Below are positions 1-64,000 of a DNA stretch of 64,000 nucleotides, in pieces; positions within the stretch are counted from its first letter, which is position 1, and each line of letters begins with the position of its first letter. The translations under genes and the position numbers were made by a program. Origin of the DNA: Psychroflexus maritimus (GTDB lineage: Bacteria; Bacteroidota; Bacteroidia; Flavobacteriales; Flavobacteriaceae); the NCBI RefSeq assembly GCF_011089875.1, contig NZ_JAANAS010000039.1, positions 62,001 to 126,000 of the forward strand, read 5' to 3'. Below the pieces are notes generated by a model. The model was not told the origin of the DNA and made no database searches. It was given only the letters and a program-made list of their open reading frames with translations.

Positions 1-3000
1 TCGCCAAACATGGTAAATTTTCCGTTGGTGTTTACTTCAATAAGTAGGTTTCCCGTACCTCTTCCCTTTAAGCTACTTCCACTGCTTTTATCTACGACAA
101 TTTCAACCTCTGCATCTTCAGTAAGGTCTAGGTCAAAATTCATTTCAATTCCTTTTACATCATTAATTTGAAAACTTCTTCCTTCTTTTTGAGCTAACTT
201 ATCTTCAGCAGTTAAAAAATAAATGTAGTTAGCTTCACTTAAAAATTCGCTATCATCTAAAGGGATTTTGAACACCGTGTTTTCATTGGTACGTGCGTTT
301 ACGTTGATATTGAGTTCGTCGGTTGGCCCTGTAATTTCAGAGTTTCCTGTAATAAATGCTGTTCCGTAATACAAAGCTCCTTCTTTGTATTGAGTGTCTA
401 ACACTAATAAATTATCACCACTAATGTTTAAATCTAGTTCCCAGTCGTTAAAATAATTACTTTCAATAAAGCCATCTAATCTTCCTGTGGTCTTATACTT
501 AGTATCTTCTAGGTCAATGTCGGTAAAGATGAAATCGTTGTCTATAACATTCACAATTGGCTCATCAAGAAAGTTTAAATCTACATTTAAATAAGGCACA
601 TTTAGACCTGCGTTAGTTAGATGAACTTTACCATTAAAAACGGGTTGATTTAGTGCGCCATTAAGTTTTAAATTAGCTTTAGCTAAACCTCTAATATTGT
701 TAATTACATCGCCTCCAATAGGAGAGATAGGAGCCAAAGAAAGGTGATCTGATTTAATAGCGAGGTTGTATTCTTGACTTTCGTTTTTCGTAAAAATTTC
801 TCCTTTAGCAGACAGAATTTCTTTTTGATTGGGGTTTGTTAAATTAACTTCAACGTCAAAATTATCAAATTGGTCTTCGCCATTAGCTAACACACTTAAA
901 TCTCCATAAATATAATCATTCAATTCAAAATTTATAATGTTTGTCTTAGCTTCAGTGCTAATTAAGTTATCTTTTTGGTAATAATGAAGATTTCCAGAGA
1001 GTAATCCGTTTACTTTTAGTTTTTTGTTTTCAGGAAGGATTTTGTCGAGCTCAACTTCATGGAGGTCAATTTTTAAGTCTTTGTAATTTTCTTTTTTAAT
1101 AAGTCCATTTAATTGAATAGTAGCTTGTTTATGGCTAAGACTAATAGAATCAAACTTAAAATTTTGCAGTTTTCTATCTAGACTTAATTTGTTATTGTTG
1201 TTTTTTTCTTTATTAATTTCCCACTTGTTTTGCTCGTAAGTTATTTCAGAAGGATTAAAACCTACAATAACTTCCTCTTCATTGGTAGAGGTTTGATAAA
1301 GATTGATGTCAAATAAATCTTGATTTTGTTTACCTCCTTTAAATTGTGAACGGATAAAAAGGGTATCATTTTGTGTTTGATTGATTAGGCTAAAATCTTG
1401 AATTTTATACAAAGAAGTTTTTAATTCATCTATGCTTACAATGGTATTAACTAGTGGGTCTTGATTGTTTATTTGAAGATTGATTCCTTTTAATAAATTT
1501 CCATAGGCTTCAATTTCAGGCGAATTAAAGTTGATTCTAAAATAATTTTCATTAGCAACAATACTTCCGTCAATATTAGTACCGGCATCAAACCTAACTT
1601 CGGGAAATAGGGCTTCTACAATTTTATCGTAAATAGCTAATTCAAAGTCAACGTAAGCAAATTCTCTTTCTACCTGCTTTTGTTTAAAGTATAAATTTTC
1701 AATAGCTTCTCTAACCATACTTGGCAATTCGGTAAGTTGATAAATTCCATTAATTTCTCCTTGAATTATTTCTGGTGCATTAAGTCTAATTTTTCTTACA
1801 TCACCTTCAAAATTTGAGTCAATATAAAGGTCTTGAAAATCAAAATCACCTTGCGAATTGCTATACTTAAAATTATTAAACTTTAAGTTTCCAGTGGCGT
1901 TATTTATGCTATTTCCTTCAATATCCATTACTAAGTTTCCACTTAATTGGGCTATACTATCTTGCTTAAATAAGTTGGTTTTTACTAAATCGGCATAAGC
2001 AATTTGTGCTTCAAAATCATAGGTATTTCCTCTTTCACTAAGATCGGCTAGTCCTTTAAAATTAAATTTTAAATTTTCATCTTTTGATTTAATTTCTCCG
2101 TTAAAAATAGGGTCTTTTAAACTTCCTTTTACTTCAATATTTTCATAGGTATAGTTGCGATAAGTAAAGTTGTATAATTCGCCTTCTAAAAACGTGTTTA
2201 AATTATCTATTTGAAAACTTCTTCCATCAATCATTAAATCAAAAGAAGTTAAACCAAGTTGCTCATTAAGTAGAATTCGATTTAACTGAATGTCTTCAAA
2301 AATTAATTCACCTTTGTAAGTTACATTTTTTGGTTGATTAAGTTTTTTAAAGTTAAGTTTTAGGTAAGCCTTTCCTACGTCTGAAGAAACCTTTAAATCG
2401 GTAGTTAAATCGGCTTGGTCAACTTTGGCATAACCTTGAAAATTCATTGTTCCAAAACGATTAAGCTCGTCAGGTATGTAGTCGCCAATTAACCTAGGCA
2501 ACAAGTTGGCTAAATCTATAAAATCGGTGGTAAATTTTTCAAAATCACCATCTAAGATAAAATTTTTATCACGGTCTAACAGGTTTTGAACATTTAGTTG
2601 ATTAGTGCTTACCTTAGTTTTTGTTAGTCCTTTAAGTTGTAAATCATAGAGTTCAAAATCATTCAGGCTTCCTTCAAGCTTGGTTTTTAGTTCAATTTTT
2701 TGACCGTAGCCAAACTCATTATAGATTTTACTTAAGTCCATTGTCGAAATCTCCGAATTTTGAATAGTTGCTTTAAATTTAACTTGATTTGTAAAATCAG
2801 ATAAATCATTTTTAGCATAATTCATTTGGATATCAGCATTTAGTTTAGATACATCGGTTTGCAAATAGGTCTTATTCAAATCCATTTGCGTGGGTGTATA
2901 ATGGAAATTAGTTTTTAGATTTTCTAGAACAAAGCCATCTGCTGTGACCCCTGTTAAGTTTAAAACTTGAAGGGAAACATCACTTCCTAACACATTTAAA

Positions 3001-3554
3001 TCCTTTAGATTAAAGTTAAGCTGATTCACTTCAACTAAATCTACTTGCTCTTTTCTGAAGTCTTTAACTACTAAGCGACTATCGGTGGCCAGGAGATAAT
3101 CTAGGCCAAGTTTGAAAACTTTCTTTTTTTTGAGTGAATCCTTTTTCTTTATTCCAATTTGTCTAATAAATTGGTCTAAATTATTTAAATTTTCACCTTT
3201 ATAATGGGTTAATTTAAAAGTTAAATTTTGAAACCGACCACCACTTAAATTAAAATCGTTTTCAAAAATACTTTTAACATTAAGCAGCGAGGTTTGAAAT
3301 TGCTCAAAATTAATAAGAGTATCCTGCTGGTGATCTTCTACATATACATTTTTTAGCTGAAGCTTGCCATCTAAGCCTAATTTTAATTTTTCAATTTGTA
3401 TTTGTGTGCCGTAATCTCGATTAACTTTTAATGTAAGTTCTTGTGCAACAAATGTTTGAACGGCAGGTATGGTAAAAACAATAAACAATAAGAACACCAA
3501 GAGGAATAATCCTGCAATAATTCTTAATAAAATATCGACAATTTTTTTTAGCAT
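1..3554 (-). CDS. TamB-like translocation/assembly module protein (DUF490), C-terminus outside window
   Basis: This is one open minus-strand frame of about 1184 codons that runs off the left edge. The start ATG is at 3554, followed by a single hydrophobic anchor (roughly residues 5-32). The rest is long, repetitive, beta-rich sequence full of Asn, Asp, Phe and Leu, typical of the AsmA/TamB class that bridges inner and outer membranes and moves lipid or outer-membrane proteins. The last residues visible at the left edge (TNGKFTMFG) resemble the TamB C-terminal domain, so perhaps a few hundred residues are missing. A good promoter lies just upstream. The family assignment rests on architecture and the C-terminal motif. 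Substrate and partner cannot be read from the sequence. Confidence 0.85.
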   Translation of the reverse strand, partial: MLKKIVDILLRIIAGLFLLVFLLFIVFTIPAVQTFVAQELTLKVNRDYGTQIQIEKLKLGLDGKLQLKNVYVEDHQQDTLINFEQFQTSLLNVKSIFENDFNLSGGRFQNLTFKLTHYKGENLNNLDQFIRQIGIKKKDSLKKKKVFKLGLDYLLATDSRLVVKDFRKEQVDLVEVNQLNFNLKDLNVLGSDVSLQVLNLTGVTADGFVLENLKTNFHYTPTQMDLNKTYLQTDVSKLNADIQMNYAKNDLSDFTNQVKFKATIQNSEISTMDLSKIYNEFGYGQKIELKTKLEGSLNDFELYDLQLKGLTKTKVSTNQLNVQNLLDRDKNFILDGDFEKFTTDFIDLANLLPRLIGDYIPDELNRFGTMNFQGYAKVDQADLTTDLKVSSDVGKAYLKLNFKKLNQPKNVTYKGELIFEDIQLNRILLNEQLGLTSFDLMIDGRSFQIDNLNTFLEGELYNFTYRNYTYENIEVKGSLKDPIFNGEIKSKDENLKFNFKGLADLSERGNTYDFEAQIAYADLVKTNLFKQDSIAQLSGNLVMDIEGNSINNATGNLKFNNFKYSNSQGDFDFQDLYIDSNFEGDVRKIRLNAPEIIQGEINGIYQLTELPSMVREAIENLYFKQKQVEREFAYVDFELAIYDKIVEALFPEVRFDAGTNIDGSIVANENYFRINFNSPEIEAYGNLLKGINLQINNQDPLVNTIVSIDELKTSLYKIQDFSLINQTQNDTLFIRSQFKGGKQNQDLFDINLYQTSTNEEEVIVGFNPSEITYEQNKWEINKEKNNNNKLSLDRKLQNFKFDSISLSHKQATIQLNGLIKKENYKDLKIDLHEVELDKILPENKKLKVNGLLSGNLHYYQKDNLISTEAKTNIINFELNDYIYGDLSVLANGEDQFDNFDVEVNLTNPNQKEILSAKGEIFTKNESQEYNLAIKSDHLSLAPISPIGGDVINNIRGLAKANLKLNGALNQPVFNGKVHLTNAGLNVPYLNVDLNFLDEPIVNVIDNDFIFTDIDLEDTKYKTTGRLDGFIESNYFNDWELDLNISGDNLLVLDTQYKEGALYYGTAFITGNSEITGPTDELNINVNARTNENTVFKIPLDDSEFLSEANYIYFLTAEDKLAQKEGRSFQINDVKGIEMNFDLDLTEDAEVEIVVDKSSGSSLKGRGTGNLLIEVNTNGKFTMFG

Positions 3555-3570
3555 ACTTAATCTAGTTAAG

Positions 3571-3602
3571 CAAAAATACAGTTTTCACCTGAATAACTTC
3601 AA
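3571..3602 (-). promoter_or_regulatory. Bacteroidota-type promoter for the TamB-like gene
   Basis: On the minus strand a TTG (3602-3600) is followed after 21 nt by TATTTTTG (3578-3571), matching the Bacteroidota consensus TTG-N17-23-TAnnTTTG. The start codon is at 3554, so the leader would be very short. Confidence 0.6.
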
Positions 3603-3693
3603 TGAATTTTGTAATTGCTTGGTATTGATTTCAAGTTTATACCAAATTTTCTATAATTTTCCTCAGCTTATTAATCTCCCTGTATTTCTTTTG

Positions 3694-3701
3694 TATATTT
3701 G
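3694..3701 (+). promoter_or_regulatory. Possible -7 promoter element for the downstream secreted protein
   Basis: TATATTTG matches the Bacteroidota -7 box TAnnTTTG and lies 83 nt before the ATG at 3785. No convincing -33 TTG is seen at the right distance, so this is tentative. Confidence 0.35.
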
Positions 3702-3784
3702 AATTTAGTCTAAGTTGCTTTAATTACACAATCGTTGAATTATTTGGAGGTGATGAAGCATTTAAATCTTTAAAGAAAAAACCT

Positions 3785-5047
3785 ATGTTTAAAAAGCTTC
3801 TTTTTTTATTATTAACTTTATTTATTGGACTTCAATCTTGGGCAAATTTTATATTAATTCCTATGGATTATGATACCCAAAAAGATCATCTTAAAGCATA
3901 CGGAATTACCTATTGGAGTTTAGAACGCGATACAAAAGTACAATGGCTTTTAAATTATAGAGGGGGCAGTTTTTTGATTCCAGCTTCAGAAAAACTAGAA
4001 CGCGAATGCAAAATTAGAGGTGTTTCTTTTGAAAAAATTTCTACTAATGAAGCTACTTCTATACTAGAAAGCATTCAGAGTCCGTCTCAAAACCAAGAAG
4101 CGGTTGTGCTTGAAAAGGCACCTAAAATTGCAGTATATACACCGCAGGGAAATGAACCCTGGGATGATGCAGTAACTTTAGTGCTTACTTATGCTGAAAT
4201 TCCTTATGAAACAATATACGACGAAGAAGTGTTGAACAATGAGCTTACTTTATACGATTGGGTTCACCTTCATCATGAAGATTTTACAGGACAATACGGT
4301 AAGTTTTACAGGGCTTATCGATCGGCCAAATGGTATATTGAAGAAAAAAAGAAAGCAGAAGATCGTGCTAGAAACTTAGGTTACGATAAAGTTTCTGAAG
4401 CTAAATTAGCCGTAGCTATAAAAGTAAGAGATTATGTAATTGGCGGAGGTTTTATGTTTGCCATGTGTAGTGCAACCGATTCATTTGATATTGCTTTAGC
4501 AGCTAAGGATGTTGATATTTGTGAACCTATGTTTGATGGTGACCAAACTACTCCTGGCTATTTAAATAAATTAGATTTTACTCAAAATATGGCTTTTAAA
4601 GATTTCACTTTAGAAAAAGACCCCATGGTTTATGAGTATTCTTCTATTGATATGACCAACAACAGGAAAGTTCCAAAAGATAAGGATTACTTTACGCTGA
4701 AGGAGTTTTCTGCTAAATGGGATCCTATTCCTAGTATGTTGAATCAAAACCATACCGCCATAGTTAAAGGTTTTATGGGGCAAACTACAGCTTTTAATCC
4801 TAGTCAAATTAAATCGAATGTACTTATTTTAGGCAAAACAAAAATTAATGGAGAAGCAAAATACATCCATGGAATAAAAGGCAAAGGTTTTTTTACATTT
4901 TACGGCGGTCATGATCCTGAAGATTACCAACACCGCGTAGGAGACCCACCAACCGAATTAGAATTACATCCCAACTCTCCAGGTTATCGATTAATATTGA
5001 ATAATATTTTGTTCCCTGCAGCCGAAAAAGAAAAGCAAAAAACCTAA
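3785..5047 (+). CDS. Secreted conserved protein, often misnamed asparagine synthetase B
   Basis: The protein has 420 residues with an N-terminal signal peptide (about 1-20, ending SWA-N). I recognise the family from flavobacterial genomes, where it carries the database label asparagine synthetase B. Nothing supports that label here: there is no N-terminal Cys glutaminase and no ATP-pyrophosphatase loop. A Gly-rich turn leading to Cys228 (GGGFMFAMC) resembles the nucleophile elbow of class-I amidotransferase-like or ThuA-like folds, and a Gly-Gly-His (YGGHDPEDYQHR) near the C-terminus could supply a histidine. It stands alone between the TamB-like gene and pyrD. The function is unknown; a periplasmic hydrolase-like role is inference only. 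Confidence 0.8.
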   Translation: MFKKLLFLLLTLFIGLQSWANFILIPMDYDTQKDHLKAYGITYWSLERDTKVQWLLNYRGGSFLIPASEKLERECKIRGVSFEKISTNEATSILESIQSPSQNQEAVVLEKAPKIAVYTPQGNEPWDDAVTLVLTYAEIPYETIYDEEVLNNELTLYDWVHLHHEDFTGQYGKFYRAYRSAKWYIEEKKKAEDRARNLGYDKVSEAKLAVAIKVRDYVIGGGFMFAMCSATDSFDIALAAKDVDICEPMFDGDQTTPGYLNKLDFTQNMAFKDFTLEKDPMVYEYSSIDMTNNRKVPKDKDYFTLKEFSAKWDPIPSMLNQNHTAIVKGFMGQTTAFNPSQIKSNVLILGKTKINGEAKYIHGIKGKGFFTFYGGHDPEDYQHRVGDPPTELELHPNSPGYRLILNNILFPAAEKEKQKT

Positions 5048-5105
5048 GCAGAATAGATTACCTATTTTTTTATGTTTTTTACAAGGCATAATTGATTTGA
5101 TGTAG

Positions 5106-5113
5106 TATTTTTG
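5106..5113 (+). promoter_or_regulatory. Possible -7 promoter element for pyrD
   Basis: TATTTTTG fits TAnnTTTG and sits 16 nt before the pyrD start codon. The -33 element is not recognisable. Confidence 0.35.
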
Positions 5114-5129
5114 CAGAAATTTATAAAGG

Positions 5130-6152
5130 ATGTATAAGCAAGTAATTAGACCTATTTTATTCAAATTTGACCCTGAATTTGTTCATCATTTTACCTTCTC
5201 CTTTTTGAAATTTGCTTGTAAAATACCCTTTGTAAAATCTTACTTAAGAAAAAAGTATAAAGCAGACGACAATCGTTTATTTCAACAAGTATTTGGACTT
5301 CAATTTAAAAACCCTGTAGGTTTGGCTGCTGGTTTTGATAAAGATGCTAAACTTTATAAAGAATTAGATCATTTAGGTTTTGGATTTATTGAAATTGGAA
5401 CCGTTACTCCTGTAGCCCAAGACGGAAACCCTAAAAAGCGTTTGTTTAGATTAAAAAAAGATCAAGCCATAATTAATAGAATGGGCTTTAATAATGAGGG
5501 AGTAAAAGCTACGGTAAATCGACTTAAATCTAATCCTGGTGTTTTAATTGGTGGTAATATTGGAAAAAATAAAAATACACCTAATGAGAACGCTGAAAAT
5601 GACTATGAGATTTGCTTTAACGAATTACATCCTTATGTAGATTATTTTGTAGTTAATGTGAGTTCACCAAATACTCCAAACTTAAGAGCATTACAAGACA
5701 AAAAGCCACTAACTAAGTTGCTTTTGCATCTTAAAAAATTAAACAACACTAAGGCTATTCAGCGTCCTATACTTTTAAAAATAGCCCCAGATTTAACCGA
5801 AGAACAATTATTGGATATTATAGAAATTGTAGAAACTACAAAAACAGATGGTTTGATTGCCACCAACACAAGCATTTCTCGCAATGGTCTTCAGTCAGAA
5901 AGTAAAAGAGAAACAGGAGGTTTAAGCGGAAAACCTTTATTTAATAAATCAACCGAAGTAATTCGTTTTATAAAAGCTAATTCTAGTACTTTTATCCCAA
6001 TAATTGGGGTAGGCGGGATTCACTCTGCGCAAGATGCTATAGATAAGCTAGAAGCAGGCGCATCTTTAGTTCAGCTTTATACGGGGTTTGTCTATGAAGG
6101 GCCAAACTTAATCCAAGAAATTAATCAAGCCATTAGAACTAAACTTCAGTAG
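5130..6152 (+). CDS. pyrD: Dihydroorotate dehydrogenase (quinone), class 2
   Basis: This enzyme oxidises dihydroorotate to orotate in de novo pyrimidine synthesis and passes electrons to membrane quinone. The 340-residue length and N-terminal helical extension (residues 1-40) mark the class-2, membrane-associated form. Visible motifs are the substrate/FMN segment [16 protein letters not shown] (about 66-81), the active-site loop [11 protein letters not shown] (about 175-185, with Ser as catalytic base) and the phosphate-binding GVGGI near residue 290. The ATG is preceded by a weak AAAGG. It is a single gene, convergent with the DUF2911 gene. The dihydroorotase-like gene elsewhere in this window (56.7-57.9 kb) is not linked to it. 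Confidence 0.96.
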
Positions 6153-6199
6153 AATTGAAATTTAGTCTAAACCTATAAAGTACAATTGAACCTATCTAG

Positions 6200-6790
6200 T
6201 TAGTATTCTTCATACTTTTTATTTTTGATGATTTCTGAAGTTTCATCATTTTCATCTTCAAGTGGTAGAATAGGTATCTGAATAAACCGATCATCCCAAC
6301 CCATCAACAAATTAAAACTGCCGTTGTTGGTTCTTATACTTATACTAAACTGTTCAACAGTCACTGCTGTAAGCATTGATTTTACTTTTGTTCTAAGCAC
6401 ATCTTGATCAGAAGAATAATTGGTTAGCCCCCAGGATTGTTTAACTTCATTAATAATAATGGTCCATTCTTTTTCATGAGGAATAGTAAATAAAGTATAA
6501 GTTCCTTTTTCAACTTTTTCACCATTAAATAAAACATCCTTATAAAATCTAATTTCAGTAGCTTCGTTCGCACCTGTTCTCCAGATAGTATCTAATGCAA
6601 CCAACTTGCCGAAAATTTTTCTGTTTCGTTTGTAAGGCCTACTATAGATTATTCGCATTAAACTTGAATTATCTTTAGCTCTTGCCATTACTGCATCCAT
6701 AGGGCTTTTGTCAAGATCACTAAAATCTTGACTAGTACCTATTGAAGCTACAAAAAGAAAAATGATGAGAAGTAAAAATCGATAATTCAT
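6200..6790 (-). CDS. DUF2911 family exported protein
   Basis: The protein has 196 residues with a signal peptide (about 1-20, hydrophobic core LLLIIFLFVASIG). The mature part matches the DUF2911 family of Bacteroidota: the SPMDAVMARAKD-like entry, a YSRPYKRNR segment, the WRTGANEATEI motif, and GTYTLFTIP followed by a Trp-rich strand and a MGWDD motif. The family is periplasmic or secreted and of unknown function. The last 30 residues are acidic and low in complexity. It stands alone, convergent with pyrD and divergent from gyrB. Confidence 0.85.
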   Translation of the reverse strand: MNYRFLLLIIFLFVASIGTSQDFSDLDKSPMDAVMARAKDNSSLMRIIYSRPYKRNRKIFGKLVALDTIWRTGANEATEIRFYKDVLFNGEKVEKGTYTLFTIPHEKEWTIIINEVKQSWGLTNYSSDQDVLRTKVKSMLTAVTVEQFSISIRTNNGSFNLLMGWDDRFIQIPILPLEDENDETSEIIKNKKYEEY

Positions 6791-6905
6791 ACGAGCTTCT
6801 TTTTTTAAATGTATTTTATTAATAAACGATATTTAAAATGGAAAGTTGCAAATGACGTAAAACTTTTTGAATTTCAATGATTATTGAGTAGCCAAAAATG
6901 CAATT

Positions 6906-6935
6906 CATTAATGTTAATAACTTGACCCATTAATG
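6906..6935. promoter_or_regulatory. Paired palindromes upstream of gyrB (possible operator)
   Basis: The perfect 8-bp palindrome CATTAATG occurs twice, at 6906-6913 and 6928-6935, with centres 22 bp apart (about two helical turns) and upstream of the likely gyrB -7 box. The arrangement suits binding of a dimeric regulator to one face of the helix, but there is no direct evidence of function. Confidence 0.3.
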
Positions 6936-6969
6936 CCCTTGAAATATTAGGCTATTTCAATACTTTCCT

Positions 6970-6977
6970 TATATTTG
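6970..6977 (+). promoter_or_regulatory. Possible -7 promoter element for gyrB
   Basis: TATATTTG matches the TAnnTTTG -7 consensus, 28 nt before the ATG at 7006. The in-frame TTG at 6982 would lie only about 4 nt past this box, which supports starting translation at 7006. A -33 TTG at optimal distance is not seen. Confidence 0.45.
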
Positions 6978-7005
6978 TGAGTTGTTAAAATTAATCGTAA
7001 ATTAT

Positions 7006-8949
7006 ATGAGTGAAGAGATTAATAAGCCCAAAGATTATTCGGCAGATAGTATTCAAGCCCTTGAAGGAATGGAGCATGTGCGTATGCGCCCGTCAATGTA
7101 TATTGGAGATGTAGGAGTGAGAGGTTTACACCACTTGGTTTATGAAGTAGTAGATAACTCTATTGATGAAGCCATGGCTGGTCATTGTGACCGCATCCAA
7201 GTAAGAATCAATGAAGATGGTTCGCTTCGGGTAGAAGATAATGGTAGAGGTATTCCGGTAGATTTACATAAAAAAGAAGGGGTTTCTGCATTGCAGGTTG
7301 TAATGACAAAAATAGGTGCAGGCGGTAAATTTGATAAAGATTCTTATAAGGTTTCTGGAGGTTTGCACGGAGTAGGTGTTTCAGTTGTAAACGCACTCTC
7401 TACTCATTTACATGCTTATGTTTACAAAAAGGGTAAAATTTGGGAGCAAGAATATGAAAGAGGTAAAGCCTTGTACCCAGTTAAACCAACTGGAGATACC
7501 GAACTAAACGGAACGGTTATCGAGTTTACACCAGACACTGAAATATTTCAAGAAACAATAAGGTTCAATTATGAAACCTTAGCCAATAGAATGCGTGAAC
7601 TAGCCTTCTTAAATAAAGGAATTAGAATAACCATTGAAGACCGAAGAGAAAAAGATGAAGAAGGTAATTTTCGGTTTGAAGAGTTTCACTCTGAAGAAGG
7701 ATTAAAGGAGTTTATCCGATTTATGGATACCAATCGTGAACCAATTATTGGTAATGTTATAGCCATGGAAGGCGAAAAAAATGATATTCCTGTAGAAGTA
7801 GCCATGATCTATAACAATTCTTACGCAGAAAATTTACATTCCTATGTAAACAATATTAATACTCACGAAGGAGGAACACATTTGTCGGGCTTTAGAAGGG
7901 GATTAACTTCAACCCTAAAAAAATATGCCGATGCTTCTGGCTTATTAGATAAATTAAAATTTGAAATTACTGGAGACGATTTTAGAGAAGGACTCACTGC
8001 CATAGTTTCTGTAAAAGTGCAGCATCCTCAATTTGAAGGACAAACAAAAACTAAGTTGGGAAATAGAGAAGTTACTTCAGCTGTTTCTCAGGCCGTTTCT
8101 GAAATGCTTGAAATTTACTTAGAAGAAAATCCTAACGACGCCAAAACCATAGTCCAAAAAGTAATTTTAGCAGCCCAAGCTAGACATGCTGCTAAGAAAG
8201 CTAGAGATATGGTTCAACGAAAAACGGTTATGAGTGGAGGTGGACTTCCTGGAAAGCTTTCAGATTGTTCTGACCAAGATCCAGAAAATTGTGAAGTTTT
8301 TCTTGTTGAGGGTGATTCTGCAGGGGGAACAGCTAAACAAGGTAGAGACCGAAATTTCCAAGCTATTTTACCTCTACGAGGTAAAATATTAAATGTAGAA
8401 AAGGCAATGTCTCATCGTGTTTTTGAAAATGAAGAAATTAGAAATATTTATACCGCTTTAGGTGTAACCATAGGAACTGAAGAAGATTCAAAAGCCTTAA
8501 ATCTCTCTAAATTAAGGTACCATAAAGTTGTGATCATGTGTGATGCCGATGTTGATGGAAGTCACATTGCTACTTTAATCCTTACTTTCTTCTTTAGATA
8601 CATGAAAGAATTAATTGAAGCGGGGCATATTTACATTGCTACTCCACCACTTTATTTAATAAAGAAGGGAAGCAAAAAACGCTATGCTTGGTCTGAGAAA
8701 GAACGTAATGAAATTGTAAACGAATACAAAACAAGTGTAAGTGTTCAACGTTATAAGGGGCTTGGAGAAATGAATGCTGAGCAGCTTTGGGATACTACAA
8801 TGAATCCGAATAATCGAATTTTACGAAAAGTAACTATTGATAACTTAGGCGAAGCAGATCGAATATTTTCTATGCTGATGGGAGACGAAGTTCCTCCTCG
8901 AAGAGAGTTTATAGAAAAGAATGCTGTATATGCTAATATTGATGCTTAA
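7006..8949 (+). CDS. gyrB: DNA gyrase subunit B
   Basis: This is the ATPase subunit of type II topoisomerase, which works with GyrA to introduce negative supercoils. It has 647 residues from the ATG at 7006; an in-frame TTG at 6982 would add eight residues but overlaps the promoter region. The GHKL ATPase domain is intact (DNSIDEAMAG, EDNGRGIP, GGLHGVG), followed by the transducer domain and then the Toprim domain with EGDSAGGTAKQGRDR, PLRGKILNVEKA and the DADVDGSHI metal site. The end (RREFIEKNAVYANIDA) is the normal GyrB terminus with no insert. It is monocistronic, with a strong terminator immediately downstream. Confidence 0.98.
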   Translation: MSEEINKPKDYSADSIQALEGMEHVRMRPSMYIGDVGVRGLHHLVYEVVDNSIDEAMAGHCDRIQVRINEDGSLRVEDNGRGIPVDLHKKEGVSALQVVMTKIGAGGKFDKDSYKVSGGLHGVGVSVVNALSTHLHAYVYKKGKIWEQEYERGKALYPVKPTGDTELNGTVIEFTPDTEIFQETIRFNYETLANRMRELAFLNKGIRITIEDRREKDEEGNFRFEEFHSEEGLKEFIRFMDTNREPIIGNVIAMEGEKNDIPVEVAMIYNNSYAENLHSYVNNINTHEGGTHLSGFRRGLTSTLKKYADASGLLDKLKFEITGDDFREGLTAIVSVKVQHPQFEGQTKTKLGNREVTSAVSQAVSEMLEIYLEENPNDAKTIVQKVILAAQARHAAKKARDMVQRKTVMSGGGLPGKLSDCSDQDPENCEVFLVEGDSAGGTAKQGRDRNFQAILPLRGKILNVEKAMSHRVFENEEIRNIYTALGVTIGTEEDSKALNLSKLRYHKVVIMCDADVDGSHIATLILTFFFRYMKELIEAGHIYIATPPLYLIKKGSKKRYAWSEKERNEIVNEYKTSVSVQRYKGLGEMNAEQLWDTTMNPNNRILRKVTIDNLGEADRIFSMLMGDEVPPRREFIEKNAVYANIDA

Positions 8950-8974
8950 TTTTTTTTAATTGTATAAATGGAAC

Positions 8975-9005
8975 AAAGTCCTTCACGAGTTGAAGGACTT
9001 TTTTT
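8975..9005 (+). terminator. Rho-independent terminator of gyrB
   Basis: A hairpin with 10-11-bp arms (AAGTCCTTCA and TGAAGGACTT) and a CGAG-type loop is followed by a run of T. It begins 26 nt after the gyrB stop. Confidence 0.9.
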
Positions 9006-9080
9006 ATAAATAATTTTTATATTAGTTTTAAAAAAAGTAATTTTATAGCTCAAATTGTTGATAATTATATATATAAAACC

Positions 9081-10088
9081 ATGAAAAATTTATCTTATCT
9101 CTTGTTTTTGTTTCCGGTATTATGCTTTTCTCAAATTGATTTAAGTCCTATTCTAACTTCCGGCCTTGAGGATGCAAACAAATTTACATCTAGCTATTTG
9201 GAACCTGGTCTTGATGCAGTAGCTTTTAATTTGTCTAATGGTTGGTATAGTTCTGCTAAAGCCAAGGGCTTAGGGAGTTTTGAAATAGCAATTATAGGTA
9301 ACGCCTCTTTTGTTTCAGAAGATCAGCAAAGCTTTGAATTAAACACCAACGAATATGATTTTTTAGAATTTAGTGATGGTTCTTCCGCTAAAAATGTAGC
9401 TAATGTTTTAGGAGAGAATGATCCTAGTATAACTGCTTTAAGCGTCTATACTGATGAATTTGGAAACGAGCAAACAGTTAGTTTTGAGTTACCTGACGGA
9501 TTATCAGGAAGTGGATTAAATTTTGTTCCAACTGCTGCATTACAAGCTAATGTAGGTTTAGTTTTTGGTTTCGAAGCCGTTGTTAGAGCTTTGCCAGAGG
9601 TGAAGTCAGAAAATAATAAGTTTAGGTTTTATGGATTTGGGTTAAAAAATGAATTTACAAAATGGATTCCAGGAACTAAGGCTTTACCTATTAGTATAGC
9701 GGGTATGATAAATTATTCAAAATTTGATGCTCGATTTGCATTAGAAGAAACAGTTTTAATTAACGGTAATGACCAAAGAATTGATTTAGGACTAGAAACT
9801 TGGGCAATAGATTTAATTGTTTCAACACGACTTCCAGTGATTAACTTTTATGCCGGTGGAGGATATGTGATGGCTAATTCAACATACGGGTTAAATGGTA
9901 CCTATCAAATTAACGATGGACCAAATTCAGGAGAAACTATTGTTGATCCAATTAGCAATAGTTCATCCCTAAACGGATATAGAGCTACACTAGGAACGCG
10001 CCTTTCCTTAGGCATATTTAAACTTTTTGCTGATTACAGTTTCCAAGAGTTTAGTTCTGTTTCTGTAGGTATGGGCTTTGGAATATAA
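9081..10088 (+). CDS. Outer-membrane beta-barrel-like protein (resembles DUF6588)
   Basis: The protein has 335 residues with a signal peptide (about 1-17, ending CFS-Q). The mature part alternates Gly and aromatic residues and ends in amphipathic strands (GTRLSLGIFKLFADYSF, then VSVGMGFGI), which suggests an outer-membrane barrel. The segment NLSNGWYSSAKAKGLGSFE resembles Bacteroidota proteins grouped as DUF6588, but I hold that name loosely. It lies alone, after the gyrB terminator and convergent with the EEP-family gene, with only 10 bp between the stops. Its ligand or role is unknown. Confidence 0.7.
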   Translation: MKNLSYLLFLFPVLCFSQIDLSPILTSGLEDANKFTSSYLEPGLDAVAFNLSNGWYSSAKAKGLGSFEIAIIGNASFVSEDQQSFELNTNEYDFLEFSDGSSAKNVANVLGENDPSITALSVYTDEFGNEQTVSFELPDGLSGSGLNFVPTAALQANVGLVFGFEAVVRALPEVKSENNKFRFYGFGLKNEFTKWIPGTKALPISIAGMINYSKFDARFALEETVLINGNDQRIDLGLETWAIDLIVSTRLPVINFYAGGGYVMANSTYGLNGTYQINDGPNSGETIVDPISNSSSLNGYRATLGTRLSLGIFKLFADYSFQEFSSVSVGMGFGI

Positions 10089-10098
10089 ATAACCTAAC

Positions 10099-11112
10099 TT
10101 AGAAATTCACCCAGCTGCTAATTGGATAATGGTCTGAGTATTCGTTATTGTAGTTAGAAAAATCAATCACTTCAAATTCTTCATCAGTTAAAATAAAATC
10201 AATCCGAATAGGAATAAAATCAAAGTCAAAAGTTCTTCCAAATCCATTTCCTCTTTCCTTAAAGCTATCTTTTAATCCATACGATTTAATTTCTCGATAA
10301 ACACTTGAAAAAGCAGTATTATTGAAATCTCCCATCACTATTTTAGAGTATTTACATTTACTTAGGCTTTCTGAAATCAATTGAGCTTGTTTTGCCTGAA
10401 GAGCAAATGAATTGCTTACTCTTTTTATTAAACGCTGCTGATCTTCTTCACTAAGCGCTGTCATACTTGGTGTTATTTTTAGTGATTCTAGATGTATGTT
10501 ATAAACCCTTAGCGTGTCATCTTCAACAAGTAAATCAGCATAAATAGCGTTGTTTAAAGAATTTTCAAAATTTAAATTAACTTGATTTAAGATAGGGAAT
10601 TTAGAGTAAATAGCTAGGGCATTATTTTTGTTAGTTCCTCTATGCTGAATATAATTGTAAGGATATTGTTTACTCAAATCAAATTCACTGATCTCTTTAA
10701 AGTCTTGTAAGGCAATAACACTAGGATTTTCATCTAATAAAAACCGATTTATTTTTTTACTAATGTCCTCATCGTTGATCCATTGATGCATGTTTAAATG
10801 CCTCACATTGTAACTTAATAAGTGCAGTTTAGCGTCTTTGCGCTCCAGTTTTTCATTAATTACATACAAAGAGGTAATGTGGGGATAACCAATACCCAAT
10901 ATAATAATAGATAACATCATACGCTTATTTAATTTGATGAACCAATAGATGGCGAATAGTAAATTGATTAATAAGAGTATGGGAATTGAAAAATTTAGAA
11001 TTGAGAGTAGAGGTATAAAATCGGCGGGGATATAAGGAAGTAAATACGAAAGAATAAGAAGTAAAGCAAAGACTGAATTTAAGAAGTAAACAAACCGATC
11101 AAAATATTTCAT
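10099..11112 (-). CDS. Membrane-anchored endonuclease/exonuclease/phosphatase (EEP) family protein
   Basis: The protein has 337 residues. Three hydrophobic helices occupy roughly residues 8-75, followed by a metal-dependent EEP hydrolase domain. Motifs in order are SYNVRHLN (metal Asn), IALQDF where most members have a Glu, NIHLES, GDFNN, RIDFIL and the C-terminal SDHYPI (catalytic His). The Glu-to-Asp change at the metal ligand is conservative, so the protein is probably active on a phosphodiester or phospholipid-like substrate near the membrane, but the substrate cannot be told. It is the last gene of the run that begins with the 98-residue protein and mutL. Confidence 0.85.
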   Translation of the reverse strand: MKYFDRFVYFLNSVFALLLILSYLLPYIPADFIPLLSILNFSIPILLLINLLFAIYWFIKLNKRMMLSIIILGIGYPHITSLYVINEKLERKDAKLHLLSYNVRHLNMHQWINDEDISKKINRFLLDENPSVIALQDFKEISEFDLSKQYPYNYIQHRGTNKNNALAIYSKFPILNQVNLNFENSLNNAIYADLLVEDDTLRVYNIHLESLKITPSMTALSEEDQQRLIKRVSNSFALQAKQAQLISESLSKCKYSKIVMGDFNNTAFSSVYREIKSYGLKDSFKERGNGFGRTFDFDFIPIRIDFILTDEEFEVIDFSNYNNEYSDHYPISSWVNF

Positions 11113-11163
11113 AGAAGTTTTCTTATTTAATTAAGCTAGCTAGCAGTTCAAGAATATTGAAAA

Positions 11164-12063
11164 TTACATATCTTTACCTGCATTAAATAAAAAATCTTTT
11201 TCTTCCTTACTTAAGCTATCGTAACCATTTTTAGAAATTTTATCCAATATCTCATCTACTTTCTTTTGTTTCTCATCCTTTTTTATATTGTTTTTTGATG
11301 AGTTAGATTTCTTGTTTTTTTTATTTTTATGAACCGTTTTCATTTTAGGTTTTTTACTTCCAATTGAACTAAAGTAATTAATAATTCCATCCATAAATTT
11401 TTCAAAACCAGCTCCAATATCATTTCCTTTATCTAATTGTTTCGTATAAAAATAGCCTAATAACGCACCGCCTAAATGAGCTAAATGACCTCCAGCGTTC
11501 CCTAAGGGAATTTGGATAACGTCTAGGACTACAAAAACAGAAGCAATATGCCATAATTTCACATTACCAATAAGGAAAAAACGCATGCTTAAGTTGGGGG
11601 CTTTTGTAGCTATACCAACTAATATAGCCATTACAGAGGCTGAAGCACCAATTAAATATGATTTTCCAACACCTTGAAAGGCTGGAAACAAATTATAACT
11701 CAACATAAACATTAATGCCCCAGAGATAGCTCCTAAAAAGTAATAATTCAGCATTCTTTTAGGCGAGAAAAAATCTAAGAAAAATCTTCCAGAAAAATAG
11801 AGTAAAATCATATTAAATAAAATATGTAAAAAACCAGAATGCATAAATGCATAACTTACAATACTCCATGGTTTAAAAAGTAATTCATAGGGTTCTTTGT
11901 CAAATACTAACCAATCAATAAAAAAATTAGATTCGCTATTAAATAAGAATCCTAATGTTCTAAATACAAAGGTGAGTATAAAGAAAAGTAAATTGGCTGC
12001 TATTAACTTTTCAGTCATAGTAGCCATTGCATATTTATATCTCAACTGACTTTTCCAATCCAT
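11164..12063 (-). CDS. Rhomboid-family intramembrane serine protease with basic C-terminal tail
   Basis: The protein has 299 residues with six membrane segments between about 20 and 210. The catalytic Ser is at 141 in GASASV and the catalytic His at 196 in HLAHLGGA; an upstream HSGFLHILFNM loop matches the rhomboid L1/TM2 signature. The usual GxSG motif reads GASA, so the Gly after the nucleophile is replaced by Ala. The soluble tail is Lys-rich (residues 230-270) and ends in an acidic helical segment (VDEILDKISKNG). It lies 11 bp downstream of a second rhomboid in the mutL operon. Substrates are unknown. Confidence 0.88.
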   Translation of the reverse strand: MDWKSQLRYKYAMATMTEKLIAANLLFFILTFVFRTLGFLFNSESNFFIDWLVFDKEPYELLFKPWSIVSYAFMHSGFLHILFNMILLYFSGRFFLDFFSPKRMLNYYFLGAISGALMFMLSYNLFPAFQGVGKSYLIGASASVMAILVGIATKAPNLSMRFFLIGNVKLWHIASVFVVLDVIQIPLGNAGGHLAHLGGALLGYFYTKQLDKGNDIGAGFEKFMDGIINYFSSIGSKKPKMKTVHKNKKNKKSNSSKNNIKKDEKQKKVDEILDKISKNGYDSLSKEEKDFLFNAGKDM

Positions 12064-12074
12064 AGTTTAATTGT

Positions 12075-12830
12075 TTAATTCCATCTATTTTTGATGTCAT
12101 TTTTTTTCCAATACAATACCATAAAAAAACCAACTACAGCCCCACCAATATGAGCCCAATGCGCAATATTGCTTTCGCCAAGTAAACTAGCTCCCGTTAC
12201 TGCGGCATATAAGTCTAGTAAGAAATAAGCACCAATTAAGTATTTTGCTTTTATAGGAATAGGAATAAAAAGTAGATAAAGCGGTAAATTTGGATACAAC
12301 ATGGCAAATCCTGCTAGCAAACCAAAGATTGCTCCTGAAGCGCCAACCATGCTAGATAAATAACTTGTCACTAAGGTCTGGGTTGTTTCTTTAGGGACGC
12401 CACTACTTATTTTCATTCGATCTTTCATCTCAGCTGTATATTGAAGCGTTTCTTTTATATAATCATCACTAAATCCAGCTTCAATATAAGTTTGATAGGC
12501 AGCTGTAAAATTAATGTAATTAAATAAAATTTGTAAGGCTGCTGCTCCTAAACCTGCTGATATATAAAGAAATATAAAGCGTTTTTGACCGATACTTTGC
12601 TCCATAACGCTTCCAAATATAAAAAGCATGAACATATTAAAAAATATGTGACTGGTATTTCCATGCATAAACATGTGAGTTAGTATTTGCCAGATGGCAA
12701 AATTTTCATTTTCAGGAAACCAAAGGGCAAAAACTTTAAAGGCATAATCGCCTAAATAGGCTGTTCCAAAGAAGAACAAAACATTTGCTATTAGTAAGGT
12801 TTTAACGGTATCTGTAAGTCTTCCTCCCAT
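12075..12830 (-). CDS. Rhomboid-family intramembrane serine protease
   Basis: The protein has 251 residues and about six membrane helices. It has a canonical GASGAIFG motif with nucleophile Ser166 and partner His227 in HWAHIGGAVVGF. The TM2 signature MFMHGNTSHIFFNMF (about 53-67) is also present. A loop rich in charged residues (about 115-150) is inserted before the catalytic Ser helix. It starts 4 bp after mutL stops and is followed closely by a paralogous rhomboid, so the three genes are probably cotranscribed. It is expected to cleave membrane proteins within the bilayer; no substrate can be inferred from the neighbours. Confidence 0.92.
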   Translation of the reverse strand: MGGRLTDTVKTLLIANVLFFFGTAYLGDYAFKVFALWFPENENFAIWQILTHMFMHGNTSHIFFNMFMLFIFGSVMEQSIGQKRFIFLYISAGLGAAALQILFNYINFTAAYQTYIEAGFSDDYIKETLQYTAEMKDRMKISSGVPKETTQTLVTSYLSSMVGASGAIFGLLAGFAMLYPNLPLYLLFIPIPIKAKYLIGAYFLLDLYAAVTGASLLGESNIAHWAHIGGAVVGFFMVLYWKKNDIKNRWN

Positions 12831-12834
12831 AAAT

Positions 12835-14715
12835 TTACATTAATTTTCTATCAAAGTCATCACTATTCATAGTAACAAATATTGGTTTGTTTTTTGGTGT
12901 TTTAGTAGGAGAGGAGCAAGAAAATAATTTACTTACTAACTCCATTTGTTCTTCGACTTTTAATTTTTTTCCTGCTTTTATTGCTGTTGTTTCTGCTATA
13001 GATTTAGCTAGAAGTTCCTTTAAATTAATTTCGCTACTGGGTATTCCTTCTTTAAAATTTGCTTTTAATTCGTCAAAAAGAGAGCCGATTTCTGTTTCAG
13101 AAAAATATGCGGGTATTCCACTTATTTGTATTTCTTCATGATCAAAGCGTTTAAAGTCAAAGCCAACTTGATTTAAATGCAGCTTTAATTCGCTTAATAC
13201 TTCAAAATCTATAGGATTCATATCAATAATTAATGGAAACATTAATTGTTGGCTAAGTTCAGGTTTTTCTTGAAATTTTTGCATTAAATCTTCATAAAGT
13301 ATCCTAAAATGTGCTTTGTGTTGGTCAATAATAAGCAGTCCAGATTTTAACGATGTAACAATATATTTCCGTTGTAGTTGAAAAGAAGCAGGTTCTTTTT
13401 GCAAGCTTTCTTCAGTAAAGTGAATTGAGTTTTGAGTATTTGATTCATTTTCAATATTTATTCGACTTTCAATTGCTTCAGAAGAAAAACTTTTGGTTCC
13501 TTCGTATAAATCTTCCCAATTTTGAGTATTTTGTTTGTTAGGAAAATCAGGTTTAAACTTTGCTGTTGAAGTTTTTTGCGTTGGATTTGTTTCTTGTTCA
13601 AAATCTTCTCTAAACGGGTTAAAACTTCGGTCCACTTCAATGCTTGGACTTTTAGCAGTAGATTTAAATTTTGCATAGCTAGGGTCTAAGTCGCTACTGT
13701 GGTCAAAATCTAAAATAGGGGCAATTTGAAACTGTCCTAAACTGTGTTTTACAGCCGATTTTAATATGGCATAAATGGCATGTTCATCTTCAAATTTAAT
13801 TTCAGTTTTAGTGGGGTGAATATTGATGTCTATGCTTTTCGGATTAACCTCTAAATACAGGAAATAAGAAGGATGTGTTTTATCTTTAAGAATTCCTTCA
13901 AAAGCACTTGCTACTGCATGATGTAAATAACTATTCTTAATAAATCTATTATTGATAAAGAAAAATTGTTCGCCACGAGTTCGTTTAGCATAAGCAGGTT
14001 TTCCTGCAAATCCAGATAAATTAACTAGTTCAGTAGTTTCATTGATAGGAACTAAATTTTCGTTGGCTTTTCCTCCCATCACACCAACAATTCTTTGTCT
14101 CAGGTTACTTGCGGGTAGGTTAAACAATTCTGTACCATTATGGTACATCTTAAAGCTTACACTTGGATGAGCCAAAGCTACGCGTTGAAATTCATCAATT
14201 ATATGTCGTTGTTCAACAGTATTAGATTTAAGAAAATTTCTTCGTGCCGGTATATTAAAAAATAAATTTTTTACGCTAATGCTACACCCCTGTTTAGTTA
14301 CACATGGTTCTTGCTTTTTAACTTCGCTGGCTTCAATATAAATTTCGGTTCCTACATCGCTAGTCTTGTTTTTACTTTTTAACTCAACTTGTGCAACGGC
14401 AGCAATAGAGGCTAAAGCTTCGCCTCTAAATCCTTTGGTGTGTAAGTTAAATAAGTCTTCTGCTTTTTTTATTTTTGAAGTAGCATGTCTTTCAAAAGCA
14501 AGTCTAGCATCGGTCATGCTCATGCCTTTGCCATCATCTATAATTTGAATAAGCGTTTTTCCAGCATCTTTTATTAGCAACTGAACTTGACTTGCTTCTG
14601 CATCAATACTGTTTTCTAGTAACTCTTTAACTACGGACGCAGGTCTTTGAACTACCTCACCGGCTGCTATTTGGTTGGCTACATGGTCTGGTAAAAGCTG
14701 AATTATACTTTCCAT
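12835..14715 (-). CDS. mutL: DNA mismatch repair protein MutL
   Basis: MutL couples MutS mismatch recognition to strand removal. It has 626 residues. The N-terminal GHKL ATPase has ELLENSIDA (32-39), DDGKGMS (60-66) and GFRGEALAS (95-103). The linker (about 330-430) is Ser, Asn and Lys-rich, and a C-terminal dimerisation domain follows. The endonuclease motif is degenerate: about residue 463 reads DQHKAHFRILYE where nicking MutL proteins have DQHA(X)2E(X)4E, and the C-terminal CPxGRP-like site reads CSSPTKTPKNKP. The start ATG overlaps the stop of the upstream 98-residue gene (TAATG), suggesting translational coupling. Confidence 0.95.
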   Translation of the reverse strand: MESIIQLLPDHVANQIAAGEVVQRPASVVKELLENSIDAEASQVQLLIKDAGKTLIQIIDDGKGMSMTDARLAFERHATSKIKKAEDLFNLHTKGFRGEALASIAAVAQVELKSKNKTSDVGTEIYIEASEVKKQEPCVTKQGCSISVKNLFFNIPARRNFLKSNTVEQRHIIDEFQRVALAHPSVSFKMYHNGTELFNLPASNLRQRIVGVMGGKANENLVPINETTELVNLSGFAGKPAYAKRTRGEQFFFINNRFIKNSYLHHAVASAFEGILKDKTHPSYFLYLEVNPKSIDINIHPTKTEIKFEDEHAIYAILKSAVKHSLGQFQIAPILDFDHSSDLDPSYAKFKSTAKSPSIEVDRSFNPFREDFEQETNPTQKTSTAKFKPDFPNKQNTQNWEDLYEGTKSFSSEAIESRINIENESNTQNSIHFTEESLQKEPASFQLQRKYIVTSLKSGLLIIDQHKAHFRILYEDLMQKFQEKPELSQQLMFPLIIDMNPIDFEVLSELKLHLNQVGFDFKRFDHEEIQISGIPAYFSETEIGSLFDELKANFKEGIPSSEINLKELLAKSIAETTAIKAGKKLKVEEQMELVSKLFSCSSPTKTPKNKPIFVTMNSDDFDRKLM

Positions 14716-15011
14716 TATTCATTTAAATCTTTAAAAATGGACAAATCAAAATCTATAATCCATAAGAAAATTAAAATGAGGACACCTGTAATTAATAAGA
14801 CACGCTTGTTGATGGAACGATTTCCTCGGTGTCTATTATTCTTTCGGTCTTCTGCCCATTGTGCCCCGAAATCTATTTGGTTAGTCGTATTTTTATATTT
14901 ATAAAACTTAGAATCAAAATCATAAATATTACCTTCCTCTTTTCCTTTGTAATATCTAGGAGTATAGTTATATCGTTGATTTTTGGGTAATTTGAAACCT
15001 TTAAATTTCAT
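14715..15011 (-). CDS. Small conserved flavobacterial membrane protein
   Basis: The protein has 98 residues. A basic, Tyr-rich N-terminal part (KNQRYNYTPRYYKGK) is followed by a polar stretch and one C-terminal membrane helix (about residues 69-86, VLLITGVLILIFLWII). I recall homologues between ribH and mutL in Flavobacteriaceae; some databases label them riboflavin synthase subunit beta, which is a carry-over from the neighbour and not supported by this sequence. Its stop overlaps the mutL ATG by one base. The function is unknown. Confidence 0.75.
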   Translation of the reverse strand: MKFKGFKLPKNQRYNYTPRYYKGKEEGNIYDFDSKFYKYKNTTNQIDFGAQWAEDRKNNRHRGNRSINKRVLLITGVLILIFLWIIDFDLSIFKDLNE

Positions 15012-15048
15012 GAAAATTATTACTTTAATTAAGCTTTAATTAGCTTGT

Positions 15049-15097
15049 AAAAAAAATATCTTTTGAAGCCTTATTTACTAAAGACATTCAAAAGATA
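15049..15097 (-). terminator. Rho-independent terminator of the TPR-ribH operon
   Basis: The 11-bp arms TATCTTTTGAA and TTCAAAAGATA are separated by a 19-nt loop and followed on the minus strand by eight T. The element lies 61 nt beyond the ribH stop. The stem is AT-rich and so of moderate strength. Confidence 0.6.
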
Positions 15098-15157
15098 AAT
15101 TTAAGTATTTATAAAATATTGGCTACAGATTATTTCAATAATTTAAGAAATTTAATC

Positions 15158-15664
15158 CTATAGCTCATAAAATTTCGAATTCTTTTTTAGTTCAGCCATG
15201 TGAATAGCAGCTACTGCAGATTCTGTGCCTTTATTTCCATGTTTGCCACCAGAACGGTCTATGCTCTGTTGCTTTGTATTGTCTGTTAGTACGCAAAATA
15301 GGATAGGAATATCTCCTTCAACATTAAGTTGTCTAATGCCTTGGGTAACTCCTTGGCAAACAAAGTCAAAATGTTTTGTTTCTCCCTGAATTACATTACC
15401 AATGGCAATTATTGCGTCTAACATAGCAAAGCTTTCTGCCATTTTTTTGCAGCCGTATATCAATTCAAAACTGCCAGGGACATTCCAACGAACAATATTT
15501 TCCTTTATAACACCTGCTTCAATAAGAGTATCAAAAGCTCCTTGAAATAAATTTTCTGTAATTTCAGCATTCCATTCAGCAACAACTAAACCAATTTTGA
15601 AGTCTTTAGCTTCTGGTAATTTAGTTTTATCAAAATCAGATAAATTGTTTCCTTTGGTAGCCAT
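15158..15664 (-). CDS. ribH: 6,7-dimethyl-8-ribityllumazine synthase
   Basis: This enzyme condenses 5-amino-6-ribitylaminouracil with 3,4-dihydroxybutanone phosphate, the penultimate step of riboflavin synthesis. It has 168 residues, normal for the family. Motifs are VAEWNAEITENLF (substrate Trp/Asn), VPGSFELIYGCK, IAIGNVIQGETKHFDFVC (with the catalytic His) and the GKHGNKGTESAVAAI region. It starts 1 bp after the TPR membrane protein stops, so the two form an operon. Other riboflavin genes are not in the window. Confidence 0.97.
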   Translation of the reverse strand: MATKGNNLSDFDKTKLPEAKDFKIGLVVAEWNAEITENLFQGAFDTLIEAGVIKENIVRWNVPGSFELIYGCKKMAESFAMLDAIIAIGNVIQGETKHFDFVCQGVTQGIRQLNVEGDIPILFCVLTDNTKQQSIDRSGGKHGNKGTESAVAAIHMAELKKNSKFYEL

Positions 15665-15665
15665 T

Positions 15666-16442
15666 TTATTGTTTTAAAGCTTCAGCCTTTCCTAAAAATA
15701 AATCAGCGCGTTTTGCTTCTTCCGTGTTTGGAAAATTGTTTTTAATAGCTTGTAAATGCTTTTCTGCCTTTTTGATTTCGTTGAGTTCAATGGCAGTTTG
15801 TGCCGCCTTCAAATGAAATTTTGGAGTAACAAAGCTATTGGCATTTGCTTTAGCGGCTTTCTCAAAATAAGTAAGCGCTTCACTTTTTTGGTCAAGTTCT
15901 AAGAAAGCATCACCTATAGACCCAAGAGCAATGGTACTTAAAATTTTATCCTCTCCTTTAAATTCGTCTAAATGAGCAATAGCCTTTTTAAAGTTTCTCA
16001 ACTCTAAATAAGCCATACCAGCATAATAATTAGCTAAATTCCCAGTTTTTGTACTTCCGTATGAATCAGAAATAGCCACAAATCCTAATTTGCCTCGGCC
16101 ACCATCTAAAGATAAAGTATAAAGCGAATCTTTCATTTTCTTAGTGTCTGCTTCAACGGCATTGTCAAAATAGCGTTGAGCTTGAACTATTTCTTCAGAA
16201 GCTTCCACTTCCTGTGGAGCTAAAACAAGGTTTTGATAACCTAAATAACCAAGCGCTAAAACTGCAATTACAACAACAGCACCAAGAATTGTTTTTTGAT
16301 GTTTGCTAATAAACTCTTCGGTTTTACTAGCAGATTCATCTAACGACTCAAAAACTTCTGCCGTTGTTGACTCATCTTTAATTTTTTCCTCTCTTTCTTT
16401 TTTATTCTTCGGTTTATGACCTCTTTTATTGTATGTTGCCAT
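15666..16442 (-). CDS. Membrane-anchored tetratricopeptide-repeat protein
   Basis: The protein has 258 residues. A charged cytoplasmic N-terminus (Lys/Glu-rich, 1-45) is followed by one membrane helix at about 52-72 (ILGAVVVIAVLALGYLGY) and then several TPR-like helices (about 85-255) with the patterns YYAGMAYLELRNFKKAIAHL and ALTYFEKAAKANAN. The topology resembles YfgM-type anchored TPR proteins that work with the Sec translocon or with folding factors, but that role is inferred. It is immediately upstream of ribH (1-bp gap) and divergent from recF. Confidence 0.82.
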   Translation of the reverse strand: MATYNKRGHKPKNKKEREEKIKDESTTAEVFESLDESASKTEEFISKHQKTILGAVVVIAVLALGYLGYQNLVLAPQEVEASEEIVQAQRYFDNAVEADTKKMKDSLYTLSLDGGRGKLGFVAISDSYGSTKTGNLANYYAGMAYLELRNFKKAIAHLDEFKGEDKILSTIALGSIGDAFLELDQKSEALTYFEKAAKANANSFVTPKFHLKAAQTAIELNEIKKAEKHLQAIKNNFPNTEEAKRADLFLGKAEALKQ

Positions 16443-16464
16443 TTCTGTTATTTTTATTGACCCG

Positions 16465-16472
16465 CAAAAATA
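16465..16472 (-). promoter_or_regulatory. Possible -7 promoter element for the TPR-ribH operon
   Basis: On the minus strand the sequence reads TATTTTTG, a match to TAnnTTTG, 22 nt before the start codon at 16442. No -33 TTG is seen at the expected spacing. Confidence 0.35.
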
Positions 16473-16653
16473 GAATTTTTATTAATAAATAACCCTATTT
16501 AGACAGAAATTGTTAGTAAATGTATTTTTTGTAACAACCGATTTTATAAAGCTACTTATTTTTTGAATTTTTATAGGTATAAATTCAATGATTTCATGTT
16601 AAATGACTAATTTTAGCCTTCTGATTTTATAATTAATGTACTGAATTAAACGT

Positions 16654-17739
16654 ATGATTTTAAAGCGATTAAGTTTACTTAATTTTAAAAATATAACTCA
16701 AGCTGATTTTCAATTTGATGCGCACGTGAATTGTTTTGTTGGCAGAAACGGAATTGGAAAAACTAACGCCTTAGATAGTATTTATGCATTGGCCTTTGGG
16801 AAAAGCTATTTCAACCCGGTAACTAGCCAGAATATTAAGCATGGATGTGAGTTTTTTGTTATTGATGGTCAGTTTGATTTCTCTGAAAAAGAAGAGCGTA
16901 TTATTCTTTCTGCTAAAAAAGGTCAAAAAAAAGTGATTAAACGCAACGGCAAAACTTATGAGCGTATTGCAGACCACGTAGGCCATATTCCGTTGGTTAT
17001 TATTTCACCTTCAGACCGAGATTTAATTACGGAAGGGAGTGAAGTGAGAAGAAAATTTATTGACGGCATCATTGCCCAATCTAATTCTACCTATCTTCAA
17101 TATTTAATCAATTACAATAAAATTTTGAGTCAGCGTAATGCGCTTCTGAAGTTTTTTGCCGCGAACCGTAGCTTTAACCAAGCTAATATAGACGTTTATA
17201 ACGAACAACTAACAGATTACGGAACTTATATATTTAATGAAAGAAAGCAATTTCTTAATACTTACCTCCCGCTCTTAAAAAGACGTTATATTGATATAAG
17301 CGGTAATAGTCATGAGGAAATAGGACTGACTTACAAGACTAAAATTAGCGCTGAAAATTATTTGGATTTAATGAAAGAATCTATTCAAACTGACTTGAAA
17401 AAACAATATACCACAATTGGAATACACAAAGACGATTTGATATTCACACTTAACGACTATCCCATTAAAAAATTCGGCTCACAAGGGCAACAAAAATCAT
17501 TTTTGATTGCATTAAAATTTGCACAATATGATTTTCTCTATAAATTAAAAGGCATCAAACCCATTCTTCTATTGGATGATGTTTTTGATAAATTAGATGA
17601 AAATAGGGTAACTCAAATTATTTCTATGATTATGAGAGACGATTTAGGACAGCTTTTTATTTCTGATACACATGCAGAAAGAACTGAAAATGTAGTGAAA
17701 GCAAATACTAAAAATTATAAAATGATTCATTTAAATTGA
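16654..17739 (+). CDS. recF: DNA replication and repair protein RecF
   Basis: RecF is an SMC-like ABC ATPase that helps load RecA at single-strand gaps. The 361 residues show the N-terminal MILKRLSLLNFKNI strand, the Walker A loop GRNGIGKT (about 30-37), the helical arm, a signature region (GSQGQQKSFLIALKFAQ), Walker B ILLLDDVFDKLD and the D-loop with the His switch (FISDTHAE). The next gene follows within 6 bp, so recF, a lipoprotein and a DciA-like gene form a short operon. gyrB and dnaA are in the same region, as is common for replication genes. Confidence 0.97.
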   Translation: MILKRLSLLNFKNITQADFQFDAHVNCFVGRNGIGKTNALDSIYALAFGKSYFNPVTSQNIKHGCEFFVIDGQFDFSEKEERIILSAKKGQKKVIKRNGKTYERIADHVGHIPLVIISPSDRDLITEGSEVRRKFIDGIIAQSNSTYLQYLINYNKILSQRNALLKFFAANRSFNQANIDVYNEQLTDYGTYIFNERKQFLNTYLPLLKRRYIDISGNSHEEIGLTYKTKISAENYLDLMKESIQTDLKKQYTTIGIHKDDLIFTLNDYPIKKFGSQGQQKSFLIALKFAQYDFLYKLKGIKPILLLDDVFDKLDENRVTQIISMIMRDDLGQLFISDTHAERTENVVKANTKNYKMIHLN

Positions 17740-17744
17740 ACAGG

Positions 17745-18176
17745 ATGAAATATATAGCAATTAGTTTTTTATTGATAACTATACTTTTTAGTTGCAATCA
17801 AAATAGTTTAGGAGAAACTCAATTAATTAATGGTTATTGGCAAATTAAAGAAGCTGAAAATCCTAAAGGAGCCATTAAGCAATACGATTTTATAGAAACG
17901 GTTGATTTTTATGAGATAACCGACTCTATTGGTGTGAGAAAAAAGGCAAAACCTACAATACAAGGCGGATTTAAAGTAAGTGAAGACCAAGAAACCTTTA
18001 CAACTGAAGTAACTTCAGATACTATATTTCTTCATTTTAAAAACATTTATGATGCAAGAACAGATGCCGTTTTTGATTTATCTAAAAATCAAATGAAAGT
18101 AAAAAGTAGTACTACAGGTTTGATTTTTACTTATGAACGCTTTGAAAAAATTGATTATGGCGATGAAGAAATATAA
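17745..18176 (+). CDS. Small lipoprotein of unknown function
   Basis: The protein has about 143 residues from the ATG at 17745; an in-frame TTG at 17736 overlapping the recF stop would add three residues. A signal peptide with an SPII lipobox (LLITILFSC) places it on a membrane, with a predicted beta-rich domain of lipocalin-like appearance (NGYWQIKEAENPKG, FKVSEDQETFTTEV). I cannot assign a family with certainty. It lies between recF and the DUF721 gene and overlaps the latter, so it is cotranscribed with replication genes although its product is in the envelope. Confidence 0.75.
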   Translation: MKYIAISFLLITILFSCNQNSLGETQLINGYWQIKEAENPKGAIKQYDFIETVDFYEITDSIGVRKKAKPTIQGGFKVSEDQETFTTEVTSDTIFLHFKNIYDARTDAVFDLSKNQMKVKSSTTGLIFTYERFEKIDYGDEEI

Positions 18177-18486
18177 ATCCAAAGACGAATTTAAAAAACG
18201 CTTTGCTGAAGAACAATCTATCGGAGATGTGCTTAAAAAGTTTAAACAGATGAAAAAACTCTCTTCGGGTTTTGAGGAAATAAGACTTAAAGAAACCTGG
18301 GAAGCAGTCATGGGACCAGCGATTTTTCAATATACACAAAGTATTCAATTAAGAAGAGGAAAGCTTATTGTGAAATTAACCTCTTCAACTTTAAGAGAAG
18401 AATTGTCTTACGGAAAGTCTAAAATAAAAAATAATTTAAATGAAGCCTTAGATCAATCTTTAATCAAAGAAGTGGTGTTGGTTTAA
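18157..18486 (+). CDS. DUF721 protein, DciA-like helicase-loading factor
   Basis: The protein has about 109 residues and belongs to the DUF721 family. DciA members of this family replace DnaC-type loaders in helping the DnaB helicase onto DNA. Diagnostic segments are SIGDVLKKFKQMKKLSSGFEE, ETWEAVMGPAI and LIVKLTSSTLREELSYGKSKI. I chose the start at 18157 because family members begin shortly before the SIGD helix; an ATG at 18133 would add eight residues and an ATG at 18163 is also possible. The start lies inside the end of the lipoprotein gene. Its position next to recF and near dnaA fits a replication role. Confidence 0.82.
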   Translation: MAMKKYKSKDEFKKRFAEEQSIGDVLKKFKQMKKLSSGFEEIRLKETWEAVMGPAIFQYTQSIQLRRGKLIVKLTSSTLREELSYGKSKIKNNLNEALDQSLIKEVVLV

Positions 18487-18515
18487 AGTATATGAATATA
18501 AGTCCGTTCAGTTAG

Positions 18516-19250
18516 TTAGTAATTATGAAAAACAAACACACATGGTTTCTTGTGTAAATCTGGCAAGCTAGTTGATTTCCATTCGCCTATAGTTTTTGTC
18601 CTAATGTATTCTGTACTTAAAGTAAGGTCACAAGCTAACGTTAAATAGCTTGTTGGGTGTAAGCTGTTGAGTAAAGTTTTTAAAACCGATTCGTTTCGGT
18701 AGGGAGTTTCAATGATAATCTGACTTTGGTTTTCTTGTTTTGCTCTTTTTTCTAGTTGTTTAATTTTAGATTTACATTTCGCTTTATCTATAGGTAAATA
18801 GCCATTGAACGCAAAATTTTGCCCATTTAAACCACTTGCCATTAAAGCTAATAAAATTGACGAGGGACCAACTAAAGGAACTACTTGTATTTCTTTTTTG
18901 TGAGCAGCACTAATTGCTTTTGCTCCAGGGTCAGCCACTCCAGGACAACCTGCATCAGACATCAATCCAACGTCAATTCCATCCAAACATGGAGCTAGCA
19001 TCTCAGGAATTTCAATTTCTTGCGTGAACTTATTGAGGGTGTAAATTTCTAGTTCTGCCTGCGACTTAGTAGGTGTGATTTTTTTAATGAAAGCTCTAGA
19101 AACTTTTTCATTTTCTACAATATAATGGTTTATGTCGTTAATTATTTTCCTAATTGAAAGAGGTAAAATTTCTAGAGGTGGCTGTTCACCTAACCTTGAA
19201 GGGATAAGGTACAATTTTCCTGCTGCCTTTGTTGTTTCATTTTCTTTCAT
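18516..19250 (-). CDS. Tetrapyrrole-methylase-fold SAM methyltransferase (RsmI-related)
   Basis: The protein has 244 residues with the tetrapyrrole (corrin/porphyrin) methylase fold. The motif SDAGCPGVADPGA (about residues 97-109) and VPLVGPSSILLALMASGLNGQNFAFNGYLP-type sequence are close to RsmI, which 2'-O-methylates C1402 of 16S rRNA. The N-terminus reads LYLIPSRLGEQPP rather than the TPIGNLGD of true RsmI, so this is probably the separate flavobacterial paralogue whose substrate is not established. It is downstream of dnaA and a tyrosine phosphatase, an order I recall from other Flavobacteriaceae. Confidence 0.85.
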   Translation of the reverse strand: MKENETTKAAGKLYLIPSRLGEQPPLEILPLSIRKIINDINHYIVENEKVSRAFIKKITPTKSQAELEIYTLNKFTQEIEIPEMLAPCLDGIDVGLMSDAGCPGVADPGAKAISAAHKKEIQVVPLVGPSSILLALMASGLNGQNFAFNGYLPIDKAKCKSKIKQLEKRAKQENQSQIIIETPYRNESVLKTLLNSLHPTSYLTLACDLTLSTEYIRTKTIGEWKSTSLPDLHKKPCVFVFHNY

Positions 19251-19259
19251 CTGTTTATT

Positions 19260-19331
19260 TTATTTGTTTATAAGTGGTAAGATGAGACCCATATAATCAT
19301 CCTCTTGTGTGTAGAAGCTTTCAAGATGCAT
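19260..19331 (-). CDS. Possible 23-residue small ORF between the phosphatase and methylase genes
   Basis: An ATG at 19331 opens 23 codons ending in TAA at 19260. The peptide MHLESFYTQEDDYMGLILPL followed by INK contains an acidic middle and hydrophobic end. It lies 6 nt after the phosphatase stop and 9 nt before the methylase start, so it fits the operon spacing. The length is short enough to arise by chance, and no ribosome binding site is obvious. Call it tentative. Confidence 0.2.
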   Translation of the reverse strand: MHLESFYTQEDDYMGLILPLINK

Positions 19332-19337
19332 GTTTCA

Positions 19338-19790
19338 TCAGTTTATTTTTTTAACGATTACTTGACAAGCCTTATCTAACATTTGATATACATTTTCAAA
19401 GCCACTAGCGCCTCCATAATAGGGATCGGGCACTTCTTGGTTTTCTTCAGGAAGTAATTCGTTTAAAATTAGTTTTACCTTATTGATATCACTTTCATTT
19501 GAAGCTAATTTAACCACATTAGAGTAATTGGATTGATCCATCACATAAATGTAATCAAATTTATCAAAATCTTCTCTTTTAAAAGGTCTGCTTCTTTGAT
19601 TTGTGATATCTAATCCATGTTCTTGAGCGACTTCAATAGACCTAAAATCAGGTAATTCTCCCTCATGAGAGTCTGATGTACCTGCTGAATCTACTTCAAT
19701 TCGATTTGAATTTACCTTTGATTTCAATATTCCTTCAGCTAGTGGTGATCTGCAGATATTACCTAAACACACCATAAGAATTTTAATCAT
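19338..19790 (-). CDS. Low-molecular-weight protein-tyrosine phosphatase
   Basis: The 150-residue protein carries the full catalytic set: the P-loop CLGNICRSP with nucleophile Cys8 and Arg14, and the general acid Asp122 in PDPYYGG. The VDSAGTSDSHEGELPD segment is also typical of the family. It is expected to dephosphorylate tyrosine residues, often on polysaccharide co-polymerase kinases in bacteria, but no such kinase is nearby. It lies 56 bp downstream of dnaA and may be cotranscribed with it or use its own weak promoter (a TAnnTTTG match at 19808-19801). Confidence 0.92.
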   Translation of the reverse strand: MIKILMVCLGNICRSPLAEGILKSKVNSNRIEVDSAGTSDSHEGELPDFRSIEVAQEHGLDITNQRSRPFKREDFDKFDYIYVMDQSNYSNVVKLASNESDINKVKLILNELLPEENQEVPDPYYGGASGFENVYQMLDKACQVIVKKIN

Positions 19791-19846
19791 TTTTTTTTAC
19801 CAAAAATATAAAAGGAATTTAGATTAAAGAAATTAAGTAGGTTAAT

Positions 19847-21274
19847 TTATGTCTTAAGCTTAAGTTGAAGCTCTTCTACATATTTGTTAAAGCTTTTGTC
19901 GGTAGATTTTAAATTATCTACAGTTTTACAAGCGTGCAGAACAGTGGCATGATCTCTTTTGCCTATTTCTTTGCCAATATTAGCTAAAGAAGACTTGGTC
20001 ATTTTTTTTGAAAAATACATTGCAATTTGTCTAGCCTGCACAATGTGTCTTTTTCTTGTTTTTGACTGAAGTGTATCTACATCCATGTCAAAGTATTCGC
20101 TTACCACTTTTTGAATTTGACCAATAGACAATTCCTTTTTAGTCTTTCTAACAAAGTTACTAACAACACGTTCAGTTAGCTCAAGGTCAATTTCTTTCTT
20201 ACTAAAAGAGGAGTGGGCTATAAGTGAAATAATAGCACCTTCTAATTCTCGAATATTGTGTTTTACGTTTTCAGCTAAATATTCAACAATTTCATCTGGC
20301 ATTTCTACGCCATCTCTAAAGAGTTTAGACTTGATGATGTTTATTCTTGTTTCGTAATCTGGAGTTTGAAGTTCAGCGGATAAACCCCATTTGAATCTAG
20401 AAAGTAATCGCTGTTCAATATCCTGCATATCAACCGGTGCTTTATCACTAGTTAAAACAACTTGCTTGCCGTTTTGATGCAAATGATTGAAAATGTGGAA
20501 AAAAGCTTCTTGTGTTCCTGCTTTTCCAGATAAAAGCTGAATATCATCAACAATTAGAACGTCAACTAATTGGTAAAAATGAATAAAATCGTTTCTGTTA
20601 TTTCGTTTTGTGACTGAATCTATAAATTGTTGAGTAAATTTTTCTGAAGAGATATATAGTACTGTCTTCTCTGGATATTTTTCTTTAATGTCCACACCAA
20701 TAGCGTGAGCAAGGTGGGTTTTTCCAAGACCGCTGCCCCCAAAAACAAGTAAAGGATTAAAAGAAGTACCACCGGGTTTATTAGCAATTGCTCTTCCAGC
20801 AGAACGAGCTAGACGGTTAGATTCTCCTTCAAGAAAATTATCAAAGTTATAATTTGAATTAAGTTGAGAATCTATTTTTAAGTTCTTAATCCCTGGAATT
20901 ACAAATGGGTTTTTTAATTCGGGGCGTTTCCCTTTTTTACTATCAATGTCCTGATAGTCAATTTTTTTTCGTTTGGTACTCGGTAAATTCTCTGTGTAAG
21001 CGGGGTTATTTCCTCGCTTATTTTCCATGCGTATGTTGTAAACAAGCTTAGCGTTTCTTCCTAACTCTTTTCTTAATGATGCTTTTAGAAGCTCTGCATA
21101 ATGCTCTTCTAACCACTCAAAAAAGAATTTTGAAGGAACTTGAATACTTAGCGAAGAATTTTCTAATTTAACTGGCTTGATTGGCTTAAACCAAGTATCA
21201 AACAAATGCGGAGTAATATTATCTTCTATAAATTGAAGACAACTATTCCAAACTGTAACCGCATCTTTTGACAT
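19847..21274 (-). CDS. dnaA: Chromosomal replication initiator protein DnaA
   Basis: DnaA binds DnaA boxes at the origin and opens the duplex in its ATP form. The 475 residues show domain I (1-80, VWNSCLQFIEDNITPHLFDTW), a short linker domain II, the AAA+ domain with Walker A GGSGLGKTH (about 178-186), Walker B VLIVDDIQ and sensor regions, and domain IV with the DNA-binding signature GKEIGKRDHATVLHACK. The start ATG at 21274 gives a normal N-terminus. A 162-bp AT-rich spacer upstream separates it from a divergent thioesterase gene. I saw no DnaA-box cluster there, so the origin is not shown to be adjacent. Confidence 0.98.
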   Translation of the reverse strand: MSKDAVTVWNSCLQFIEDNITPHLFDTWFKPIKPVKLENSSLSIQVPSKFFFEWLEEHYAELLKASLRKELGRNAKLVYNIRMENKRGNNPAYTENLPSTKRKKIDYQDIDSKKGKRPELKNPFVIPGIKNLKIDSQLNSNYNFDNFLEGESNRLARSAGRAIANKPGGTSFNPLLVFGGSGLGKTHLAHAIGVDIKEKYPEKTVLYISSEKFTQQFIDSVTKRNNRNDFIHFYQLVDVLIVDDIQLLSGKAGTQEAFFHIFNHLHQNGKQVVLTSDKAPVDMQDIEQRLLSRFKWGLSAELQTPDYETRINIIKSKLFRDGVEMPDEIVEYLAENVKHNIRELEGAIISLIAHSSFSKKEIDLELTERVVSNFVRKTKKELSIGQIQKVVSEYFDMDVDTLQSKTRKRHIVQARQIAMYFSKKMTKSSLANIGKEIGKRDHATVLHACKTVDNLKSTDKSFNKYVEELQLKLKT

Positions 21275-21436
21275 AATTTGAATTAAATTTCAAGGTTAAT
21301 AAATTGTAAAGTAATTTTTACGAGCTACAAATATGTGAACAAATTAGCTAATAAAAAAATGAAATTTATGTTGTTTTTTAATTTTTTTTTATGCATAATG
21401 AAACACTAGTTTAAAAACAAATAAATAGTCTAAAAA

Positions 21437-21850
21437 ATGAACAATATCTCATTAAGTAAAATTACAGTACGTTATGCAGAAACCGACCAGATGGGGGTAG
21501 TACATCATTCCGTTTATCCATTATACTTTGAAATTGGAAGGTTAGATTGGTTAAACCAATTTGATTTGCATTACCACAAAATGGAGGAAGACGGAATTAT
21601 GCTACCCGTATATGATCTTCATGTAAAGTATCATAGACCTGTTAAATTTGGAGAAAATCTAATCGTTAAAACTTCGTTAAATAATCTGCCTGACGTAAAA
21701 ATCAAATTCAATTATCGAATTTTTAATGAAAAACAAGAATTGGTCACTTCGGGCTATACTACATTAGTTTTCGTGAATGCTTCATCTAGGAAGCCAATTA
21801 AATGTCCAACTTATATTTTAAATGCTTTTCAGAAAATTAAATTTGATTAA
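21437..21850 (+). CDS. Hot-dog-fold acyl-CoA thioesterase (YbgC/FadM-like)
   Basis: The protein has 137 residues of the 4-hydroxybenzoyl-CoA thioesterase family. The diagnostic active-site stretch is VRYAETDQMGVVHHSVYPLY with the catalytic Asp (TDQMGVVHH) at about residue 16, followed by the long central helix (FEIGRLDWL). It probably hydrolyses short or medium acyl-CoA; the chain length cannot be read. It is divergent from dnaA, and its stop overlaps the stop of the convergent lipoprotein gene in the palindrome TTAA. Confidence 0.88.
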   Translation: MNNISLSKITVRYAETDQMGVVHHSVYPLYFEIGRLDWLNQFDLHYHKMEEDGIMLPVYDLHVKYHRPVKFGENLIVKTSLNNLPDVKIKFNYRIFNEKQELVTSGYTTLVFVNASSRKPIKCPTYILNAFQKIKFD

Positions 21851-22839
21851 TTACAGTTTTCTGTAGCCTCAAAAGTAATAGGTAAAACCTCGTTATTAGA
21901 GGTAACCTGATAATTACCTAATTGTAGTGTAGAAAAAGTAATGATTTGTTCACCATCAGCTCTTTCTAAAGATACATTTTCAAAGACTACTTGCACTCTA
22001 AAGGTTCTTGTAATAACATTTGGACGGTACAAATCAATAACTAATTCTTCTGTTACTTCAGGGTTTAGATAGTGAGGTACACCTTGTTCATTTACTGCTG
22101 TTTGCGGATTTAAAATTGGGTTTCCATCATCATCTAGCTCATCAAATGCGTTTAAATCTTCATGCCTACTAATCACGCCGTCTCCATCATCGTCTTCGTC
22201 TAAATAGTTAGGAACGCCATCAGCATCAAAATCTACAAAATCAAATGCATTATCTGGATTGTTTGGTGAGTTTCCAAATTCGTCAATAATTTCTACTGCG
22301 GTTGGTACATTGTCATTATCGTCATCGGTATCTAAAAAATTTGGTATTCCATCACTATCAGTATCATCGTCAAAAAGATTTCCGTTTCCATTTATATCTT
22401 CTAGTTGAGGAGGTACACCATCATTGTCGTCCTGACTCTGAATGCCAAAAAACAAGGTAGCTTTTCCTCCAGTGGTACTTCTAAATTCTTGTTCAACTCT
22501 AGGAGAACTCGGTGGTACTTGCTGGCAAAAGTACTCATCAGAATTAATAGAATTAGAAAGCTTCCTGTAAACTATTTCGTTAGTATTGTTGATGTTTATT
22601 TCAATTGGGGCAGGGGGGCAAAGTCCTTCAAATTTTCCATCAAAACCTGAGCTTTGAAACCTAAATGAAATAGCTTCATTAGTTTCAGAATTGATAAAGT
22701 GAAGAACATTTTCATTGCCATTTGTACACAAATTTAAATTAGTGTCTTGGTCAAAATCGAAACTTGAAACTACTTCATCTCCATCATTACAAGAAGACAA
22801 TAGAAGAAATATTCCAAAAAAGAAAAAAATCTTATTCAT
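21847..22839 (-). CDS. Acidic lipoprotein with Asp-rich calcium-binding-type repeats
   Basis: The protein has 330 residues with an SPII signal peptide (IFLLLSSC, Cys about 17). The middle (about residues 135-245) carries repeated Asp-rich motifs of the thrombospondin type-3/EF-hand-like kind: DDDTDSDGIPNFLDTDDD, FDADGVPNYLDEDDDGDGV. Such repeats bind Ca2+ and are common in secreted Bacteroidota proteins. Flanking regions are beta-rich, and Cys pairs (LCTNGN, FCQQVP, ENCN) may form disulfides. It is probably exposed on the cell surface. Its function is unknown. The 3' end overlaps the thioesterase stop by four bases. Confidence 0.8.
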   Translation of the reverse strand: MNKIFFFFGIFLLLSSCNDGDEVVSSFDFDQDTNLNLCTNGNENVLHFINSETNEAISFRFQSSGFDGKFEGLCPPAPIEININNTNEIVYRKLSNSINSDEYFCQQVPPSSPRVEQEFRSTTGGKATLFFGIQSQDDNDGVPPQLEDINGNGNLFDDDTDSDGIPNFLDTDDDNDNVPTAVEIIDEFGNSPNNPDNAFDFVDFDADGVPNYLDEDDDGDGVISRHEDLNAFDELDDDGNPILNPQTAVNEQGVPHYLNPEVTEELVIDLYRPNVITRTFRVQVVFENVSLERADGEQIITFSTLQLGNYQVTSNNEVLPITFEATENCN

Positions 22840-22856
22840 TGTTTAATAACTTTATA

Positions 22857-22883
22857 CAAAAGTATAAAACAAAAATTGACCAA
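22857..22883 (-). promoter_or_regulatory. Likely promoter of the acidic lipoprotein gene
   Basis: On the minus strand TTG (22883-22881), a 16-nt spacer and TACTTTTG (22864-22857) resemble the Bacteroidota promoter, with a spacer one base shorter than usual. It ends 18 nt before the start codon. Confidence 0.5.
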
Positions 22884-22901
22884 CTAGTGTAAATAATAAA
22901 T

Positions 22902-23029
22902 TTAAATTTCTATTTCTTGAAAAATCGAATACTCAGAACCTATAATAGATTCATAACTCATTTCTTTAACTTGAACAACTATAAAAGAGGTATCAGCTTT
23001 AAGTTTTTAGCGTTTATAAATTGAATCAT
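22902..23029 (-). pseudogene. Possible frameshifted small gene remnant
   Basis: A minus-strand ATG at 23029 opens MIQFINAKNLK and then loses frame. Reading continues well in a neighbouring frame as ADTSFIVVQVKEMSYESI and on to a TAA at 22902. Restoring one base would give about 42 codons. The amphipathic, Val, Lys and Glu-containing sequence looks more coding than random AT-rich spacer, but there is no homology evidence and the stretch is short. Confidence 0.2.
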
Positions 23030-23068
23030 ATTTTGATTGCGTAAATATGAAGTAACAAGACTATTACC

Positions 23069-23076
23069 TATCTTTG
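23069..23076 (+). promoter_or_regulatory. Possible -7 promoter element for the S1-domain gene
   Basis: TATCTTTG matches TAnnTTTG and lies 18 nt before the ATG at 23095. The -33 element is not evident. Confidence 0.4.
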
Positions 23077-23094
23077 TAAAAAAATAAATAAGTT

Positions 23095-23931
23095 ATGGAT
23101 ATTGGGGTAAAACATGAATTGACAATTGAACGATTAACACCTCCCGGTTTATTTCTTACTAATGAAGCTGGCGAAGAGGTTTTATTGCCCAATAAATATA
23201 TTCCAGCATCTTATGAAATAGGAGATCAGTTGAAAGTCTTTGTTTATCTTGATCATGAAGAGCGTCCTGTAGCAACTACCTTACAGCCTTATGTAGAACT
23301 TGACGAATTTGCTATGTTAACCTGCGTTGACACTAACCAATATGGTTCGTTTATGGATTGGGGTTTAGAAAAACAACTTTTTGTGCCTTACAAAGAACAG
23401 GCATCTAAAATGCAAATTGGCGAACCTTACCTTATTTTTTGTTACTTAGATGAAATCACTAATCGTCTAGTAGCTTCAAGTAAAGTTCATCATTTTGTAG
23501 ATAATGCAGACTTAACCGTTGAAGCTTTCGAAGAAGTTCATATTATTGTTTCTAATCCTACCGATTTAGGTTTTCAAGCTATTATTAATGAAATTCACTT
23601 AGGAATGATTTTTAATAATGATATTCACAAACCTATTAAAGTAGGCGACCGTATGAAGGCGTTTGTGAAGAAAATTAGAGAAGATAATAAAATTGATTTG
23701 GTTTTGGAACGACCTGGATATAGAAGTATCGAGCCCAACGCGCAAAAAGTGCTTGAAGTTTTAGAAGATGCTAACGGGTATTTACCTCTTCATGATAAAT
23801 CTGAACCCGATTTAATTAAACAGTTGCTTCAGATGAGTAAAAAATCTTTTAAAAAAGCTATTGGAACGCTTTATAAAGATCGACAAATAGAAATTAAAAA
23901 TGGAGATGGGATTTACAGGAAAACGAACTAA
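23095..23931 (+). CDS. S1 RNA-binding domain protein, CvfB family
   Basis: The protein has 278 residues, normal for CvfB/YitL. Three consecutive S1-like beta-barrels (about 1-65, 68-132 and 145-210) are recognisable from YGSFMDWGLEKQLFVPY and GDRMKAFVKKIREDNKIDLVLERPGY. A C-terminal winged helix follows (about 215-278, QLLQMSKKSFKKAIGTLYKD). CvfB proteins bind RNA and affect virulence gene expression in staphylococci; the role in Bacteroidota is not defined. It is a single gene whose stop abuts that of the convergent exported protein at 23932. Confidence 0.92.
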   Translation: MDIGVKHELTIERLTPPGLFLTNEAGEEVLLPNKYIPASYEIGDQLKVFVYLDHEERPVATTLQPYVELDEFAMLTCVDTNQYGSFMDWGLEKQLFVPYKEQASKMQIGEPYLIFCYLDEITNRLVASSKVHHFVDNADLTVEAFEEVHIIVSNPTDLGFQAIINEIHLGMIFNNDIHKPIKVGDRMKAFVKKIREDNKIDLVLERPGYRSIEPNAQKVLEVLEDANGYLPLHDKSEPDLIKQLLQMSKKSFKKAIGTLYKDRQIEIKNGDGIYRKTN

Positions 23932-24456
23932 TTAATTTTCTTTTTCCTCTTCTTTTTTTATTATACTTGTTTCAATTTGTGCTCCATATCCGTAGCTGTT
24001 TAGTCTTGGTCTCATATAGCTTGAGCGATATAAGGGATGCCTAATAGCACTTCCAGAATTCATTAAATAAGGTTCTTGAAATTGATTTGTTTGGCGCAAA
24101 TAGGTTTCCGCTCTAAATCTCATATTATCAGTTTTTTGTATATCTTGAACATTGAATTTTTCTCTAAAACGTTCAACATTTTCTTTGTATTTGGCAGCTT
24201 GCTCTTTTCTATATTGTTGTTTTCGTTCAATTTCATAAAGCATGTCAATTTCTTGTATTTCTCCTTTTCGTTCATACATATATTTAGTAGAAACAAGCTC
24301 TTGACGTGGCCTTGAATACAAAGTTTCTTCAAAAAAAGTACTTAGTAATGGTTTGTCATATAAATCAAAATCTCTTTGCTTACCAAGTTCTTGCGATGAA
24401 GCAACAACTATGGAGCCAATGAAGCTGATTATTAATAAACAAATCTTTGTAGCCAA
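23932..24456 (-). CDS. Exported protein of unknown function
   Basis: The protein has 174 residues with a signal peptide (about 1-21, LLIISFIGSIVVASS-Q). The mature part is highly charged and helical (residues 60-110, many Lys, Arg and Glu with YERKGE, EIERKQQYRKEQAAKYKENVE), then Tyr/Arg-rich (SSYMRPRLNSYGYG) with an acidic-basic end. I do not recognise the family. It begins 4 bp after tryptophan dioxygenase ends, so it may be translated from the same message, though the products act in different compartments. Confidence 0.65.
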   Translation of the reverse strand: MATKICLLIISFIGSIVVASSQELGKQRDFDLYDKPLLSTFFEETLYSRPRQELVSTKYMYERKGEIQEIDMLYEIERKQQYRKEQAAKYKENVERFREKFNVQDIQKTDNMRFRAETYLRQTNQFQEPYLMNSGSAIRHPLYRSSYMRPRLNSYGYGAQIETSIIKKEEEKEN

Positions 24457-24460
24457 AACC

Positions 24461-25366
24461 TTATTTTTTCCAATCTAATATACTATTATCGTGCCATAAT
24501 TGAGGAAAGAATTTTCGTTGCTGATATTTTGGGTGAAGGTATTTTTGCCATTCACTTCCGCCGGTGGCTGCTTTATTTTCTCCTTTTGAGTTTAAATACT
24601 TTGAAGCTGTAGCTAAATGAGTAAGAGGCCACTTTACATTGTAATTATAATCGAAGTCTTTTACTGATTTAATCAACTTTTCTGAAGGTTGCTCAATACG
24701 CATTAACTGTTCATTTAAGGTTTTGCCTTCAACTTCTTTGGCTAATGCCTTAAACTCTTTGAGGTATTTTTTCTCAAAGACGCTTAAAGTTTGATTTGAT
24801 TTTCCTGTTGTTTGATTATATCCCGCATCACGCCAGTATATATTTTTAAAAAGTTCATCTAAGCTTGGGTTGCTAGACAGGCGTTCTTTGCCTTTTTCAT
24901 TTACTAAATTAAGTATAGGCGTACAGTAAATCTCTAAAAAACGGAATTGAGCACTCTGAAAACCACTTGCTGGTGCCAAGCTCATTCTGAAGGTATTGTA
25001 ATCTTCATAACTCATTCCGTTTTTCATTACAGAAAACGATGTAATTAATAAATCAGTGTATCTCGTTAATCGCCCTAATTTATCTGAAAATATAGCCTCA
25101 TCTAAATCATTAAAGATCAATTGTTTAATTTCATGAATCATTAATTTTAAGGTTAACTCAGTAATTTGATGATAACCAATAAACACCACTTCATCTTTAA
25201 AATTTGTAACTGGCTTTTGAAGCGACAGTAAGCTTTCTACTTGAATGTAATCCCAGTATTCAATAGGACTTTGATGAAGCAATCCCTCAAGATAGGTGTC
25301 TGGATTTTCGCCAAGTGCTTCGTATTTTTCAACAATTTTATTTATTAATTTTTCTCTTTTACTCAT
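24461..25366 (-). CDS. Tryptophan 2,3-dioxygenase family haem protein
   Basis: The protein has 301 residues. It matches tryptophan 2,3-dioxygenase, which opens the indole ring to N-formylkynurenine. Visible residues are the substrate-pocket His66 in FIGYHQITEL, the YNTFR segment (123-127), the helix ASGFQSAQFRFLE, the probable haem ligand His250 (WPLTHLATASKYL) and the ATGGSEWQKYL loop. No other kynurenine-pathway gene lies nearby. It is followed by the small exported protein and preceded by kdsA in the same direction (22-bp gap). Confidence 0.9.
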   Translation of the reverse strand: MSKREKLINKIVEKYEALGENPDTYLEGLLHQSPIEYWDYIQVESLLSLQKPVTNFKDEVVFIGYHQITELTLKLMIHEIKQLIFNDLDEAIFSDKLGRLTRYTDLLITSFSVMKNGMSYEDYNTFRMSLAPASGFQSAQFRFLEIYCTPILNLVNEKGKERLSSNPSLDELFKNIYWRDAGYNQTTGKSNQTLSVFEKKYLKEFKALAKEVEGKTLNEQLMRIEQPSEKLIKSVKDFDYNYNVKWPLTHLATASKYLNSKGENKAATGGSEWQKYLHPKYQQRKFFPQLWHDNSILDWKK

Positions 25367-25388
25367 ATTTAGTTAGGTTTAGTAGTTC

Positions 25389-26207
25389 TTAAAAAGAATT
25401 GATAGTTTGTCTAATTTCAATAAGCCTTTTCATTAAACCTTTCATGTGTTTCAAGTCTAGCATATTTGCTCCATCACTTTTAGCTTCAGCAGGATTAAAA
25501 TGTGTTTCAATAAATAAACCATCAACCTGATTAACTACACCTGCACGTGCAATTGTTTCAATCATTTCTGGTCTTCCACCCGTTACCCCTGAACTTTGGT
25601 TAGGTTGTTGAAGCGAGTGGGTAACATCTAAAATGGTGGTAGCAAATTTTTTCATGCTTGGTATGCCTCTAAAATCTACAATTAAATCTTGGTATCCAAA
25701 CATGGTTCCACGATCAGTAATCATAACTAATTCATTATCAGAGTCGGTTACTTTTCTAACTGCATGTTCCATGCTTTCTGGACTCATAAATTGGCCTTTT
25801 TTTAAGTTAACGGTTTTTCCTGTTTTGGCGGCCGCTACTACTAAATCGGTTTGTCTTACTAAAAAAGCTGGGATTTGCAATACATCCACATAATTTGCAG
25901 CCATTTCTGCATCGCTCACTTCATGGATATCGGTGACGGTTGGAATATCAAAATGCTGACCAATTTCTTCAAGGATTTTAAGGGCTTTTTCGTTGCCAAT
26001 GCCTGTGTAGGAGTCAATTCTACTTCGGTTAGCCTTTTTAAACGAACCTTTAAATACATAAGGAATTTTAAGTTCATCCGAAATTCTCACCATTTCTTCA
26101 GCAATTCTAAAAGCCATATCCCTTCCTTCAATTGAACAAGGACCAGAAAGCAGAAAGAAATTATTGGATGATGTATGCTTTATGTTTTTTATTTTTTTGA
26201 TATCCAT
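25389..26207 (-). CDS. kdsA: 3-deoxy-8-phosphooctulonate synthase (Kdo-8-P synthase)
   Basis: This enzyme condenses arabinose 5-phosphate with phosphoenolpyruvate to Kdo 8-phosphate, the first committed step for the Kdo of lipopolysaccharide. I start it at the ATG at 26207 (272 residues, MDIKKIKN). A start at 26246 would add 13 residues, but a TAnnTTTG box lies between the two. Motifs are FFLLSGPCSIEG, FKGSFKKANRSR (PEP and A5P phosphates), TDIHE, RGTMFGYQDLIVDFR and DVTHSLQQP. It lies between tryptophan dioxygenase and panB, all on the minus strand. Confidence 0.96.
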   Translation of the reverse strand: MDIKKIKNIKHTSSNNFFLLSGPCSIEGRDMAFRIAEEMVRISDELKIPYVFKGSFKKANRSRIDSYTGIGNEKALKILEEIGQHFDIPTVTDIHEVSDAEMAANYVDVLQIPAFLVRQTDLVVAAAKTGKTVNLKKGQFMSPESMEHAVRKVTDSDNELVMITDRGTMFGYQDLIVDFRGIPSMKKFATTILDVTHSLQQPNQSSGVTGGRPEMIETIARAGVVNQVDGLFIETHFNPAEAKSDGANMLDLKHMKGLMKRLIEIRQTINSF

Positions 26208-26222
26208 TATTTTGATTTTTGT

Positions 26223-26230
26223 CAAAATTA
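26223..26230 (-). promoter_or_regulatory. Possible -7 promoter element for kdsA
   Basis: The minus strand reads TAATTTTG, a TAnnTTTG match, 15 nt upstream of the chosen ATG at 26207. It lies inside the longer possible reading frame and therefore argues for the shorter start. Confidence 0.4.
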
Positions 26231-26349
26231 CGGAATTTTTCTTCATTTTTTTGAAGTAATGATGATAAAGCTAAACGACTTTATATTTGTGTGCCTAAAT
26301 ACAGGAATTCATCTTACTTTTACTACTTCTGAAAAACTTTCCTAGAAGA

Positions 26350-27168
26350 TTAATACTGCTCATTTTCACTTGGAAAGTCACCTGTTTTTACATCTTTATT
26401 GTATTGAACAAAAGCCTCTGTCATAATAGTTTTTAAATCGGCATACCTTCTTAAAAAACGGGGGTTAAATTCGTGATCCATTCCTAGCATATCGTGAAGA
26501 ACTAATACTTGACCATCTACGCCATTACCTGCACCAATGCCAATTACGGGAATACTAATGCTTTCGGCTACTTCTTGAGCAAGTTTGGCTGGAACTTTTT
26601 CAAGAACTAGCGCGAAACAGCCTAATCGTTCTAAAAGTAGCGCATCAGATTTCAATTTTTCGGCTTCAGCCTCTTCTTTCGCTCGTACGGTATAGGTGCC
26701 AAATTTATAAATGGACTGCGGTGTTAGTCCTAAATGTCCCATTACAGGAATACCTGCTTTTAATATGCGTTTTATAGAATCTTTAATTTCACTACCACCT
26801 TCCATTTTTACAGCATGAGCACCACTTTCTTTCATAATTCGAATTGAAGAACGCAAGGCTTCTTTTGGATCGCTTTGGTAACTCCCAAAAGGTAAATCAA
26901 CAACCACTAAACTGCGATCTATTGCTCTAATAACTCCACTAGCATGATAAATCATTTGATCTAATGTAATTGGAAGTGTAGTTTCATGACCTGCCATTAC
27001 ATTAGAAGCTGAATCACCTACTAAAATTACATCAACACCTGCTTGATCAACAATTTTTGCCATGGTATAATCATAAGCGGTGAGCATTGAAATTTTTTCG
27101 TTGTTAGATTTCATATCTACAAGCGATTTAACGGTTACTCTTTTGTATTGTTTTTTAGCTGTTGACAT
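26350..27168 (-). CDS. panB: 3-methyl-2-oxobutanoate hydroxymethyltransferase
   Basis: PanB transfers a hydroxymethyl group from methylene-tetrahydrofolate to ketoisovalerate, giving ketopantoate for pantothenate and coenzyme A. It has 272 residues, the family norm. Motifs are [34 protein letters not shown] (metal Asp), [27 protein letters not shown] and the catalytic Glu loop [10 protein letters not shown], with IGIGAG near residue 210. panC and panD are not in the window. Confidence 0.97.
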
Positions 27169-27340
27169 AACTATTTATATTTTGTTGTAAAAATACATAT
27201 TTCTCTGTATTGTTTTAATTTGAACTATAGAAATGTATTGATCTCTAGCTATTTTTTTTAAAAATGAATTTGATTACATACTAGATTCATCATTTCATAA
27301 AGCATATTCTAATTTTAATTAGGACAATATAGGATTACAA

Positions 27341-27375
27341 AAAAAGCCACAAACAAAAAATTTGTGGCTTTTTTT
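27341..27375 (-). terminator. Rho-independent terminator of the poly-Glu lipoprotein gene
   Basis: The hairpin arms AAAGCCACAAA and TTTGTGGCTTT are separated by a 7-nt loop, with a T-run on the minus strand as well as on the plus strand. It lies 17 nt past the lipoprotein stop at 27392. Confidence 0.85.
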
Positions 27376-27391
27376 CGTAGTCAGTTTTAAA

Positions 27392-28432
27392 TTAAGGGGT
27401 AGCCCTAAAAGCTCCTCCCGTTACCTCTCCACTAGAAGTAGTAAAGTTAAATTGGCCTCTTATTTCTGTTTCGTTAAAGCTTTGCACATCTATAACACCA
27501 TCGCTAGCTTCATCCAAAAACTCTTCAGTATCTAGGCTTGCTTGTATGGCTGAATTTTGATCAAATTCAAATACACCAACAGGCTGGTTAACAGGGAATC
27601 TTAATGTTATTCCAATAGTTATGCTATCTGGTATATCAATATCGCCATCTTCACCGTCAGGTAAATCAATATCGGGTAAATCAACATCAATGGTTTGTGT
27701 ACCTCTTACAAATATAAACTCAGGTTCTGGTTCTGGCACATCCTCATCCTCATTACCATCTTCTCCACCTTCTTCTTCTTCTTCTTCTTCTTCTTCGTTT
27801 TCTTCAGCTAGATCAATATCGGTAAAAACACTTATTTGATCTGCATCAAAAGCTTCTCCATCAAAAAGCGCAGTCATAAAGTCGCCGCCAACTTGATTAA
27901 AATCAAAATCGTCAAATCCAGGGATAAAAACAACATTTTGAAATTGACCATTTGTCATACTAATATCTTCCTCATTAGCTAAAATTTCAGTAAGTGTTCC
28001 ATCAAAATTACCTCCAGCGGTTCTTGTTTCTTGGTTTAATGAAGTAACGGTTAAACTTCCATTACTGCCAGAGAAAAATGCATTTGCGAAATTCTGATTG
28101 TCTGTAAATGATATAAAAGCATCACTTCCTTCATTTGAAAACTCGTAAGTATTTACAGATAAAGTAGGAAGCGAGATAGAAACTTCTTTGTTTCCGTTTT
28201 TAGCATCAATGGTGTATCCGTCTTCGGTAAAAAAAGCTTCAACAGATTCAGCAACAAATAGCTCGCCATTTAGTTCGACTTCAAAAGTTGCATTTTCATT
28301 GGGGTTAAAAACATTTTCATCATTGTCGTTAATAGCAAAATTTCCTTCTAGTTGTTCATTATCGCATGAAAAAAAGATAACAGAAATTAAAAGTAGTAAT
28401 AAATAATTCTTATTTAATTTAAAATTGTTCAT
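27392..28432 (-). CDS. Lipoprotein with poly-glutamate tract
   Basis: The protein has 346 residues with an SPII signal peptide (LLLLISVIFFSC, Cys about 23). There are two similar beta-rich halves (about 45-160 and 230-345), each with an FNETEIRGQFNFT-like or GNFDGT-like strand, separated by an acidic linker with a run of nine Glu and then Gly, Asp and Pro repeats (about 210-235). The beta domains resemble DUF6252-type lipoproteins of flavobacteria, but I am not certain. The Glu run is encoded by a near-perfect TTC/GAA triplet repeat at 27771-27796. It is probably a surface or periplasmic lipoprotein of unknown role. Confidence 0.75.
   Translation of the reverse strand: MNNFKLNKNYLLLLLISVIFFSCDNEQLEGNFAINDNDENVFNPNENATFEVELNGELFVAESVEAFFTEDGYTIDAKNGNKEVSISLPTLSVNTYEFSNEGSDAFISFTDNQNFANAFFSGSNGSLTVTSLNQETRTAGGNFDGTLTEILANEEDISMTNGQFQNVVFIPGFDDFDFNQVGGDFMTALFDGEAFDADQISVFTDIDLAEENEEEEEEEEEGGEDGNEDEDVPEPEPEFIFVRGTQTIDVDLPDIDLPDGEDGDIDIPDSITIGITLRFPVNQPVGVFEFDQNSAIQASLDTEEFLDEASDGVIDVQSFNETEIRGQFNFTTSSGEVTGGAFRATP
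27771..27796. repeat. TCT/AGA trinucleotide microsatellite inside a lipoprotein gene
   Basis: There are about 8.7 perfect units of TCT on the plus strand, encoding consecutive Glu on the minus strand. A length change by whole units would keep the frame and alter the length of an acidic linker. Confidence 0.9.
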
Positions 28433-28476
28433 TTCTAAATTTTCTTAAAAGTTTGGGTAAACATAAGGAAAATTAA

Positions 28477-29790
28477 TCAAATATCATTCTTTTTAGGCAC
28501 TCTCATCAATAAAATTATTCCACAGATAAAAATGAGACTTAAAAAAATAATTGCATTCCTCACATTACCTGTAATTTGGGCAATACTTCCGTAGAGCAAC
28601 ATTCCTATTATGATGCCTAATTTTTCAGTAACATCAAAAAAGCTAAAAAACGAGGTGGTGTCTTTTTCTTTTTTAGGAATCATTTTAGAATAGGTTGATC
28701 TTGACAAGGATTGTATGCCTCCCATTACTAGGCCAACAAAAAAGGCGGTAATGTAAAATTGAATAGGACTTTCAATTAGGAATGCGTAAAAACAAATGAA
28801 TACCCAAATTATATTAATTCCTATTAAAACCCAGATGTTTGAGTATTTTTTAGCGAGTTTTGCTGCCAAAAAGGCACCTGCAATGGCCACTAACTGTATA
28901 AGTAAAATGCTTGTAATTAAGCCTTTAGTTGCATCAGTTTCTCCCCATTTTATTTCTTTTACACCAAAATAGGTGGCTACTAGCATAATAGTTTGAACAG
29001 CCATACTATAAACAAAAAATGCAATTAGGTAGCGATAAAACTGGGGGTTGTCTTTGATTTTTAAAAACACCTTTTTTACTTCTTCATATCCTGAATAGAT
29101 TAAACTTCCTGAATTGTTTTTTTTGGGTTCTAGATATGGCAAATAGAAATAGGTATATTGACTAAAGCCAAGCCACCAGATTCCTGTAAGAATAAAAGAA
29201 ATTCGCGTTGGTGTTGATTTACTTTCAAATCCAAAAGCAGCGTAATTTAATATCATAATTAAACAAATAATTAATAATATTACGCTTCCTATATAGCCTA
29301 AAGCAAACCCTTTAGCACTTGCTTGATCTTGTTGGTCTTTATTTGCAATATCTGGTAAATATGAATTATAGAAAACGATACTGCCCCAAAAACCAATTAA
29401 TCCAAATAAGTAAAATAGTAATCCTAACCATAGAAACTCAAGGTTAAACCAATACAAACCTATACATCCTGCTACTCCTAAGTAGTTAAAAAATTTCATG
29501 AAGCTTTTTTTCTTACCATTAAAATCGGCTATACCAGAAAGTAAGGGACTTAAGATAACAATACATATAAAGGCTAGGGCAGTGGTATAACTAATTAGTG
29601 CGTCATTATTGAAGCTCATCCCTAGAAAGTCCACTTGATCAGAAATCATATTTCCTTCCTCATCTTTTACTATAGTCAAGGCTCCGTAAAATAGCGGAAA
29701 AATAGCAGAGGTTATTACTAAGCTGTAAACAGAATTTGCCCAATCATAAAATGCCCATGCAAAAATAAGTTTCTTATTTCCCTTTTTCAT
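28477..29790 (-). CDS. MFS permease, UMF1/Atg22-like family
   Basis: The protein has 437 residues with about 12 membrane helices. The opening FAWAFYDWANSVYSLVITSAIFP is the hallmark of the UMF1/Atg22-like branch of the major facilitator superfamily, whose yeast relative exports amino acids from the vacuole. A loop between helices 1 and 2 carries VKDEEGNMISDQVDF, and SRSTYSKMIPKKE is the conserved loop before helix 11. The transported compound is unknown. It starts 9 bp after the M48 protease stops, so the two are probably one transcript. Confidence 0.88.
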   Translation of the reverse strand: MKKGNKKLIFAWAFYDWANSVYSLVITSAIFPLFYGALTIVKDEEGNMISDQVDFLGMSFNNDALISYTTALAFICIVILSPLLSGIADFNGKKKSFMKFFNYLGVAGCIGLYWFNLEFLWLGLLFYLFGLIGFWGSIVFYNSYLPDIANKDQQDQASAKGFALGYIGSVILLIICLIMILNYAAFGFESKSTPTRISFILTGIWWLGFSQYTYFYLPYLEPKKNNSGSLIYSGYEEVKKVFLKIKDNPQFYRYLIAFFVYSMAVQTIMLVATYFGVKEIKWGETDATKGLITSILLIQLVAIAGAFLAAKLAKKYSNIWVLIGINIIWVFICFYAFLIESPIQFYITAFFVGLVMGGIQSLSRSTYSKMIPKKEKDTTSFFSFFDVTEKLGIIIGMLLYGSIAQITGNVRNAIIFLSLIFICGIILLMRVPKKNDI

Positions 29791-29799
29791 TTATTGAAT

Positions 29800-30639
29800 T
29801 TATAAGCTCTGGTTTGCTTTAAAAGAGGTAACCCCCATTTTTTTTGCTTCGGTTTCAGCTATTTTAGCTTGTTTCTTTAAGTTTTGAATTCTTGATTCTG
29901 GTGAAGGATGCGAGCTTAAAAATTGAGGAGTTCCACCACCGCTTTGTTCAGCCATTCTTTGCCATAATTTATAGCCTTCGTTAGGATTATAACCTGCAAT
30001 AGCCATTAATTTTAGTCCTATTTCGTCTGCTTCAGTTTCATGCTTTCTACTAAAAGGTAACATCACACCAACTTGAGAACCTAGACCGTAAGCCATCATA
30101 AAAGTTTCTTGTTGTTTTTGGTTTTCACTAAGGAGTAAAGCACCAGCTGCACCAAGAGTTTGTTGAACAGAACCTGCGCTCATTCGTTGTTGACCGTGAT
30201 TAGCAAGTGCATGCGCCACTTCATGCCCCATAATGGTAGCCAAACCATTATAATTTTTGGCTATTGGCATAATTCCTGTGTAAAAAGCAATTTTACCACC
30301 AGGCATAGCCCAAGCATTAACTGCTTCACTATTAATTAACGAAAACTCCCATTTATATTCGTCAGTGTAACCTTTAAAACCATTAGCATCAAGCCATTGT
30401 TTAGCAGCATTAGCTATTTCTAATCCAACCTTTTTCACAGCCTTGGCTTCTGTTGTGCCTTTAATTACTTCACTTTGCTCAATTACTTGATCGTATTGCT
30501 GAAAAGAGGAGGGTAATATTTGAGAATTTGGAATAAGAGCTAAAGTACTTTTCCCTGTAAATGGATTTGTGGCACAGTTGCTGAAAAACAATAAGGCAAA
30601 TAATACGATACTCAACTTGTAATTTAATCGCTTCTTCAT
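29800..30639 (-). CDS. M48-family zinc metallopeptidase, lipoprotein
   Basis: The protein has 279 residues from the ATG at 30639, with an SPII signal (ALLFFSNC, Cys22). The Zn site is HEVAH (139-143) followed by Glu203 in HETEADEIG. The overall design, FTGKSTLALIPNSQ and AMPGGKIAFYTG, resembles the periplasmic outer-membrane quality-control proteases LoiP/YcaL/BepA. A longer frame to 30693 would pass through the promoter (TTTG, 21 nt, TAATTTTG), so the shorter start is preferred. It is cotranscribed with the MFS permease. It is expected to degrade misassembled envelope proteins. Confidence 0.92.
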   Translation of the reverse strand: MKKRLNYKLSIVLFALLFFSNCATNPFTGKSTLALIPNSQILPSSFQQYDQVIEQSEVIKGTTEAKAVKKVGLEIANAAKQWLDANGFKGYTDEYKWEFSLINSEAVNAWAMPGGKIAFYTGIMPIAKNYNGLATIMGHEVAHALANHGQQRMSAGSVQQTLGAAGALLLSENQKQQETFMMAYGLGSQVGVMLPFSRKHETEADEIGLKLMAIAGYNPNEGYKLWQRMAEQSGGGTPQFLSSHPSPESRIQNLKKQAKIAETEAKKMGVTSFKANQSL

Positions 30640-30654
30640 GAATTGTGTTTTATG

Positions 30655-30687
30655 CAAAATTAATCGAAAAAAATGAGATATTTCAAA
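30655..30687 (-). promoter_or_regulatory. Promoter of the M48 protease-MFS operon
   Basis: The minus strand carries TTTG (30687-30684), a 21-nt spacer and TAATTTTG (30662-30655). This is an excellent match to the Bacteroidota consensus, 16 nt before the ATG. Confidence 0.7.
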
Positions 30688-30749
30688 TTTCAATTAACAA
30701 GTTATTGTGATGTTTTTTCTGGAAAAAAAATAACTTAGTGCAAAAAAAA

Positions 30750-31235
30750 ATGAAATTAGCTCAACTAGTAATTTTGTGTCTTCTTTTTTCTTGTCAATCT
30801 GAGGCACAAAAGAAAACTCTAGCAACTAAATCTTCAGAATTTAAAGTACAAAAAACAGAAGATGAGTGGAAAAAAGAACTTTCCGAAATGCAGTTTTATG
30901 TCCTTAGAAAAGCAGGAACAGAGCCTGCACATTCTAGTGCTTTAAATGATGTTAAAGAATCGGGCGTATTTGTTTGTGCAGCTTGTGGAAACGAACTATA
31001 CAGAACTAAATATAAATTTGATAGCGGTACGGGCTGGCCTAGCTTTGATCGTGAGATTGATGGAAGTTTAGTTTATAGCTCCGATACTAAATTAGGTTAT
31101 AAAAGAGACGAGGCGCTTTGTGGGAAATGTGGAGGACATTTAGGGCATATATTTAATGATGGACCAAAAAATACAACAGGTATGAGGCATTGTATTAATG
31201 GTGCTGCATTATTGTTTAAACCAGATAATAAGTAA
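30750..31235 (+). CDS. msrB: Peptide-methionine (R)-S-oxide reductase MsrB, lipoprotein form
   Basis: This enzyme reduces methionine-R-sulfoxide in proteins. From the ATG at 30750 it has 161 residues (a GTG at 30738 would add four). An SPII lipobox (VILCLLFSC, Cys15) targets it to the envelope. Zn ligands are Cys76, Cys79, Cys124 and Cys127; the catalytic Cys148 is in [10 protein letters not shown]. The usual resolving Cys position reads SGTGWPSF, so this copy has Thr there and must be regenerated differently. It is the first gene of a three-gene cluster with a second MsrB and a collagen-like lipoprotein. Confidence 0.95.
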
Positions 31236-31237
31236 AG

Positions 31238-31627
31238 ATGAGAAATTTTAATGACAAAGATTTAAAAGAAAAATTGAGTAAACTTGAGTTTAATGTCATG
31301 AGGAAAGCTCATACAGAAAGACCATTTACGGGTGAATATAACACTCATTTTAAGGAAGGTACATATCATTGTAAAGTTTGTGAAACGCCATTATTTACAA
31401 GTAATTCTAAATTTGATAGTGGTTGTGGGTGGCCAAGTTTTGACGAATCTAAAGAAGGTGCAATAGAATATAAAATGGATCAATCGTTGGGTATGCAACG
31501 TGTTGAAATTCTTTGTTCTACTTGTAAAAGTCACCTAGGACATATTTTTGACGATGGTCCTACAAAAACAGGCAAAAGATATTGTGTAAATTCCGTATGT
31601 TTGGACTTTAATTCTAAATCAACATAA
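31238..31627 (+). CDS. msrB: Peptide-methionine (R)-S-oxide reductase MsrB, cytoplasmic form
   Basis: The 129-residue MsrB has no signal peptide. Zn ligands are Cys45, Cys48, Cys93 and Cys96, the catalytic Cys116 is in KRYCVNSV, and Cys63 in SGCGWPSF is the probable resolving Cys. It begins 2 bp after the lipoprotein MsrB ends, so one transcript could protect both compartments. MsrA, which handles the S-epimer, is not in the window. Confidence 0.95.
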
Positions 31628-31628
31628 A

Positions 31629-32165
31629 ATGAAAAAAACAATTAGCTTAATTATTGTGCTAGCTCTTTTAGTAGCATGTAGTGGAGATCGAGGACCAATA
31701 GGACCTCAAGGACCGGCTGGAATTAATATATTAGGTCAAGTTTTTGAAGTAAATGTCAATTTCACAAGTACTAACGATTTTTCAGCAATTATAGATTTTC
31801 CTCAAGATATTGAGGTGTTTGAAAGTGATGCTGTTATGGTGTATTGGCTTGAAGATGTTATACCTGATTCTTCGGGTCCAATTGATATATGGTCTCCTTT
31901 ACCTTCAATCTTTTACTTGCCTGACGGTGTCGCTAGTTTCGATTTTAATCATAGTTTTTTAGATGTCAACATTTTTTTAGATGGTAATTTTGATTTAAAT
32001 AATCTTCCAGACAACATCAAACTAGATCAAATCTTCAGAATAGCAATTATTCCTGCTGATTTTGCTGAAATGCACCCTAACTTTGAAACGCTTAATTATC
32101 AAGAATTAGAAGAATTACTCATCACTTACGATCAAAATTTTGAAGTAAAAAACTTCCAAAATTAA
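31629..32165 (+). CDS. Lipoprotein with a short collagen-like motif
   Basis: The protein has 178 residues. It has an SPII signal (LIIVLALLVAC, Cys17) followed directly by a short Gly-x-y collagen-like motif (GDRGPIGPQGPAG, about 19-31) and then a beta-rich domain with many Asp, Asn and Phe. I recall similar Bacteroidota lipoproteins, but the function is not known. It begins 1 bp after the second msrB and is followed by a terminator, so it ends the msrB operon. Confidence 0.78.
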   Translation: MKKTISLIIVLALLVACSGDRGPIGPQGPAGINILGQVFEVNVNFTSTNDFSAIIDFPQDIEVFESDAVMVYWLEDVIPDSSGPIDIWSPLPSIFYLPDGVASFDFNHSFLDVNIFLDGNFDLNNLPDNIKLDQIFRIAIIPADFAEMHPNFETLNYQELEELLITYDQNFEVKNFQN

Positions 32166-32170
32166 TTTTA

Positions 32171-32201
32171 AAAAAAGGCTCATTTATTTGAGCCTTTTTT
32201 T
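32171..32201 (+). terminator. Rho-independent terminator of the msrB operon
   Basis: AAAAAAGGCTCA pairs with TGAGCCTTTTTT across a 6-nt loop and is followed by T. It lies 5 nt after the collagen-like lipoprotein stop. Confidence 0.9.
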
Positions 32202-32419
32202 GTTTAAATCTATATTGAGAATTAGCTTAGGGTTTCTTGAAAACATTTAATTTAACTAATGGAAGCTCTGTGTATTTCAAGTGTTGCTTTTTCCTTTGAT
32301 TATTTAAATGAAATTATTTCGAATACTTTAAGAATGACAATTGATAAATTGAGTTTTATTTAATAAGGATTTAGTAATAGTATTGTAAGTTTATACCTTG
32401 ATTTTTAAATTGAAAAATA

Positions 32420-33529
32420 ATGGAAAAAATTACTGTATTAATATTGCTCCTCACCTTTTTTAATTCATCATGTGCGCAATCTAATGATGTACAAGAAGTT
32501 GAAGAGGGTTATGGATTTGAAATTGTTAGTTCAGAGCTTGAAATTCCTTGGGGTATAGATTTTTTTGAAGATGGGAGTATGATACTTACTGAAAAAGAAG
32601 GTAATATTTACTTATTTAGCAACGGCAATTTAACTCAAGTAAATAATGCTCCTGAAGTTATTGTAAAAGGTCAGGGCGGTTTATTAGATGTGAAATTGCA
32701 TCCTAATTTCAAAGAGAATGCATTTGTTTACTTTAGTTTTGCCTCTAATGGGGGAAGTGGAGAACTGGCGAATACTAAAATTGTTCGCGCTAAACTCAAC
32801 GGCAATAGGCTTACTAATATTAAAGAAATTTATACTGCTCAACCATTAACAGACAAGCCTTATCACTTTGGAAGCAGAATAGAATTTGATGACGAAGGAC
32901 ACCTATATTTTTCAGTTGGAGATCGTGGAAATCGTGATGAAAATCCTCAAGATATTACTCGTGATGGTGGAAAAATTTATCGTTTAAATGACGATGGAAG
33001 TATTCCTCATGATAATCCATTTGTAAATAATAATGGCGCTAAAAAAGCAATATTTTCTTATGGTCATAGAAACCCACAAGGAATGGAAATTCACCCAGAA
33101 ACAAGAAAAATTTGGATTCACGAACACGGACCTAAAGGAGGAGATGAAATTAATATAATTGAAGCTGGAAAAAACTATGGGTGGCCAGTTATTAGCTTTG
33201 GAATTAACTACGATGGTAGTGTTTTGACAGAAAAAACTGAAAAAGAAGGAATGGAACAACCTTTGTTACATTGGACACCTTCTATCGCTCCTTCAGGAAT
33301 GACATTTGTAACTTCAGATAAATACCCTGAACTGAAAGGCCACTTATTAGTTGGCTCGTTAAAGTTTTCTTACCTCGAACTTTGTGAATTAGAAGGTGAA
33401 AATGTAAAACAACGAAAAAAAATATTAAAAAATATCGGTCGTCTTAGAAGTGTTAAACAAAGTCCAGATGGATTTATCTACGCTGGAGTTGAGGGGGTTG
33501 GTGTGATTAAAATTTTACCTAAATCTTAA
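32420..33529 (+). CDS. PQQ-dependent aldose sugar dehydrogenase-like protein (GSDH family)
   Basis: The protein has 369 residues with a signal peptide and probable lipobox (FFNSSC, Cys18). The domain is a six-bladed beta-propeller of the glucose/sorbosone dehydrogenase family, with LEIPWGIDFFEDG, GQGGLLDVKLHPNF, HFGSRIEFDDEG, YSYGHRNPQGMEIHP (catalytic-type His), HEHGPKGGDEIN and LLHWTPSIAPSGM. Such enzymes oxidise sugars using pyrroloquinoline quinone, often made by another organism. It is alone. A 254-bp spacer upstream shows no clear promoter. Confidence 0.92.
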   Translation: MEKITVLILLLTFFNSSCAQSNDVQEVEEGYGFEIVSSELEIPWGIDFFEDGSMILTEKEGNIYLFSNGNLTQVNNAPEVIVKGQGGLLDVKLHPNFKENAFVYFSFASNGGSGELANTKIVRAKLNGNRLTNIKEIYTAQPLTDKPYHFGSRIEFDDEGHLYFSVGDRGNRDENPQDITRDGGKIYRLNDDGSIPHDNPFVNNNGAKKAIFSYGHRNPQGMEIHPETRKIWIHEHGPKGGDEINIIEAGKNYGWPVISFGINYDGSVLTEKTEKEGMEQPLLHWTPSIAPSGMTFVTSDKYPELKGHLLVGSLKFSYLELCELEGENVKQRKKILKNIGRLRSVKQSPDGFIYAGVEGVGVIKILPKS

Positions 33530-33719
33530 AAACTGAGTTCGATTATAATCATAAATTCAAAATCAAAACGGATATTTAGTTTCAATGCAATTTTTTGAAG
33601 GAAAACATTAGTTATGTTGATTTAAATTAACGTAATAAATAGATATTCTTATTGAACTAAATAGATTAATCAGTTTTTACAAAGTGAGAATAATCGAAAT
33701 CAGGTTTAAAATAAAAACT

Positions 33720-34667
33720 ATGAAATATTTAAAATTTAACGATGGAAGTCAAATGCCTATTATAGGATTAGGCACCTGGAAGTCTTCTCCTGGAAAGGTG
33801 AAAAACGCAGTTGAAGAAGCTATTAAAGTAGGCTATAGACACGTTGATTGTGCTGCTGTATATCAAAATGAGAAAGAAGTAGGAGAGGGGATTAAGGCTG
33901 GTTTAAACGCCACCGGTACAGCTAGAGAAGAACTCTGGATTACCTCAAAGTTATGGAATACGGCCCATAAAAAAGAAGATGTGATTCCAGCGCTAAAACA
34001 AACGCTCAAAGATTTACAACTAGATTATCTCGATTTGTATTTAATTCATTGGCCAGTAGCATTCCGCCCAGATTTAGAAGGTTTTCCTGAAAATGAAGAA
34101 GATTACTTGAGTTTGGAAGAAGTTCCTATTTTAGAAACTTGGAATGCTATGATTGAAGCCAAAAACCAAGGTCTTGTAAAACATATTGGTGTTTCTAATT
34201 TTTCAAAGCAAAAATTAGAAGACTTAATTGATCAAACAGAGGTTTTTCCTGAAGTAAACCAAGTGGAATTACACCCTTATTTACATCAAGATGAATTGGT
34301 ACAATTTTGTCAATCTCATAAAATACATTTAACCGCTTATTCACCGCTTGGAAGTGGTGACAGGTCACCGCAAATGAAAGCTGAAAATGAACCTTCTTTA
34401 TTAGAAAATACAACTGTATTAAAGATCGCAGAGGAAAATCTTTGTTCTCCTGCTCAGGTTTTAATTAAATGGTCTGTAGAAAGGGGCTGTTCAGTTATTC
34501 CTAAATCAACAAATTCAGAAAGGATTAAGCAAAACCTAGAAAGCATAAAAGTAGAATTGAGTGCGGAAGCTATGCAAGATTTAAAGTCCTTAGATAAACA
34601 TTTTAGGTATGTAAATGGAAAGTTTTTTGAAACTACATCAAAGTATCAAAACATATACGATGAATGA
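33720..34667 (+). CDS. Aldo/keto reductase
   Basis: This is a 315-residue NADPH-dependent TIM-barrel reductase. The tetrad is Asp43, Tyr48, Lys77 and His110; GLGTWKSSPG opens the barrel, and IPKSTNSERIKQN near residue 260 binds the NADPH phosphate. I start it at the ATG at 33720, because the longer frame from a GTG at 33684 adds 12 unlikely residues. It reduces aldehydes or ketones; the natural substrate is not evident. Its stop is followed by a bidirectional terminator shared with mscS. Confidence 0.95.
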   Translation: MKYLKFNDGSQMPIIGLGTWKSSPGKVKNAVEEAIKVGYRHVDCAAVYQNEKEVGEGIKAGLNATGTAREELWITSKLWNTAHKKEDVIPALKQTLKDLQLDYLDLYLIHWPVAFRPDLEGFPENEEDYLSLEEVPILETWNAMIEAKNQGLVKHIGVSNFSKQKLEDLIDQTEVFPEVNQVELHPYLHQDELVQFCQSHKIHLTAYSPLGSGDRSPQMKAENEPSLLENTTVLKIAEENLCSPAQVLIKWSVERGCSVIPKSTNSERIKQNLESIKVELSAEAMQDLKSLDKHFRYVNGKFFETTSKYQNIYDE

Positions 34668-34766
34668 GATTAGTGGTTAAATTAGTAGTATAGCTTTTTC
34701 TATTGTTTTTACTTAATACTAAAAAGCTTGAAACTATTGCAGGTTAAAATTTATAAGGCAATAAAA

Positions 34767-34800
34767 AAAGCCGTTTCAAAAAAATTGAAACGGCTTTATT
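34767..34800. terminator. Bidirectional terminator between the aldo/keto reductase and MscS genes
   Basis: The 13-bp arms AAAGCCGTTTCAA and TTGAAACGGCTTT enclose a 5-nt loop. The T-run is longer on the minus strand, so it serves mscS well and the reductase moderately. Confidence 0.85.
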
Positions 34801-34804
34801 TGTT

Positions 34805-35614
34805 TTAGTTTTGTTTGTGAAGATGAACATCCATTTGTGGGAATGGAATTCCAATTCCTGCTTTATCAAATTCTTTTTTAATGTTTTCGTGCATATAAAA
34901 GTAAACTGTCCAGTAATCTTCAGTTTTTACCCACGGCCTTACAGCAAAATTAACAGAGCTATCTCCTAGTTCAGAAACAAATATATCAACGGCTTGACTA
35001 TGGTCTATATGATCACAAGATTTAGCCACTTGGTTAATTACTTCTCTTGCTTTGTCAATATCGTCTGTATAGCTAATTCCAAAAGTCATAGGAACTTTTC
35101 GCATTGGATTTGCAGTTATGTTCTCTAAGGGATTACCCATAATTTGACCATTAGGTATAATAATAATTCGATTATCTAAAGTAGTTAAAATGGTATTAAT
35201 CAGTTGTATTTCTTTTACAGTACCTGAATAACCATTGGTAACAATAAAATCTTTTACTTTAAAAGGTTTAAATATAAGTAATAAAACACCCGCTGCCATA
35301 TGGCTTAAATTTCCTTGTAAACCAAGTCCTATAGCAAATACTAATGCACTAAAAATAGCAATAAAAGAAGTAACTTCTAATCCAAACATAGAAGCTGCGC
35401 TAAAAAGAACTAATATTTTTAATATGATTGCAATGAGTGAAGTTAAGAAAGGGATTAAGGTAGGATCTACATTCTTATTTACCATAAGATTTTTCACCTT
35501 TCCAGCGATTAATCTGGCTATCCAAAAACCGATAATTAAAGTAATAATTGCACCTAATACTTTTGGAGCATAGTTAATTACTAATTCTGTAAATTGTTCC
35601 ATGTAATTTTCCAT
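34805..35614 (-). CDS. Small-conductance mechanosensitive channel, MscS family
   Basis: The 269-residue protein has the MscS core: three membrane helices (about 18-40, 58-80 and 88-110). The pore helix has Gly/Ala packing (GLGLQGNLSHMAAGVLLLIFKPF), and the beta domain contains VKEIQLINTILTTLDNRIIIIPNGQI. It opens under membrane tension and lets solutes out on hypo-osmotic shock. A TAnnTTTG box lies 22 nt upstream of the start (35644-35637). It is monocistronic and convergent with the reductase. Confidence 0.95.
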   Translation of the reverse strand: MENYMEQFTELVINYAPKVLGAIITLIIGFWIARLIAGKVKNLMVNKNVDPTLIPFLTSLIAIILKILVLFSAASMFGLEVTSFIAIFSALVFAIGLGLQGNLSHMAAGVLLLIFKPFKVKDFIVTNGYSGTVKEIQLINTILTTLDNRIIIIPNGQIMGNPLENITANPMRKVPMTFGISYTDDIDKAREVINQVAKSCDHIDHSQAVDIFVSELGDSSVNFAVRPWVKTEDYWTVYFYMHENIKKEFDKAGIGIPFPQMDVHLHKQN

Positions 35615-35740
35615 AGTTTATGTTTAAAAATTTAAGCAAAAATAAATTATAAATTTAAAGAAATGTTAATTTAAGTGTAGAAATATTACTACTACTAAGG
35701 ATAAGTAGTGTTTATTTAGTAAAATTATTAGATTGTTTTA

Positions 35741-37174
35741 TTACTTCTTAGTACTACATAGTTTGGAAAGCATACCTCGAAAAATAAAGAAGTGAAAAGG
35801 TTGCATAACGTACCAATATATTCTTCCGCGTAAGCCCCTTGGCCTAAATGTAGCATTTTGATGAACCCTATTATCATCATCAATATAGAATTCTAGCCAT
35901 GCTTCGCCAGGTACTTTCATTTCAGCAAACAATAAAAGACGTTTTTCTTTTTTACTGGCGTAAAGTACACGCCAAAAATCTAAGGCATCTCCCGGATTTA
36001 TTAAGTCTTTATTAGTTCTCCCTCTGCGTAAGCCAACTCCTCCATAAAGCTTATCAATATAACCTCTAATGCGCCATAAGAAATTTGCATAATACCACCC
36101 GTTTTCACCTCCAATGGCCCAAATTTTTTTAATCACTAATTCTGGATGATTAGTTTTTTTATTTTGATGATCGATTAAACACCCATACTTAGGTACACGA
36201 ATGTATTTGTTTAAATCACTGGTAGAAAATCTTCCACTTACTTTAGAATCTTTCCAGCTAGAAACTACTTGGTTTTGTTCTATTTTAATAAAAGCTAATT
36301 CTAATGCTTTTCTGTAAGAAATAGGTTTTAAACCTAATAAGTCTTGAAGTTGCTTGTTTTTAGCAATAACCTCAACACGCATACTATCAACTAGGTTTTT
36401 TGCTAATTTATATGAAGTTGCAGTGACAAAATATAGCCAATAGGAAGAGAGTTTAGGTGTCATGACTGGTACTTGAATGATACTTAAATTTAAGTTTCTA
36501 ACCGATGCGTATATCTTCATCATTTCTTTATAAGAAAGAACATCTGGACCACCTATGTCAAAAGATTGGTTGTAAGTTTCTTCTTTACCAATAACCCCTG
36601 TTAAAAATTCTAAAACATCTCTAATAGCTATGGGTTGTGTTTTTGTATTTACCCACTTAGGAGTAATCATAAGAGGTAACTTTTCGCATAAATCTCTTAA
36701 AATCTCAAATGAAGCACTTCCTGAGCCAACGATAATCCCCGCTCTTAAAACGGTTAAATGAAAATCACCTTTGCTTAATACATCTTCAACACGCTTTCTT
36801 GAATTTAAATGCTTAGATAAGTTTTTATCATTTACAATTCCACTAAGATAAATAACTTGTTTTACTTTTGTATGAACTAAATGTTGGTTAAAATTATTTG
36901 CAGATTTTTCCTCAAGTTCATCAAAATCGGTAGTGCTGCTGCTCATAGAATGGATTAGGTAATAAGCAATATCTATGTCTGCTGGTATAGGAGAATCTTT
37001 TACTTCGTCTAAAAAATCAATTTTTATTAGTTGAAGTTTTGCCTTGGTTTCTTTATCTACAGAAAGGCGTGTAACACTTCTAACCGCGCAAACAATTTCA
37101 TGACCTTGATCTAATAAAGTGTGTAAAAGTCTAAGCCCTATATAACCGTTGGCTCCGGTGAGTAGTATTTTCAT
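35741..37174 (-). CDS. SDR-family NAD(P)-binding protein with DUF2867 domain
   Basis: The protein has 477 residues in two parts. Residues 1-290 form an atypical short-chain dehydrogenase/NmrA-like Rossmann domain with TGANGYIGLRLL at the N-terminus, AYYLIHSM, and YLSGIVND in place of a canonical Tyr-x3-Lys. Residues 320-470 form a DUF2867 domain with GGENGWYYANFLWRIRG, PGDALDFWRV and PRGLRGRIYWYVMQPFH. This fusion occurs widely in bacteria and its substrate is unknown; a polyketide-like or lipid ligand is speculation. It follows a conserved 151-residue gene with a 12-bp gap. Confidence 0.88.
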   Translation of the reverse strand: MKILLTGANGYIGLRLLHTLLDQGHEIVCAVRSVTRLSVDKETKAKLQLIKIDFLDEVKDSPIPADIDIAYYLIHSMSSSTTDFDELEEKSANNFNQHLVHTKVKQVIYLSGIVNDKNLSKHLNSRKRVEDVLSKGDFHLTVLRAGIIVGSGSASFEILRDLCEKLPLMITPKWVNTKTQPIAIRDVLEFLTGVIGKEETYNQSFDIGGPDVLSYKEMMKIYASVRNLNLSIIQVPVMTPKLSSYWLYFVTATSYKLAKNLVDSMRVEVIAKNKQLQDLLGLKPISYRKALELAFIKIEQNQVVSSWKDSKVSGRFSTSDLNKYIRVPKYGCLIDHQNKKTNHPELVIKKIWAIGGENGWYYANFLWRIRGYIDKLYGGVGLRRGRTNKDLINPGDALDFWRVLYASKKEKRLLLFAEMKVPGEAWLEFYIDDDNRVHQNATFRPRGLRGRIYWYVMQPFHFFIFRGMLSKLCSTKK

Positions 37175-37186
37175 TTAGTTTGTTTT

Positions 37187-37642
37187 TTATTGATCATTTC
37201 CAGAAGCTTTCCTTGGATTTGGAGAAGCTAATTTTGAATCGTAATTTTCTAATTTAAAATCGAGCACTTTTTGAAAAAACTTGTGATGTGATCTATCTTT
37301 TGCTTTAATTTTCACAAAGTAGTTATCGCAATACACAGAATACACATCTGCTTGTCCTTTATATAGCTTTAATTTCCAAAAAGGGATTACAAGCGCATAA
37401 GTTTCTAAAAGCGATCTAAAACTGAGAATGATACCATTAGGTCGGATTTCAATTCCACAAACATTCAAGTTGTTGTCTAGAATCAACAGGTTGTGAATTT
37501 GCACACTTGTAGTATCAATAAATAATTTTCCAGAACCAATGCCTTTTAGCTTGATTCGTTCCATCAAACTAAAAGCTTTACCAACAGAATCATCAATCTT
37601 CTCCTTAATTTTTGGGCGGTTATAGGATACGTTTAATAGCAT
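37187..37642 (-). CDS. Conserved hypothetical protein
   Basis: The protein has 151 residues with no signal peptide or membrane helix. Sequence features are an N-terminal helical stretch (IKEKIDDSVGKAFSLMERIK), beta-strands with GSGKLFIDTTSVQIHNLLI and GIILSFRSLLETYALVIPFWKLKLYKG, and a basic C-terminal helix (KDRSHHKFFQKVLDF) ending in a polar tail. I recall similar proteins in Flavobacteriaceae but no known function. It is upstream of the SDR/DUF2867 gene, probably cotranscribed, and divergent from argS. Confidence 0.7.
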   Translation of the reverse strand: MLLNVSYNRPKIKEKIDDSVGKAFSLMERIKLKGIGSGKLFIDTTSVQIHNLLILDNNLNVCGIEIRPNGIILSFRSLLETYALVIPFWKLKLYKGQADVYSVYCDNYFVKIKAKDRSHHKFFQKVLDFKLENYDSKLASPNPRKASGNDQ

Positions 37643-37703
37643 TTTTTCCTTAAAAGTAAGTAATTCTTCAATAGGAAATACAAACTGCTTGTTTTTTTTG
37701 GAT

Positions 37704-37711
37704 TATCTTTG
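37704..37711 (+). promoter_or_regulatory. Possible -7 promoter element for argS
   Basis: TATCTTTG matches TAnnTTTG and lies 18 nt before the chosen ATG at 37730. It overlaps the TTG at 37709 that could extend the frame, which supports the later start. Confidence 0.45.
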
Positions 37712-37729
37712 CAAATTCAAATTCAAATT

Positions 37730-39499
37730 ATGCAAATACAGTTAGAATTAAGTCAATTAATTAGTGAATATTTAGCCAAGAAATATGAAGTAGAGGTAAA
37801 TGATTTTGAATTTCAATCAACACGAAAGGAGTTTGAAGGTGACCTTACTTTAGTTGTTTTTCCATTACTAAGGCATATCAAAACTAACCCAGTGCAGTTG
37901 GGTCAATTAATTGGTGAGTTTTTGGTTGATAATAACTCATTGGTTAGTGACTTTAATGTTGTTAAAGGCTTTTTGAATATTGTTTTTTCTGATGCTTATT
38001 TTTTAACTGCTTTTCAGGCTATCCAAAAGGCTCAGAATTTTGGAATTGCAACTCCAAATGAAGAAAGTATTTTAGTTGAATATTCCTCTCCAAATACCAA
38101 CAAACCACTTCATTTAGGGCATGTTAGAAATAATTTATTAGGCTATTCGGTAGCAGAAATTTTGAAGGCCAGTGGAAAAAAAGTTATCAAAACTCAAATC
38201 ATAAATGATCGAGGCATACATATTTGTAAATCAATGTTGGCCTGGAAAAAATTTGGAAAAGGAGAAACACCAACTTCTTCTGGCAAAAAAGGTGATCAAT
38301 TAGTAGGCGATTATTATGTGAAATTTGACCAAGTTTATAAAGAAGAGGTTAATTTACTTATTGAAAAAGGACATTCTGAAGAGTTGGCCAAAAAAGAAGC
38401 TCCTATACTTATTGAAGCCCAACAAATGCTGAAGAAATGGGAGGAAGGAAGCCCAGAAATTATCGAATTATGGAAAACCATGAATCAGTGGGTTTATGAT
38501 GGTTTTGAGGCCACTTATGCAACTATGGGAGTTGATTTTGATAAAAATTATTATGAAAGCGATACTTATCTTCTAGGAAAAGATGTTGTAAAAAAAGGAC
38601 TGGATGAAGGTGTTTTCTTCAAAAAAGAAGACGGAAGTGTTTGGATTGATTTAACTGAAGAAGGTTTAGATGAAAAAATAGTACTCCGAGCAGACGGTAC
38701 AGCAGTTTATATGACACAAGATATAGGGACTGCTATACAACGAATGGAAGATTTTAAAGCTAACGGAATGGTCTATACTGTTGGTAATGAACAAGATTAT
38801 CATTTTAAAGTTTTGTTTTTGATTTTAAAAAAATTAGGTTTTTCTTGGGCCGAAAAATTATACCACTTGAGCTATGGTATGGTTGATTTGCCTTCTGGTA
38901 AAATGAAAAGTAGAGAAGGTACTGTAGTAGATGCTGATGCATTAATGAATGAAATGTACGCAACTGCTAAAGCTATTTCTGAAGACTTAGGAAAACTAGA
39001 TGGCTTCAGCGAAAAGGAAAAAATTGAATTATATAAAGTAATTGGTTTGGGAGCTTTAAAGTATTATATACTAAAAGTTGACCCTAAAAAGAGAATTTTA
39101 TTTAACCCAGAAGAGTCTGTTGATTTTCAAGGGAATACAGGACCTTTTATACAATATACTTACGCAAGAATTCAATCTATCTTAGCTAAAGCTACAGAAG
39201 AACATCAAGCAAGTTTAATCAGCTATAAATTTGAATTAAAAGAAAAAGATTTGATTAAACTATTGCTTCAATACCCTAGTGTAATTCAGCAAGCTGCTCA
39301 GCAATATAGCCCAGCAGTAATTGCAAATTACACCTATGATTTGGTAAAATCGTTTAATTCATTTTATCAAAATTTAAGTATTTTGGGAGCAGAAAAAAAT
39401 GATCAAATTAAATTGAGAATTCAGTTATCAAAAGAAGTAGCTAATTGTATTCAGTCAGCTTTTTGTTTACTGGGAATCAAAGTTCCTAATCAAATGTAA
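37730..39499 (+). CDS. argS: Arginyl-tRNA synthetase
   Basis: This enzyme charges tRNA-Arg. It has 589 residues from the ATG at 37730. An N-terminal additional domain (1-100) precedes the class-I catalytic domain with YSSPNTNKPLHLGHVRNN (HIGH motif HLGH at 128-131) and LPSGKMKSREGTVV (KMSKS region). A C-terminal helical anticodon-binding domain with the VDFQGNTGPFIQYTYARI segment follows. It is monocistronic, with a terminator 20 nt downstream. Confidence 0.98.
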   Translation: MQIQLELSQLISEYLAKKYEVEVNDFEFQSTRKEFEGDLTLVVFPLLRHIKTNPVQLGQLIGEFLVDNNSLVSDFNVVKGFLNIVFSDAYFLTAFQAIQKAQNFGIATPNEESILVEYSSPNTNKPLHLGHVRNNLLGYSVAEILKASGKKVIKTQIINDRGIHICKSMLAWKKFGKGETPTSSGKKGDQLVGDYYVKFDQVYKEEVNLLIEKGHSEELAKKEAPILIEAQQMLKKWEEGSPEIIELWKTMNQWVYDGFEATYATMGVDFDKNYYESDTYLLGKDVVKKGLDEGVFFKKEDGSVWIDLTEEGLDEKIVLRADGTAVYMTQDIGTAIQRMEDFKANGMVYTVGNEQDYHFKVLFLILKKLGFSWAEKLYHLSYGMVDLPSGKMKSREGTVVDADALMNEMYATAKAISEDLGKLDGFSEKEKIELYKVIGLGALKYYILKVDPKKRILFNPEESVDFQGNTGPFIQYTYARIQSILAKATEEHQASLISYKFELKEKDLIKLLLQYPSVIQQAAQQYSPAVIANYTYDLVKSFNSFYQNLSILGAEKNDQIKLRIQLSKEVANCIQSAFCLLGIKVPNQM

Positions 39500-39519
39500 A
39501 CCCGTTGAAATAATATGCT

Positions 39520-39561
39520 AATAAAAGCCAGCTTAATGAATTCTTATAGCTGGCTTTTATT
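39520..39561. terminator. Terminator between argS and bcp (bidirectional)
   Basis: The 14-bp arms AATAAAAGCCAGCT and AGCTGGCTTTTATT enclose a 14-nt loop. Both strands end in T-rich sequence, so it can stop argS and the idi-queD-bcp run. Confidence 0.75.
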
Positions 39562-39578
39562 GCTAGACTAGACGATAT

Positions 39579-40034
39579 TTAATTTAGTTCTTTAATTTTT
39601 TGCAGGGCTTTTTTCATGTGTCGATTAGCATCAAGGTTATTAAAACGCATTTGAAGCATTCCATTTTTATCTAAAACAAAGGTTTCTCTTCCAGGAACCA
39701 AACCTAAGAGGCTTTTCTTTACTCCAAATTTCTTTCTTATTTTTCCAGAAGAATCAGAAAGAAGTGTGTAGGGTAGTTGGTGTTTTTTTGCAAAACGCTG
39801 ATGAGATTTTTCTGAATCACCACTAATACCAATTACTTCTGCCCCATAGTCTTGAAAATCTTTGTAGGCATCTCTAAAGTTACAAGCTTCTTTTGTACAA
39901 CCAGGGGTAAAGTCTTTGGGATAAAAGAAAATGACAACTGGCTTTTTTCCAATTATCTCGGCCGAATTAAATTCCTCTCCATCTTGATTTTTAGACTTGA
40001 AATTGGGTACTATATCTCCAATAGATAGCGTCAT
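39579..40034 (-). CDS. bcp: Thioredoxin-dependent peroxiredoxin (BCP/PrxQ type)
   Basis: The 151-residue peroxiredoxin reduces hydroperoxides through Cys46 with resolving Cys51 (PKDFTPGCTKEAC), the spacing of atypical BCP/PrxQ enzymes. A conserved Arg near residue 120 (GRETFVLDKNG) completes the pocket. It overlaps the end of queD by 4 bp (ATGA), so it is translationally coupled to queuosine synthesis genes, though the link is probably only physical. Confidence 0.95.
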   Translation of the reverse strand: MTLSIGDIVPNFKSKNQDGEEFNSAEIIGKKPVVIFFYPKDFTPGCTKEACNFRDAYKDFQDYGAEVIGISGDSEKSHQRFAKKHQLPYTLLSDSSGKIRKKFGVKKSLLGLVPGRETFVLDKNGMLQMRFNNLDANRHMKKALQKIKELN

Positions 40035-40447
40035 GATTTTTCTCCTTTATAAGTTACAAAATTTCTCGGTGTTTCGTATAGTGTGATTTCTAAATCTAGC
40101 TTGGGGTCTAATTTAACTCTTAGTTTATTCCAAATAATAACAGAAATATTTTCAGCAGTAGGGTTTAAATCAGCAAATTCTTCAACTTGTTCATTGAGGT
40201 TTTTATGGTCAAATTTGTCTTCAATTTCCTCTTTAATTAAATCTTTTAAAACCTTCATATCGATTACATAACCTGTTTCTGGGTCAATATCGCCAGTGAC
40301 AGAAGTAATTAATTCGTAATTATGACCGTGGAATTGTGGATTATTACACTTCCCAAAAATTTGATTGTTTTTTTTCATAGACCAATCTTTTCTGTAAAGT
40401 CTGTGGGCAGCATTAAAATGAGCTTTTCGATGAACTGTTACTTTCAT
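40031..40447 (-). CDS. queD: 6-carboxytetrahydropterin synthase QueD
   Basis: QueD converts dihydroneopterin triphosphate to 6-carboxytetrahydropterin on the path to queuosine and other 7-deazapurines. The 138 residues include the Zn ligands His15, His40 and His42 (HFNAAHR, FHGHNY), Cys34 as nucleophile (GKCNNPQ), the segment HKNLNEQVEEF and the Glu of NPTAENI. It has the short length typical of bacteria. It starts 10 nt after idi and overlaps bcp by 4 bp. queC, queE and queF are not here. Confidence 0.95.
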   Translation of the reverse strand: MKVTVHRKAHFNAAHRLYRKDWSMKKNNQIFGKCNNPQFHGHNYELITSVTGDIDPETGYVIDMKVLKDLIKEEIEDKFDHKNLNEQVEEFADLNPTAENISVIIWNKLRVKLDPKLDLEITLYETPRNFVTYKGEKS

Positions 40448-40457
40448 TTTTTTGGTT

Positions 40458-41000
40458 TTAAGAGTTTATAAGCATTTGAGAATAGTACTTATCAAAAATA
40501 ATTTTAAACCAAGCGGTATAAAGCTGTGGGTTTTTATTTAAATCTAGTTTCACTTCCTCTAACTTCATCCATTTATAAGATTCAACTTCTTCAGGATTAG
40601 GATTTGGGTTATCATTAAATTTTCCTACTAATATGTAGTCATATTCATGTTCAGTAAGTCCGTTCTCAAAAGGGGCTTTATAAATAAATGAGGTTGTTTC
40701 TTTTAGCTCTGTTGTAAATCCCATTTCTTCCATTAGTCTTCTTTTGCCAGCTTCAATATTAGATTCACCTTTACGTTGATGACTACAGCATGTATTGGTC
40801 CATAAACCAGGTGTATGGTATTTAGTTAAAGCTCTCTGCTGAAGTAATAATTCATCCTTATCGTTGTAGATGAATACCGAAAAGGCCCGATGCAGTAAAC
40901 CTTTTTCATGAGCTTCTAGTTTAGGCATAAGTCCTAAAAATTCATCTTGCTTGTTAACTAAAATTACTTGTTCCTCTTGGGGTGGAATTACTTTTGACAT
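40458..41000 (-). CDS. idi: Isopentenyl-diphosphate delta-isomerase, type I
   Basis: This enzyme interconverts isopentenyl and dimethylallyl diphosphate for isoprenoid synthesis. The 180-residue protein has the Nudix-like fold with LHRAFSVFIY, the active-site Cys in LWTNTCCSHQ (71-72), the metal His74, the Nudix-like GKRRLMEEMGF (85-94) and ESYKWMKLEEV. It is first in a tight minus-strand run with queD and bcp. Confidence 0.95.
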   Translation of the reverse strand: MSKVIPPQEEQVILVNKQDEFLGLMPKLEAHEKGLLHRAFSVFIYNDKDELLLQQRALTKYHTPGLWTNTCCSHQRKGESNIEAGKRRLMEEMGFTTELKETTSFIYKAPFENGLTEHEYDYILVGKFNDNPNPNPEEVESYKWMKLEEVKLDLNKNPQLYTAWFKIIFDKYYSQMLINS

Positions 41001-41200
41001 TAATTGTTATTTTATAACAAAGAAAACATCTGTAGGATAATTGACAAGGTATTTAGGATATATTTATCATCTTACAAATGCTAAATAATTCCTAGTTTTA
41101 GTCTCATTCAAATTGATTTAGAAAGCTTAAATGCTTATAAAATAAAAATTTTCAAGAATTCTATCAATTTTCAATAAGTACCATTAAATACGTTGTAAAT

Positions 41201-43315
41201 TCAAGGTTTTTTGTTTTCCAAATAAGTTATTGCAATTCTAATTTTTCCGTAGTTAATCTCTTCATTTAGTGCTAAATACAATGGTTTTAGTTCTTTCAAC
41301 TTTTCTCCATCTCTTTCTAACTCAGCTTTAGCTCTTTGGATTCTATTTATTTCTTCTTTAGTTAGGTAGTTATTAATAGCTGAGATTTTACCATCGTCAT
41401 AAAGCTTTGCTATATGCGAATAAATTGTAGTTTCTGTTAATTCTCTTTGTTGAGCAACTTCTATAGGACTCATTCCTTGGGCAAGAAGTTGGTAGCTAAT
41501 TAAATAGGTTTCTCCTTTTTTTTTCTTTTTTGAACCATATTTTTTTAAGACCTCAATAAACTCTTCTCCATAAACTTCTAATTTCCTTAGACCAACCCCA
41601 TTTATTCCTAATAGCTGAGCTGAAGTTACCGGTTTTTTTTCAGCCATTTCTCTGAGAGTGGCATCATTAAAAACAAGATAAGCAGGAATACCTTCACCTA
41701 AAGCTATTTGATGCCTAAGCTGTTTAAGTTCATTGAAAATTTCTGTTTCAGATAAATTAGAAGTGCTTGTTTGCTTTTCTTTCTTTTTATATTTTGTGTT
41801 TTTCTGTGGTAATGCTAGCCAAACTTTTTTTCCGTTGAATAAAACTTCTTTTGCTAGTGGGGTTAACTTGAGGTGGTTATGCTGATGAAATGCAATTTCA
41901 CAATAAGCTTCATTTATTAATTGAGTTAAGTAATGTTGCCAATCATTTTTTGTCAAATCTCTTCCGGCTCCAAAGGTTTTTAATTGGTCATAGCCCATTT
42001 CTTTAACTTCAGAAGAATAGGTAGCTTTTAACACATCAATTATCACTCCCATAGGTTCATTTTCTTTTACGCGAGCTATTGCAGATAAAGCTTTTTGAGC
42101 CAAGATAGTTGCATCTTTAAATTGAGGTGGGTTTTTGCATACATCACAGTGGCCGCAATTTTCTTCTAAAACTTCTCCAAAATAACTCAGTAAAATTTTT
42201 CTTCTACAGTTAACGGCATCTGCATATTCTTTCATTCGAAGAAGCTTTGCCATTTGAAATTCTTGATTAGAAGATTCTTCAAAAAACCTGCTAAAGGTAA
42301 GTATATCTCCATAAGAATGAAAAAGTAGTGCTTCAGCAGGTAATCCATCGCGACCAGCACGTCCAATTTCTTGGTAATAACTTTCAATGTTCTTAGGCAG
42401 ATTATAATGTATCACCCAACGCACATTAGATTTGTCTATTCCCATACCAAAGGCTATTGTAGCACAGACAATTTGAGTCTGGTCGTTAATAAAATCTTCT
42501 TGTGCTTTTGTTCGGTCTTCTGCATTCATCCCAGCATGATATACACCAACGTTTATGCCTTCATTTCTTAATTTTTCTGCAAGTTTTTCGGTAGATTTTC
42601 TACTCAAACAATAAATAATACCAGACTCTTCTTGATGTTGTGAAATAAAATTTAGTATTTTTTCAATTCTTTTTTGTGCTGGCTGAACATTGAGAAAAAT
42701 GTTTTTACGGTCAAAGGAATCAATATTTATTTTAGCATCAATGATACCTAATTCATGAATAATATCTTTTTGTGTAGCCTTATCTGCTGTTGCTGTTAAG
42801 GCTATGAGCGGAATCTCAGGCAAGGAGTTTTTAAGAAATTTTAGTTTTTTGTAAGCGGGCCTAAAATCATGGCCCCAAGCAGAAATACAATGGGCTTCAT
42901 CTACTGCAATATAGCTTAAGTATTCTTTTTTAAGAATAGAAGAAATAAATCCAACACTTTCAGGGGCTAAATACAACAGGTTAATTTTTCCTTCGGCTAC
43001 TTGATGCAAAATTTGATCACGCTCCTCAAAAGATAAGCTAGAGTTAATAAAAGCGGCGTTAATCCCGTTTGCTTTTAGTCCGTCAACTTGGTCTTTCATC
43101 AAAGCAATTAGTGGCGAAATCACCAAACAGGTTTTAGGTAAAAGAAGAGCTGGAAGTTGGTAACAAATAGATTTGCCTCCTCCAGTAGGCATGATTACTA
43201 ATTGGTCTGAGCCACTAATTAAGTTGTTAATAATTTGTTCTTGCGGGCCCCTAAAACTTTCGTAGCCAAATTTTTCTTTTAGGGTAGATTTTAATTGATT
43301 AGCTAGAGCATTCAT
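41201..43315 (-). CDS. recQ: ATP-dependent DNA helicase RecQ
   Basis: RecQ unwinds DNA 3' to 5' in recombination and fork restart. The 704 residues contain Walker A TGGGKS (44-49), DEAH (139-142), motif VI around QEIGRAGRDG, the RQC Zn site (CRRKILLSYFGE...CGHCDVC), an HRDC domain (about 525-600, LLGINGVGLRKLEVYG) and a C-terminal helix-turn-helix (about 610-665, GMSPIEVAQQRELTETTIYSHI) typical of Bacteroidota RecQ. It stands alone, divergent from rpe across 348 bp. Confidence 0.97.
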   Translation of the reverse strand: MNALANQLKSTLKEKFGYESFRGPQEQIINNLISGSDQLVIMPTGGGKSICYQLPALLLPKTCLVISPLIALMKDQVDGLKANGINAAFINSSLSFEERDQILHQVAEGKINLLYLAPESVGFISSILKKEYLSYIAVDEAHCISAWGHDFRPAYKKLKFLKNSLPEIPLIALTATADKATQKDIIHELGIIDAKINIDSFDRKNIFLNVQPAQKRIEKILNFISQHQEESGIIYCLSRKSTEKLAEKLRNEGINVGVYHAGMNAEDRTKAQEDFINDQTQIVCATIAFGMGIDKSNVRWVIHYNLPKNIESYYQEIGRAGRDGLPAEALLFHSYGDILTFSRFFEESSNQEFQMAKLLRMKEYADAVNCRRKILLSYFGEVLEENCGHCDVCKNPPQFKDATILAQKALSAIARVKENEPMGVIIDVLKATYSSEVKEMGYDQLKTFGAGRDLTKNDWQHYLTQLINEAYCEIAFHQHNHLKLTPLAKEVLFNGKKVWLALPQKNTKYKKKEKQTSTSNLSETEIFNELKQLRHQIALGEGIPAYLVFNDATLREMAEKKPVTSAQLLGINGVGLRKLEVYGEEFIEVLKKYGSKKKKKGETYLISYQLLAQGMSPIEVAQQRELTETTIYSHIAKLYDDGKISAINNYLTKEEINRIQRAKAELERDGEKLKELKPLYLALNEEINYGKIRIAITYLENKKP

Positions 43316-43439
43316 TGAAATTAGTGTTTAAAAAGCGAATTTAATAAAATACTTTAAAACAGCAATCTCATGGAGTTAAACAAACACAAGTTTAAAAACT
43401 TTAAACTACACCTTTAAGCTTGTTTCATATTTAAAAAAA

Positions 43440-43474
43440 TTGATAAAAACTAATTTAAGCATTGACTATCTTTG
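43440..43474 (+). promoter_or_regulatory. Promoter-like element well upstream of rpe
   Basis: TTG (43440-43442), 24 nt, then TATCTTTG (43467-43474) is one base over the usual spacing. It would give a leader of almost 190 nt before rpe, or transcribe an unannotated short RNA. Confidence 0.3.
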
Positions 43475-43640
43475 TAATTTGTTACTATTTTACTAAGTCT
43501 TCTTATTTATATTTTTTTCTGAAAACTAGCCATTTACAAATTAATCGTTAAGTCCTTTTAGTGATTAAATTTAAACGAATAATAGATGAATTAGTCAATG
43601 GCTATAACAACTTATTAAGTCTATATTTAAAAGAAAATGT

Positions 43641-43648
43641 TACTTTTG
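43641..43648 (+). promoter_or_regulatory. Possible -7 promoter element for rpe
   Basis: TACTTTTG matches TAnnTTTG, 15 nt before the rpe ATG. The -33 element is not clear. Confidence 0.4.
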
Positions 43649-43663
43649 CAAGAAAAATAAGAC

Positions 43664-44323
43664 ATGTCAAAAATTATAGCCCCTTCCATTTTAGCCGCCG
43701 ATTTTGCAAACCTTCAGCGCGATATAGAAATGGTAAATAAAAGCGAAGCCGAATGGTTTCATATTGATATTATGGACGGTGTTTTTGTTCCAAATATTTC
43801 ATTTGGTATGCCTGTATTGGATGCCATTAACAGACATGCAAAAAAGTTTATAGATGTTCATTTAATGATTGTTGAACCAGATCGTTACACAAAGGCATTT
43901 GCCGATTTAGGTGCTAATATGCTAACGGTCCATTACGAAGCTAGCACACATTTACACAGAACTATTCAGCAAATAAAATCTTATGGTATGAAAGCCGGAG
44001 TGGCATTGAATCCGCATACACCCGTTCATTTGCTTCAATCAATTATTCAAGATGTTGATATGGTGTGTTTGATGAGTGTTAATCCAGGTTTTGGGGGGCA
44101 ACACTTTATAGAAAACACCTATGCTAAAATTACTGAATTAAAAGAGCTAATCCTTCAGAAAAACGCCTCTACTTTAATTGAAATTGATGGAGGTGTAAAC
44201 AATAAAAATGCAGCAAAATTAATTGCACATGGAGCAGATGTACTTGTGGCAGGTAGTTTTGTTTTTAAATCTGAACACCCAACCCAAACTATTTCAGAAT
44301 TGAATCAACTTGTAAATCAGTAA
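43664..44323 (+). CDS. rpe: Ribulose-phosphate 3-epimerase
   Basis: This enzyme interconverts ribulose 5-phosphate and xylulose 5-phosphate in the pentose phosphate pathway. The 219-residue TIM barrel has APSILAADF, the metal-binding HIDIMDGVFVPN, VHLMIVEP, the MSVNPGFGGQHF loop and the C-terminal VDGG-equivalent IDGGVN and VAGSFVF motifs that hold phosphate. ypdA follows after 1 bp, so the two are cotranscribed. Confidence 0.97.
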   Translation: MSKIIAPSILAADFANLQRDIEMVNKSEAEWFHIDIMDGVFVPNISFGMPVLDAINRHAKKFIDVHLMIVEPDRYTKAFADLGANMLTVHYEASTHLHRTIQQIKSYGMKAGVALNPHTPVHLLQSIIQDVDMVCLMSVNPGFGGQHFIENTYAKITELKELILQKNASTLIEIDGGVNNKNAAKLIAHGADVLVAGSFVFKSEHPTQTISELNQLVNQ

Positions 44324-44324
44324 T

Positions 44325-45284
44325 ATGACTATTGATGTACTTATTATTGGAGGTGGTCCTATTGGAATTGCTTGTGCCTTAGAAGCCAAAAACAAAGGAC
44401 TTTCTTATGTAGTTATTGAGAAAGGTACCTTGGTGAATTCACTCTATAATTACCCAAATAATATGACGTTTTTTTCAACTTCAGAGAAATTGGAAATTAA
44501 CGGAATACCGTTTATAAGCAAAAATCCGAAACCAACAAAACAAGAAGCCTTAGAGTATTACAGGAGAATAGTTACATCTAATCAATTACAAATTCATCTT
44601 TTTGAAGAAGTAGAATCGGTGATGAACAAAAATGATGGAATTAAACGCGTAAAGACTTCAAAAACTGAATACCAAACTAAAAATTTAGTTGTTTCAACTG
44701 GCTTTTACGATTTACCTAACTTACTCAATGTTCCTGGTGAAGAATTACCAAAAGTGAAACATTATTACAATGATCCTCATTTTTATGCGCTGCAAAAAGT
44801 AGTAGTTGTTGGGGCCAGTAACTCGGCTGTTGATGCTGCACTAGAGATTTGGCGAAAAGGAGCTGAAGTTAGTATGATTATTCGAGGAAAAGAAATTGGT
44901 GAACGAGTTAAATATTGGGTTAGACCAGATGTAATTAATAGAATTGAAGAGGGAAGTATTAAAGCTTATTTCAATTCAAAAATAAAAGAAATTAGGCCTA
45001 ATCATGTTGTTATTAATTCTGAATATGATCAAGAAAAAAAACTTGAAAACGATTATGTCTTAGCTTTGACAGGTTATCAACCAAACTTTGATTTCATTAG
45101 AAAATTGGGAGTTAAATATAGCGATGAAGACAAGAAGATTCCATTATACCACCCACAAACTATGCAAACAAATGTGAAAGGAATTTATCTAGCAGGGGTA
45201 ATTTGCGGAGGTATGGAAACCCATAAATGGTTTATTGAAAATTCTAGAATTCACGCTAAGATGATTATGGAGGATATTGCCTAA
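44325..45284 (+). CDS. ypdA: YpdA-family FAD/NAD(P) oxidoreductase, putative bacillithiol disulfide reductase
   Basis: The 319-residue flavoprotein has the FAD motif IIGGGPIGIACALEA (7-21) and the NADPH motif VVGASNSAVDAALE (about 162-175), plus SLYNYPNNMTFFSTSEKLEI, which is characteristic of YpdA. In Firmicutes YpdA reduces bacillithiol disulfide. Many Bacteroidota also make bacillithiol, so the same role is likely, but the bsh genes are not in this window. It lacks the CxxC redox pair of thioredoxin reductases, as expected. It follows rpe with a 1-bp gap. Confidence 0.9.
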   Translation: MTIDVLIIGGGPIGIACALEAKNKGLSYVVIEKGTLVNSLYNYPNNMTFFSTSEKLEINGIPFISKNPKPTKQEALEYYRRIVTSNQLQIHLFEEVESVMNKNDGIKRVKTSKTEYQTKNLVVSTGFYDLPNLLNVPGEELPKVKHYYNDPHFYALQKVVVVGASNSAVDAALEIWRKGAEVSMIIRGKEIGERVKYWVRPDVINRIEEGSIKAYFNSKIKEIRPNHVVINSEYDQEKKLENDYVLALTGYQPNFDFIRKLGVKYSDEDKKIPLYHPQTMQTNVKGIYLAGVICGGMETHKWFIENSRIHAKMIMEDIA

Positions 45285-45310
45285 GCTATTCTGTGAACTG
45301 CTTCATATAC

Positions 45311-46090
45311 TTAGCCTAAATCTTCTTTGATCTTGATTATTAAGTCATTAGCATCTTCAAAAATATTAAACTCACCATTTTTAATATAAGATATTTTTCC
45401 GTTTTCTTCGCTTACCACTAAGGCTATAGCATCAGTTTTTTCTGTAATGCCAATTGCTGCTCTATGACGAAGACCAAAGCGCAATGGAATATTTCTTTCA
45501 TTGCTAACAGGTAAAATTACACGAGTAGCTGTAATTTTATTCTCTTCAATAATGACTGCTCCATCGTGAAGTGTTGAATTCTTAAAAAAAATAGATTCTA
45601 AAATAGGTCGATTAACTTCAATATTCATTTGATCTCCTGTATTTTTTACAAAATCTAAACTATTATTTCTTTTAATTACGATTAAGGCTCCTGTGTTTGA
45701 TTTTCCCATTTTATCACAAGCATTAACAATAGATTCTAAATAACTCAATTCAAAACTAGGGGTAGAACTGAGATTAAATTTTTTAAAAATAGAGCTATTT
45801 CTTGCTAATTTTGTAGATCCAATTAATAACAAAAACTTTCTTATTTCTTGTTGAAAAACAACTATTAAGGCAAACATTCCTACACCAATAAATTGACCTA
45901 GAACATTGCTTAGCATTTCCATCTGCAGCAACTGGGTGAGTTTCCAAATAAGGTAGATTAATACAATTCCAATAAAAATATTAATCGCTACAGTTCCTTT
46001 AACTAAACGATAAATATAATAAAGCAAAATAGCTACTAGAAGAATATCTAGCAAATCGAAAAAATTAAACTCTATAAAACCTATTTCCAT
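45311..46090 (-). CDS. cdaA: Diadenylate cyclase (CdaA type)
   Basis: This protein makes cyclic di-AMP from two ATP. The 259 residues have three N-terminal membrane helices (about 10-30, 34-52 and 64-82), a short coiled segment, and a DAC domain with the catalytic Asp176-Gly-Ala in TLHDGAVII and the RHR motif 208-210 (LRHRAAIGIT). It is downstream of folP (59-bp gap), an order I recall in other flavobacteria. A PgpH-type hydrolase for the same nucleotide lies 3.6 kb away on the same strand. No GlmM or CdaR regulator gene is next to it. Confidence 0.95.
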   Translation of the reverse strand: MEIGFIEFNFFDLLDILLVAILLYYIYRLVKGTVAINIFIGIVLIYLIWKLTQLLQMEMLSNVLGQFIGVGMFALIVVFQQEIRKFLLLIGSTKLARNSSIFKKFNLSSTPSFELSYLESIVNACDKMGKSNTGALIVIKRNNSLDFVKNTGDQMNIEVNRPILESIFFKNSTLHDGAVIIEENKITATRVILPVSNERNIPLRFGLRHRAAIGITEKTDAIALVVSEENGKISYIKNGEFNIFEDANDLIIKIKEDLG

Positions 46091-46149
46091 AAATTAAAAG
46101 TATGTTTTTTTAAATGAATTTAAAAACTTAAAGCTAAGGAAGTCAAGAT

Positions 46150-46986
46150 TTATTTTTTGTTAGAAAAAGTTAGCGAACATAATTCAATAACTTCTTTTGC
46201 TTCTTTAACATCGTGAACACGTAAAATAGAGGCTCCTTTTAGGATAGCTATTGTATTTAAAACACTTGTTCCATTAAGTGCTTCGGAAGGTGTTATGCCA
46301 AGGTTTCTGTATATCATAGATTTTCTTGAAAGTCCTACTAACAAGGGAACTTCAAAATTTTTAAACAAGTTTAATGAGTGTAAAATTTCAAAATTTTGGT
46401 GGCTATTTTTAGCAAAACCAAAACCCGGGTCGAGTATAATATCGGCAATACCAAGGGCTCTTGCTTTTTTAATTTGTGATGAAAAATAATAATTAATAGT
46501 ATTGATTATATTTTCATAGGAATTTAACTCCTGCATGTTTTGCGGCGTACCAAGCATGTGCATCATTACATAAGGTACTTTATATTTAGCCACTGTAGCC
46601 ATCATTTGGTCATCAAGTTTACCAGCCGAAATATCGTTGATTAATGCTGCTCCAAGATTTAAGGCTTCTTCGGCTACCGATGATCTAAATGTATCAATAG
46701 AGTAGGGGGTTTGCGGAAATTCTTTTACTAATTCTTCTAAAATGGGTAAAAGCCTGGATTTTTCTGTGTTTTCATCAATGTTTTTTGCTCCTGGACGACT
46801 ACTATACGCGCCGAGATCAATAAAATCTACTCCTTCAGAAATCATTTTTTCTGCTTGAAGTAATACGCTTTTTGAGTCTTTATATCTTCCTCCGTCGTAA
46901 AACGAATCGGGTGTAATATTTAAAACTCCCATTATTTTGGGAGTTTTAAAATTGATGAGTTGACCTTTGCAGTTAATATGCATCAT
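46150..46986 (-). CDS. folP: Dihydropteroate synthase
   Basis: FolP joins p-aminobenzoate to the pterin pyrophosphate in folate synthesis and is the sulfonamide target. The 278-residue TIM barrel has IMGVLNITPDSFYDGG (18-33), DLGAYSSRPGA, SIDTFR, LINDIS, VMMHMLGTPQNM, DPGFGFAKN and GLSRKSM. The start may be either Met of the MM pair. It follows glutathione peroxidase with a 4-bp gap and precedes the diadenylate cyclase. Confidence 0.97.
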   Translation of the reverse strand: MMHINCKGQLINFKTPKIMGVLNITPDSFYDGGRYKDSKSVLLQAEKMISEGVDFIDLGAYSSRPGAKNIDENTEKSRLLPILEELVKEFPQTPYSIDTFRSSVAEEALNLGAALINDISAGKLDDQMMATVAKYKVPYVMMHMLGTPQNMQELNSYENIINTINYYFSSQIKKARALGIADIILDPGFGFAKNSHQNFEILHSLNLFKNFEVPLLVGLSRKSMIYRNLGITPSEALNGTSVLNTIAILKGASILRVHDVKEAKEVIELCSLTFSNKK

Positions 46987-46990
46987 TGAA

Positions 46991-47545
46991 TTAAGAATTA
47001 ATCCAGTTAAGTATTTCTTGATCCTGAGGGTTTGTTTTTGGTGAAATGACTTTTTCTAACTTCCCTTCTTTATTAATAAGGTATTTTTGAAAATTCCACT
47101 CTACTTTTGAATCTTCTAGTCCGTTTTTCTCTTTTTGAGTAAGGAATTGATAAACTTCATGTTGGTTGTTTCCTTTAACAGAAATTTTGCTCATCATAGG
47201 GAAACTTACACCGTAATTTTTTTCACAGAAATCTGCAATCTCTTCATCAGAACCAGGTTCTTGACCCATAAAATTATTAGCGGGAAATCCTATAATCACA
47301 AAATCCTTAGACTTGTTAGCTTCGTAAAGTGCTTGAAGGTCTTTGTATTGCGGTGTCAACCCGCATTTAGAAGCAGTATTGACAACCATCACTTTTTTAC
47401 CTTTTAGGCTTGATAAGTCGAAACTTTCTCCTTCTATGGTAGTAACCGTAAATTGATGAATTGAATTATCCATTTGTTTGTTGTTTTGTGCATTTGCTTG
47501 AACGAAAGTAAGAACAAGCAGCAGGGTTGATAAAATAAATTTCAT
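46991..47545 (-). CDS. Glutathione peroxidase-family thiol peroxidase, exported
   Basis: The protein has 184 residues with a signal peptide (about 1-19, LVLTFVQANA-Q). It has a Cys-type GPx active site: Cys61 (NTASKCGLTPQY), Gln95 (PANNFMGQEP) and Trp150 (VEWNFQKY). A second Cys at 107 (ADFCEKNYG) is the likely resolving residue, so it probably uses thioredoxin rather than glutathione. It acts in the periplasm. A TAnnTTTG box lies 10 nt upstream (47563-47556). Confidence 0.93.
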   Translation of the reverse strand: MKFILSTLLLVLTFVQANAQNNKQMDNSIHQFTVTTIEGESFDLSSLKGKKVMVVNTASKCGLTPQYKDLQALYEANKSKDFVIIGFPANNFMGQEPGSDEEIADFCEKNYGVSFPMMSKISVKGNNQHEVYQFLTQKEKNGLEDSKVEWNFQKYLINKEGKLEKVISPKTNPQDQEILNWINS

Positions 47546-47648
47546 TTTTTTATTTCAAAAGTAAATAAGTAATTGATAAAATTAGCTAGCTTATGAATAT
47601 TTTATAGTTTAAGCTCCAACATTCAAGTTAGTTTAAAACTTAACGAAT

Positions 47649-47688
47649 AAAAAAAAGTAAAGTCCTTACCAGGCGGCAAGGACTTTAC
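47649..47688 (-). terminator. Rho-independent terminator downstream of ychF
   Basis: The 11-bp arms GTAAAGTCCTT and AAGGACTTTAC enclose a GC-rich 10-nt loop, followed by eight T on the minus strand. It lies about 95 nt past the ychF stop. Confidence 0.85.
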
Positions 47689-47783
47689 AAACTAACCAAT
47701 CTATTATGAAAAACTTCATCCACTGCAAATATAAAACAGAATTTAGTTTCTGCAAATAAATTTGAGTTTTTTTTTAAAAAAAA

Positions 47784-48878
47784 TTATACGTTGAATCTAA
47801 AGTTCATCACATCACCATCTTCTACGATGTATTCTTTTCCTTCAACATTAAGTTTCCCTGCTTCTTTTACTTTTGCTTCGCTTCCAAATTCTACAAAATC
47901 ATTGTATTTAATTACTTCTGCACGAATAAAGCCTTTTTCAAAGTCGGTATGAATAACTCCTGCAGCTTGTGGTGCAGTAGCTCCAATAGGAATTGTCCAC
48001 GCTCTAACCTCTTTTTCACCAGCAGTAAAGTAAGTTTGTAAGTTTAAAAGTGCATAAGCAGATCTGATTAATTTAGCAACACCGGCTTCTTCAAGTCCTA
48101 AATCTTCTAAGAACATTTTACGTTCTTCAAAGTCTTCTAATTCAGCTATATCAGCTTCAACGCCAACGGCAAGCGTAAGCACTTTTGCCCCTTCATCTTT
48201 TACTGCTTCTTGAACAAGTTTAACATATTCATTACCTTTCACTGCAGCATCTTCATCAACATTACAAACGTACATCACAGGTTTATCTGTAATAAACTGT
48301 AAAGGTTTTACAAAAGTCTTTCTGTCGTCTTCATCTAGCTCAACTGCTCTAACAGAAACGCCACTTTCTAATCCGTCTTTTACTTTTTGTAGGGTAGCCA
48401 ATTCTTTCTGCGCTTCTTTGTTCCCAGTTTTAGCCGCTCTTTTTACTTTTTCAAGCTTTTTCTCAACGGTTTCAAGATCTTTAAGCTGTAATTCAATATC
48501 AATTGTTTCTTTATCCCTAATAGGATTGACTTTGCCGTCAACGTGCACAATATTGTCATTGTCAAAACAACGTAAAACATGTAAAATAGCATCTGTTTCT
48601 CTGATATTTCCTAGGAATTGATTTCCTAATCCTTCTCCTTTACTAGCTCCTTTAACTAAACCAGCAATATCTACTATTTCTACAGTAGCTGGCAAAACCT
48701 GTTGAGGGTTAACCAACGACTCGAGCTTTAGTAAACGTGGATCAGGTACGTTAATAACGCCCACATTTGGTTCTATGGTGCAAAAAGGGAAGTTTGCACT
48801 TTGTGCTTTTGCATTAGATAGCGAATTAAATAAGGTGGATTTTCCTACGTTGGGTAAACCTACAATTCCTGCTTTCAT
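47784..48878 (-). CDS. ychF: Redox-regulated ATPase YchF (Obg-family GTPase fold)
   Basis: The 364-residue protein has the G1 motif [12 protein letters not shown] (7-18), switch and G3 region [20 protein letters not shown], a coiled-coil insert (about 130-170, Lys/Glu-rich), and the C-terminal TGS domain (about 280-364, [29 protein letters not shown]). The G4 motif deviates from NKxD (CNVDED), which is why YchF prefers ATP. It binds ribosomes and responds to oxidative stress in other bacteria. It is monocistronic with a promoter-like CAAATGTA (TACATTTG on the minus strand) 21 nt upstream. Confidence 0.97.
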
Positions 48879-48963
48879 GGATTATAATTTTTAAGAGCGC
48901 AAATGTACATTTTTTACAATGAACTTAGAATAGACTTTTATAAAATACGCCAAAAGTGAATAA

Positions 48964-49653
48964 TTATTTTTTTGTTCTACATTTTACTAAAGCTTTAATC
49001 ATTTCAAATTGTTCTTCAAGACTAAGGTTTGAATTATCAATAAGAACGGCATCTTCTGCTTTTTTAAGTGGAGAATGTGCTCGATTTGAATCAATTTCAT
49101 CGCGCTCAATTAAATTATCATACACCTCCTTGTAGGTAATTTCTTCCCCTTTAGTTTGTAATTCTTCAAACCTTCGCTGAGCTCTAGTTTTAGCACTTGC
49201 AGTCATGAATAGTTTTAATTCTGCTCCTGGAAATACAACGGTTCCAATGTCTCTTCCATCCATAACAATACCACCATATTTGCCCATTTCTTGTTGAATT
49301 TCAACAAGTTTGTGACGTACTTCTGGAAGTTGAGCAATAATACTAACATGCTGAGAAACTTGCATTTTCCTAATTTTGTTCTCTACATTAGTTGAATTCA
49401 AATGTATTTGAGATTCGTTAGTATTCGTATTTAGCTGAAAATCTATTTCCAATTGATTTAATTGAGCAACAAGCTTTTCCTTGTTTAGCTTTTGATTTTC
49501 AAATAACTTATTTTCTAAAGCAAAATAGGTAACTGCTCGGTACATAGCGCCAGTATCAACGTAAATAAAATGAAGTTTTTTAGCCAATTGCTTAGCTAGT
49601 GTGCTTTTTCCAGTAGAGGAGTGGCCGTCAACGGCAATGGTTATTTTGTTCAT
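48964..49653 (-). CDS. cmk: Cytidylate kinase
   Basis: Cmk phosphorylates CMP and dCMP to their diphosphates. The 229 residues show the P-loop GHSSTGKSTLAK (10-21), YVDTGAMYRAVTYFAL, DGRDIGTVVFPGAELKLFMTAS, RAQRRFEEL and the substrate loop RDEIDSNRAHSPL. It lies 3 bp after the PgpH gene on the same strand, so the two share a transcript. Confidence 0.97.
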   Translation of the reverse strand: MNKITIAVDGHSSTGKSTLAKQLAKKLHFIYVDTGAMYRAVTYFALENKLFENQKLNKEKLVAQLNQLEIDFQLNTNTNESQIHLNSTNVENKIRKMQVSQHVSIIAQLPEVRHKLVEIQQEMGKYGGIVMDGRDIGTVVFPGAELKLFMTASAKTRAQRRFEELQTKGEEITYKEVYDNLIERDEIDSNRAHSPLKKAEDAVLIDNSNLSLEEQFEMIKALVKCRTKK

Positions 49654-49656
49654 TGA

Positions 49657-51705
49657 TTAATCGGGATATTCTACACGTAAATGGTAGATGTTTTTTAATT
49701 TTTGTTTCAAAACTTTCTTGACGCTTTCAATTTCTCTAAACGTGATATTGGCATTAACAAATTGCTTTTCTTCAATTTGTTTATCAATGATTTTATCTAC
49801 AAAATTTTCTATGACTGAAGCGGTAGGCTCTTTAATACTTTTACTAGCCGCCTCAACAGAATCACTCATCATTAAAATAGCTGTTTCTTTACTGAAGGGT
49901 TTTGGTCCGGGATATTGAAAATCTTCAATTGAAACTTCGTTAGGTGTAAGTTTTTGTTGTTTTTTATAGAAGTAATAAACGCTTGTAGTTCCGTGGTGCG
50001 TGCGAATAAAATCAATGATTCGATCAGGGATTTTATTTTTTTTAGCCATTTCAATTCCTTTCATTCTATGCCCAATAATAATTTTTGCGCTTTCCTTTGG
50101 TGGTAAGTCATTATGAGGATTAACGGCTGTTGTTTGATTTTCTGTGAAGTAAAACGCATCATACATTTTTCCTATATCGTGATACAAAGCTCCCACGCGA
50201 ACTAACAGGCTATTTGCCCCGATTTCGTTGGCCGAAGCTTCTGCAAGATTAGCCACATTAAGCGAATGATGAAGTGTGCCCGGTGCTTTATCTGATAATT
50301 CTTTGAGCAGTTTATTGTTAGTGTCTGATAATTCTAGTAAAGAGAGGTCGGAAACTAAGCCAAAAATTTTCTCATAACTGTAAATAAGTGGTTGTACAAA
50401 AAGTAAGCCTATTCCGCTCAACACAAACAGCAATAAATTAAGCTGGTTGATTTCAAAAATACTGCCCTCTTGTATCATTGTAAAAGCAACGTAACTTACT
50501 AAATAAACCAGTGTAATTTGACCGACAGAAATAAATAAATTAGCTCTTTTGTATAACTCTGGAACACTTAATATAGTTACGATACCAGCTATAATTTGCA
50601 AAAACATATACTCGTAAGAATTGGGAACAATAAAACCGAGAATTAGCACAGTTATTACGTGGGTAAAAAGACCTAATCGCGCATCAAAAAAGGCCTTTAA
50701 TGTAATGGGTAAAATACAAATCGGAACTAAATAAATGTAGTTAGGATTGAGTTTTAAAACCAATAAGTTTAAAAAGAATATAACAAGAACATTAAAAAGG
50801 ATAAAAGTTAATTGTTTATTGTTGTCATAAATTGAAAATCGATATTGTTTGATAAACAAAAGCAGCATAAGAACAGCCATTGCCAAAAGTATAATTTGCC
50901 CTAAATTAACAATAATTTGATTCGCTTCTGAATGGTTAATTAAACTGTATTTTTCTTTTAATGAAACTAACAATTGATATTTTTCAGTATCTATAATTTG
51001 ACCTTGATCAATAATTAATTCGCCTTGTTTAACTAAACCTTTTGAAGGCGATATTCTGGATATTTCTTGATCAAGTAAAGTTTTATTTTCTGATTTATTG
51101 TAACTTACATTTGCTTTTAAAAAGTCTTCAAAAAAAGAAATGATGTAGGATACATCTGTTTCTAAATTAGTTGCCCTAAAGTTGGATTCTATTTCGTCTA
51201 AGGCTTTTTCAATAGGTTGTATTTGCTCAAAGGAAACTTCTTGAATAAGGTTTTCTTTTTTTAGGTAAATAATTTCATTAGCATAAGGTTTTCGTTTTTC
51301 ATTTCTTACCCCAAATAGATAAACTGCTTGGGTCTGTTCTTTAATAAAGTCATTTAAAGCAACTTGATAATCTATACTTAACGAATCTTCAGAAAACGAA
51401 TTAAAAGCTTCAACTGAAGAATTAATTTTTTCTTGAGCTAATTCTTGATTGTAGTTATATACAGGTATATAATTACTCTTTATTTGATTTTCTTCTTCCT
51501 CAATTTCCTTGTCGGATTTAAGAACTGCAAAATCAAATGGAGCATATAAAGCTTTGTATTGCCATGATTTGTTTTTAATTATTTCATATTTAAATTGCTT
51601 ACCTTTTGGAAAAAAGTAAACCATTAAGCTTAAGGTAAATACAAATAGAAATAGTTTGTATAAAAAGGCTTGATTTTTAAATAAGAAATTTTGGATTTTA
51701 TCCAT
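49657..51705 (-). CDS. pgpH: 7TM-HD phosphodiesterase, PgpH family (c-di-AMP hydrolase)
   Basis: The protein has 682 residues. One N-terminal membrane helix (about 15-33) leads to an extracytoplasmic 7TMR-HDED domain (about 60-260, Glu and Gln-rich), then seven membrane helices (about 265-450). A cytoplasmic HD domain follows with HHSLNVANLAEAS (about 477-489), LYHDIGKM (HD pair about 505-506), IIGHRMKGIEMA and RTHHGTTSVYYFY. PgpH proteins linearise cyclic di-AMP. The start is preceded by an excellent promoter. With the diadenylate cyclase downstream, the window holds both ends of this signalling pathway. Confidence 0.95.
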   Translation of the reverse strand: MDKIQNFLFKNQAFLYKLFLFVFTLSLMVYFFPKGKQFKYEIIKNKSWQYKALYAPFDFAVLKSDKEIEEEENQIKSNYIPVYNYNQELAQEKINSSVEAFNSFSEDSLSIDYQVALNDFIKEQTQAVYLFGVRNEKRKPYANEIIYLKKENLIQEVSFEQIQPIEKALDEIESNFRATNLETDVSYIISFFEDFLKANVSYNKSENKTLLDQEISRISPSKGLVKQGELIIDQGQIIDTEKYQLLVSLKEKYSLINHSEANQIIVNLGQIILLAMAVLMLLLFIKQYRFSIYDNNKQLTFILFNVLVIFFLNLLVLKLNPNYIYLVPICILPITLKAFFDARLGLFTHVITVLILGFIVPNSYEYMFLQIIAGIVTILSVPELYKRANLFISVGQITLVYLVSYVAFTMIQEGSIFEINQLNLLLFVLSGIGLLFVQPLIYSYEKIFGLVSDLSLLELSDTNNKLLKELSDKAPGTLHHSLNVANLAEASANEIGANSLLVRVGALYHDIGKMYDAFYFTENQTTAVNPHNDLPPKESAKIIIGHRMKGIEMAKKNKIPDRIIDFIRTHHGTTSVYYFYKKQQKLTPNEVSIEDFQYPGPKPFSKETAILMMSDSVEAASKSIKEPTASVIENFVDKIIDKQIEEKQFVNANITFREIESVKKVLKQKLKNIYHLRVEYPD

Positions 51706-51724
51706 TTAGTCTTTTTATTTTAAG

Positions 51725-51755
51725 CAAATATAAAGATATATTAAGTGTAGTGCAA
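51725..51755 (-). promoter_or_regulatory. Promoter of the pgpH-cmk operon
   Basis: TTG (51755-51753), a 20-nt spacer and TATATTTG (51732-51725) on the minus strand match the consensus well. The ATG is 19 nt downstream. Confidence 0.7.
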
Positions 51756-51834
51756 CCGACTTGGCAATCAATGCATCATCTGGCATCAAATTAGTTCACT
51801 ATAAACTAGTTGGATTATAATTTAGTGTTTTTTG

Positions 51835-52569
51835 CTACTTTTCATTTTCCTCCTTATCCTTTACAACTTTTCCAAAAATACTAATATCATCATTCCATAG
51901 CTCTTTAAGTTCAAAGTAATCGATAGGAAAAGCTGGAGGCGCCAAATCTAAGATTGATTTCTGAGAGCTTCGCCTTAAGATGTCCTCAATCATAAAGTCT
52001 TCTTTGTTATTCCAAGGGTCGTAAGGTTCTTTCATTGAAATATCAAAAAAACTAGCTGTCGTGTTATACCAAAAGGCATTCCAGCCAGACCTTAAGTCTT
52101 TTACAATTTCAAAACTTGTATTTCCAGTTTGTCGATGCAAAAGTTTCATTAAAATTTGCCCTTCAGTTTTGGTTAATTTTTTTAACTCTTCTTTAAATTC
52201 ATCTTCAAGGTAAGATTGCACTAGTTTGGTGTATTTTTTACGTTTTCTTTTGCTTTGCATACGTTCTAAGCGTTCATGCAGACTATCTAATTTAGTTGCT
52301 GCTTGTGCGGCATAAGGCCAAACTTTTCTTGTTTTTCTTCGCAAAATCAAGTATTCTCTAAACTCTGATTGGTTGGTAAATTTTAATTTAGGAAGTACAA
52401 TAACATCATCAAGAATGATGCTTCCTTCAGTTAAAAATTCTTCGTCTGAAACAGATGCTTCTTTAAATTGGTTAGATTTTTTTGTTGAATCCTTAATAGC
52501 TAACTTTCGTTCTTGTGCATGAAGAACAAAAAAACATGAAAAAAACAATATGTATAAACCTAGTTTCAA
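51835..52569 (-). CDS. DUF4294 family exported protein
   Basis: The protein has 244 residues with a signal peptide (about 1-18, ending LHA-Q). It has the DUF4294 signature of Bacteroidota: DDVIVLPKLKF, YLILRRKTRKVWPYAAQAA, basic coiled segment RMQSKRKRKKYTKLVQSYLEDEF, and RQTGNTSFEIVKDLRSGWNAFWYNTTASFF. It also carries a Pro/Asp-rich end. The family is conserved, apparently periplasmic, and has no known function. It is divergent from the M42 peptidase with a consensus promoter in the shared 95-bp gap. Confidence 0.88.
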   Translation of the reverse strand: MKLGLYILFFSCFFVLHAQERKLAIKDSTKKSNQFKEASVSDEEFLTEGSIILDDVIVLPKLKFTNQSEFREYLILRRKTRKVWPYAAQAATKLDSLHERLERMQSKRKRKKYTKLVQSYLEDEFKEELKKLTKTEGQILMKLLHRQTGNTSFEIVKDLRSGWNAFWYNTTASFFDISMKEPYDPWNNKEDFMIEDILRRSSQKSILDLAPPAFPIDYFELKELWNDDISIFGKVVKDKEENEK

Positions 52570-52588
52570 TGTAATTTAAATTATAAGT

Positions 52589-52617
52589 CAAAATTAGCTA
52601 ATTGTAAACGATTACAA
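52589..52617 (-). promoter_or_regulatory. Promoter of the DUF4294 gene
   Basis: The minus strand has TTG (52617-52615), an 18-nt spacer and TAATTTTG (52596-52589), a full consensus match, 19 nt before the start. Confidence 0.65.
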
Positions 52618-52664
52618 TTTGAAAATCTTATTAAATTCGCATTTCTAATTTTAAAATTTATACT

Positions 52665-53738
52665 ATGCTTACTGAAAATTCACTATCATTTCTAAGAAAA
52701 TACCTTAATAATGCATCGCCAACTGGATACGAGTGGGAAGGTCAAAAAATATGGATGGATTATTTGAAGCCTTATGTAGATGATTTTATAACTGATACTT
52801 ATGGTACTGCGGTGGGCGTTATTAATCCTGAAGCAAAATATAAAGTTGTTATAGAAGGCCATTCTGATGAAATTTCTTGGTATGTAAATTTTATTTCTGA
52901 AGAAGGTCAAATTTACGTGATTAGAAACGGCGGAAGTGACCACATGATAGCCCCTTCAAAACGCGTAAATATACATACAAAAAATGGCGTTGTACCAGGA
53001 GTATTTGGATGGCCAGCAATACATACGCGAAATAAATCTAAGGAAGAAACTCCTAAAATTGAAAACATATCGATTGATGTAGGTTGTACTTCACGTGAGG
53101 AAGTGGAAGCTCTAGGAGTTCATGTTGGCTGTGTAATTACTTATCCTGACGAATTTTTTATTTTAAATAAAGATAAATTTGTTTGCCGTGGTTTAGATAA
53201 CCGAATGGGGGGTTTTATGATTGCTGAAGTTGCTCGTCTTCTTAAGGAAAATAATGCAAATTTACCTTTTGGTCTATACATTACCAACTCGGTACAAGAG
53301 GAAATTGGTTTGCGAGGTGCTGAAATGATTACCCAACGTATTCAACCTAATGTGGCTATAGTAACAGATGTTTGTCACGATACAACTACGCCCATGATTG
53401 ATCAGAAAAAAGAAGGCTTAACTAAAATAGGTGCAGGCCCTGTAATTTCGTACGCTCCAGCTGTTCAAAATAGATTACGCGATCAAATTATAGCTACCGC
53501 AGAAACCAATAAAATTCCTTTTCAGCGATTGGCTGCAAGTAGAATGACGGGAACCGATACAGATGCTTTTGCATACAGCAATGGAGGAGTAGCTTCAGCA
53601 TTAATTTCATTACCTTTACGATACATGCATACAACTGTTGAAATGGTTCATCAAAACGATGTTGAAAATGTAATTAAATTGATTTACAATTCCTTGTTAA
53701 GTATAAAAGAAGGTGATACTTTTAGTTATTTTGAATAG
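52665..53738 (+). CDS. M42-family metal-dependent aminopeptidase
   Basis: The 357-residue protein has the M42 (TET-like) set of metal ligands: His and Asp in EGHSDEISW (about 64-72), Asp in RGLDNRMGG, the catalytic Glu pair in VQEEIGLRGA, Asp in VTDVCHD and His in YMHTTVEMVH near the C-terminus. Such enzymes remove N-terminal residues from peptides in large self-compartmentalised shells; some are misannotated as endoglucanases. It has no signal peptide and is cytoplasmic. A terminator follows about 60 bp downstream. Confidence 0.95.
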   Translation: MLTENSLSFLRKYLNNASPTGYEWEGQKIWMDYLKPYVDDFITDTYGTAVGVINPEAKYKVVIEGHSDEISWYVNFISEEGQIYVIRNGGSDHMIAPSKRVNIHTKNGVVPGVFGWPAIHTRNKSKEETPKIENISIDVGCTSREEVEALGVHVGCVITYPDEFFILNKDKFVCRGLDNRMGGFMIAEVARLLKENNANLPFGLYITNSVQEEIGLRGAEMITQRIQPNVAIVTDVCHDTTTPMIDQKKEGLTKIGAGPVISYAPAVQNRLRDQIIATAETNKIPFQRLAASRMTGTDTDAFAYSNGGVASALISLPLRYMHTTVEMVHQNDVENVIKLIYNSLLSIKEGDTFSYFE

Positions 53739-53795
53739 ATTGTCATTTGGAATTAGCGCAATACAATGCCTTTTCCCTTTTTAGTTTACAAAATC

Positions 53796-53831
53796 AAAAA
53801 ACCTTGTAAAACATTATTTACAAGGTTTTTT
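53796..53831 (+). terminator. Terminator of the M42 peptidase gene
   Basis: The 15-bp arms AAAAAACCTTGTAAA and TTTACAAGGTTTTTT enclose a 6-nt loop. The A-run on one side and T-run on the other make it potentially bidirectional, serving the convergent SulP gene too. Confidence 0.85.
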
Positions 53832-53928
53832 AAATCTTGAATATTCAATTTTAAAAGACCATTTAAAAGTGTTTAGCCTAGAGAATAATCAAACTCAGTA
53901 TTCATGGTATTGATTATTTCATACCAAT

Positions 53929-55458
53929 TTAGTGGTCCATGGCCACTTTATAAGTGGGGTCTTCCATGACATTTACATCTATAATTTCTTCAGCGTTTTT
54001 AAGTAAACGCTTACAATCTTCACTTAAATATCTCAATTTAATTTTCTTTCCTTCGTTGTGGTATTTTTCTGTGATTTTATTGAGTGCTTCAATAGCCGAC
54101 ATATCTACTACACGACTTTCTTTAAAATCGATAATCACTTCATCAGGATCATTAGCTACATCAAATTTATCAAGAAAAACAGAAGTAGAACCAAAGAATA
54201 GTGGTCCGTAGATTTGATAGTTTTTTATTCCTTCCTCATCAATAATTTTTCTAGCTCTAATTCGAATGGCGTTATCCCAAGCAAATACCAAGGCAGCTAT
54301 AATAACACCAACCAAAACCGCTAAAGCTAGGTTGTGAAGAAAGATTGTTACTAAAGTTACTAAAACCATAACTAAAATATCAGATTTAGGCATTCTTTTT
54401 ACAGTTTTAAAACTAGCCCATTCAAAAGTTCCAATGGCTACCATAATCATAAGTCCTGTTAGTGCAGCCATGGGCATTAATTCAATAATGGGAGCACCAT
54501 ACATGACAAATGCTAGTAATCCTAAAGAAGCAATAATTCCAGATAGTCGTGCTTTTGCTCCGTTTGATACATTGATTAAACTTTGACCTAACATAGCACA
54601 GCCACCCATTCCAGAGAAAAAACCTGAAAGAAGGTTTGCAGCACCTTGAGCAACAGCTTCTTTGTTTCCATTTCCTCTTGAATTGGTTATTTCGTCAACA
54701 ATATTTAAGGTAAGTAAACTTTCTATTAAACCAACTCCTGCCATAATTCCTGCATAGGGAAGAATTATCATAAAAGTTTCCCAGTTAATAGGGATTTCAG
54801 GAATATGAAAAGGAGGAAAGCCACCTTGAACTGAAGCAACATCTCCAATTGTTTTGGTATCTATTCCAAAGAAAAAAGCAACTGCAAATACTACTAAAAT
54901 AGCTACTAATGAAGCAGGAACCGCACGTGTAAGCTTAGGCAACAACCAAATAATTAAAATAGTTACTATCACTAATCCTAAGAAAATATAAAGCATTGAA
55001 CCCGTTAACCAATTTCCTGCATCATCTTTAAATTGGTCTAATTGCGACATAAATATAATGATGGCTAAACCGTTAACAAAGCCAAATATTGCCGGGTGAG
55101 GGACCAATCGCATGAGTTTTCCTAGTTTTAAAAACCCTGCTAACATTTGGATTACACCCGATAAAACTACAGCGGCAAAGACGTATTCAACGCCAAAATC
55201 TTTGGCTAAAGAAACAATAACCACTGCAATAGCTCCTGTTGCTCCAGAAATCATACCTGGTCGCCCACCAAAAATGGAAGTTACAAAAGCCATTACAAAA
55301 GCAGCATAAAGACCAGTTAAGGGACTTAACCCAGCAATCATTGCAAAAGCAATAGCTTCAGGTACAAGTGCAATCGCAACCGTTAAACCAGATAAAATTT
55401 CGGTTTTGTAATCTACTTTTTGTTTAAAATCAAAGAGTTTGATGTATTTTTTCATCAA
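53929..55458 (-). CDS. SulP/SLC26-family anion transporter with STAS domain
   Basis: The protein has 509 residues with 11-14 membrane helices (about 20-400) and a C-terminal STAS domain (about 415-505). Family marks are ALVPEAIAFAMIAGLSPLTGLYAAF in the first helices, SGATGAIAVVIVSLAKD, the GGCAMLGQS loop and GTFEWASF. Members carry sulfate, bicarbonate or other anions, and the substrate cannot be assigned from sequence alone. The start could be either of two Met. It is monocistronic, with a promoter about 160 nt upstream and a folded leader between them. Confidence 0.93.
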   Translation of the reverse strand: MMKKYIKLFDFKQKVDYKTEILSGLTVAIALVPEAIAFAMIAGLSPLTGLYAAFVMAFVTSIFGGRPGMISGATGAIAVVIVSLAKDFGVEYVFAAVVLSGVIQMLAGFLKLGKLMRLVPHPAIFGFVNGLAIIIFMSQLDQFKDDAGNWLTGSMLYIFLGLVIVTILIIWLLPKLTRAVPASLVAILVVFAVAFFFGIDTKTIGDVASVQGGFPPFHIPEIPINWETFMIILPYAGIMAGVGLIESLLTLNIVDEITNSRGNGNKEAVAQGAANLLSGFFSGMGGCAMLGQSLINVSNGAKARLSGIIASLGLLAFVMYGAPIIELMPMAALTGLMIMVAIGTFEWASFKTVKRMPKSDILVMVLVTLVTIFLHNLALAVLVGVIIAALVFAWDNAIRIRARKIIDEEGIKNYQIYGPLFFGSTSVFLDKFDVANDPDEVIIDFKESRVVDMSAIEALNKITEKYHNEGKKIKLRYLSEDCKRLLKNAEEIIDVNVMEDPTYKVAMDH

Positions 55459-55489
55459 TAAAAAATTTATAGAAATTAATTAAAATAAG

Positions 55490-55570
55490 CTTAGGGAGTT
55501 TTGAAGCTAAGTGCTAGAAACAAAATAGTAAAGTTCAAAGCAATTGCTTACTTGTGAGGTAAATTGAACT
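55490..55570 (-). promoter_or_regulatory. Structured 5' leader of the SulP gene
   Basis: Two inverted repeats lie in the untranslated leader. One has arms AGTTCAA (55532-55538) and TTGAACT (55564-55570), with an inner TTAC/GTAA stem at 55548-55562. The other has CTTAG (55490-55494) and CTAAG (55507-55511). The message could fold before the start codon. No known riboswitch consensus was recognised. Confidence 0.35.
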
Positions 55571-55619
55571 AAAAAACTATGGCGGGGTTAATTTGAACAT
55601 TAACTTGTTTTTAAGCCTG

Positions 55620-55649
55620 CAAAACTAAACATTAAATTAAATACAGCAA
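55620..55649 (-). promoter_or_regulatory. Promoter of the SulP gene
   Basis: TTG (55649-55647), a 19-nt spacer and TAGTTTTG (55627-55620) on the minus strand match the Bacteroidota consensus exactly. It lies between the esterase stop (55666) and the SulP start (55458), giving a leader of about 155 nt. Confidence 0.65.
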
Positions 55650-55665
55650 TCTTTAAGAGTGATTT

Positions 55666-56334
55666 TTAAAAAGAGTTTTCTCTTTTTATGAGCCAATTTT
55701 TAAAAGAATGGAAGTTTTGGGGACTAACGCCATGTCCTACAGGAAATTCTTCGTAAAGAAAATCAATGTTCAGGTCTTTGAGTATAGTTTGATTTTTTCT
55801 AGCCCAATCAACGGGAATGACTTGGTCTGCACTTCCATGAGAATTATACACGCCTAAATGATTAAATTTTCTAGATGGATAGTCGCCTTCAACTAAACTT
55901 AAGTCGATGTAGCCACTTAAACCTATCACATTTTTAAATTTTTGAGGTTCAGACAAAGCTAAAGCAAAACTCAAAATACAACCTTGTGAAAATCCGAGTA
56001 GGTTAATGTTTTGTTCGTCTATAGGATAATGAGCTACAGCTTCATCAATAAATTGACTGATTTTGTTTCTTGAGTCAATGCCTTCTTCAGTGTTACTAAA
56101 TTTATCTCCCGCAGCATTAAAATCAATAGAATACCATGCATTGCCACCAAAACCTAAAGATAGAGGAGCTTCAGCAGAAATAACAATGTATTCTTTAGGG
56201 AGCTCACTGGCAAAAGAAAATAAATCTTCTTTGTTGCTTCCATATCCGTGAAGCATTAAAATTAAAGGTGATGTTACAGCATCAGTTTGTGCAGGTCTTA
56301 TTAAATGGTCTAAGCTAAGGTTTTTTGTTGTCAT
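55666..56334 (-). CDS. Alpha/beta-hydrolase, phospholipase/carboxylesterase family
   Basis: The 222-residue protein has the complete triad: Ser116 in GFSQG, Asp170 in HGSADQVIP and His201 in PVGHGVSP. The oxyanion segment LMLHGYGSNKEDL opens the fold. Similar to bacterial carboxylesterase or acyl-protein thioesterase-like enzymes (YpfH/EstB), it probably cleaves short esters. It is the last gene of an operon with BatA-like, dihydroorotase-like and membrane genes, and overlaps the upstream gene by 20 bp. Confidence 0.93.
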   Translation of the reverse strand: MTTKNLSLDHLIRPAQTDAVTSPLILMLHGYGSNKEDLFSFASELPKEYIVISAEAPLSLGFGGNAWYSIDFNAAGDKFSNTEEGIDSRNKISQFIDEAVAHYPIDEQNINLLGFSQGCILSFALALSEPQKFKNVIGLSGYIDLSLVEGDYPSRKFNHLGVYNSHGSADQVIPVDWARKNQTILKDLNIDFLYEEFPVGHGVSPQNFHSFKNWLIKRENSF

Positions 56335-56692
56335 TAGTGAAAGCTAATTTTTGAAAAAATTTTTGAAAAAAGTTACCGACAAGAGGAATTAAAGTTTTTT
56401 TACCACTCACAGCACCAATAAACGCGTAAATCCAAAGTATGAAATAACACAAATAAAAAGCTGAACCTACCATAAAATTCATGCTATCAGAGAAGTATTC
56501 TCCAAATCCATTGACTAAAATTCCAAAAAGAATAAGCGTTAAATTAATTCCTAGGGCTTGTCTTATGTGAAAATTAGCAAATTTGCTCTTGGTTTCAGAA
56601 TTTAGAAACATGGCTAAAATAGTTCCAAAAATGGTTAAGTAAGCAACAATTGCTGGTGTTTTACCAGCTTTTTCGGGTTCGGGCATTTTCAT
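56315..56692 (-). CDS. Small membrane protein (DUF4870-like)
   Basis: The protein has 125 residues with about three membrane helices (about 14-30, 50-66 and 72-95). A conserved FANFHIRQALGINLTLILFGIL segment resembles the DUF4870/Tic20-like group of small integral proteins; in Bacteroidota they are often called import component proteins without evidence. Its start overlaps the dihydroorotase-like stop by one base (TAATG) and its end overlaps the esterase start, so it is tightly coupled. The function is unknown. Confidence 0.75.
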   Translation of the reverse strand: MKMPEPEKAGKTPAIVAYLTIFGTILAMFLNSETKSKFANFHIRQALGINLTLILFGILVNGFGEYFSDSMNFMVGSAFYLCYFILWIYAFIGAVSGKKTLIPLVGNFFQKFFQKLAFTNDNKKP

Positions 56693-57927
56693 TAATAAAA
56701 GTTTTGAATTACTTTACCAAGTAAATTTTCATTTAAGAAAATTGAATTTTTTGATTTCGAGGTAATTTCGTTTTTAGTAAAACACCACTCTAGCTTTGGA
56801 TTAATAAGGTTCATGGCTATTTCATTTCCTTCCTTAATTACAGGTTTATTCAAATTATAAACATCTCTAGAACGCTGAATAATTTCAAGTGATTTTTCGG
56901 TTCCAAATAAAGTATTCATGGCTCCAAAATAACTTTCTAAACCAATGCTTCCGCTAGTAGCATGTTCAAATTCAAGAAATTTGTGCTCAATGTTAATCGG
57001 TCTGTGGTGTGAAGTTACAAAATCAATAGTACCATCTAAAACTCCAGAAATTAGGGCTTCTTGATCAACTTTTTCGCGCAATGGCGGAAAAAGTTTGAAG
57101 TTGGTATCAAATTCGTTCAAGCGTTCATCGGTAAAAAATAATTGATTAATAGATACACTACACGAAACATTTAGCCCATCTTCTTTAGCATTGTTGATTA
57201 ATTTTACAGCTTCTTTTGTTGAAATCAATGGAATATGTAATCTTCCTCCGGTATATTTCAAGATGGCTAAATCTCTTGAAATTTGAAGTGTTTCAGCTAA
57301 GCTTGGAGCAGCCTTTAAGCCTAATAGAGTAGATGTAGGACTTTCATGAACTTGGGCTTTACCTAGAATGTTTTTTTCAGCAGGAAAAGAATGTACCAAC
57401 CCATTAAACGATTGAGTGTATTGTAATGCCAGTTTCATTAAGTTGGCATTTTGAATAGGGGAATCATCATCGCTAAAACCAATTGCCCCATAGTTATGCA
57501 TTTCGAATAATTCAGCTAAATCTTCACCTTTTAAACCTTGGGTTAATGCTGAAACAAGATGAATTTTTACTTTTGAATTCCTAGTTTTTTGTTGCAGATT
57601 TTCAATTAAATAAGCTTGGTCTATAACAGGTTGCGTAGAAGCTACAAGTGCAATTTCAGAAAATCCTGATTCAGCAGCTACTTTTAAACCATTAGTAATT
57701 GTTTCGCGTTCTTCAAAACCTGGTTCTCCAAAATGTACATTAGGATCAAAAAAAGCGGGGCTTAAAACTAAATCATTAGCTTCATAAATTTCATAGGTTT
57801 CTTTCTTAGAAAGGTCTTTATCAATTTTTAAAATCTTGTTGCCTTCTAGTAATACATCCCTAATTTGCTTATGGAATGGACTTGAAACATCAAGAATTTG
57901 AACAGCTTTTAGTAGCGTTTTCATCAA
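56692..57927 (-). CDS. Dihydroorotase-like protein lacking key catalytic residues
   Basis: The 411-residue protein belongs to the type-III dihydroorotase/amidohydrolase family by length and overall pattern (ITNGLKVAAESGF, GAIGFSDDDSPI, KLFPPLREKVD, and a C-terminal metal-side domain). However, the first metal motif DxHVHxREPG reads DPNVHFGEPG (Asn63 for His, Gly67 for the substrate Arg), the VTPHHL motif reads SVSINQL, and the catalytic TDHAPH motif reads TSHHRPI (Ser for Asp at 306). His65, His179 and His231 remain. It is unlikely to be an active dihydroorotase; pseudo-enzymes of this kind can serve as structural partners of aspartate transcarbamoylase. It starts at the base after batA stops. 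Confidence 0.9.
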   Translation of the reverse strand: MMKTLLKAVQILDVSSPFHKQIRDVLLEGNKILKIDKDLSKKETYEIYEANDLVLSPAFFDPNVHFGEPGFEERETITNGLKVAAESGFSEIALVASTQPVIDQAYLIENLQQKTRNSKVKIHLVSALTQGLKGEDLAELFEMHNYGAIGFSDDDSPIQNANLMKLALQYTQSFNGLVHSFPAEKNILGKAQVHESPTSTLLGLKAAPSLAETLQISRDLAILKYTGGRLHIPLISTKEAVKLINNAKEDGLNVSCSVSINQLFFTDERLNEFDTNFKLFPPLREKVDQEALISGVLDGTIDFVTSHHRPINIEHKFLEFEHATSGSIGLESYFGAMNTLFGTEKSLEIIQRSRDVYNLNKPVIKEGNEIAMNLINPKLEWCFTKNEITSKSKNSIFLNENLLGKVIQNFY

Positions 57928-59859
57928 TTAAGGTTTAAAATAATTTAAAAGTAATACTTCTACTAGTAAAAATATAAGCGCAAAAATAAGAAACCAATGC
58001 CAAAAACTTTTTGTTTCTTGTTGCTTTCTTAATTCTTCAAACAATCCTTCTATAGATTCGAAAACAGAAGCTTCATTTGAAAATGAATAATAATTTAGTT
58101 GACTTTGATTTCTTTCGTAATTAAAACTTAAGTACTGAAGCGTATCTTGTTGAGCAACAACCGCATAATTACCGGCTATTTCAGGTACTTCGGAAGTACT
58201 TATTTCTACGTACTTTAAATATTTTTGCTGTTGTGGAATTACACGTGTTTTATTGGTGTGTACTAATTCCAAAACTTCGTCAGTTTTAGATGCCCAATCA
58301 ATTTTAATGGAATTGGGTTGTTTCACCGTAAATTGCAATTCGTTTGCTGAACGATTGAGGTTTGCTAAGTTGTAAAAAGTGGGCACAATTAAGGGCGAAT
58401 TTTGAAAATTTGAATTGTTTAAGTTTAAAGCTGCCGTAAAAAGGCTAATCTTGTTTTTACTAATTAGCGCAGGCATTTGATTTGAAAAACTTAAGGCCGA
58501 AGCTGTAGAAAGATTTAATTGGAAGGTTTTTTTGAAATTGGGATAATCAAAATTTGAAATCTCATCAATAAAGGTATTTTTATAAATAGGATGTTGAAAA
58601 TTTATTTTCGTTAACTGAATTTCATCATCAATTGTTTTTTCCAACTTTGGTAGGTTGTATTTAAGCAAAAACTGATTCAGCGAAGCATTGGTTTCTGTTG
58701 AAGGAATAACAATTAAATTTCCGCCTTCATCAAGAAATTTTGAAAGTGCGTTAGTGAAATTATTTGAATAAGTTTTTAGCTCATTCAAAATAACTACATC
58801 CGATTGATTGATTGAAGAATAGGGTAGGTTACTTAAACTATAAGATGAATAGTTGAAATTAGTTTTATTGTAAATACGTTTTAAAAAATCGTCCTCTGTT
58901 TGATTAATGCTAAGTACATTTAGCTTTGAAGGTTGATTGATACTAAAGTAGTAAGTATCATCATAAGTTAAGCCAGCAGATTTTATTTCAATTTTTGATT
59001 TTGGATAGGCTTTCTTACTAATTTTAAAATTTGTAGTAAGCTTGTTTTGGTCTTCAAATTCAACCTGTTTTCTAGCAATAAGTTGGTCTTCATCATAATA
59101 AATAGAAATGTCTATGGGGTTTGAATTAGAGCCTTCAGCAGAAAGCTCTACGTCTAATTCAATTTGGTTTTCTTCCTCTTGATAAAGTGCCTTTTCAATA
59201 CTAATATTTTTAGGTTGTTCAGGTTTTAGTTGAACAAATTCAAGATGTTGGTTCCTGGACAAGTACTCATCAAAGTTCAGCTTTTCAATAGATTGACTTT
59301 GAAAATCTGAAATTAGTAATAGTTTTTTATTTAGGTCATCGGTTTTTGAGAATAAAGTGTTGGATTTTAAAAGCACCTGTTCTAAACTAAGATGCTCGGG
59401 AGCTAGTTTTAAAGAAAGTAATTCGTTAGCTAAGTTTTGATTATTTTTAAGTGTTTCATTATTTGTGAATACGCTTACTTTGGAATCCTCTGGAAGGTAT
59501 TTTACCAGTTCTTGCTGAGCATGTTCAAAAATTGTTTTTGTACCTAATTTTTGTTCCATACTAAAAGAATTATCAAGATAAATTACGTATTCCGTTTCTT
59601 GATTTTCTTCTGTATTTTGATTTGGAAGATAAGGTTGTGCAAAGGCAAAAACTAAAGCGGTTATTGCCAATAGTCTTGACAAGAGAACTAAATATTTTTT
59701 AACAATAGAACTCTTTCTACTCTGAATACTAATTTTTTGGAGCAGAGCAACATTAGTAAATTCAGTTTTTTTAAATTTTCTAAGTTGAAATAAATGAATT
59801 AAAATAGGAATAATCAGTAAAAATAATGCGTAAAGAAACTGAGGGTACTGAAAAGCCAT
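57928..59859 (-). CDS. BatA-domain double-transmembrane protein (VWA-like, aerotolerance family)
   Basis: The protein has 643 residues. The N-terminus is the BatA-type double-membrane domain (MAFQYPQFLYALFLLIIP, helices at about 5-25 and 57-75 with the PYLP turn), then a von Willebrand-like domain with the DNSFSM metal-site motif (VIYLDNSFSMEQ, about 90-101). Further beta domains follow, with one C-terminal membrane helix (about 620-640). Bat proteins were named from Bacteroides aerotolerance; in flavobacteria this form stands apart from the batABCDE operon. It is first of a four-gene operon (BatA-like, dihydroorotase-like, small membrane protein, esterase). Its role is not known. Confidence 0.88.
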   Translation of the reverse strand: MAFQYPQFLYALFLLIIPILIHLFQLRKFKKTEFTNVALLQKISIQSRKSSIVKKYLVLLSRLLAITALVFAFAQPYLPNQNTEENQETEYVIYLDNSFSMEQKLGTKTIFEHAQQELVKYLPEDSKVSVFTNNETLKNNQNLANELLSLKLAPEHLSLEQVLLKSNTLFSKTDDLNKKLLLISDFQSQSIEKLNFDEYLSRNQHLEFVQLKPEQPKNISIEKALYQEEENQIELDVELSAEGSNSNPIDISIYYDEDQLIARKQVEFEDQNKLTTNFKISKKAYPKSKIEIKSAGLTYDDTYYFSINQPSKLNVLSINQTEDDFLKRIYNKTNFNYSSYSLSNLPYSSINQSDVVILNELKTYSNNFTNALSKFLDEGGNLIVIPSTETNASLNQFLLKYNLPKLEKTIDDEIQLTKINFQHPIYKNTFIDEISNFDYPNFKKTFQLNLSTASALSFSNQMPALISKNKISLFTAALNLNNSNFQNSPLIVPTFYNLANLNRSANELQFTVKQPNSIKIDWASKTDEVLELVHTNKTRVIPQQQKYLKYVEISTSEVPEIAGNYAVVAQQDTLQYLSFNYERNQSQLNYYSFSNEASVFESIEGLFEELRKQQETKSFWHWFLIFALIFLLVEVLLLNYFKP

Positions 59860-59874
59860 ATAGATTAATTTATG

Positions 59875-61083
59875 CTAAGGTCTTTCAACTTGAAATTTAA
59901 ATTTGGTATAATCTCCCAACTTTGATTCTAATTCGATGTGACCACCTAAATTATGAATAATCTTTTTTACCGTAGATAAACCAATACCATTTCCTTTGTT
60001 CCCTTTTCTATCGGCTTCTGTTATTGTGGTAAAAAGATTAAAAACTTCATTTTGTTTATTTTCAGGAATGCCTATACCATTGTCTTTTACATAAAAATGA
60101 TAGTAAAAATCGTCAAAACTGCAACCGATATCAATTTTTATTTTTTCTTTGTCGTTATACTTAATGGAGTTACCAATTAGATTTAAGAAAATTTGTTCTA
60201 AAGCTACACGATTAGATTCAATTTGGAGATTTTTCTTTGGTAAATTAATTTCACAATCTTCATTTATATCTAACATCTCAACAATGTCTTCAAGCAATTC
60301 ATTTAAATCAAATTCTTCAAGAGCATTTTCTTCAGTAATAGAATCTGATTCGTAATGGGTAAGTATGTTTGAAATATAATCGCTTAATTTAAAAGCAGAT
60401 TGCTTAAGATTATTGATGTAATTAAGTCCAGATTCATCAAAATGCTTACTGTATTTTGCTTTAATAATGTCTATGGTAACAATCATATTAGCAAGTGGCA
60501 TTTTCATATCGTGAGAAACAACTCCGGCAAAATTTTTAAGTTGAGTGTTTTTTTCTTTGAGTAATTTTTGCGATTCTCGTAAGGTGTTATTTTTAATCCT
60601 AATTTCAAATAAATTAATCACTTGATTCGCTAGATATAAAAGCGATTTTCTTTGTTTTTCAGTTAAACTTCTTGCTTCATGGTCAATCACACAAAGAGAG
60701 CCTAAAGTTAATCCTTCTTTATTTCTAAGCGGTACACCCGCATAGAAAACCACAGGATCATCACCAAATGTAAAGGCTTTATTTCTAAAGCGTTCATCGG
60801 TTCTAGCATCATTTACTTCAAATAAATTACCCTCATGTTTAATTGCATATTGGCAAAAAGTAAAATTATTTTCTGCTTCGCAATTTTCTACTCCAACACA
60901 AGCTTTCATCCATTGTTTATCGTTATCTAGAATAGAAATTAAACCAATAGGTGTTTCACAAATATATGACGCAAGTTCAGCTATTTCATCATACTGCTTT
61001 TCTGGTTGAGTATCAATAATATCAAGCTTCCTTAAGGCTACTAATCGGTTTTTTTCATCTTTAGTAAGTGTAGCTTTTTTCAT
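59875..61083 (-). CDS. GAF-domain sensor histidine kinase
   Basis: The protein has 402 residues from the ATG at 61083; the frame extends to 61164 but family members start with this KxxLTxDEKxRLxAL segment. A GAF sensor domain (about 25-165, ending SLCVIDHEARSLTEKQ) is followed by a short coiled linker and HisKA with the phospho-acceptor His191 in VVSHDMKMPLAN. The HATPase domain has the N-box NLIGNSIKYND, DNGIGIP and GNGIGLSTVKKII. No membrane helix is present, so it is cytoplasmic. No response regulator is adjacent, so the partner is an orphan elsewhere. The signal is unknown. Confidence 0.93.
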   Translation of the reverse strand: MKKATLTKDEKNRLVALRKLDIIDTQPEKQYDEIAELASYICETPIGLISILDNDKQWMKACVGVENCEAENNFTFCQYAIKHEGNLFEVNDARTDERFRNKAFTFGDDPVVFYAGVPLRNKEGLTLGSLCVIDHEARSLTEKQRKSLLYLANQVINLFEIRIKNNTLRESQKLLKEKNTQLKNFAGVVSHDMKMPLANMIVTIDIIKAKYSKHFDESGLNYINNLKQSAFKLSDYISNILTHYESDSITEENALEEFDLNELLEDIVEMLDINEDCEINLPKKNLQIESNRVALEQIFLNLIGNSIKYNDKEKIKIDIGCSFDDFYYHFYVKDNGIGIPENKQNEVFNLFTTITEADRKGNKGNGIGLSTVKKIIHNLGGHIELESKLGDYTKFKFQVERP

Positions 61084-61159
61084 ACAAATATATCTGTTTG
61101 CAAGGTAAGGAAATTTATTTTGATAGGTAATTAAAAATAGATTAGTTTTTGTGAAATAA

Positions 61160-61221
61160 TTCACATGTAAATAGGTATAAATTGATCTGTTTATCTAAAA
61201 CAGTTTATGATTTCATGTGAA
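61160..61221. repeat. Nested inverted repeats upstream of the histidine kinase
   Basis: An outer pair TTCACATG (61160-61167) and CATGTGAA (61214-61221) encloses an inner pair CTGTTT (61187-61192) and AAACAG (61198-61203) with a 5-nt loop. It lies 77 nt before the kinase start and within the spacer after the TIGR02757 gene stop. It could be an operator or an RNA structure. Confidence 0.45.
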
Positions 61222-61277
61222 AGTAAATTCTTAAAAAAATCTGTCTTAAGATTTATAAAATAACCGATAATTGGCTT

Positions 61278-62042
61278 TTAAAAGCCTTCAAAAACACCAA
61301 GGCCAAAAAGTGCAAAATCGTATTTTACAGGATCATTGGGGTCTAATTTTCTTAGGTTTTTGTCTAATTCTTGAAGTGCTTTTAGATCGTTTTGCTTTCT
61401 TTTGAGGAGCTTAAGCTTTCTAGCTACTCTGCCCGAATGAACATCAAGCGGACAAGAGAGTAGGCTGGGTGAGATACTTTTCCAAAGTCCAAAATCAACT
61501 CCGTTTTTATCATTTCTTACCATCCAACGCAAGTACATATTAAGTCGTTTACAAGCTGAGTTTTTTGCTGGATTACTCACGTGTTTTTCTGTTCTTTTTT
61601 GGTGTGGAAGTTCAAAAAAGATTTCATTAAGTATTTCTATAGAAGGCAAAAGATTGATGGAATTATGATTTGAAGCAAAAATTGCCTCAAGTCCTTGATG
61701 GTTTTTATAAATGTTCTTTAATGATTGAATAAAATAGATTAAATCGTTTCCATTAAATGTTCTGTGAACAAACTTTTGAAGAGTTTTTAAATCGCTTGCT
61801 TTATGGTTGAGCACAAAATCATAAGGTTGGTGTTCTAAAAGCTTCATCAGTAGGTTTCCGTTATTCAGAATACTCTTTCTGTTTCCCCAGGCAAAAGTGG
61901 CGACAAGAAATCCTGCAATTTCAATATCTTCCTTTTGTGTAAAAAGATGCGGAATAGAAATAGGGTCTGAAGAAATAAACGACTTTTGGTTATAGTCTAT
62001 TACTTTTTGGTCTAGAAATGTTTTTAATTCAGATTTTTTCAA
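61278..62042 (-). CDS. TIGR02757 family protein
   Basis: The protein has 254 residues of the family TIGR02757, found mostly in Bacteroidota. Motifs are an N-terminal LKTFLDQKVIDYN, DPISIPHLFTQKEDIEIAGFLVATFAWGNRKSI, HRTFNGNDL, RMCKRLNMYLRWMVR-like KRLNMYLRWMVRNDKNGVDFGLW, and PLDVHSGRVARKL. The last segments resemble the helix-hairpin-helix DNA glycosylase fold, so a DNA-related role is suggested, but none is shown. It starts right after the ABC ATPase stops (no gap). Confidence 0.88.
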   Translation of the reverse strand: MKKSELKTFLDQKVIDYNQKSFISSDPISIPHLFTQKEDIEIAGFLVATFAWGNRKSILNNGNLLMKLLEHQPYDFVLNHKASDLKTLQKFVHRTFNGNDLIYFIQSLKNIYKNHQGLEAIFASNHNSINLLPSIEILNEIFFELPHQKRTEKHVSNPAKNSACKRLNMYLRWMVRNDKNGVDFGLWKSISPSLLSCPLDVHSGRVARKLKLLKRKQNDLKALQELDKNLRKLDPNDPVKYDFALFGLGVFEGF

Positions 62043-62705
62043 TTAACTCAAAATATTTCCGTCTTGCATTTGTAATTTTCTATCGGCCATATTTGCAAGC
62101 TCTTTGTTGTGTGTAACAATAACAAAGGTTTGGTCAAATTCATCGCGAAGTTTAAAAAAAAGCTGATGTAGATTTTCAGCTGAAAACGAATCTAAATTCC
62201 CTGAGGGTTCATCTGCAAAAACAACAGACGGATTGTTCATCAAAGCTCTAGCTACCGCTACACGTTGTTGTTCGCCACCGCTTAACTGACTTGGTTTGTG
62301 ATGCATTCTATCTTTTAAACCTAAAAAATCTAATAATTCTTCGGCTTTCTTGTTCGCATCATTAGTACTTAATTGTTTTATCCAAGCAGGAATACAAACA
62401 TTTTCTAAGGCTGAAAATTCGGGTAATAATTGATGAAATTGAAAAATAAAACCTATATTTTTATTTCTAAATTCAGCTAATTGACGCGTATTTAATTGAG
62501 TTACATCGGTAGCATTAATTTCAATTGAAGAATTTTGGTTAGAATCTGCATGTTCTAATGTACCTAATATTTGAAGTAAAGTGGTTTTTCCAGCACCAGA
62601 TTTACCCACAATTGATACAATTTCCTTTTTGTTTATTTGTAAATCAACACCGTTCAAGACTTTTAAGTCGCCATAGTGTTTGAAAATATTTGTAGCTTTA
62701 ATCAT
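62043..62705 (-). CDS. ABC transporter ATP-binding protein, LolD/MacB-like
   Basis: The 220-residue ATPase has Walker [10 protein letters not shown] (about 34-42), Q-loop [13 protein letters not shown], signature [15 protein letters not shown], Walker [13 protein letters not shown] and H-loop IVTHNKEL. The overall pattern is that of LolD, which drives release of lipoproteins from the inner membrane, or of the MacB branch. No permease gene is next to it, so the partner is encoded elsewhere. It is cotranscribed with the TIGR02757 gene. Confidence 0.93.
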
Positions 62706-62786
62706 TTTTCTAAATAATATTGCGAATTTACTATTATTTATCAGATTACAAATATTGATTTGATAGATAAATTGGCTTATTATTTC

Positions 62787-62820
62787 AAAAAAAAATCAGC
62801 TGATGAATAGTAGCTGATTA
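62787..62820 (-). terminator. Terminator of the ArsC-fold gene
   Basis: The 8-bp arms AATCAGCT and AGCTGATT with a 10-nt loop are followed on the minus strand by nine T. It lies 20 nt past the stop at 62840. Confidence 0.8.
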
Positions 62821-62839
62821 ATTCATTCGATTTAATTTT

Positions 62840-63232
62840 TTAAGGGATAGGCACTTCACCCGTAGCTGAGTTGTGAAGTTTTAAAATAGCTGTTTCGCTT
62901 TTTGCTTGAATAGCTCTTTTTCCTCGAACAGCAATAGGGTAGTATAAAACTTCTGGCGAGTTTTGTAATATTTTTATCGCACCAATTTCATCAATTTGGG
63001 CATTGCTTCCATATACTTCCATGTATTTAATATGATTTGTGTTTATTAAATCACTTACTTCAATATCAAGCATTTCAGCTAACCACTTCCAGTCTGTTCC
63101 TGTTAGAATATCTTTAGCAATATCTATAATTTGAATTGAAGCTTTTGAAGCTTTAGCTACTGCTATACATTTCTCCGTGAGAAAATCTTTAGGATTACAG
63201 TAAATTTGAATTAATTTTTTATCAGTCACCAT
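62840..63232 (-). CDS. ArsC/Spx-fold protein without the catalytic cysteine
   Basis: The protein has 130 residues with the thioredoxin-like ArsC/Spx fold: IQIYCNPKDFLTEKCIAVAKASK at the start, DIAKDILTGTDWKWLAEMLDI in the middle, and ILQNSPEVLYYPIAVRGKRAIQ with the anion-binding Arg near residue 104. The usual NPxC nucleophile position reads NPKD, so the arsenate reductase Cys is replaced by Asp; other Cys residues are present at 12 and 22. It probably is not an arsenate reductase and might be regulatory, as Spx is. It stands alone. Confidence 0.72.
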   Translation of the reverse strand: MVTDKKLIQIYCNPKDFLTEKCIAVAKASKASIQIIDIAKDILTGTDWKWLAEMLDIEVSDLINTNHIKYMEVYGSNAQIDEIGAIKILQNSPEVLYYPIAVRGKRAIQAKSETAILKLHNSATGEVPIP

Positions 63233-63398
63233 AGAATATTTTTAAATTTTATATTAACCTGCGAGTCACTAAGTAAAGCATTTTTTAGATAAATACAGAA
63301 AGGTTTGTTTTTTTAACTGAAATTAAATTTTTTGCGAATTAATCAGATTAAGTTTTGAAATTATCAATTTTTAAAGAATTTTCTCATTTATAAATTTT

Positions 63399-63406
63399 AC
63401 TTTTGG
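63399..63406 (+). promoter_or_regulatory. Possible -7 promoter element for the FAD oxidoreductase gene
   Basis: TACTTTTG matches TAnnTTTG and lies 16 nt before the ATG at 63423. No clear -33 element is seen. Confidence 0.4.
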
Positions 63407-63422
63407 ATATCAAATTTAAAGG

Positions 63423-64000
63423 ATGAGTAAGGATACTAAAATTGCAATAATTGGCGCTGGTGTGAGCGGTTTAGTTGCAGCTATGAACCTAGAAAAGCAT
63501 GGGTATAAGCCATCTATTTATGAAGCCTCAGATCGTGTAGGAGGTAGGGTAAAAACCGATTATATTGATGGCTTAGCTTACGATCATGGATTTCAAGTAT
63601 TACTGACTGAATACCCAGCAGCTAAAAAATACTTAGATTTAGAATTGTTAGACTTAGTATATTTTAGACCTGGTTCTGTAATTTTTTATAAAAACGCTAA
63701 AGCGATTATTGGCGACCCCTTACGTGACAAAAGCTTACTTTTTTCTACAATTTTTTCAAAAATAGGAACGCTATCTGATAAAATTAAAATTCTAAAATTA
63801 AGAAATGAAATAAAAAAGAAAAGTTTAGATGATATTTTTAGAGCTGAAGAAAAAACAACACTTCAGTATTTGAAAGATTTTGGCTTTTCAGACCAAGTGA
63901 TTGAGAATTTTTTTCAACCTTTTTTTACTGGAATTTTTCTTGAAAATCAATTGGTAACTTCCAGCAGAAAATTTGAATTTGTGTATCAATTATTTTCCAC
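63423..64000 (+). CDS. FAD-dependent amine oxidase/desaturase-like oxidoreductase, C-terminus outside window
   Basis: The first 192 or so codons are visible and remain open to the right edge. The N-terminus carries the FAD motif IAIIGAGVSGLVAAMNLEKHG (residues 7-26 or so), YEASDRVGGRVKTDY (the flavin-contacting GGR) and YDHGFQVLL. This is typical of the NAD(P)-binding amine oxidase/phytoene desaturase/protoporphyrinogen oxidase superfamily. A later segment FFQPFFTGIFLE is characteristic of a bacterial branch annotated NAD(P)/FAD-dependent oxidoreductase. The substrate cannot be fixed. Confidence 0.85.
   Translation, partial: MSKDTKIAIIGAGVSGLVAAMNLEKHGYKPSIYEASDRVGGRVKTDYIDGLAYDHGFQVLLTEYPAAKKYLDLELLDLVYFRPGSVIFYKNAKAIIGDPLRDKSLLFSTIFSKIGTLSDKIKILKLRNEIKKKSLDDIFRAEEKTTLQYLKDFGFSDQVIENFFQPFFTGIFLENQLVTSSRKFEFVYQLFS

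Follow-up and report, generated by a model that had tools for sequence, protein, structure and literature searches.

A degenerate dihydroorotase of Psychroflexus maritimus, probably a non-catalytic partner of aspartate transcarbamoylase encoded away from pyrB

What does a dihydroorotase (DHOase) homologue that has lost most of its metal ligands do in an operon with a membrane protein and an esterase? The question is raised by a gene of Psychroflexus maritimus, here called pDHO, located in the window (the whole stretch of 64,000 nucleotides that was analysed, to which the positions below refer). The assembly has 2.59 Mb in 126 contigs and is 99.97% complete, and the nearest named relatives found in a contig scan (2 loci) are Flavobacteriaceae MAGs. 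The gene belongs to the following run:

57928..59859, minus strand: BatA-like protein, 643 aa, directly upstream of pDHO (PF07584 N-terminal domain, E 1.4e-18)
56692..57927, minus strand: degenerate type I dihydroorotase (pDHO), 410-411 aa, open frame of 411 codons
56315..56692, minus strand: DUF4870-like protein (PF09685 at 22.0 bits, below the cut-off of 25)
55666..56334, minus strand: phospholipase/carboxylesterase-type hydrolase (PF02230), last gene of the run

These four genes are read in one direction with zero intergenic gaps, and the initial annotation was right in placing the frame in an operon with the BatA-like and esterase genes. The listed start is a TTG at 57927, directly after the BatA stop; the next codon, at 57924, is an ATG. 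This ATG is probably the actual start, hence a protein of 410 aa, with the TTG as the alternative. At the other end, the pDHO stop and the ATG of the DUF4870-like gene overlap as TAATG. The BatA-like protein is an operon mate of pDHO, and not its inferred partner.

We looked at the family to which pDHO belongs. Zero Pfam families matched it at E 0.01, and with TIGR00857 (NCBIfam) it reached 265 bits, under the curated threshold of 279.05 for catalytic type I PyrC. Its best solved relatives are the Aquifex DHOase structures (phmmer 1.2e-57). The AF2 model has a mean pLDDT of 96.1 and superposes on the Thermus DHOase (Z 54.8, 1.6 A over 402 residues) and on the Aquifex DHOase of the DHO-ATC complex (3d6n_A; Z 54.2, 2.0 A over 407 residues). 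Because of this pLDDT and of these Z values of about 54, the modelled protein can be called an intact, full-length type I dihydroorotase fold; a full-length homologue of this type is a feature of the non-catalytic subunit of class A2 aspartate transcarbamoylases (ATCases).

In the Aquifex DHOase, the alpha-site is described as His61, His63 and Asp153, with Asp305 near, and the beta-site as His180 and His232 (PMC3880350). In our alignment His61, His63, Asp153, His180, His232 and Asp305 correspond to Asn63, His65, Asp154, Phe181, Leu234 and His307 of pDHO, which keeps two of the six metal/catalytic ligands, His65 (His63) and Asp154 (Asp153). The Arg at Aquifex position 65, which is the substrate Arg, is Gly67. 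The initial annotation had noted that Asn63 replaces the leading His of the HxH pair, Gly67 in place of the substrate Arg and the absence of the VTPHH-type His; the alignment bears out the first two, and comparison with intact relatives the third, SVSINQL occupying the place of their xVTPHHx-type residues. Two other assignments had to be revised. The catalytic Asp had been located at Ser306, which in fact sits at the Thr of TDHAPH, Asp305 being aligned with His307; and His179 and His231, taken as remaining family marks, are not ligands, as the beta-site residues His180 and His232 are Phe181 and Leu234. Loss of the beta-site alone means little, because the Aquifex His180/His232 double mutant is reported to retain full activity (PMC3880350). 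On the alignment, the telling losses in pDHO are those of the His61, Arg65 and Asp305 equivalents: where a catalytic PyrC has the HxH pair and Asp305, pDHO has Asn63, His65 and His307. Even so, ligand loss does not always equal inactivity, because a Zur-regulated PyrC paralogue without zinc residues is reported to be active in the account cited (PMC2770081).

We then asked how far this degeneration extends. Matches were counted in 37 of 40 near relatives and in 187 of 198 genomes across the phylum, other DHOase paralogues being included in these counts, and loci were fetched for comparison in sets of 80, then 40, then 20. In the 61 degenerate sequences of Bacteroidia, query included, 0, 1, 2, 3 and 4 of the six ligands were kept in 8, 36, 11, 5 and 1 cases, respectively, and none kept both His of HxH. 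The four degenerate sequences of group f25 kept 0 or 1 ligand and the eight of group f91 kept 0. By comparison, all six ligands were present in each of the 37 sequences of the intact set, composed of 36 from other classes (every DHOase locus fetched there except the four of f25) and L116 of G109, the only intact type I gene encountered within the class. One orthologue, L015/L043 (G010:C1:1130060-1131274), carries an in-frame TGA, which may be a sequencing error or a real break; it comes from a single-contig genome of the same genus, and L015 was left out of the ligand table as the stop breaks its frame. In the f91 sequences (L122-L126, L143-L145) the FSDD region has become Wx(L/I)P and no ligand is left, WKLHPPLR is still kept, and BatA is not adjacent.

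A quick tree of 95 rows grouped the degenerate sequences in one clade of 56 rows (SH-aLRT 100) beside the intact genes of other classes; the tree has long branches, and where f25, f78 and L117 belong within this clade is uncertain. Nineteen rows had been left out (L015, the L003 paralogue, eight f91 rows and nine close relatives). One ancestral loss of the ligands would be the simplest reading of this topology. A long branch within the clade leads to group f25, which by its code belongs to another class; therefore, either the loss predates the class or the copy in f25 was acquired.

Does the genome contain another gene for the dihydroorotase step? A search for another pyrC and for pyrB, proposed in the initial annotation, found a second dihydroorotase of the PRK09236 type and a pyrB, so that the refuting condition named there, the absence of any other pyrC, does not apply. 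Besides pDHO, P. maritimus has two further dihydroorotase-like genes, L002 and L003. The first one (L002, 1378-2748) is a PRK09236 dihydroorotase (722.5 bits for a cut-off of 535), about 26% identical to pDHO, whose closest solved structure is 2gwn (1e-148), and HFREPG, the Lys of GLKLF, THCED, FHLS and TDHAPH are all present in it. In L002 the leading His of HxH is replaced by Gln (DDQVHFREPG), 2gwn of Porphyromonas gingivalis shows the same replacement, and the strict HxH rule seems not to be valid for PRK09236-type dihydroorotases. From these motifs, L002 is likely the working PyrC. As for pyrB, it was found with pyrR adjoining, on contig C30, and pDHO lies on contig C49: the two genes are not linked in this genome.

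A total of 295 genomes of the class were searched for pDHO, PyrB, BatA and PyrI (56 and 66 re-examined), and the tally, from lists read by eye, covers the 253 with a completeness of 90% or more and a contamination of 5% or less. A genome was counted as having pDHO on a match at E <= 1e-35 or after inspection of the locus, so that presence in these counts is a matter of sequence similarity, with motifs read in the fetched loci only; a close PyrB was a match at E <= 1e-100, or fragments in G260, G285 and G378. pDHO was present in 215 of the 218 genomes with a close PyrB and in 0 of the 11 with PyrI (a twelfth PyrI match, in G067, is a fragment with five stops). Another PyrB was found in 26 genomes: the 11 with PyrI, two of f5, three of f98, G319, eight of f91 and G109. 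pDHO was seen in 0/2, 0/3, 0/1 and 7/8 of the f5, f98, G319 and f91 genomes, respectively; G272 (f91) was counted as positive in the tally though its region L134 held a PyrC. Nine genomes were without PyrB, and three of these had pDHO (G250, G371 and G424, with no PyrB over the cut-off). G109, with its intact pair, was left out of the two-by-two tables, hence 252 genomes there. As the genomes share ancestry, Fisher values are descriptive only and overstate the association.

We examined the exceptions, to which G250, G371 and G424 also belong. Among the three genomes with a close PyrB and no pDHO, the BatA gene of G459 and G471 runs into the contig end where pDHO would begin, and G467 is without BatA as well. 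The three f98 genomes are a real difficulty for the reading of pDHO as a PyrB partner: no pDHO was found in them, and a PyrB is present, on a long branch and 50-51% identical to that of P. maritimus in the two measured (L127, L128). Possibly, the f98 PyrB has become independent of such a partner. A PRK09236-type PyrC was found at E <= 1e-126 in 14/14 genomes checked that are without pDHO but have a PyrI-linked, f5 or G319 PyrB, and the three f98 genomes gave matches of 1e-92 to 4e-13. None was found, apart from a spurious match at 7e-5, in G256 or the three genomes of f88; all four are without a credible PyrB, PyrC or pDHO, f88 keeping BatA. In f78, pDHO and PyrB are both divergent, and BatA scores are also low. 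pDHO is also much less conserved than PyrB, a point against a partnership of the two: its identity to the query ranged from 31 to 50% outside the genus of the query, and that of the close PyrB from 60 to 85%.

The order of genes in other lineages speaks for a link to PyrB. Directly upstream of the intact DHOase lies pyrB in 13 of 37 cases, namely 12 loci of other classes and L116. In all four f25 genomes (L106, L136-L138) the degenerate DHOase overlaps pyrB by 4 bp, and thus a catalytically worn copy has stayed in an operon with pyrB. A quick PyrB tree of 51 rows placed the 23 Bacteroidia PyrBs in a clade (SH-aLRT 95) next to 11 PyrBs encoded beside intact DHOases (88). The PyrBs of f25, f91, f98 and f5 fell elsewhere, on longer branches; f25 and f91 have degenerate DHOases, yet their PyrBs are outside the Bacteroidia clade (the f91 PyrB is 47-48% identical to that of P. 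maritimus in two genomes measured).

Taken together, these results make it probable, by analogy with class A2 ATCases, that pDHO is a non-catalytic partner bracing PyrB, comparable to Pseudomonas PyrC' or Sinorhizobium PyrX but encoded apart from pyrB. We favour this reading because pDHO behaves as a part of pyrimidine synthesis needed only with one kind of PyrB and because class A2 precedents exist. The protein would descend from a type I dihydroorotase of the kind found behind pyrB in related classes, the dihydroorotase step being presumably carried out by the separate PRK09236-type PyrC encoded elsewhere in the genome. Its retention would reflect a requirement of PyrB: dimers of pDHO most likely link PyrB trimers into a putative class A2-type dodecamer, and would make or stabilise the active PyrB trimer. 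Of the two roles considered in the initial annotation, structural or directed to a new substrate, the former gains support from the co-occurrence with PyrB, the exclusion by PyrI, the pyrB-adjacent copies of f25 and the joint absence with the pathway, and the latter is not supported.

The class A2 precedents are informative both in what they share with pDHO and in what they do not. In P. aeruginosa, PyrC' is reported to be needed for the PyrB trimer and for ATCase activity; like pDHO it is a type I DHOase homologue without zinc ligands, and it is described as lying beside PyrB (PMC7053772). Unlike PyrC', pDHO is not encoded near pyrB in P. maritimus, in most flavobacterial loci it lies behind a BatA-like gene, and its complex with PyrB is a predicted one. 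Disruption of S. meliloti smc01361 (PyrX), a second and supposedly inactive dihydroorotase, is reported to result in pyrimidine auxotrophy although another PyrC is present (PMC5929573); unlike pDHO, smc01361 adjoins pyrB in the same account, and it belongs to another phylum. The Aquifex aeolicus type I DHOase (3d6n, DHO-ATC dodecamer) is among the closest to pDHO in sequence and fold; it differs in being catalytic in the complex, with all six ligands, as described in PMC3880350. The PRK09236-type dihydroorotase (L002; 2gwn) shares with pDHO the amidohydrolase fold, the dihydroorotase annotation and a copy in the P. maritimus genome, but still has the Lys, both His and the Asp that belong to the site, as well as the Arg of HFREPG. 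Finally, 5nnl, the inactive DHO-like domain of a CAD-like protein, reported as fungal (PMC7053772), is a non-catalytic DHOase fold tied to ATCase, as proposed for pDHO, although it is a domain of a fused protein with a very weak sequence match (7.2e-4). As judged from sequence, the class A2 features tested were all found except gene linkage. Zinc and catalytic residues are gone (Asn63, Gly67, Phe181, Leu234, His307), a separate predicted working dihydroorotase exists (L002), and PyrB is present with no PyrI (no TIGR00240 match); a gene next to pyrB, which is usual in known class A2 cases and not part of the definition, was not found in P. maritimus.

As pDHO and PyrI exclude each other in the genomes sampled (0/11 PyrI genomes with pDHO), one could go further and regard pDHO as the regulatory chain of the Bacteroidia ATCase, in place of the PyrI of the E. 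coli type enzyme. If so, the membrane-protein operon in which pDHO lies would tie the synthesis of pyrimidines to the state of the envelope. We consider this extension unlikely: the old active-site pocket is not conserved, and therefore any regulatory ligand must bind elsewhere on pDHO.

Alternatively, pDHO could be an amidohydrolase that is still active, its metal site having changed or its substrate being a new one. In favour of this, pDHO retains the fold and many framework residues, the Aquifex beta-site mutant stays active (PMC3880350, in the account given above), and Gln occupies the first HxH position in the PRK09236-type PyrC and in 2gwn. However, the former site columns drift freely in the degenerate clade (column 61: S18 N8 F8 G5 H4 W4, with others; column 153: G17 D16 F14 Y7, with others; column 305: D40 H9 N5, with others), and no shared substitute metal-ligand set was seen in the alignment, which led us to reject alternative metal ligands. 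The eight f91 members lacking all six ligands and the fact that pDHO tracks PyrB also count against an enzyme, and we regard this explanation as very unlikely.

We next considered whether pDHO works with the BatA-like membrane protein, for example as a soluble subunit. The initial annotation had described a fixed coupling of the two genes. The association is frequent, BatA being directly upstream, and often overlapping, in 39 of 49 degenerate-gene loci, and the two genes co-occur more than by chance. It is not fixed: f91 and f25 loci, which were excluded from the 49-locus set, have no BatA beside the degenerate gene. With a strong BatA match defined as E <= 1e-60 (two genomes without BatA were taken to be G163 and G490), both genes were found in 207 of 252 genomes, BatA only in 10, pDHO only in 19 and neither in 16. 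Thus 19 of 226 pDHO genomes were without a strong BatA and BatA was found in 10 of 26 genomes without pDHO, meaning that pDHO does not occur only with BatA. Discordant genomes for pDHO numbered 29 with BatA, compared with 14 with the close PyrB (n=252): pDHO follows PyrB better than BatA, with exceptions.

Loci that keep BatA where pDHO was not found (f107, f88, G203, G319, G425) lead to the same conclusion. In G199 (L093) the order is BatA, 8 bp, pDHO, 25 bp, DUF4199, glycosyltransferase. In f107 (G359, G386, G479) BatA is followed by the DUF4199-like and glycosyltransferase frames without pDHO (Pfam names from L180), and G359 and G386 have PyrI. A tblastn search of L176 with the pDHO family gave two matches of 17 and 42 residues inside other genes, taken as chance. 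In G203 the order is BatA, about 590 bp, DUF4199, glycosyltransferase; this genome has no PyrB above the cut-off, and its PRK09236-type matches are no stronger than 4.7e-41. In G425 (78% complete, no PyrB found) BatA is followed by dnaX, and its congener G248 has BatA, pDHO, dnaX; in another congener, G319, no pDHO start was found within 304 bp after BatA, and its PyrB, 33% identical to that of P. maritimus, groups with the PyrI-linked PyrBs. Three lineages (f107, G203 and G425) are therefore without pDHO in an otherwise kept BatA neighbourhood. Both the co-occurrence and these loci led us to reject BatA as the main explanation, and a functional pairing with it is highly improbable.

Decay of a gene without function, kept by chance, is extremely unlikely in spite of the damaged catalytic motifs and of the TGA in the G010 orthologue, and was rejected on the high-confidence fold and on purifying selection, which we deduce from a dN of 0.172 and a dS of 1.17 against the closest relative, L005 (dN/dS about 0.15), the 215/218 co-occurrence with the close PyrB and the long open frames across the class adding to this.

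As a probable non-catalytic ATCase partner, pDHO would be a known kind of protein in a new place: it is widespread in Bacteroidia, unlinked from pyrB and in a BatA neighbourhood, and searches of the open PMC library listed no description of a Bacteroidetes pseudo-dihydroorotase. If the reading of pDHO as a brace of PyrB is true, a gene scoring as dihydroorotase across much of the class is half of an ATCase and no enzyme; annotation and metabolic models would have to be corrected (two or three 'PyrC' genes, not all working), a class A2-type ATCase would be placed in Bacteroidia, and there would have been a repeated switch between two holoenzyme builds, with pDHO or with PyrI. It also predicts that loss of this 'second pyrC' would lead to a uracil requirement despite an intact working PyrC.

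Some additional observations were made on the genes compared. The intact DHOase of G109 lies beside a 48% identical PyrB (L116:4486-6840), and its genome has no PRK09236-type match better than L116 itself; this is perhaps a transferred class A1 pair, and G203, a congener, is without both the intact DHOase and the PyrB of that pair. At 11 of the 49 loci a DUF4199-like membrane protein is encoded downstream of pDHO, either within about 40 bp (L064, L066, L068, L070, L071, L088, L093) or one gene further (L062, L065, L067, L080); in most of them a gene for a family 2 glycosyltransferase comes next. The third dihydroorotase-like gene of P. maritimus (L003, 1363-2781; G000:C11:94820-95974, minus) scores 629.5 bits with PRK09236 (cut-off 535), and in it VSDDGLYF replaces the GLKLF stretch that carries the Lys in the paralogue L002. 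Given this change, L003 may be another non-catalytic protein or an altered enzyme, and a related copy, 56% identical, is present in G328 (L130).
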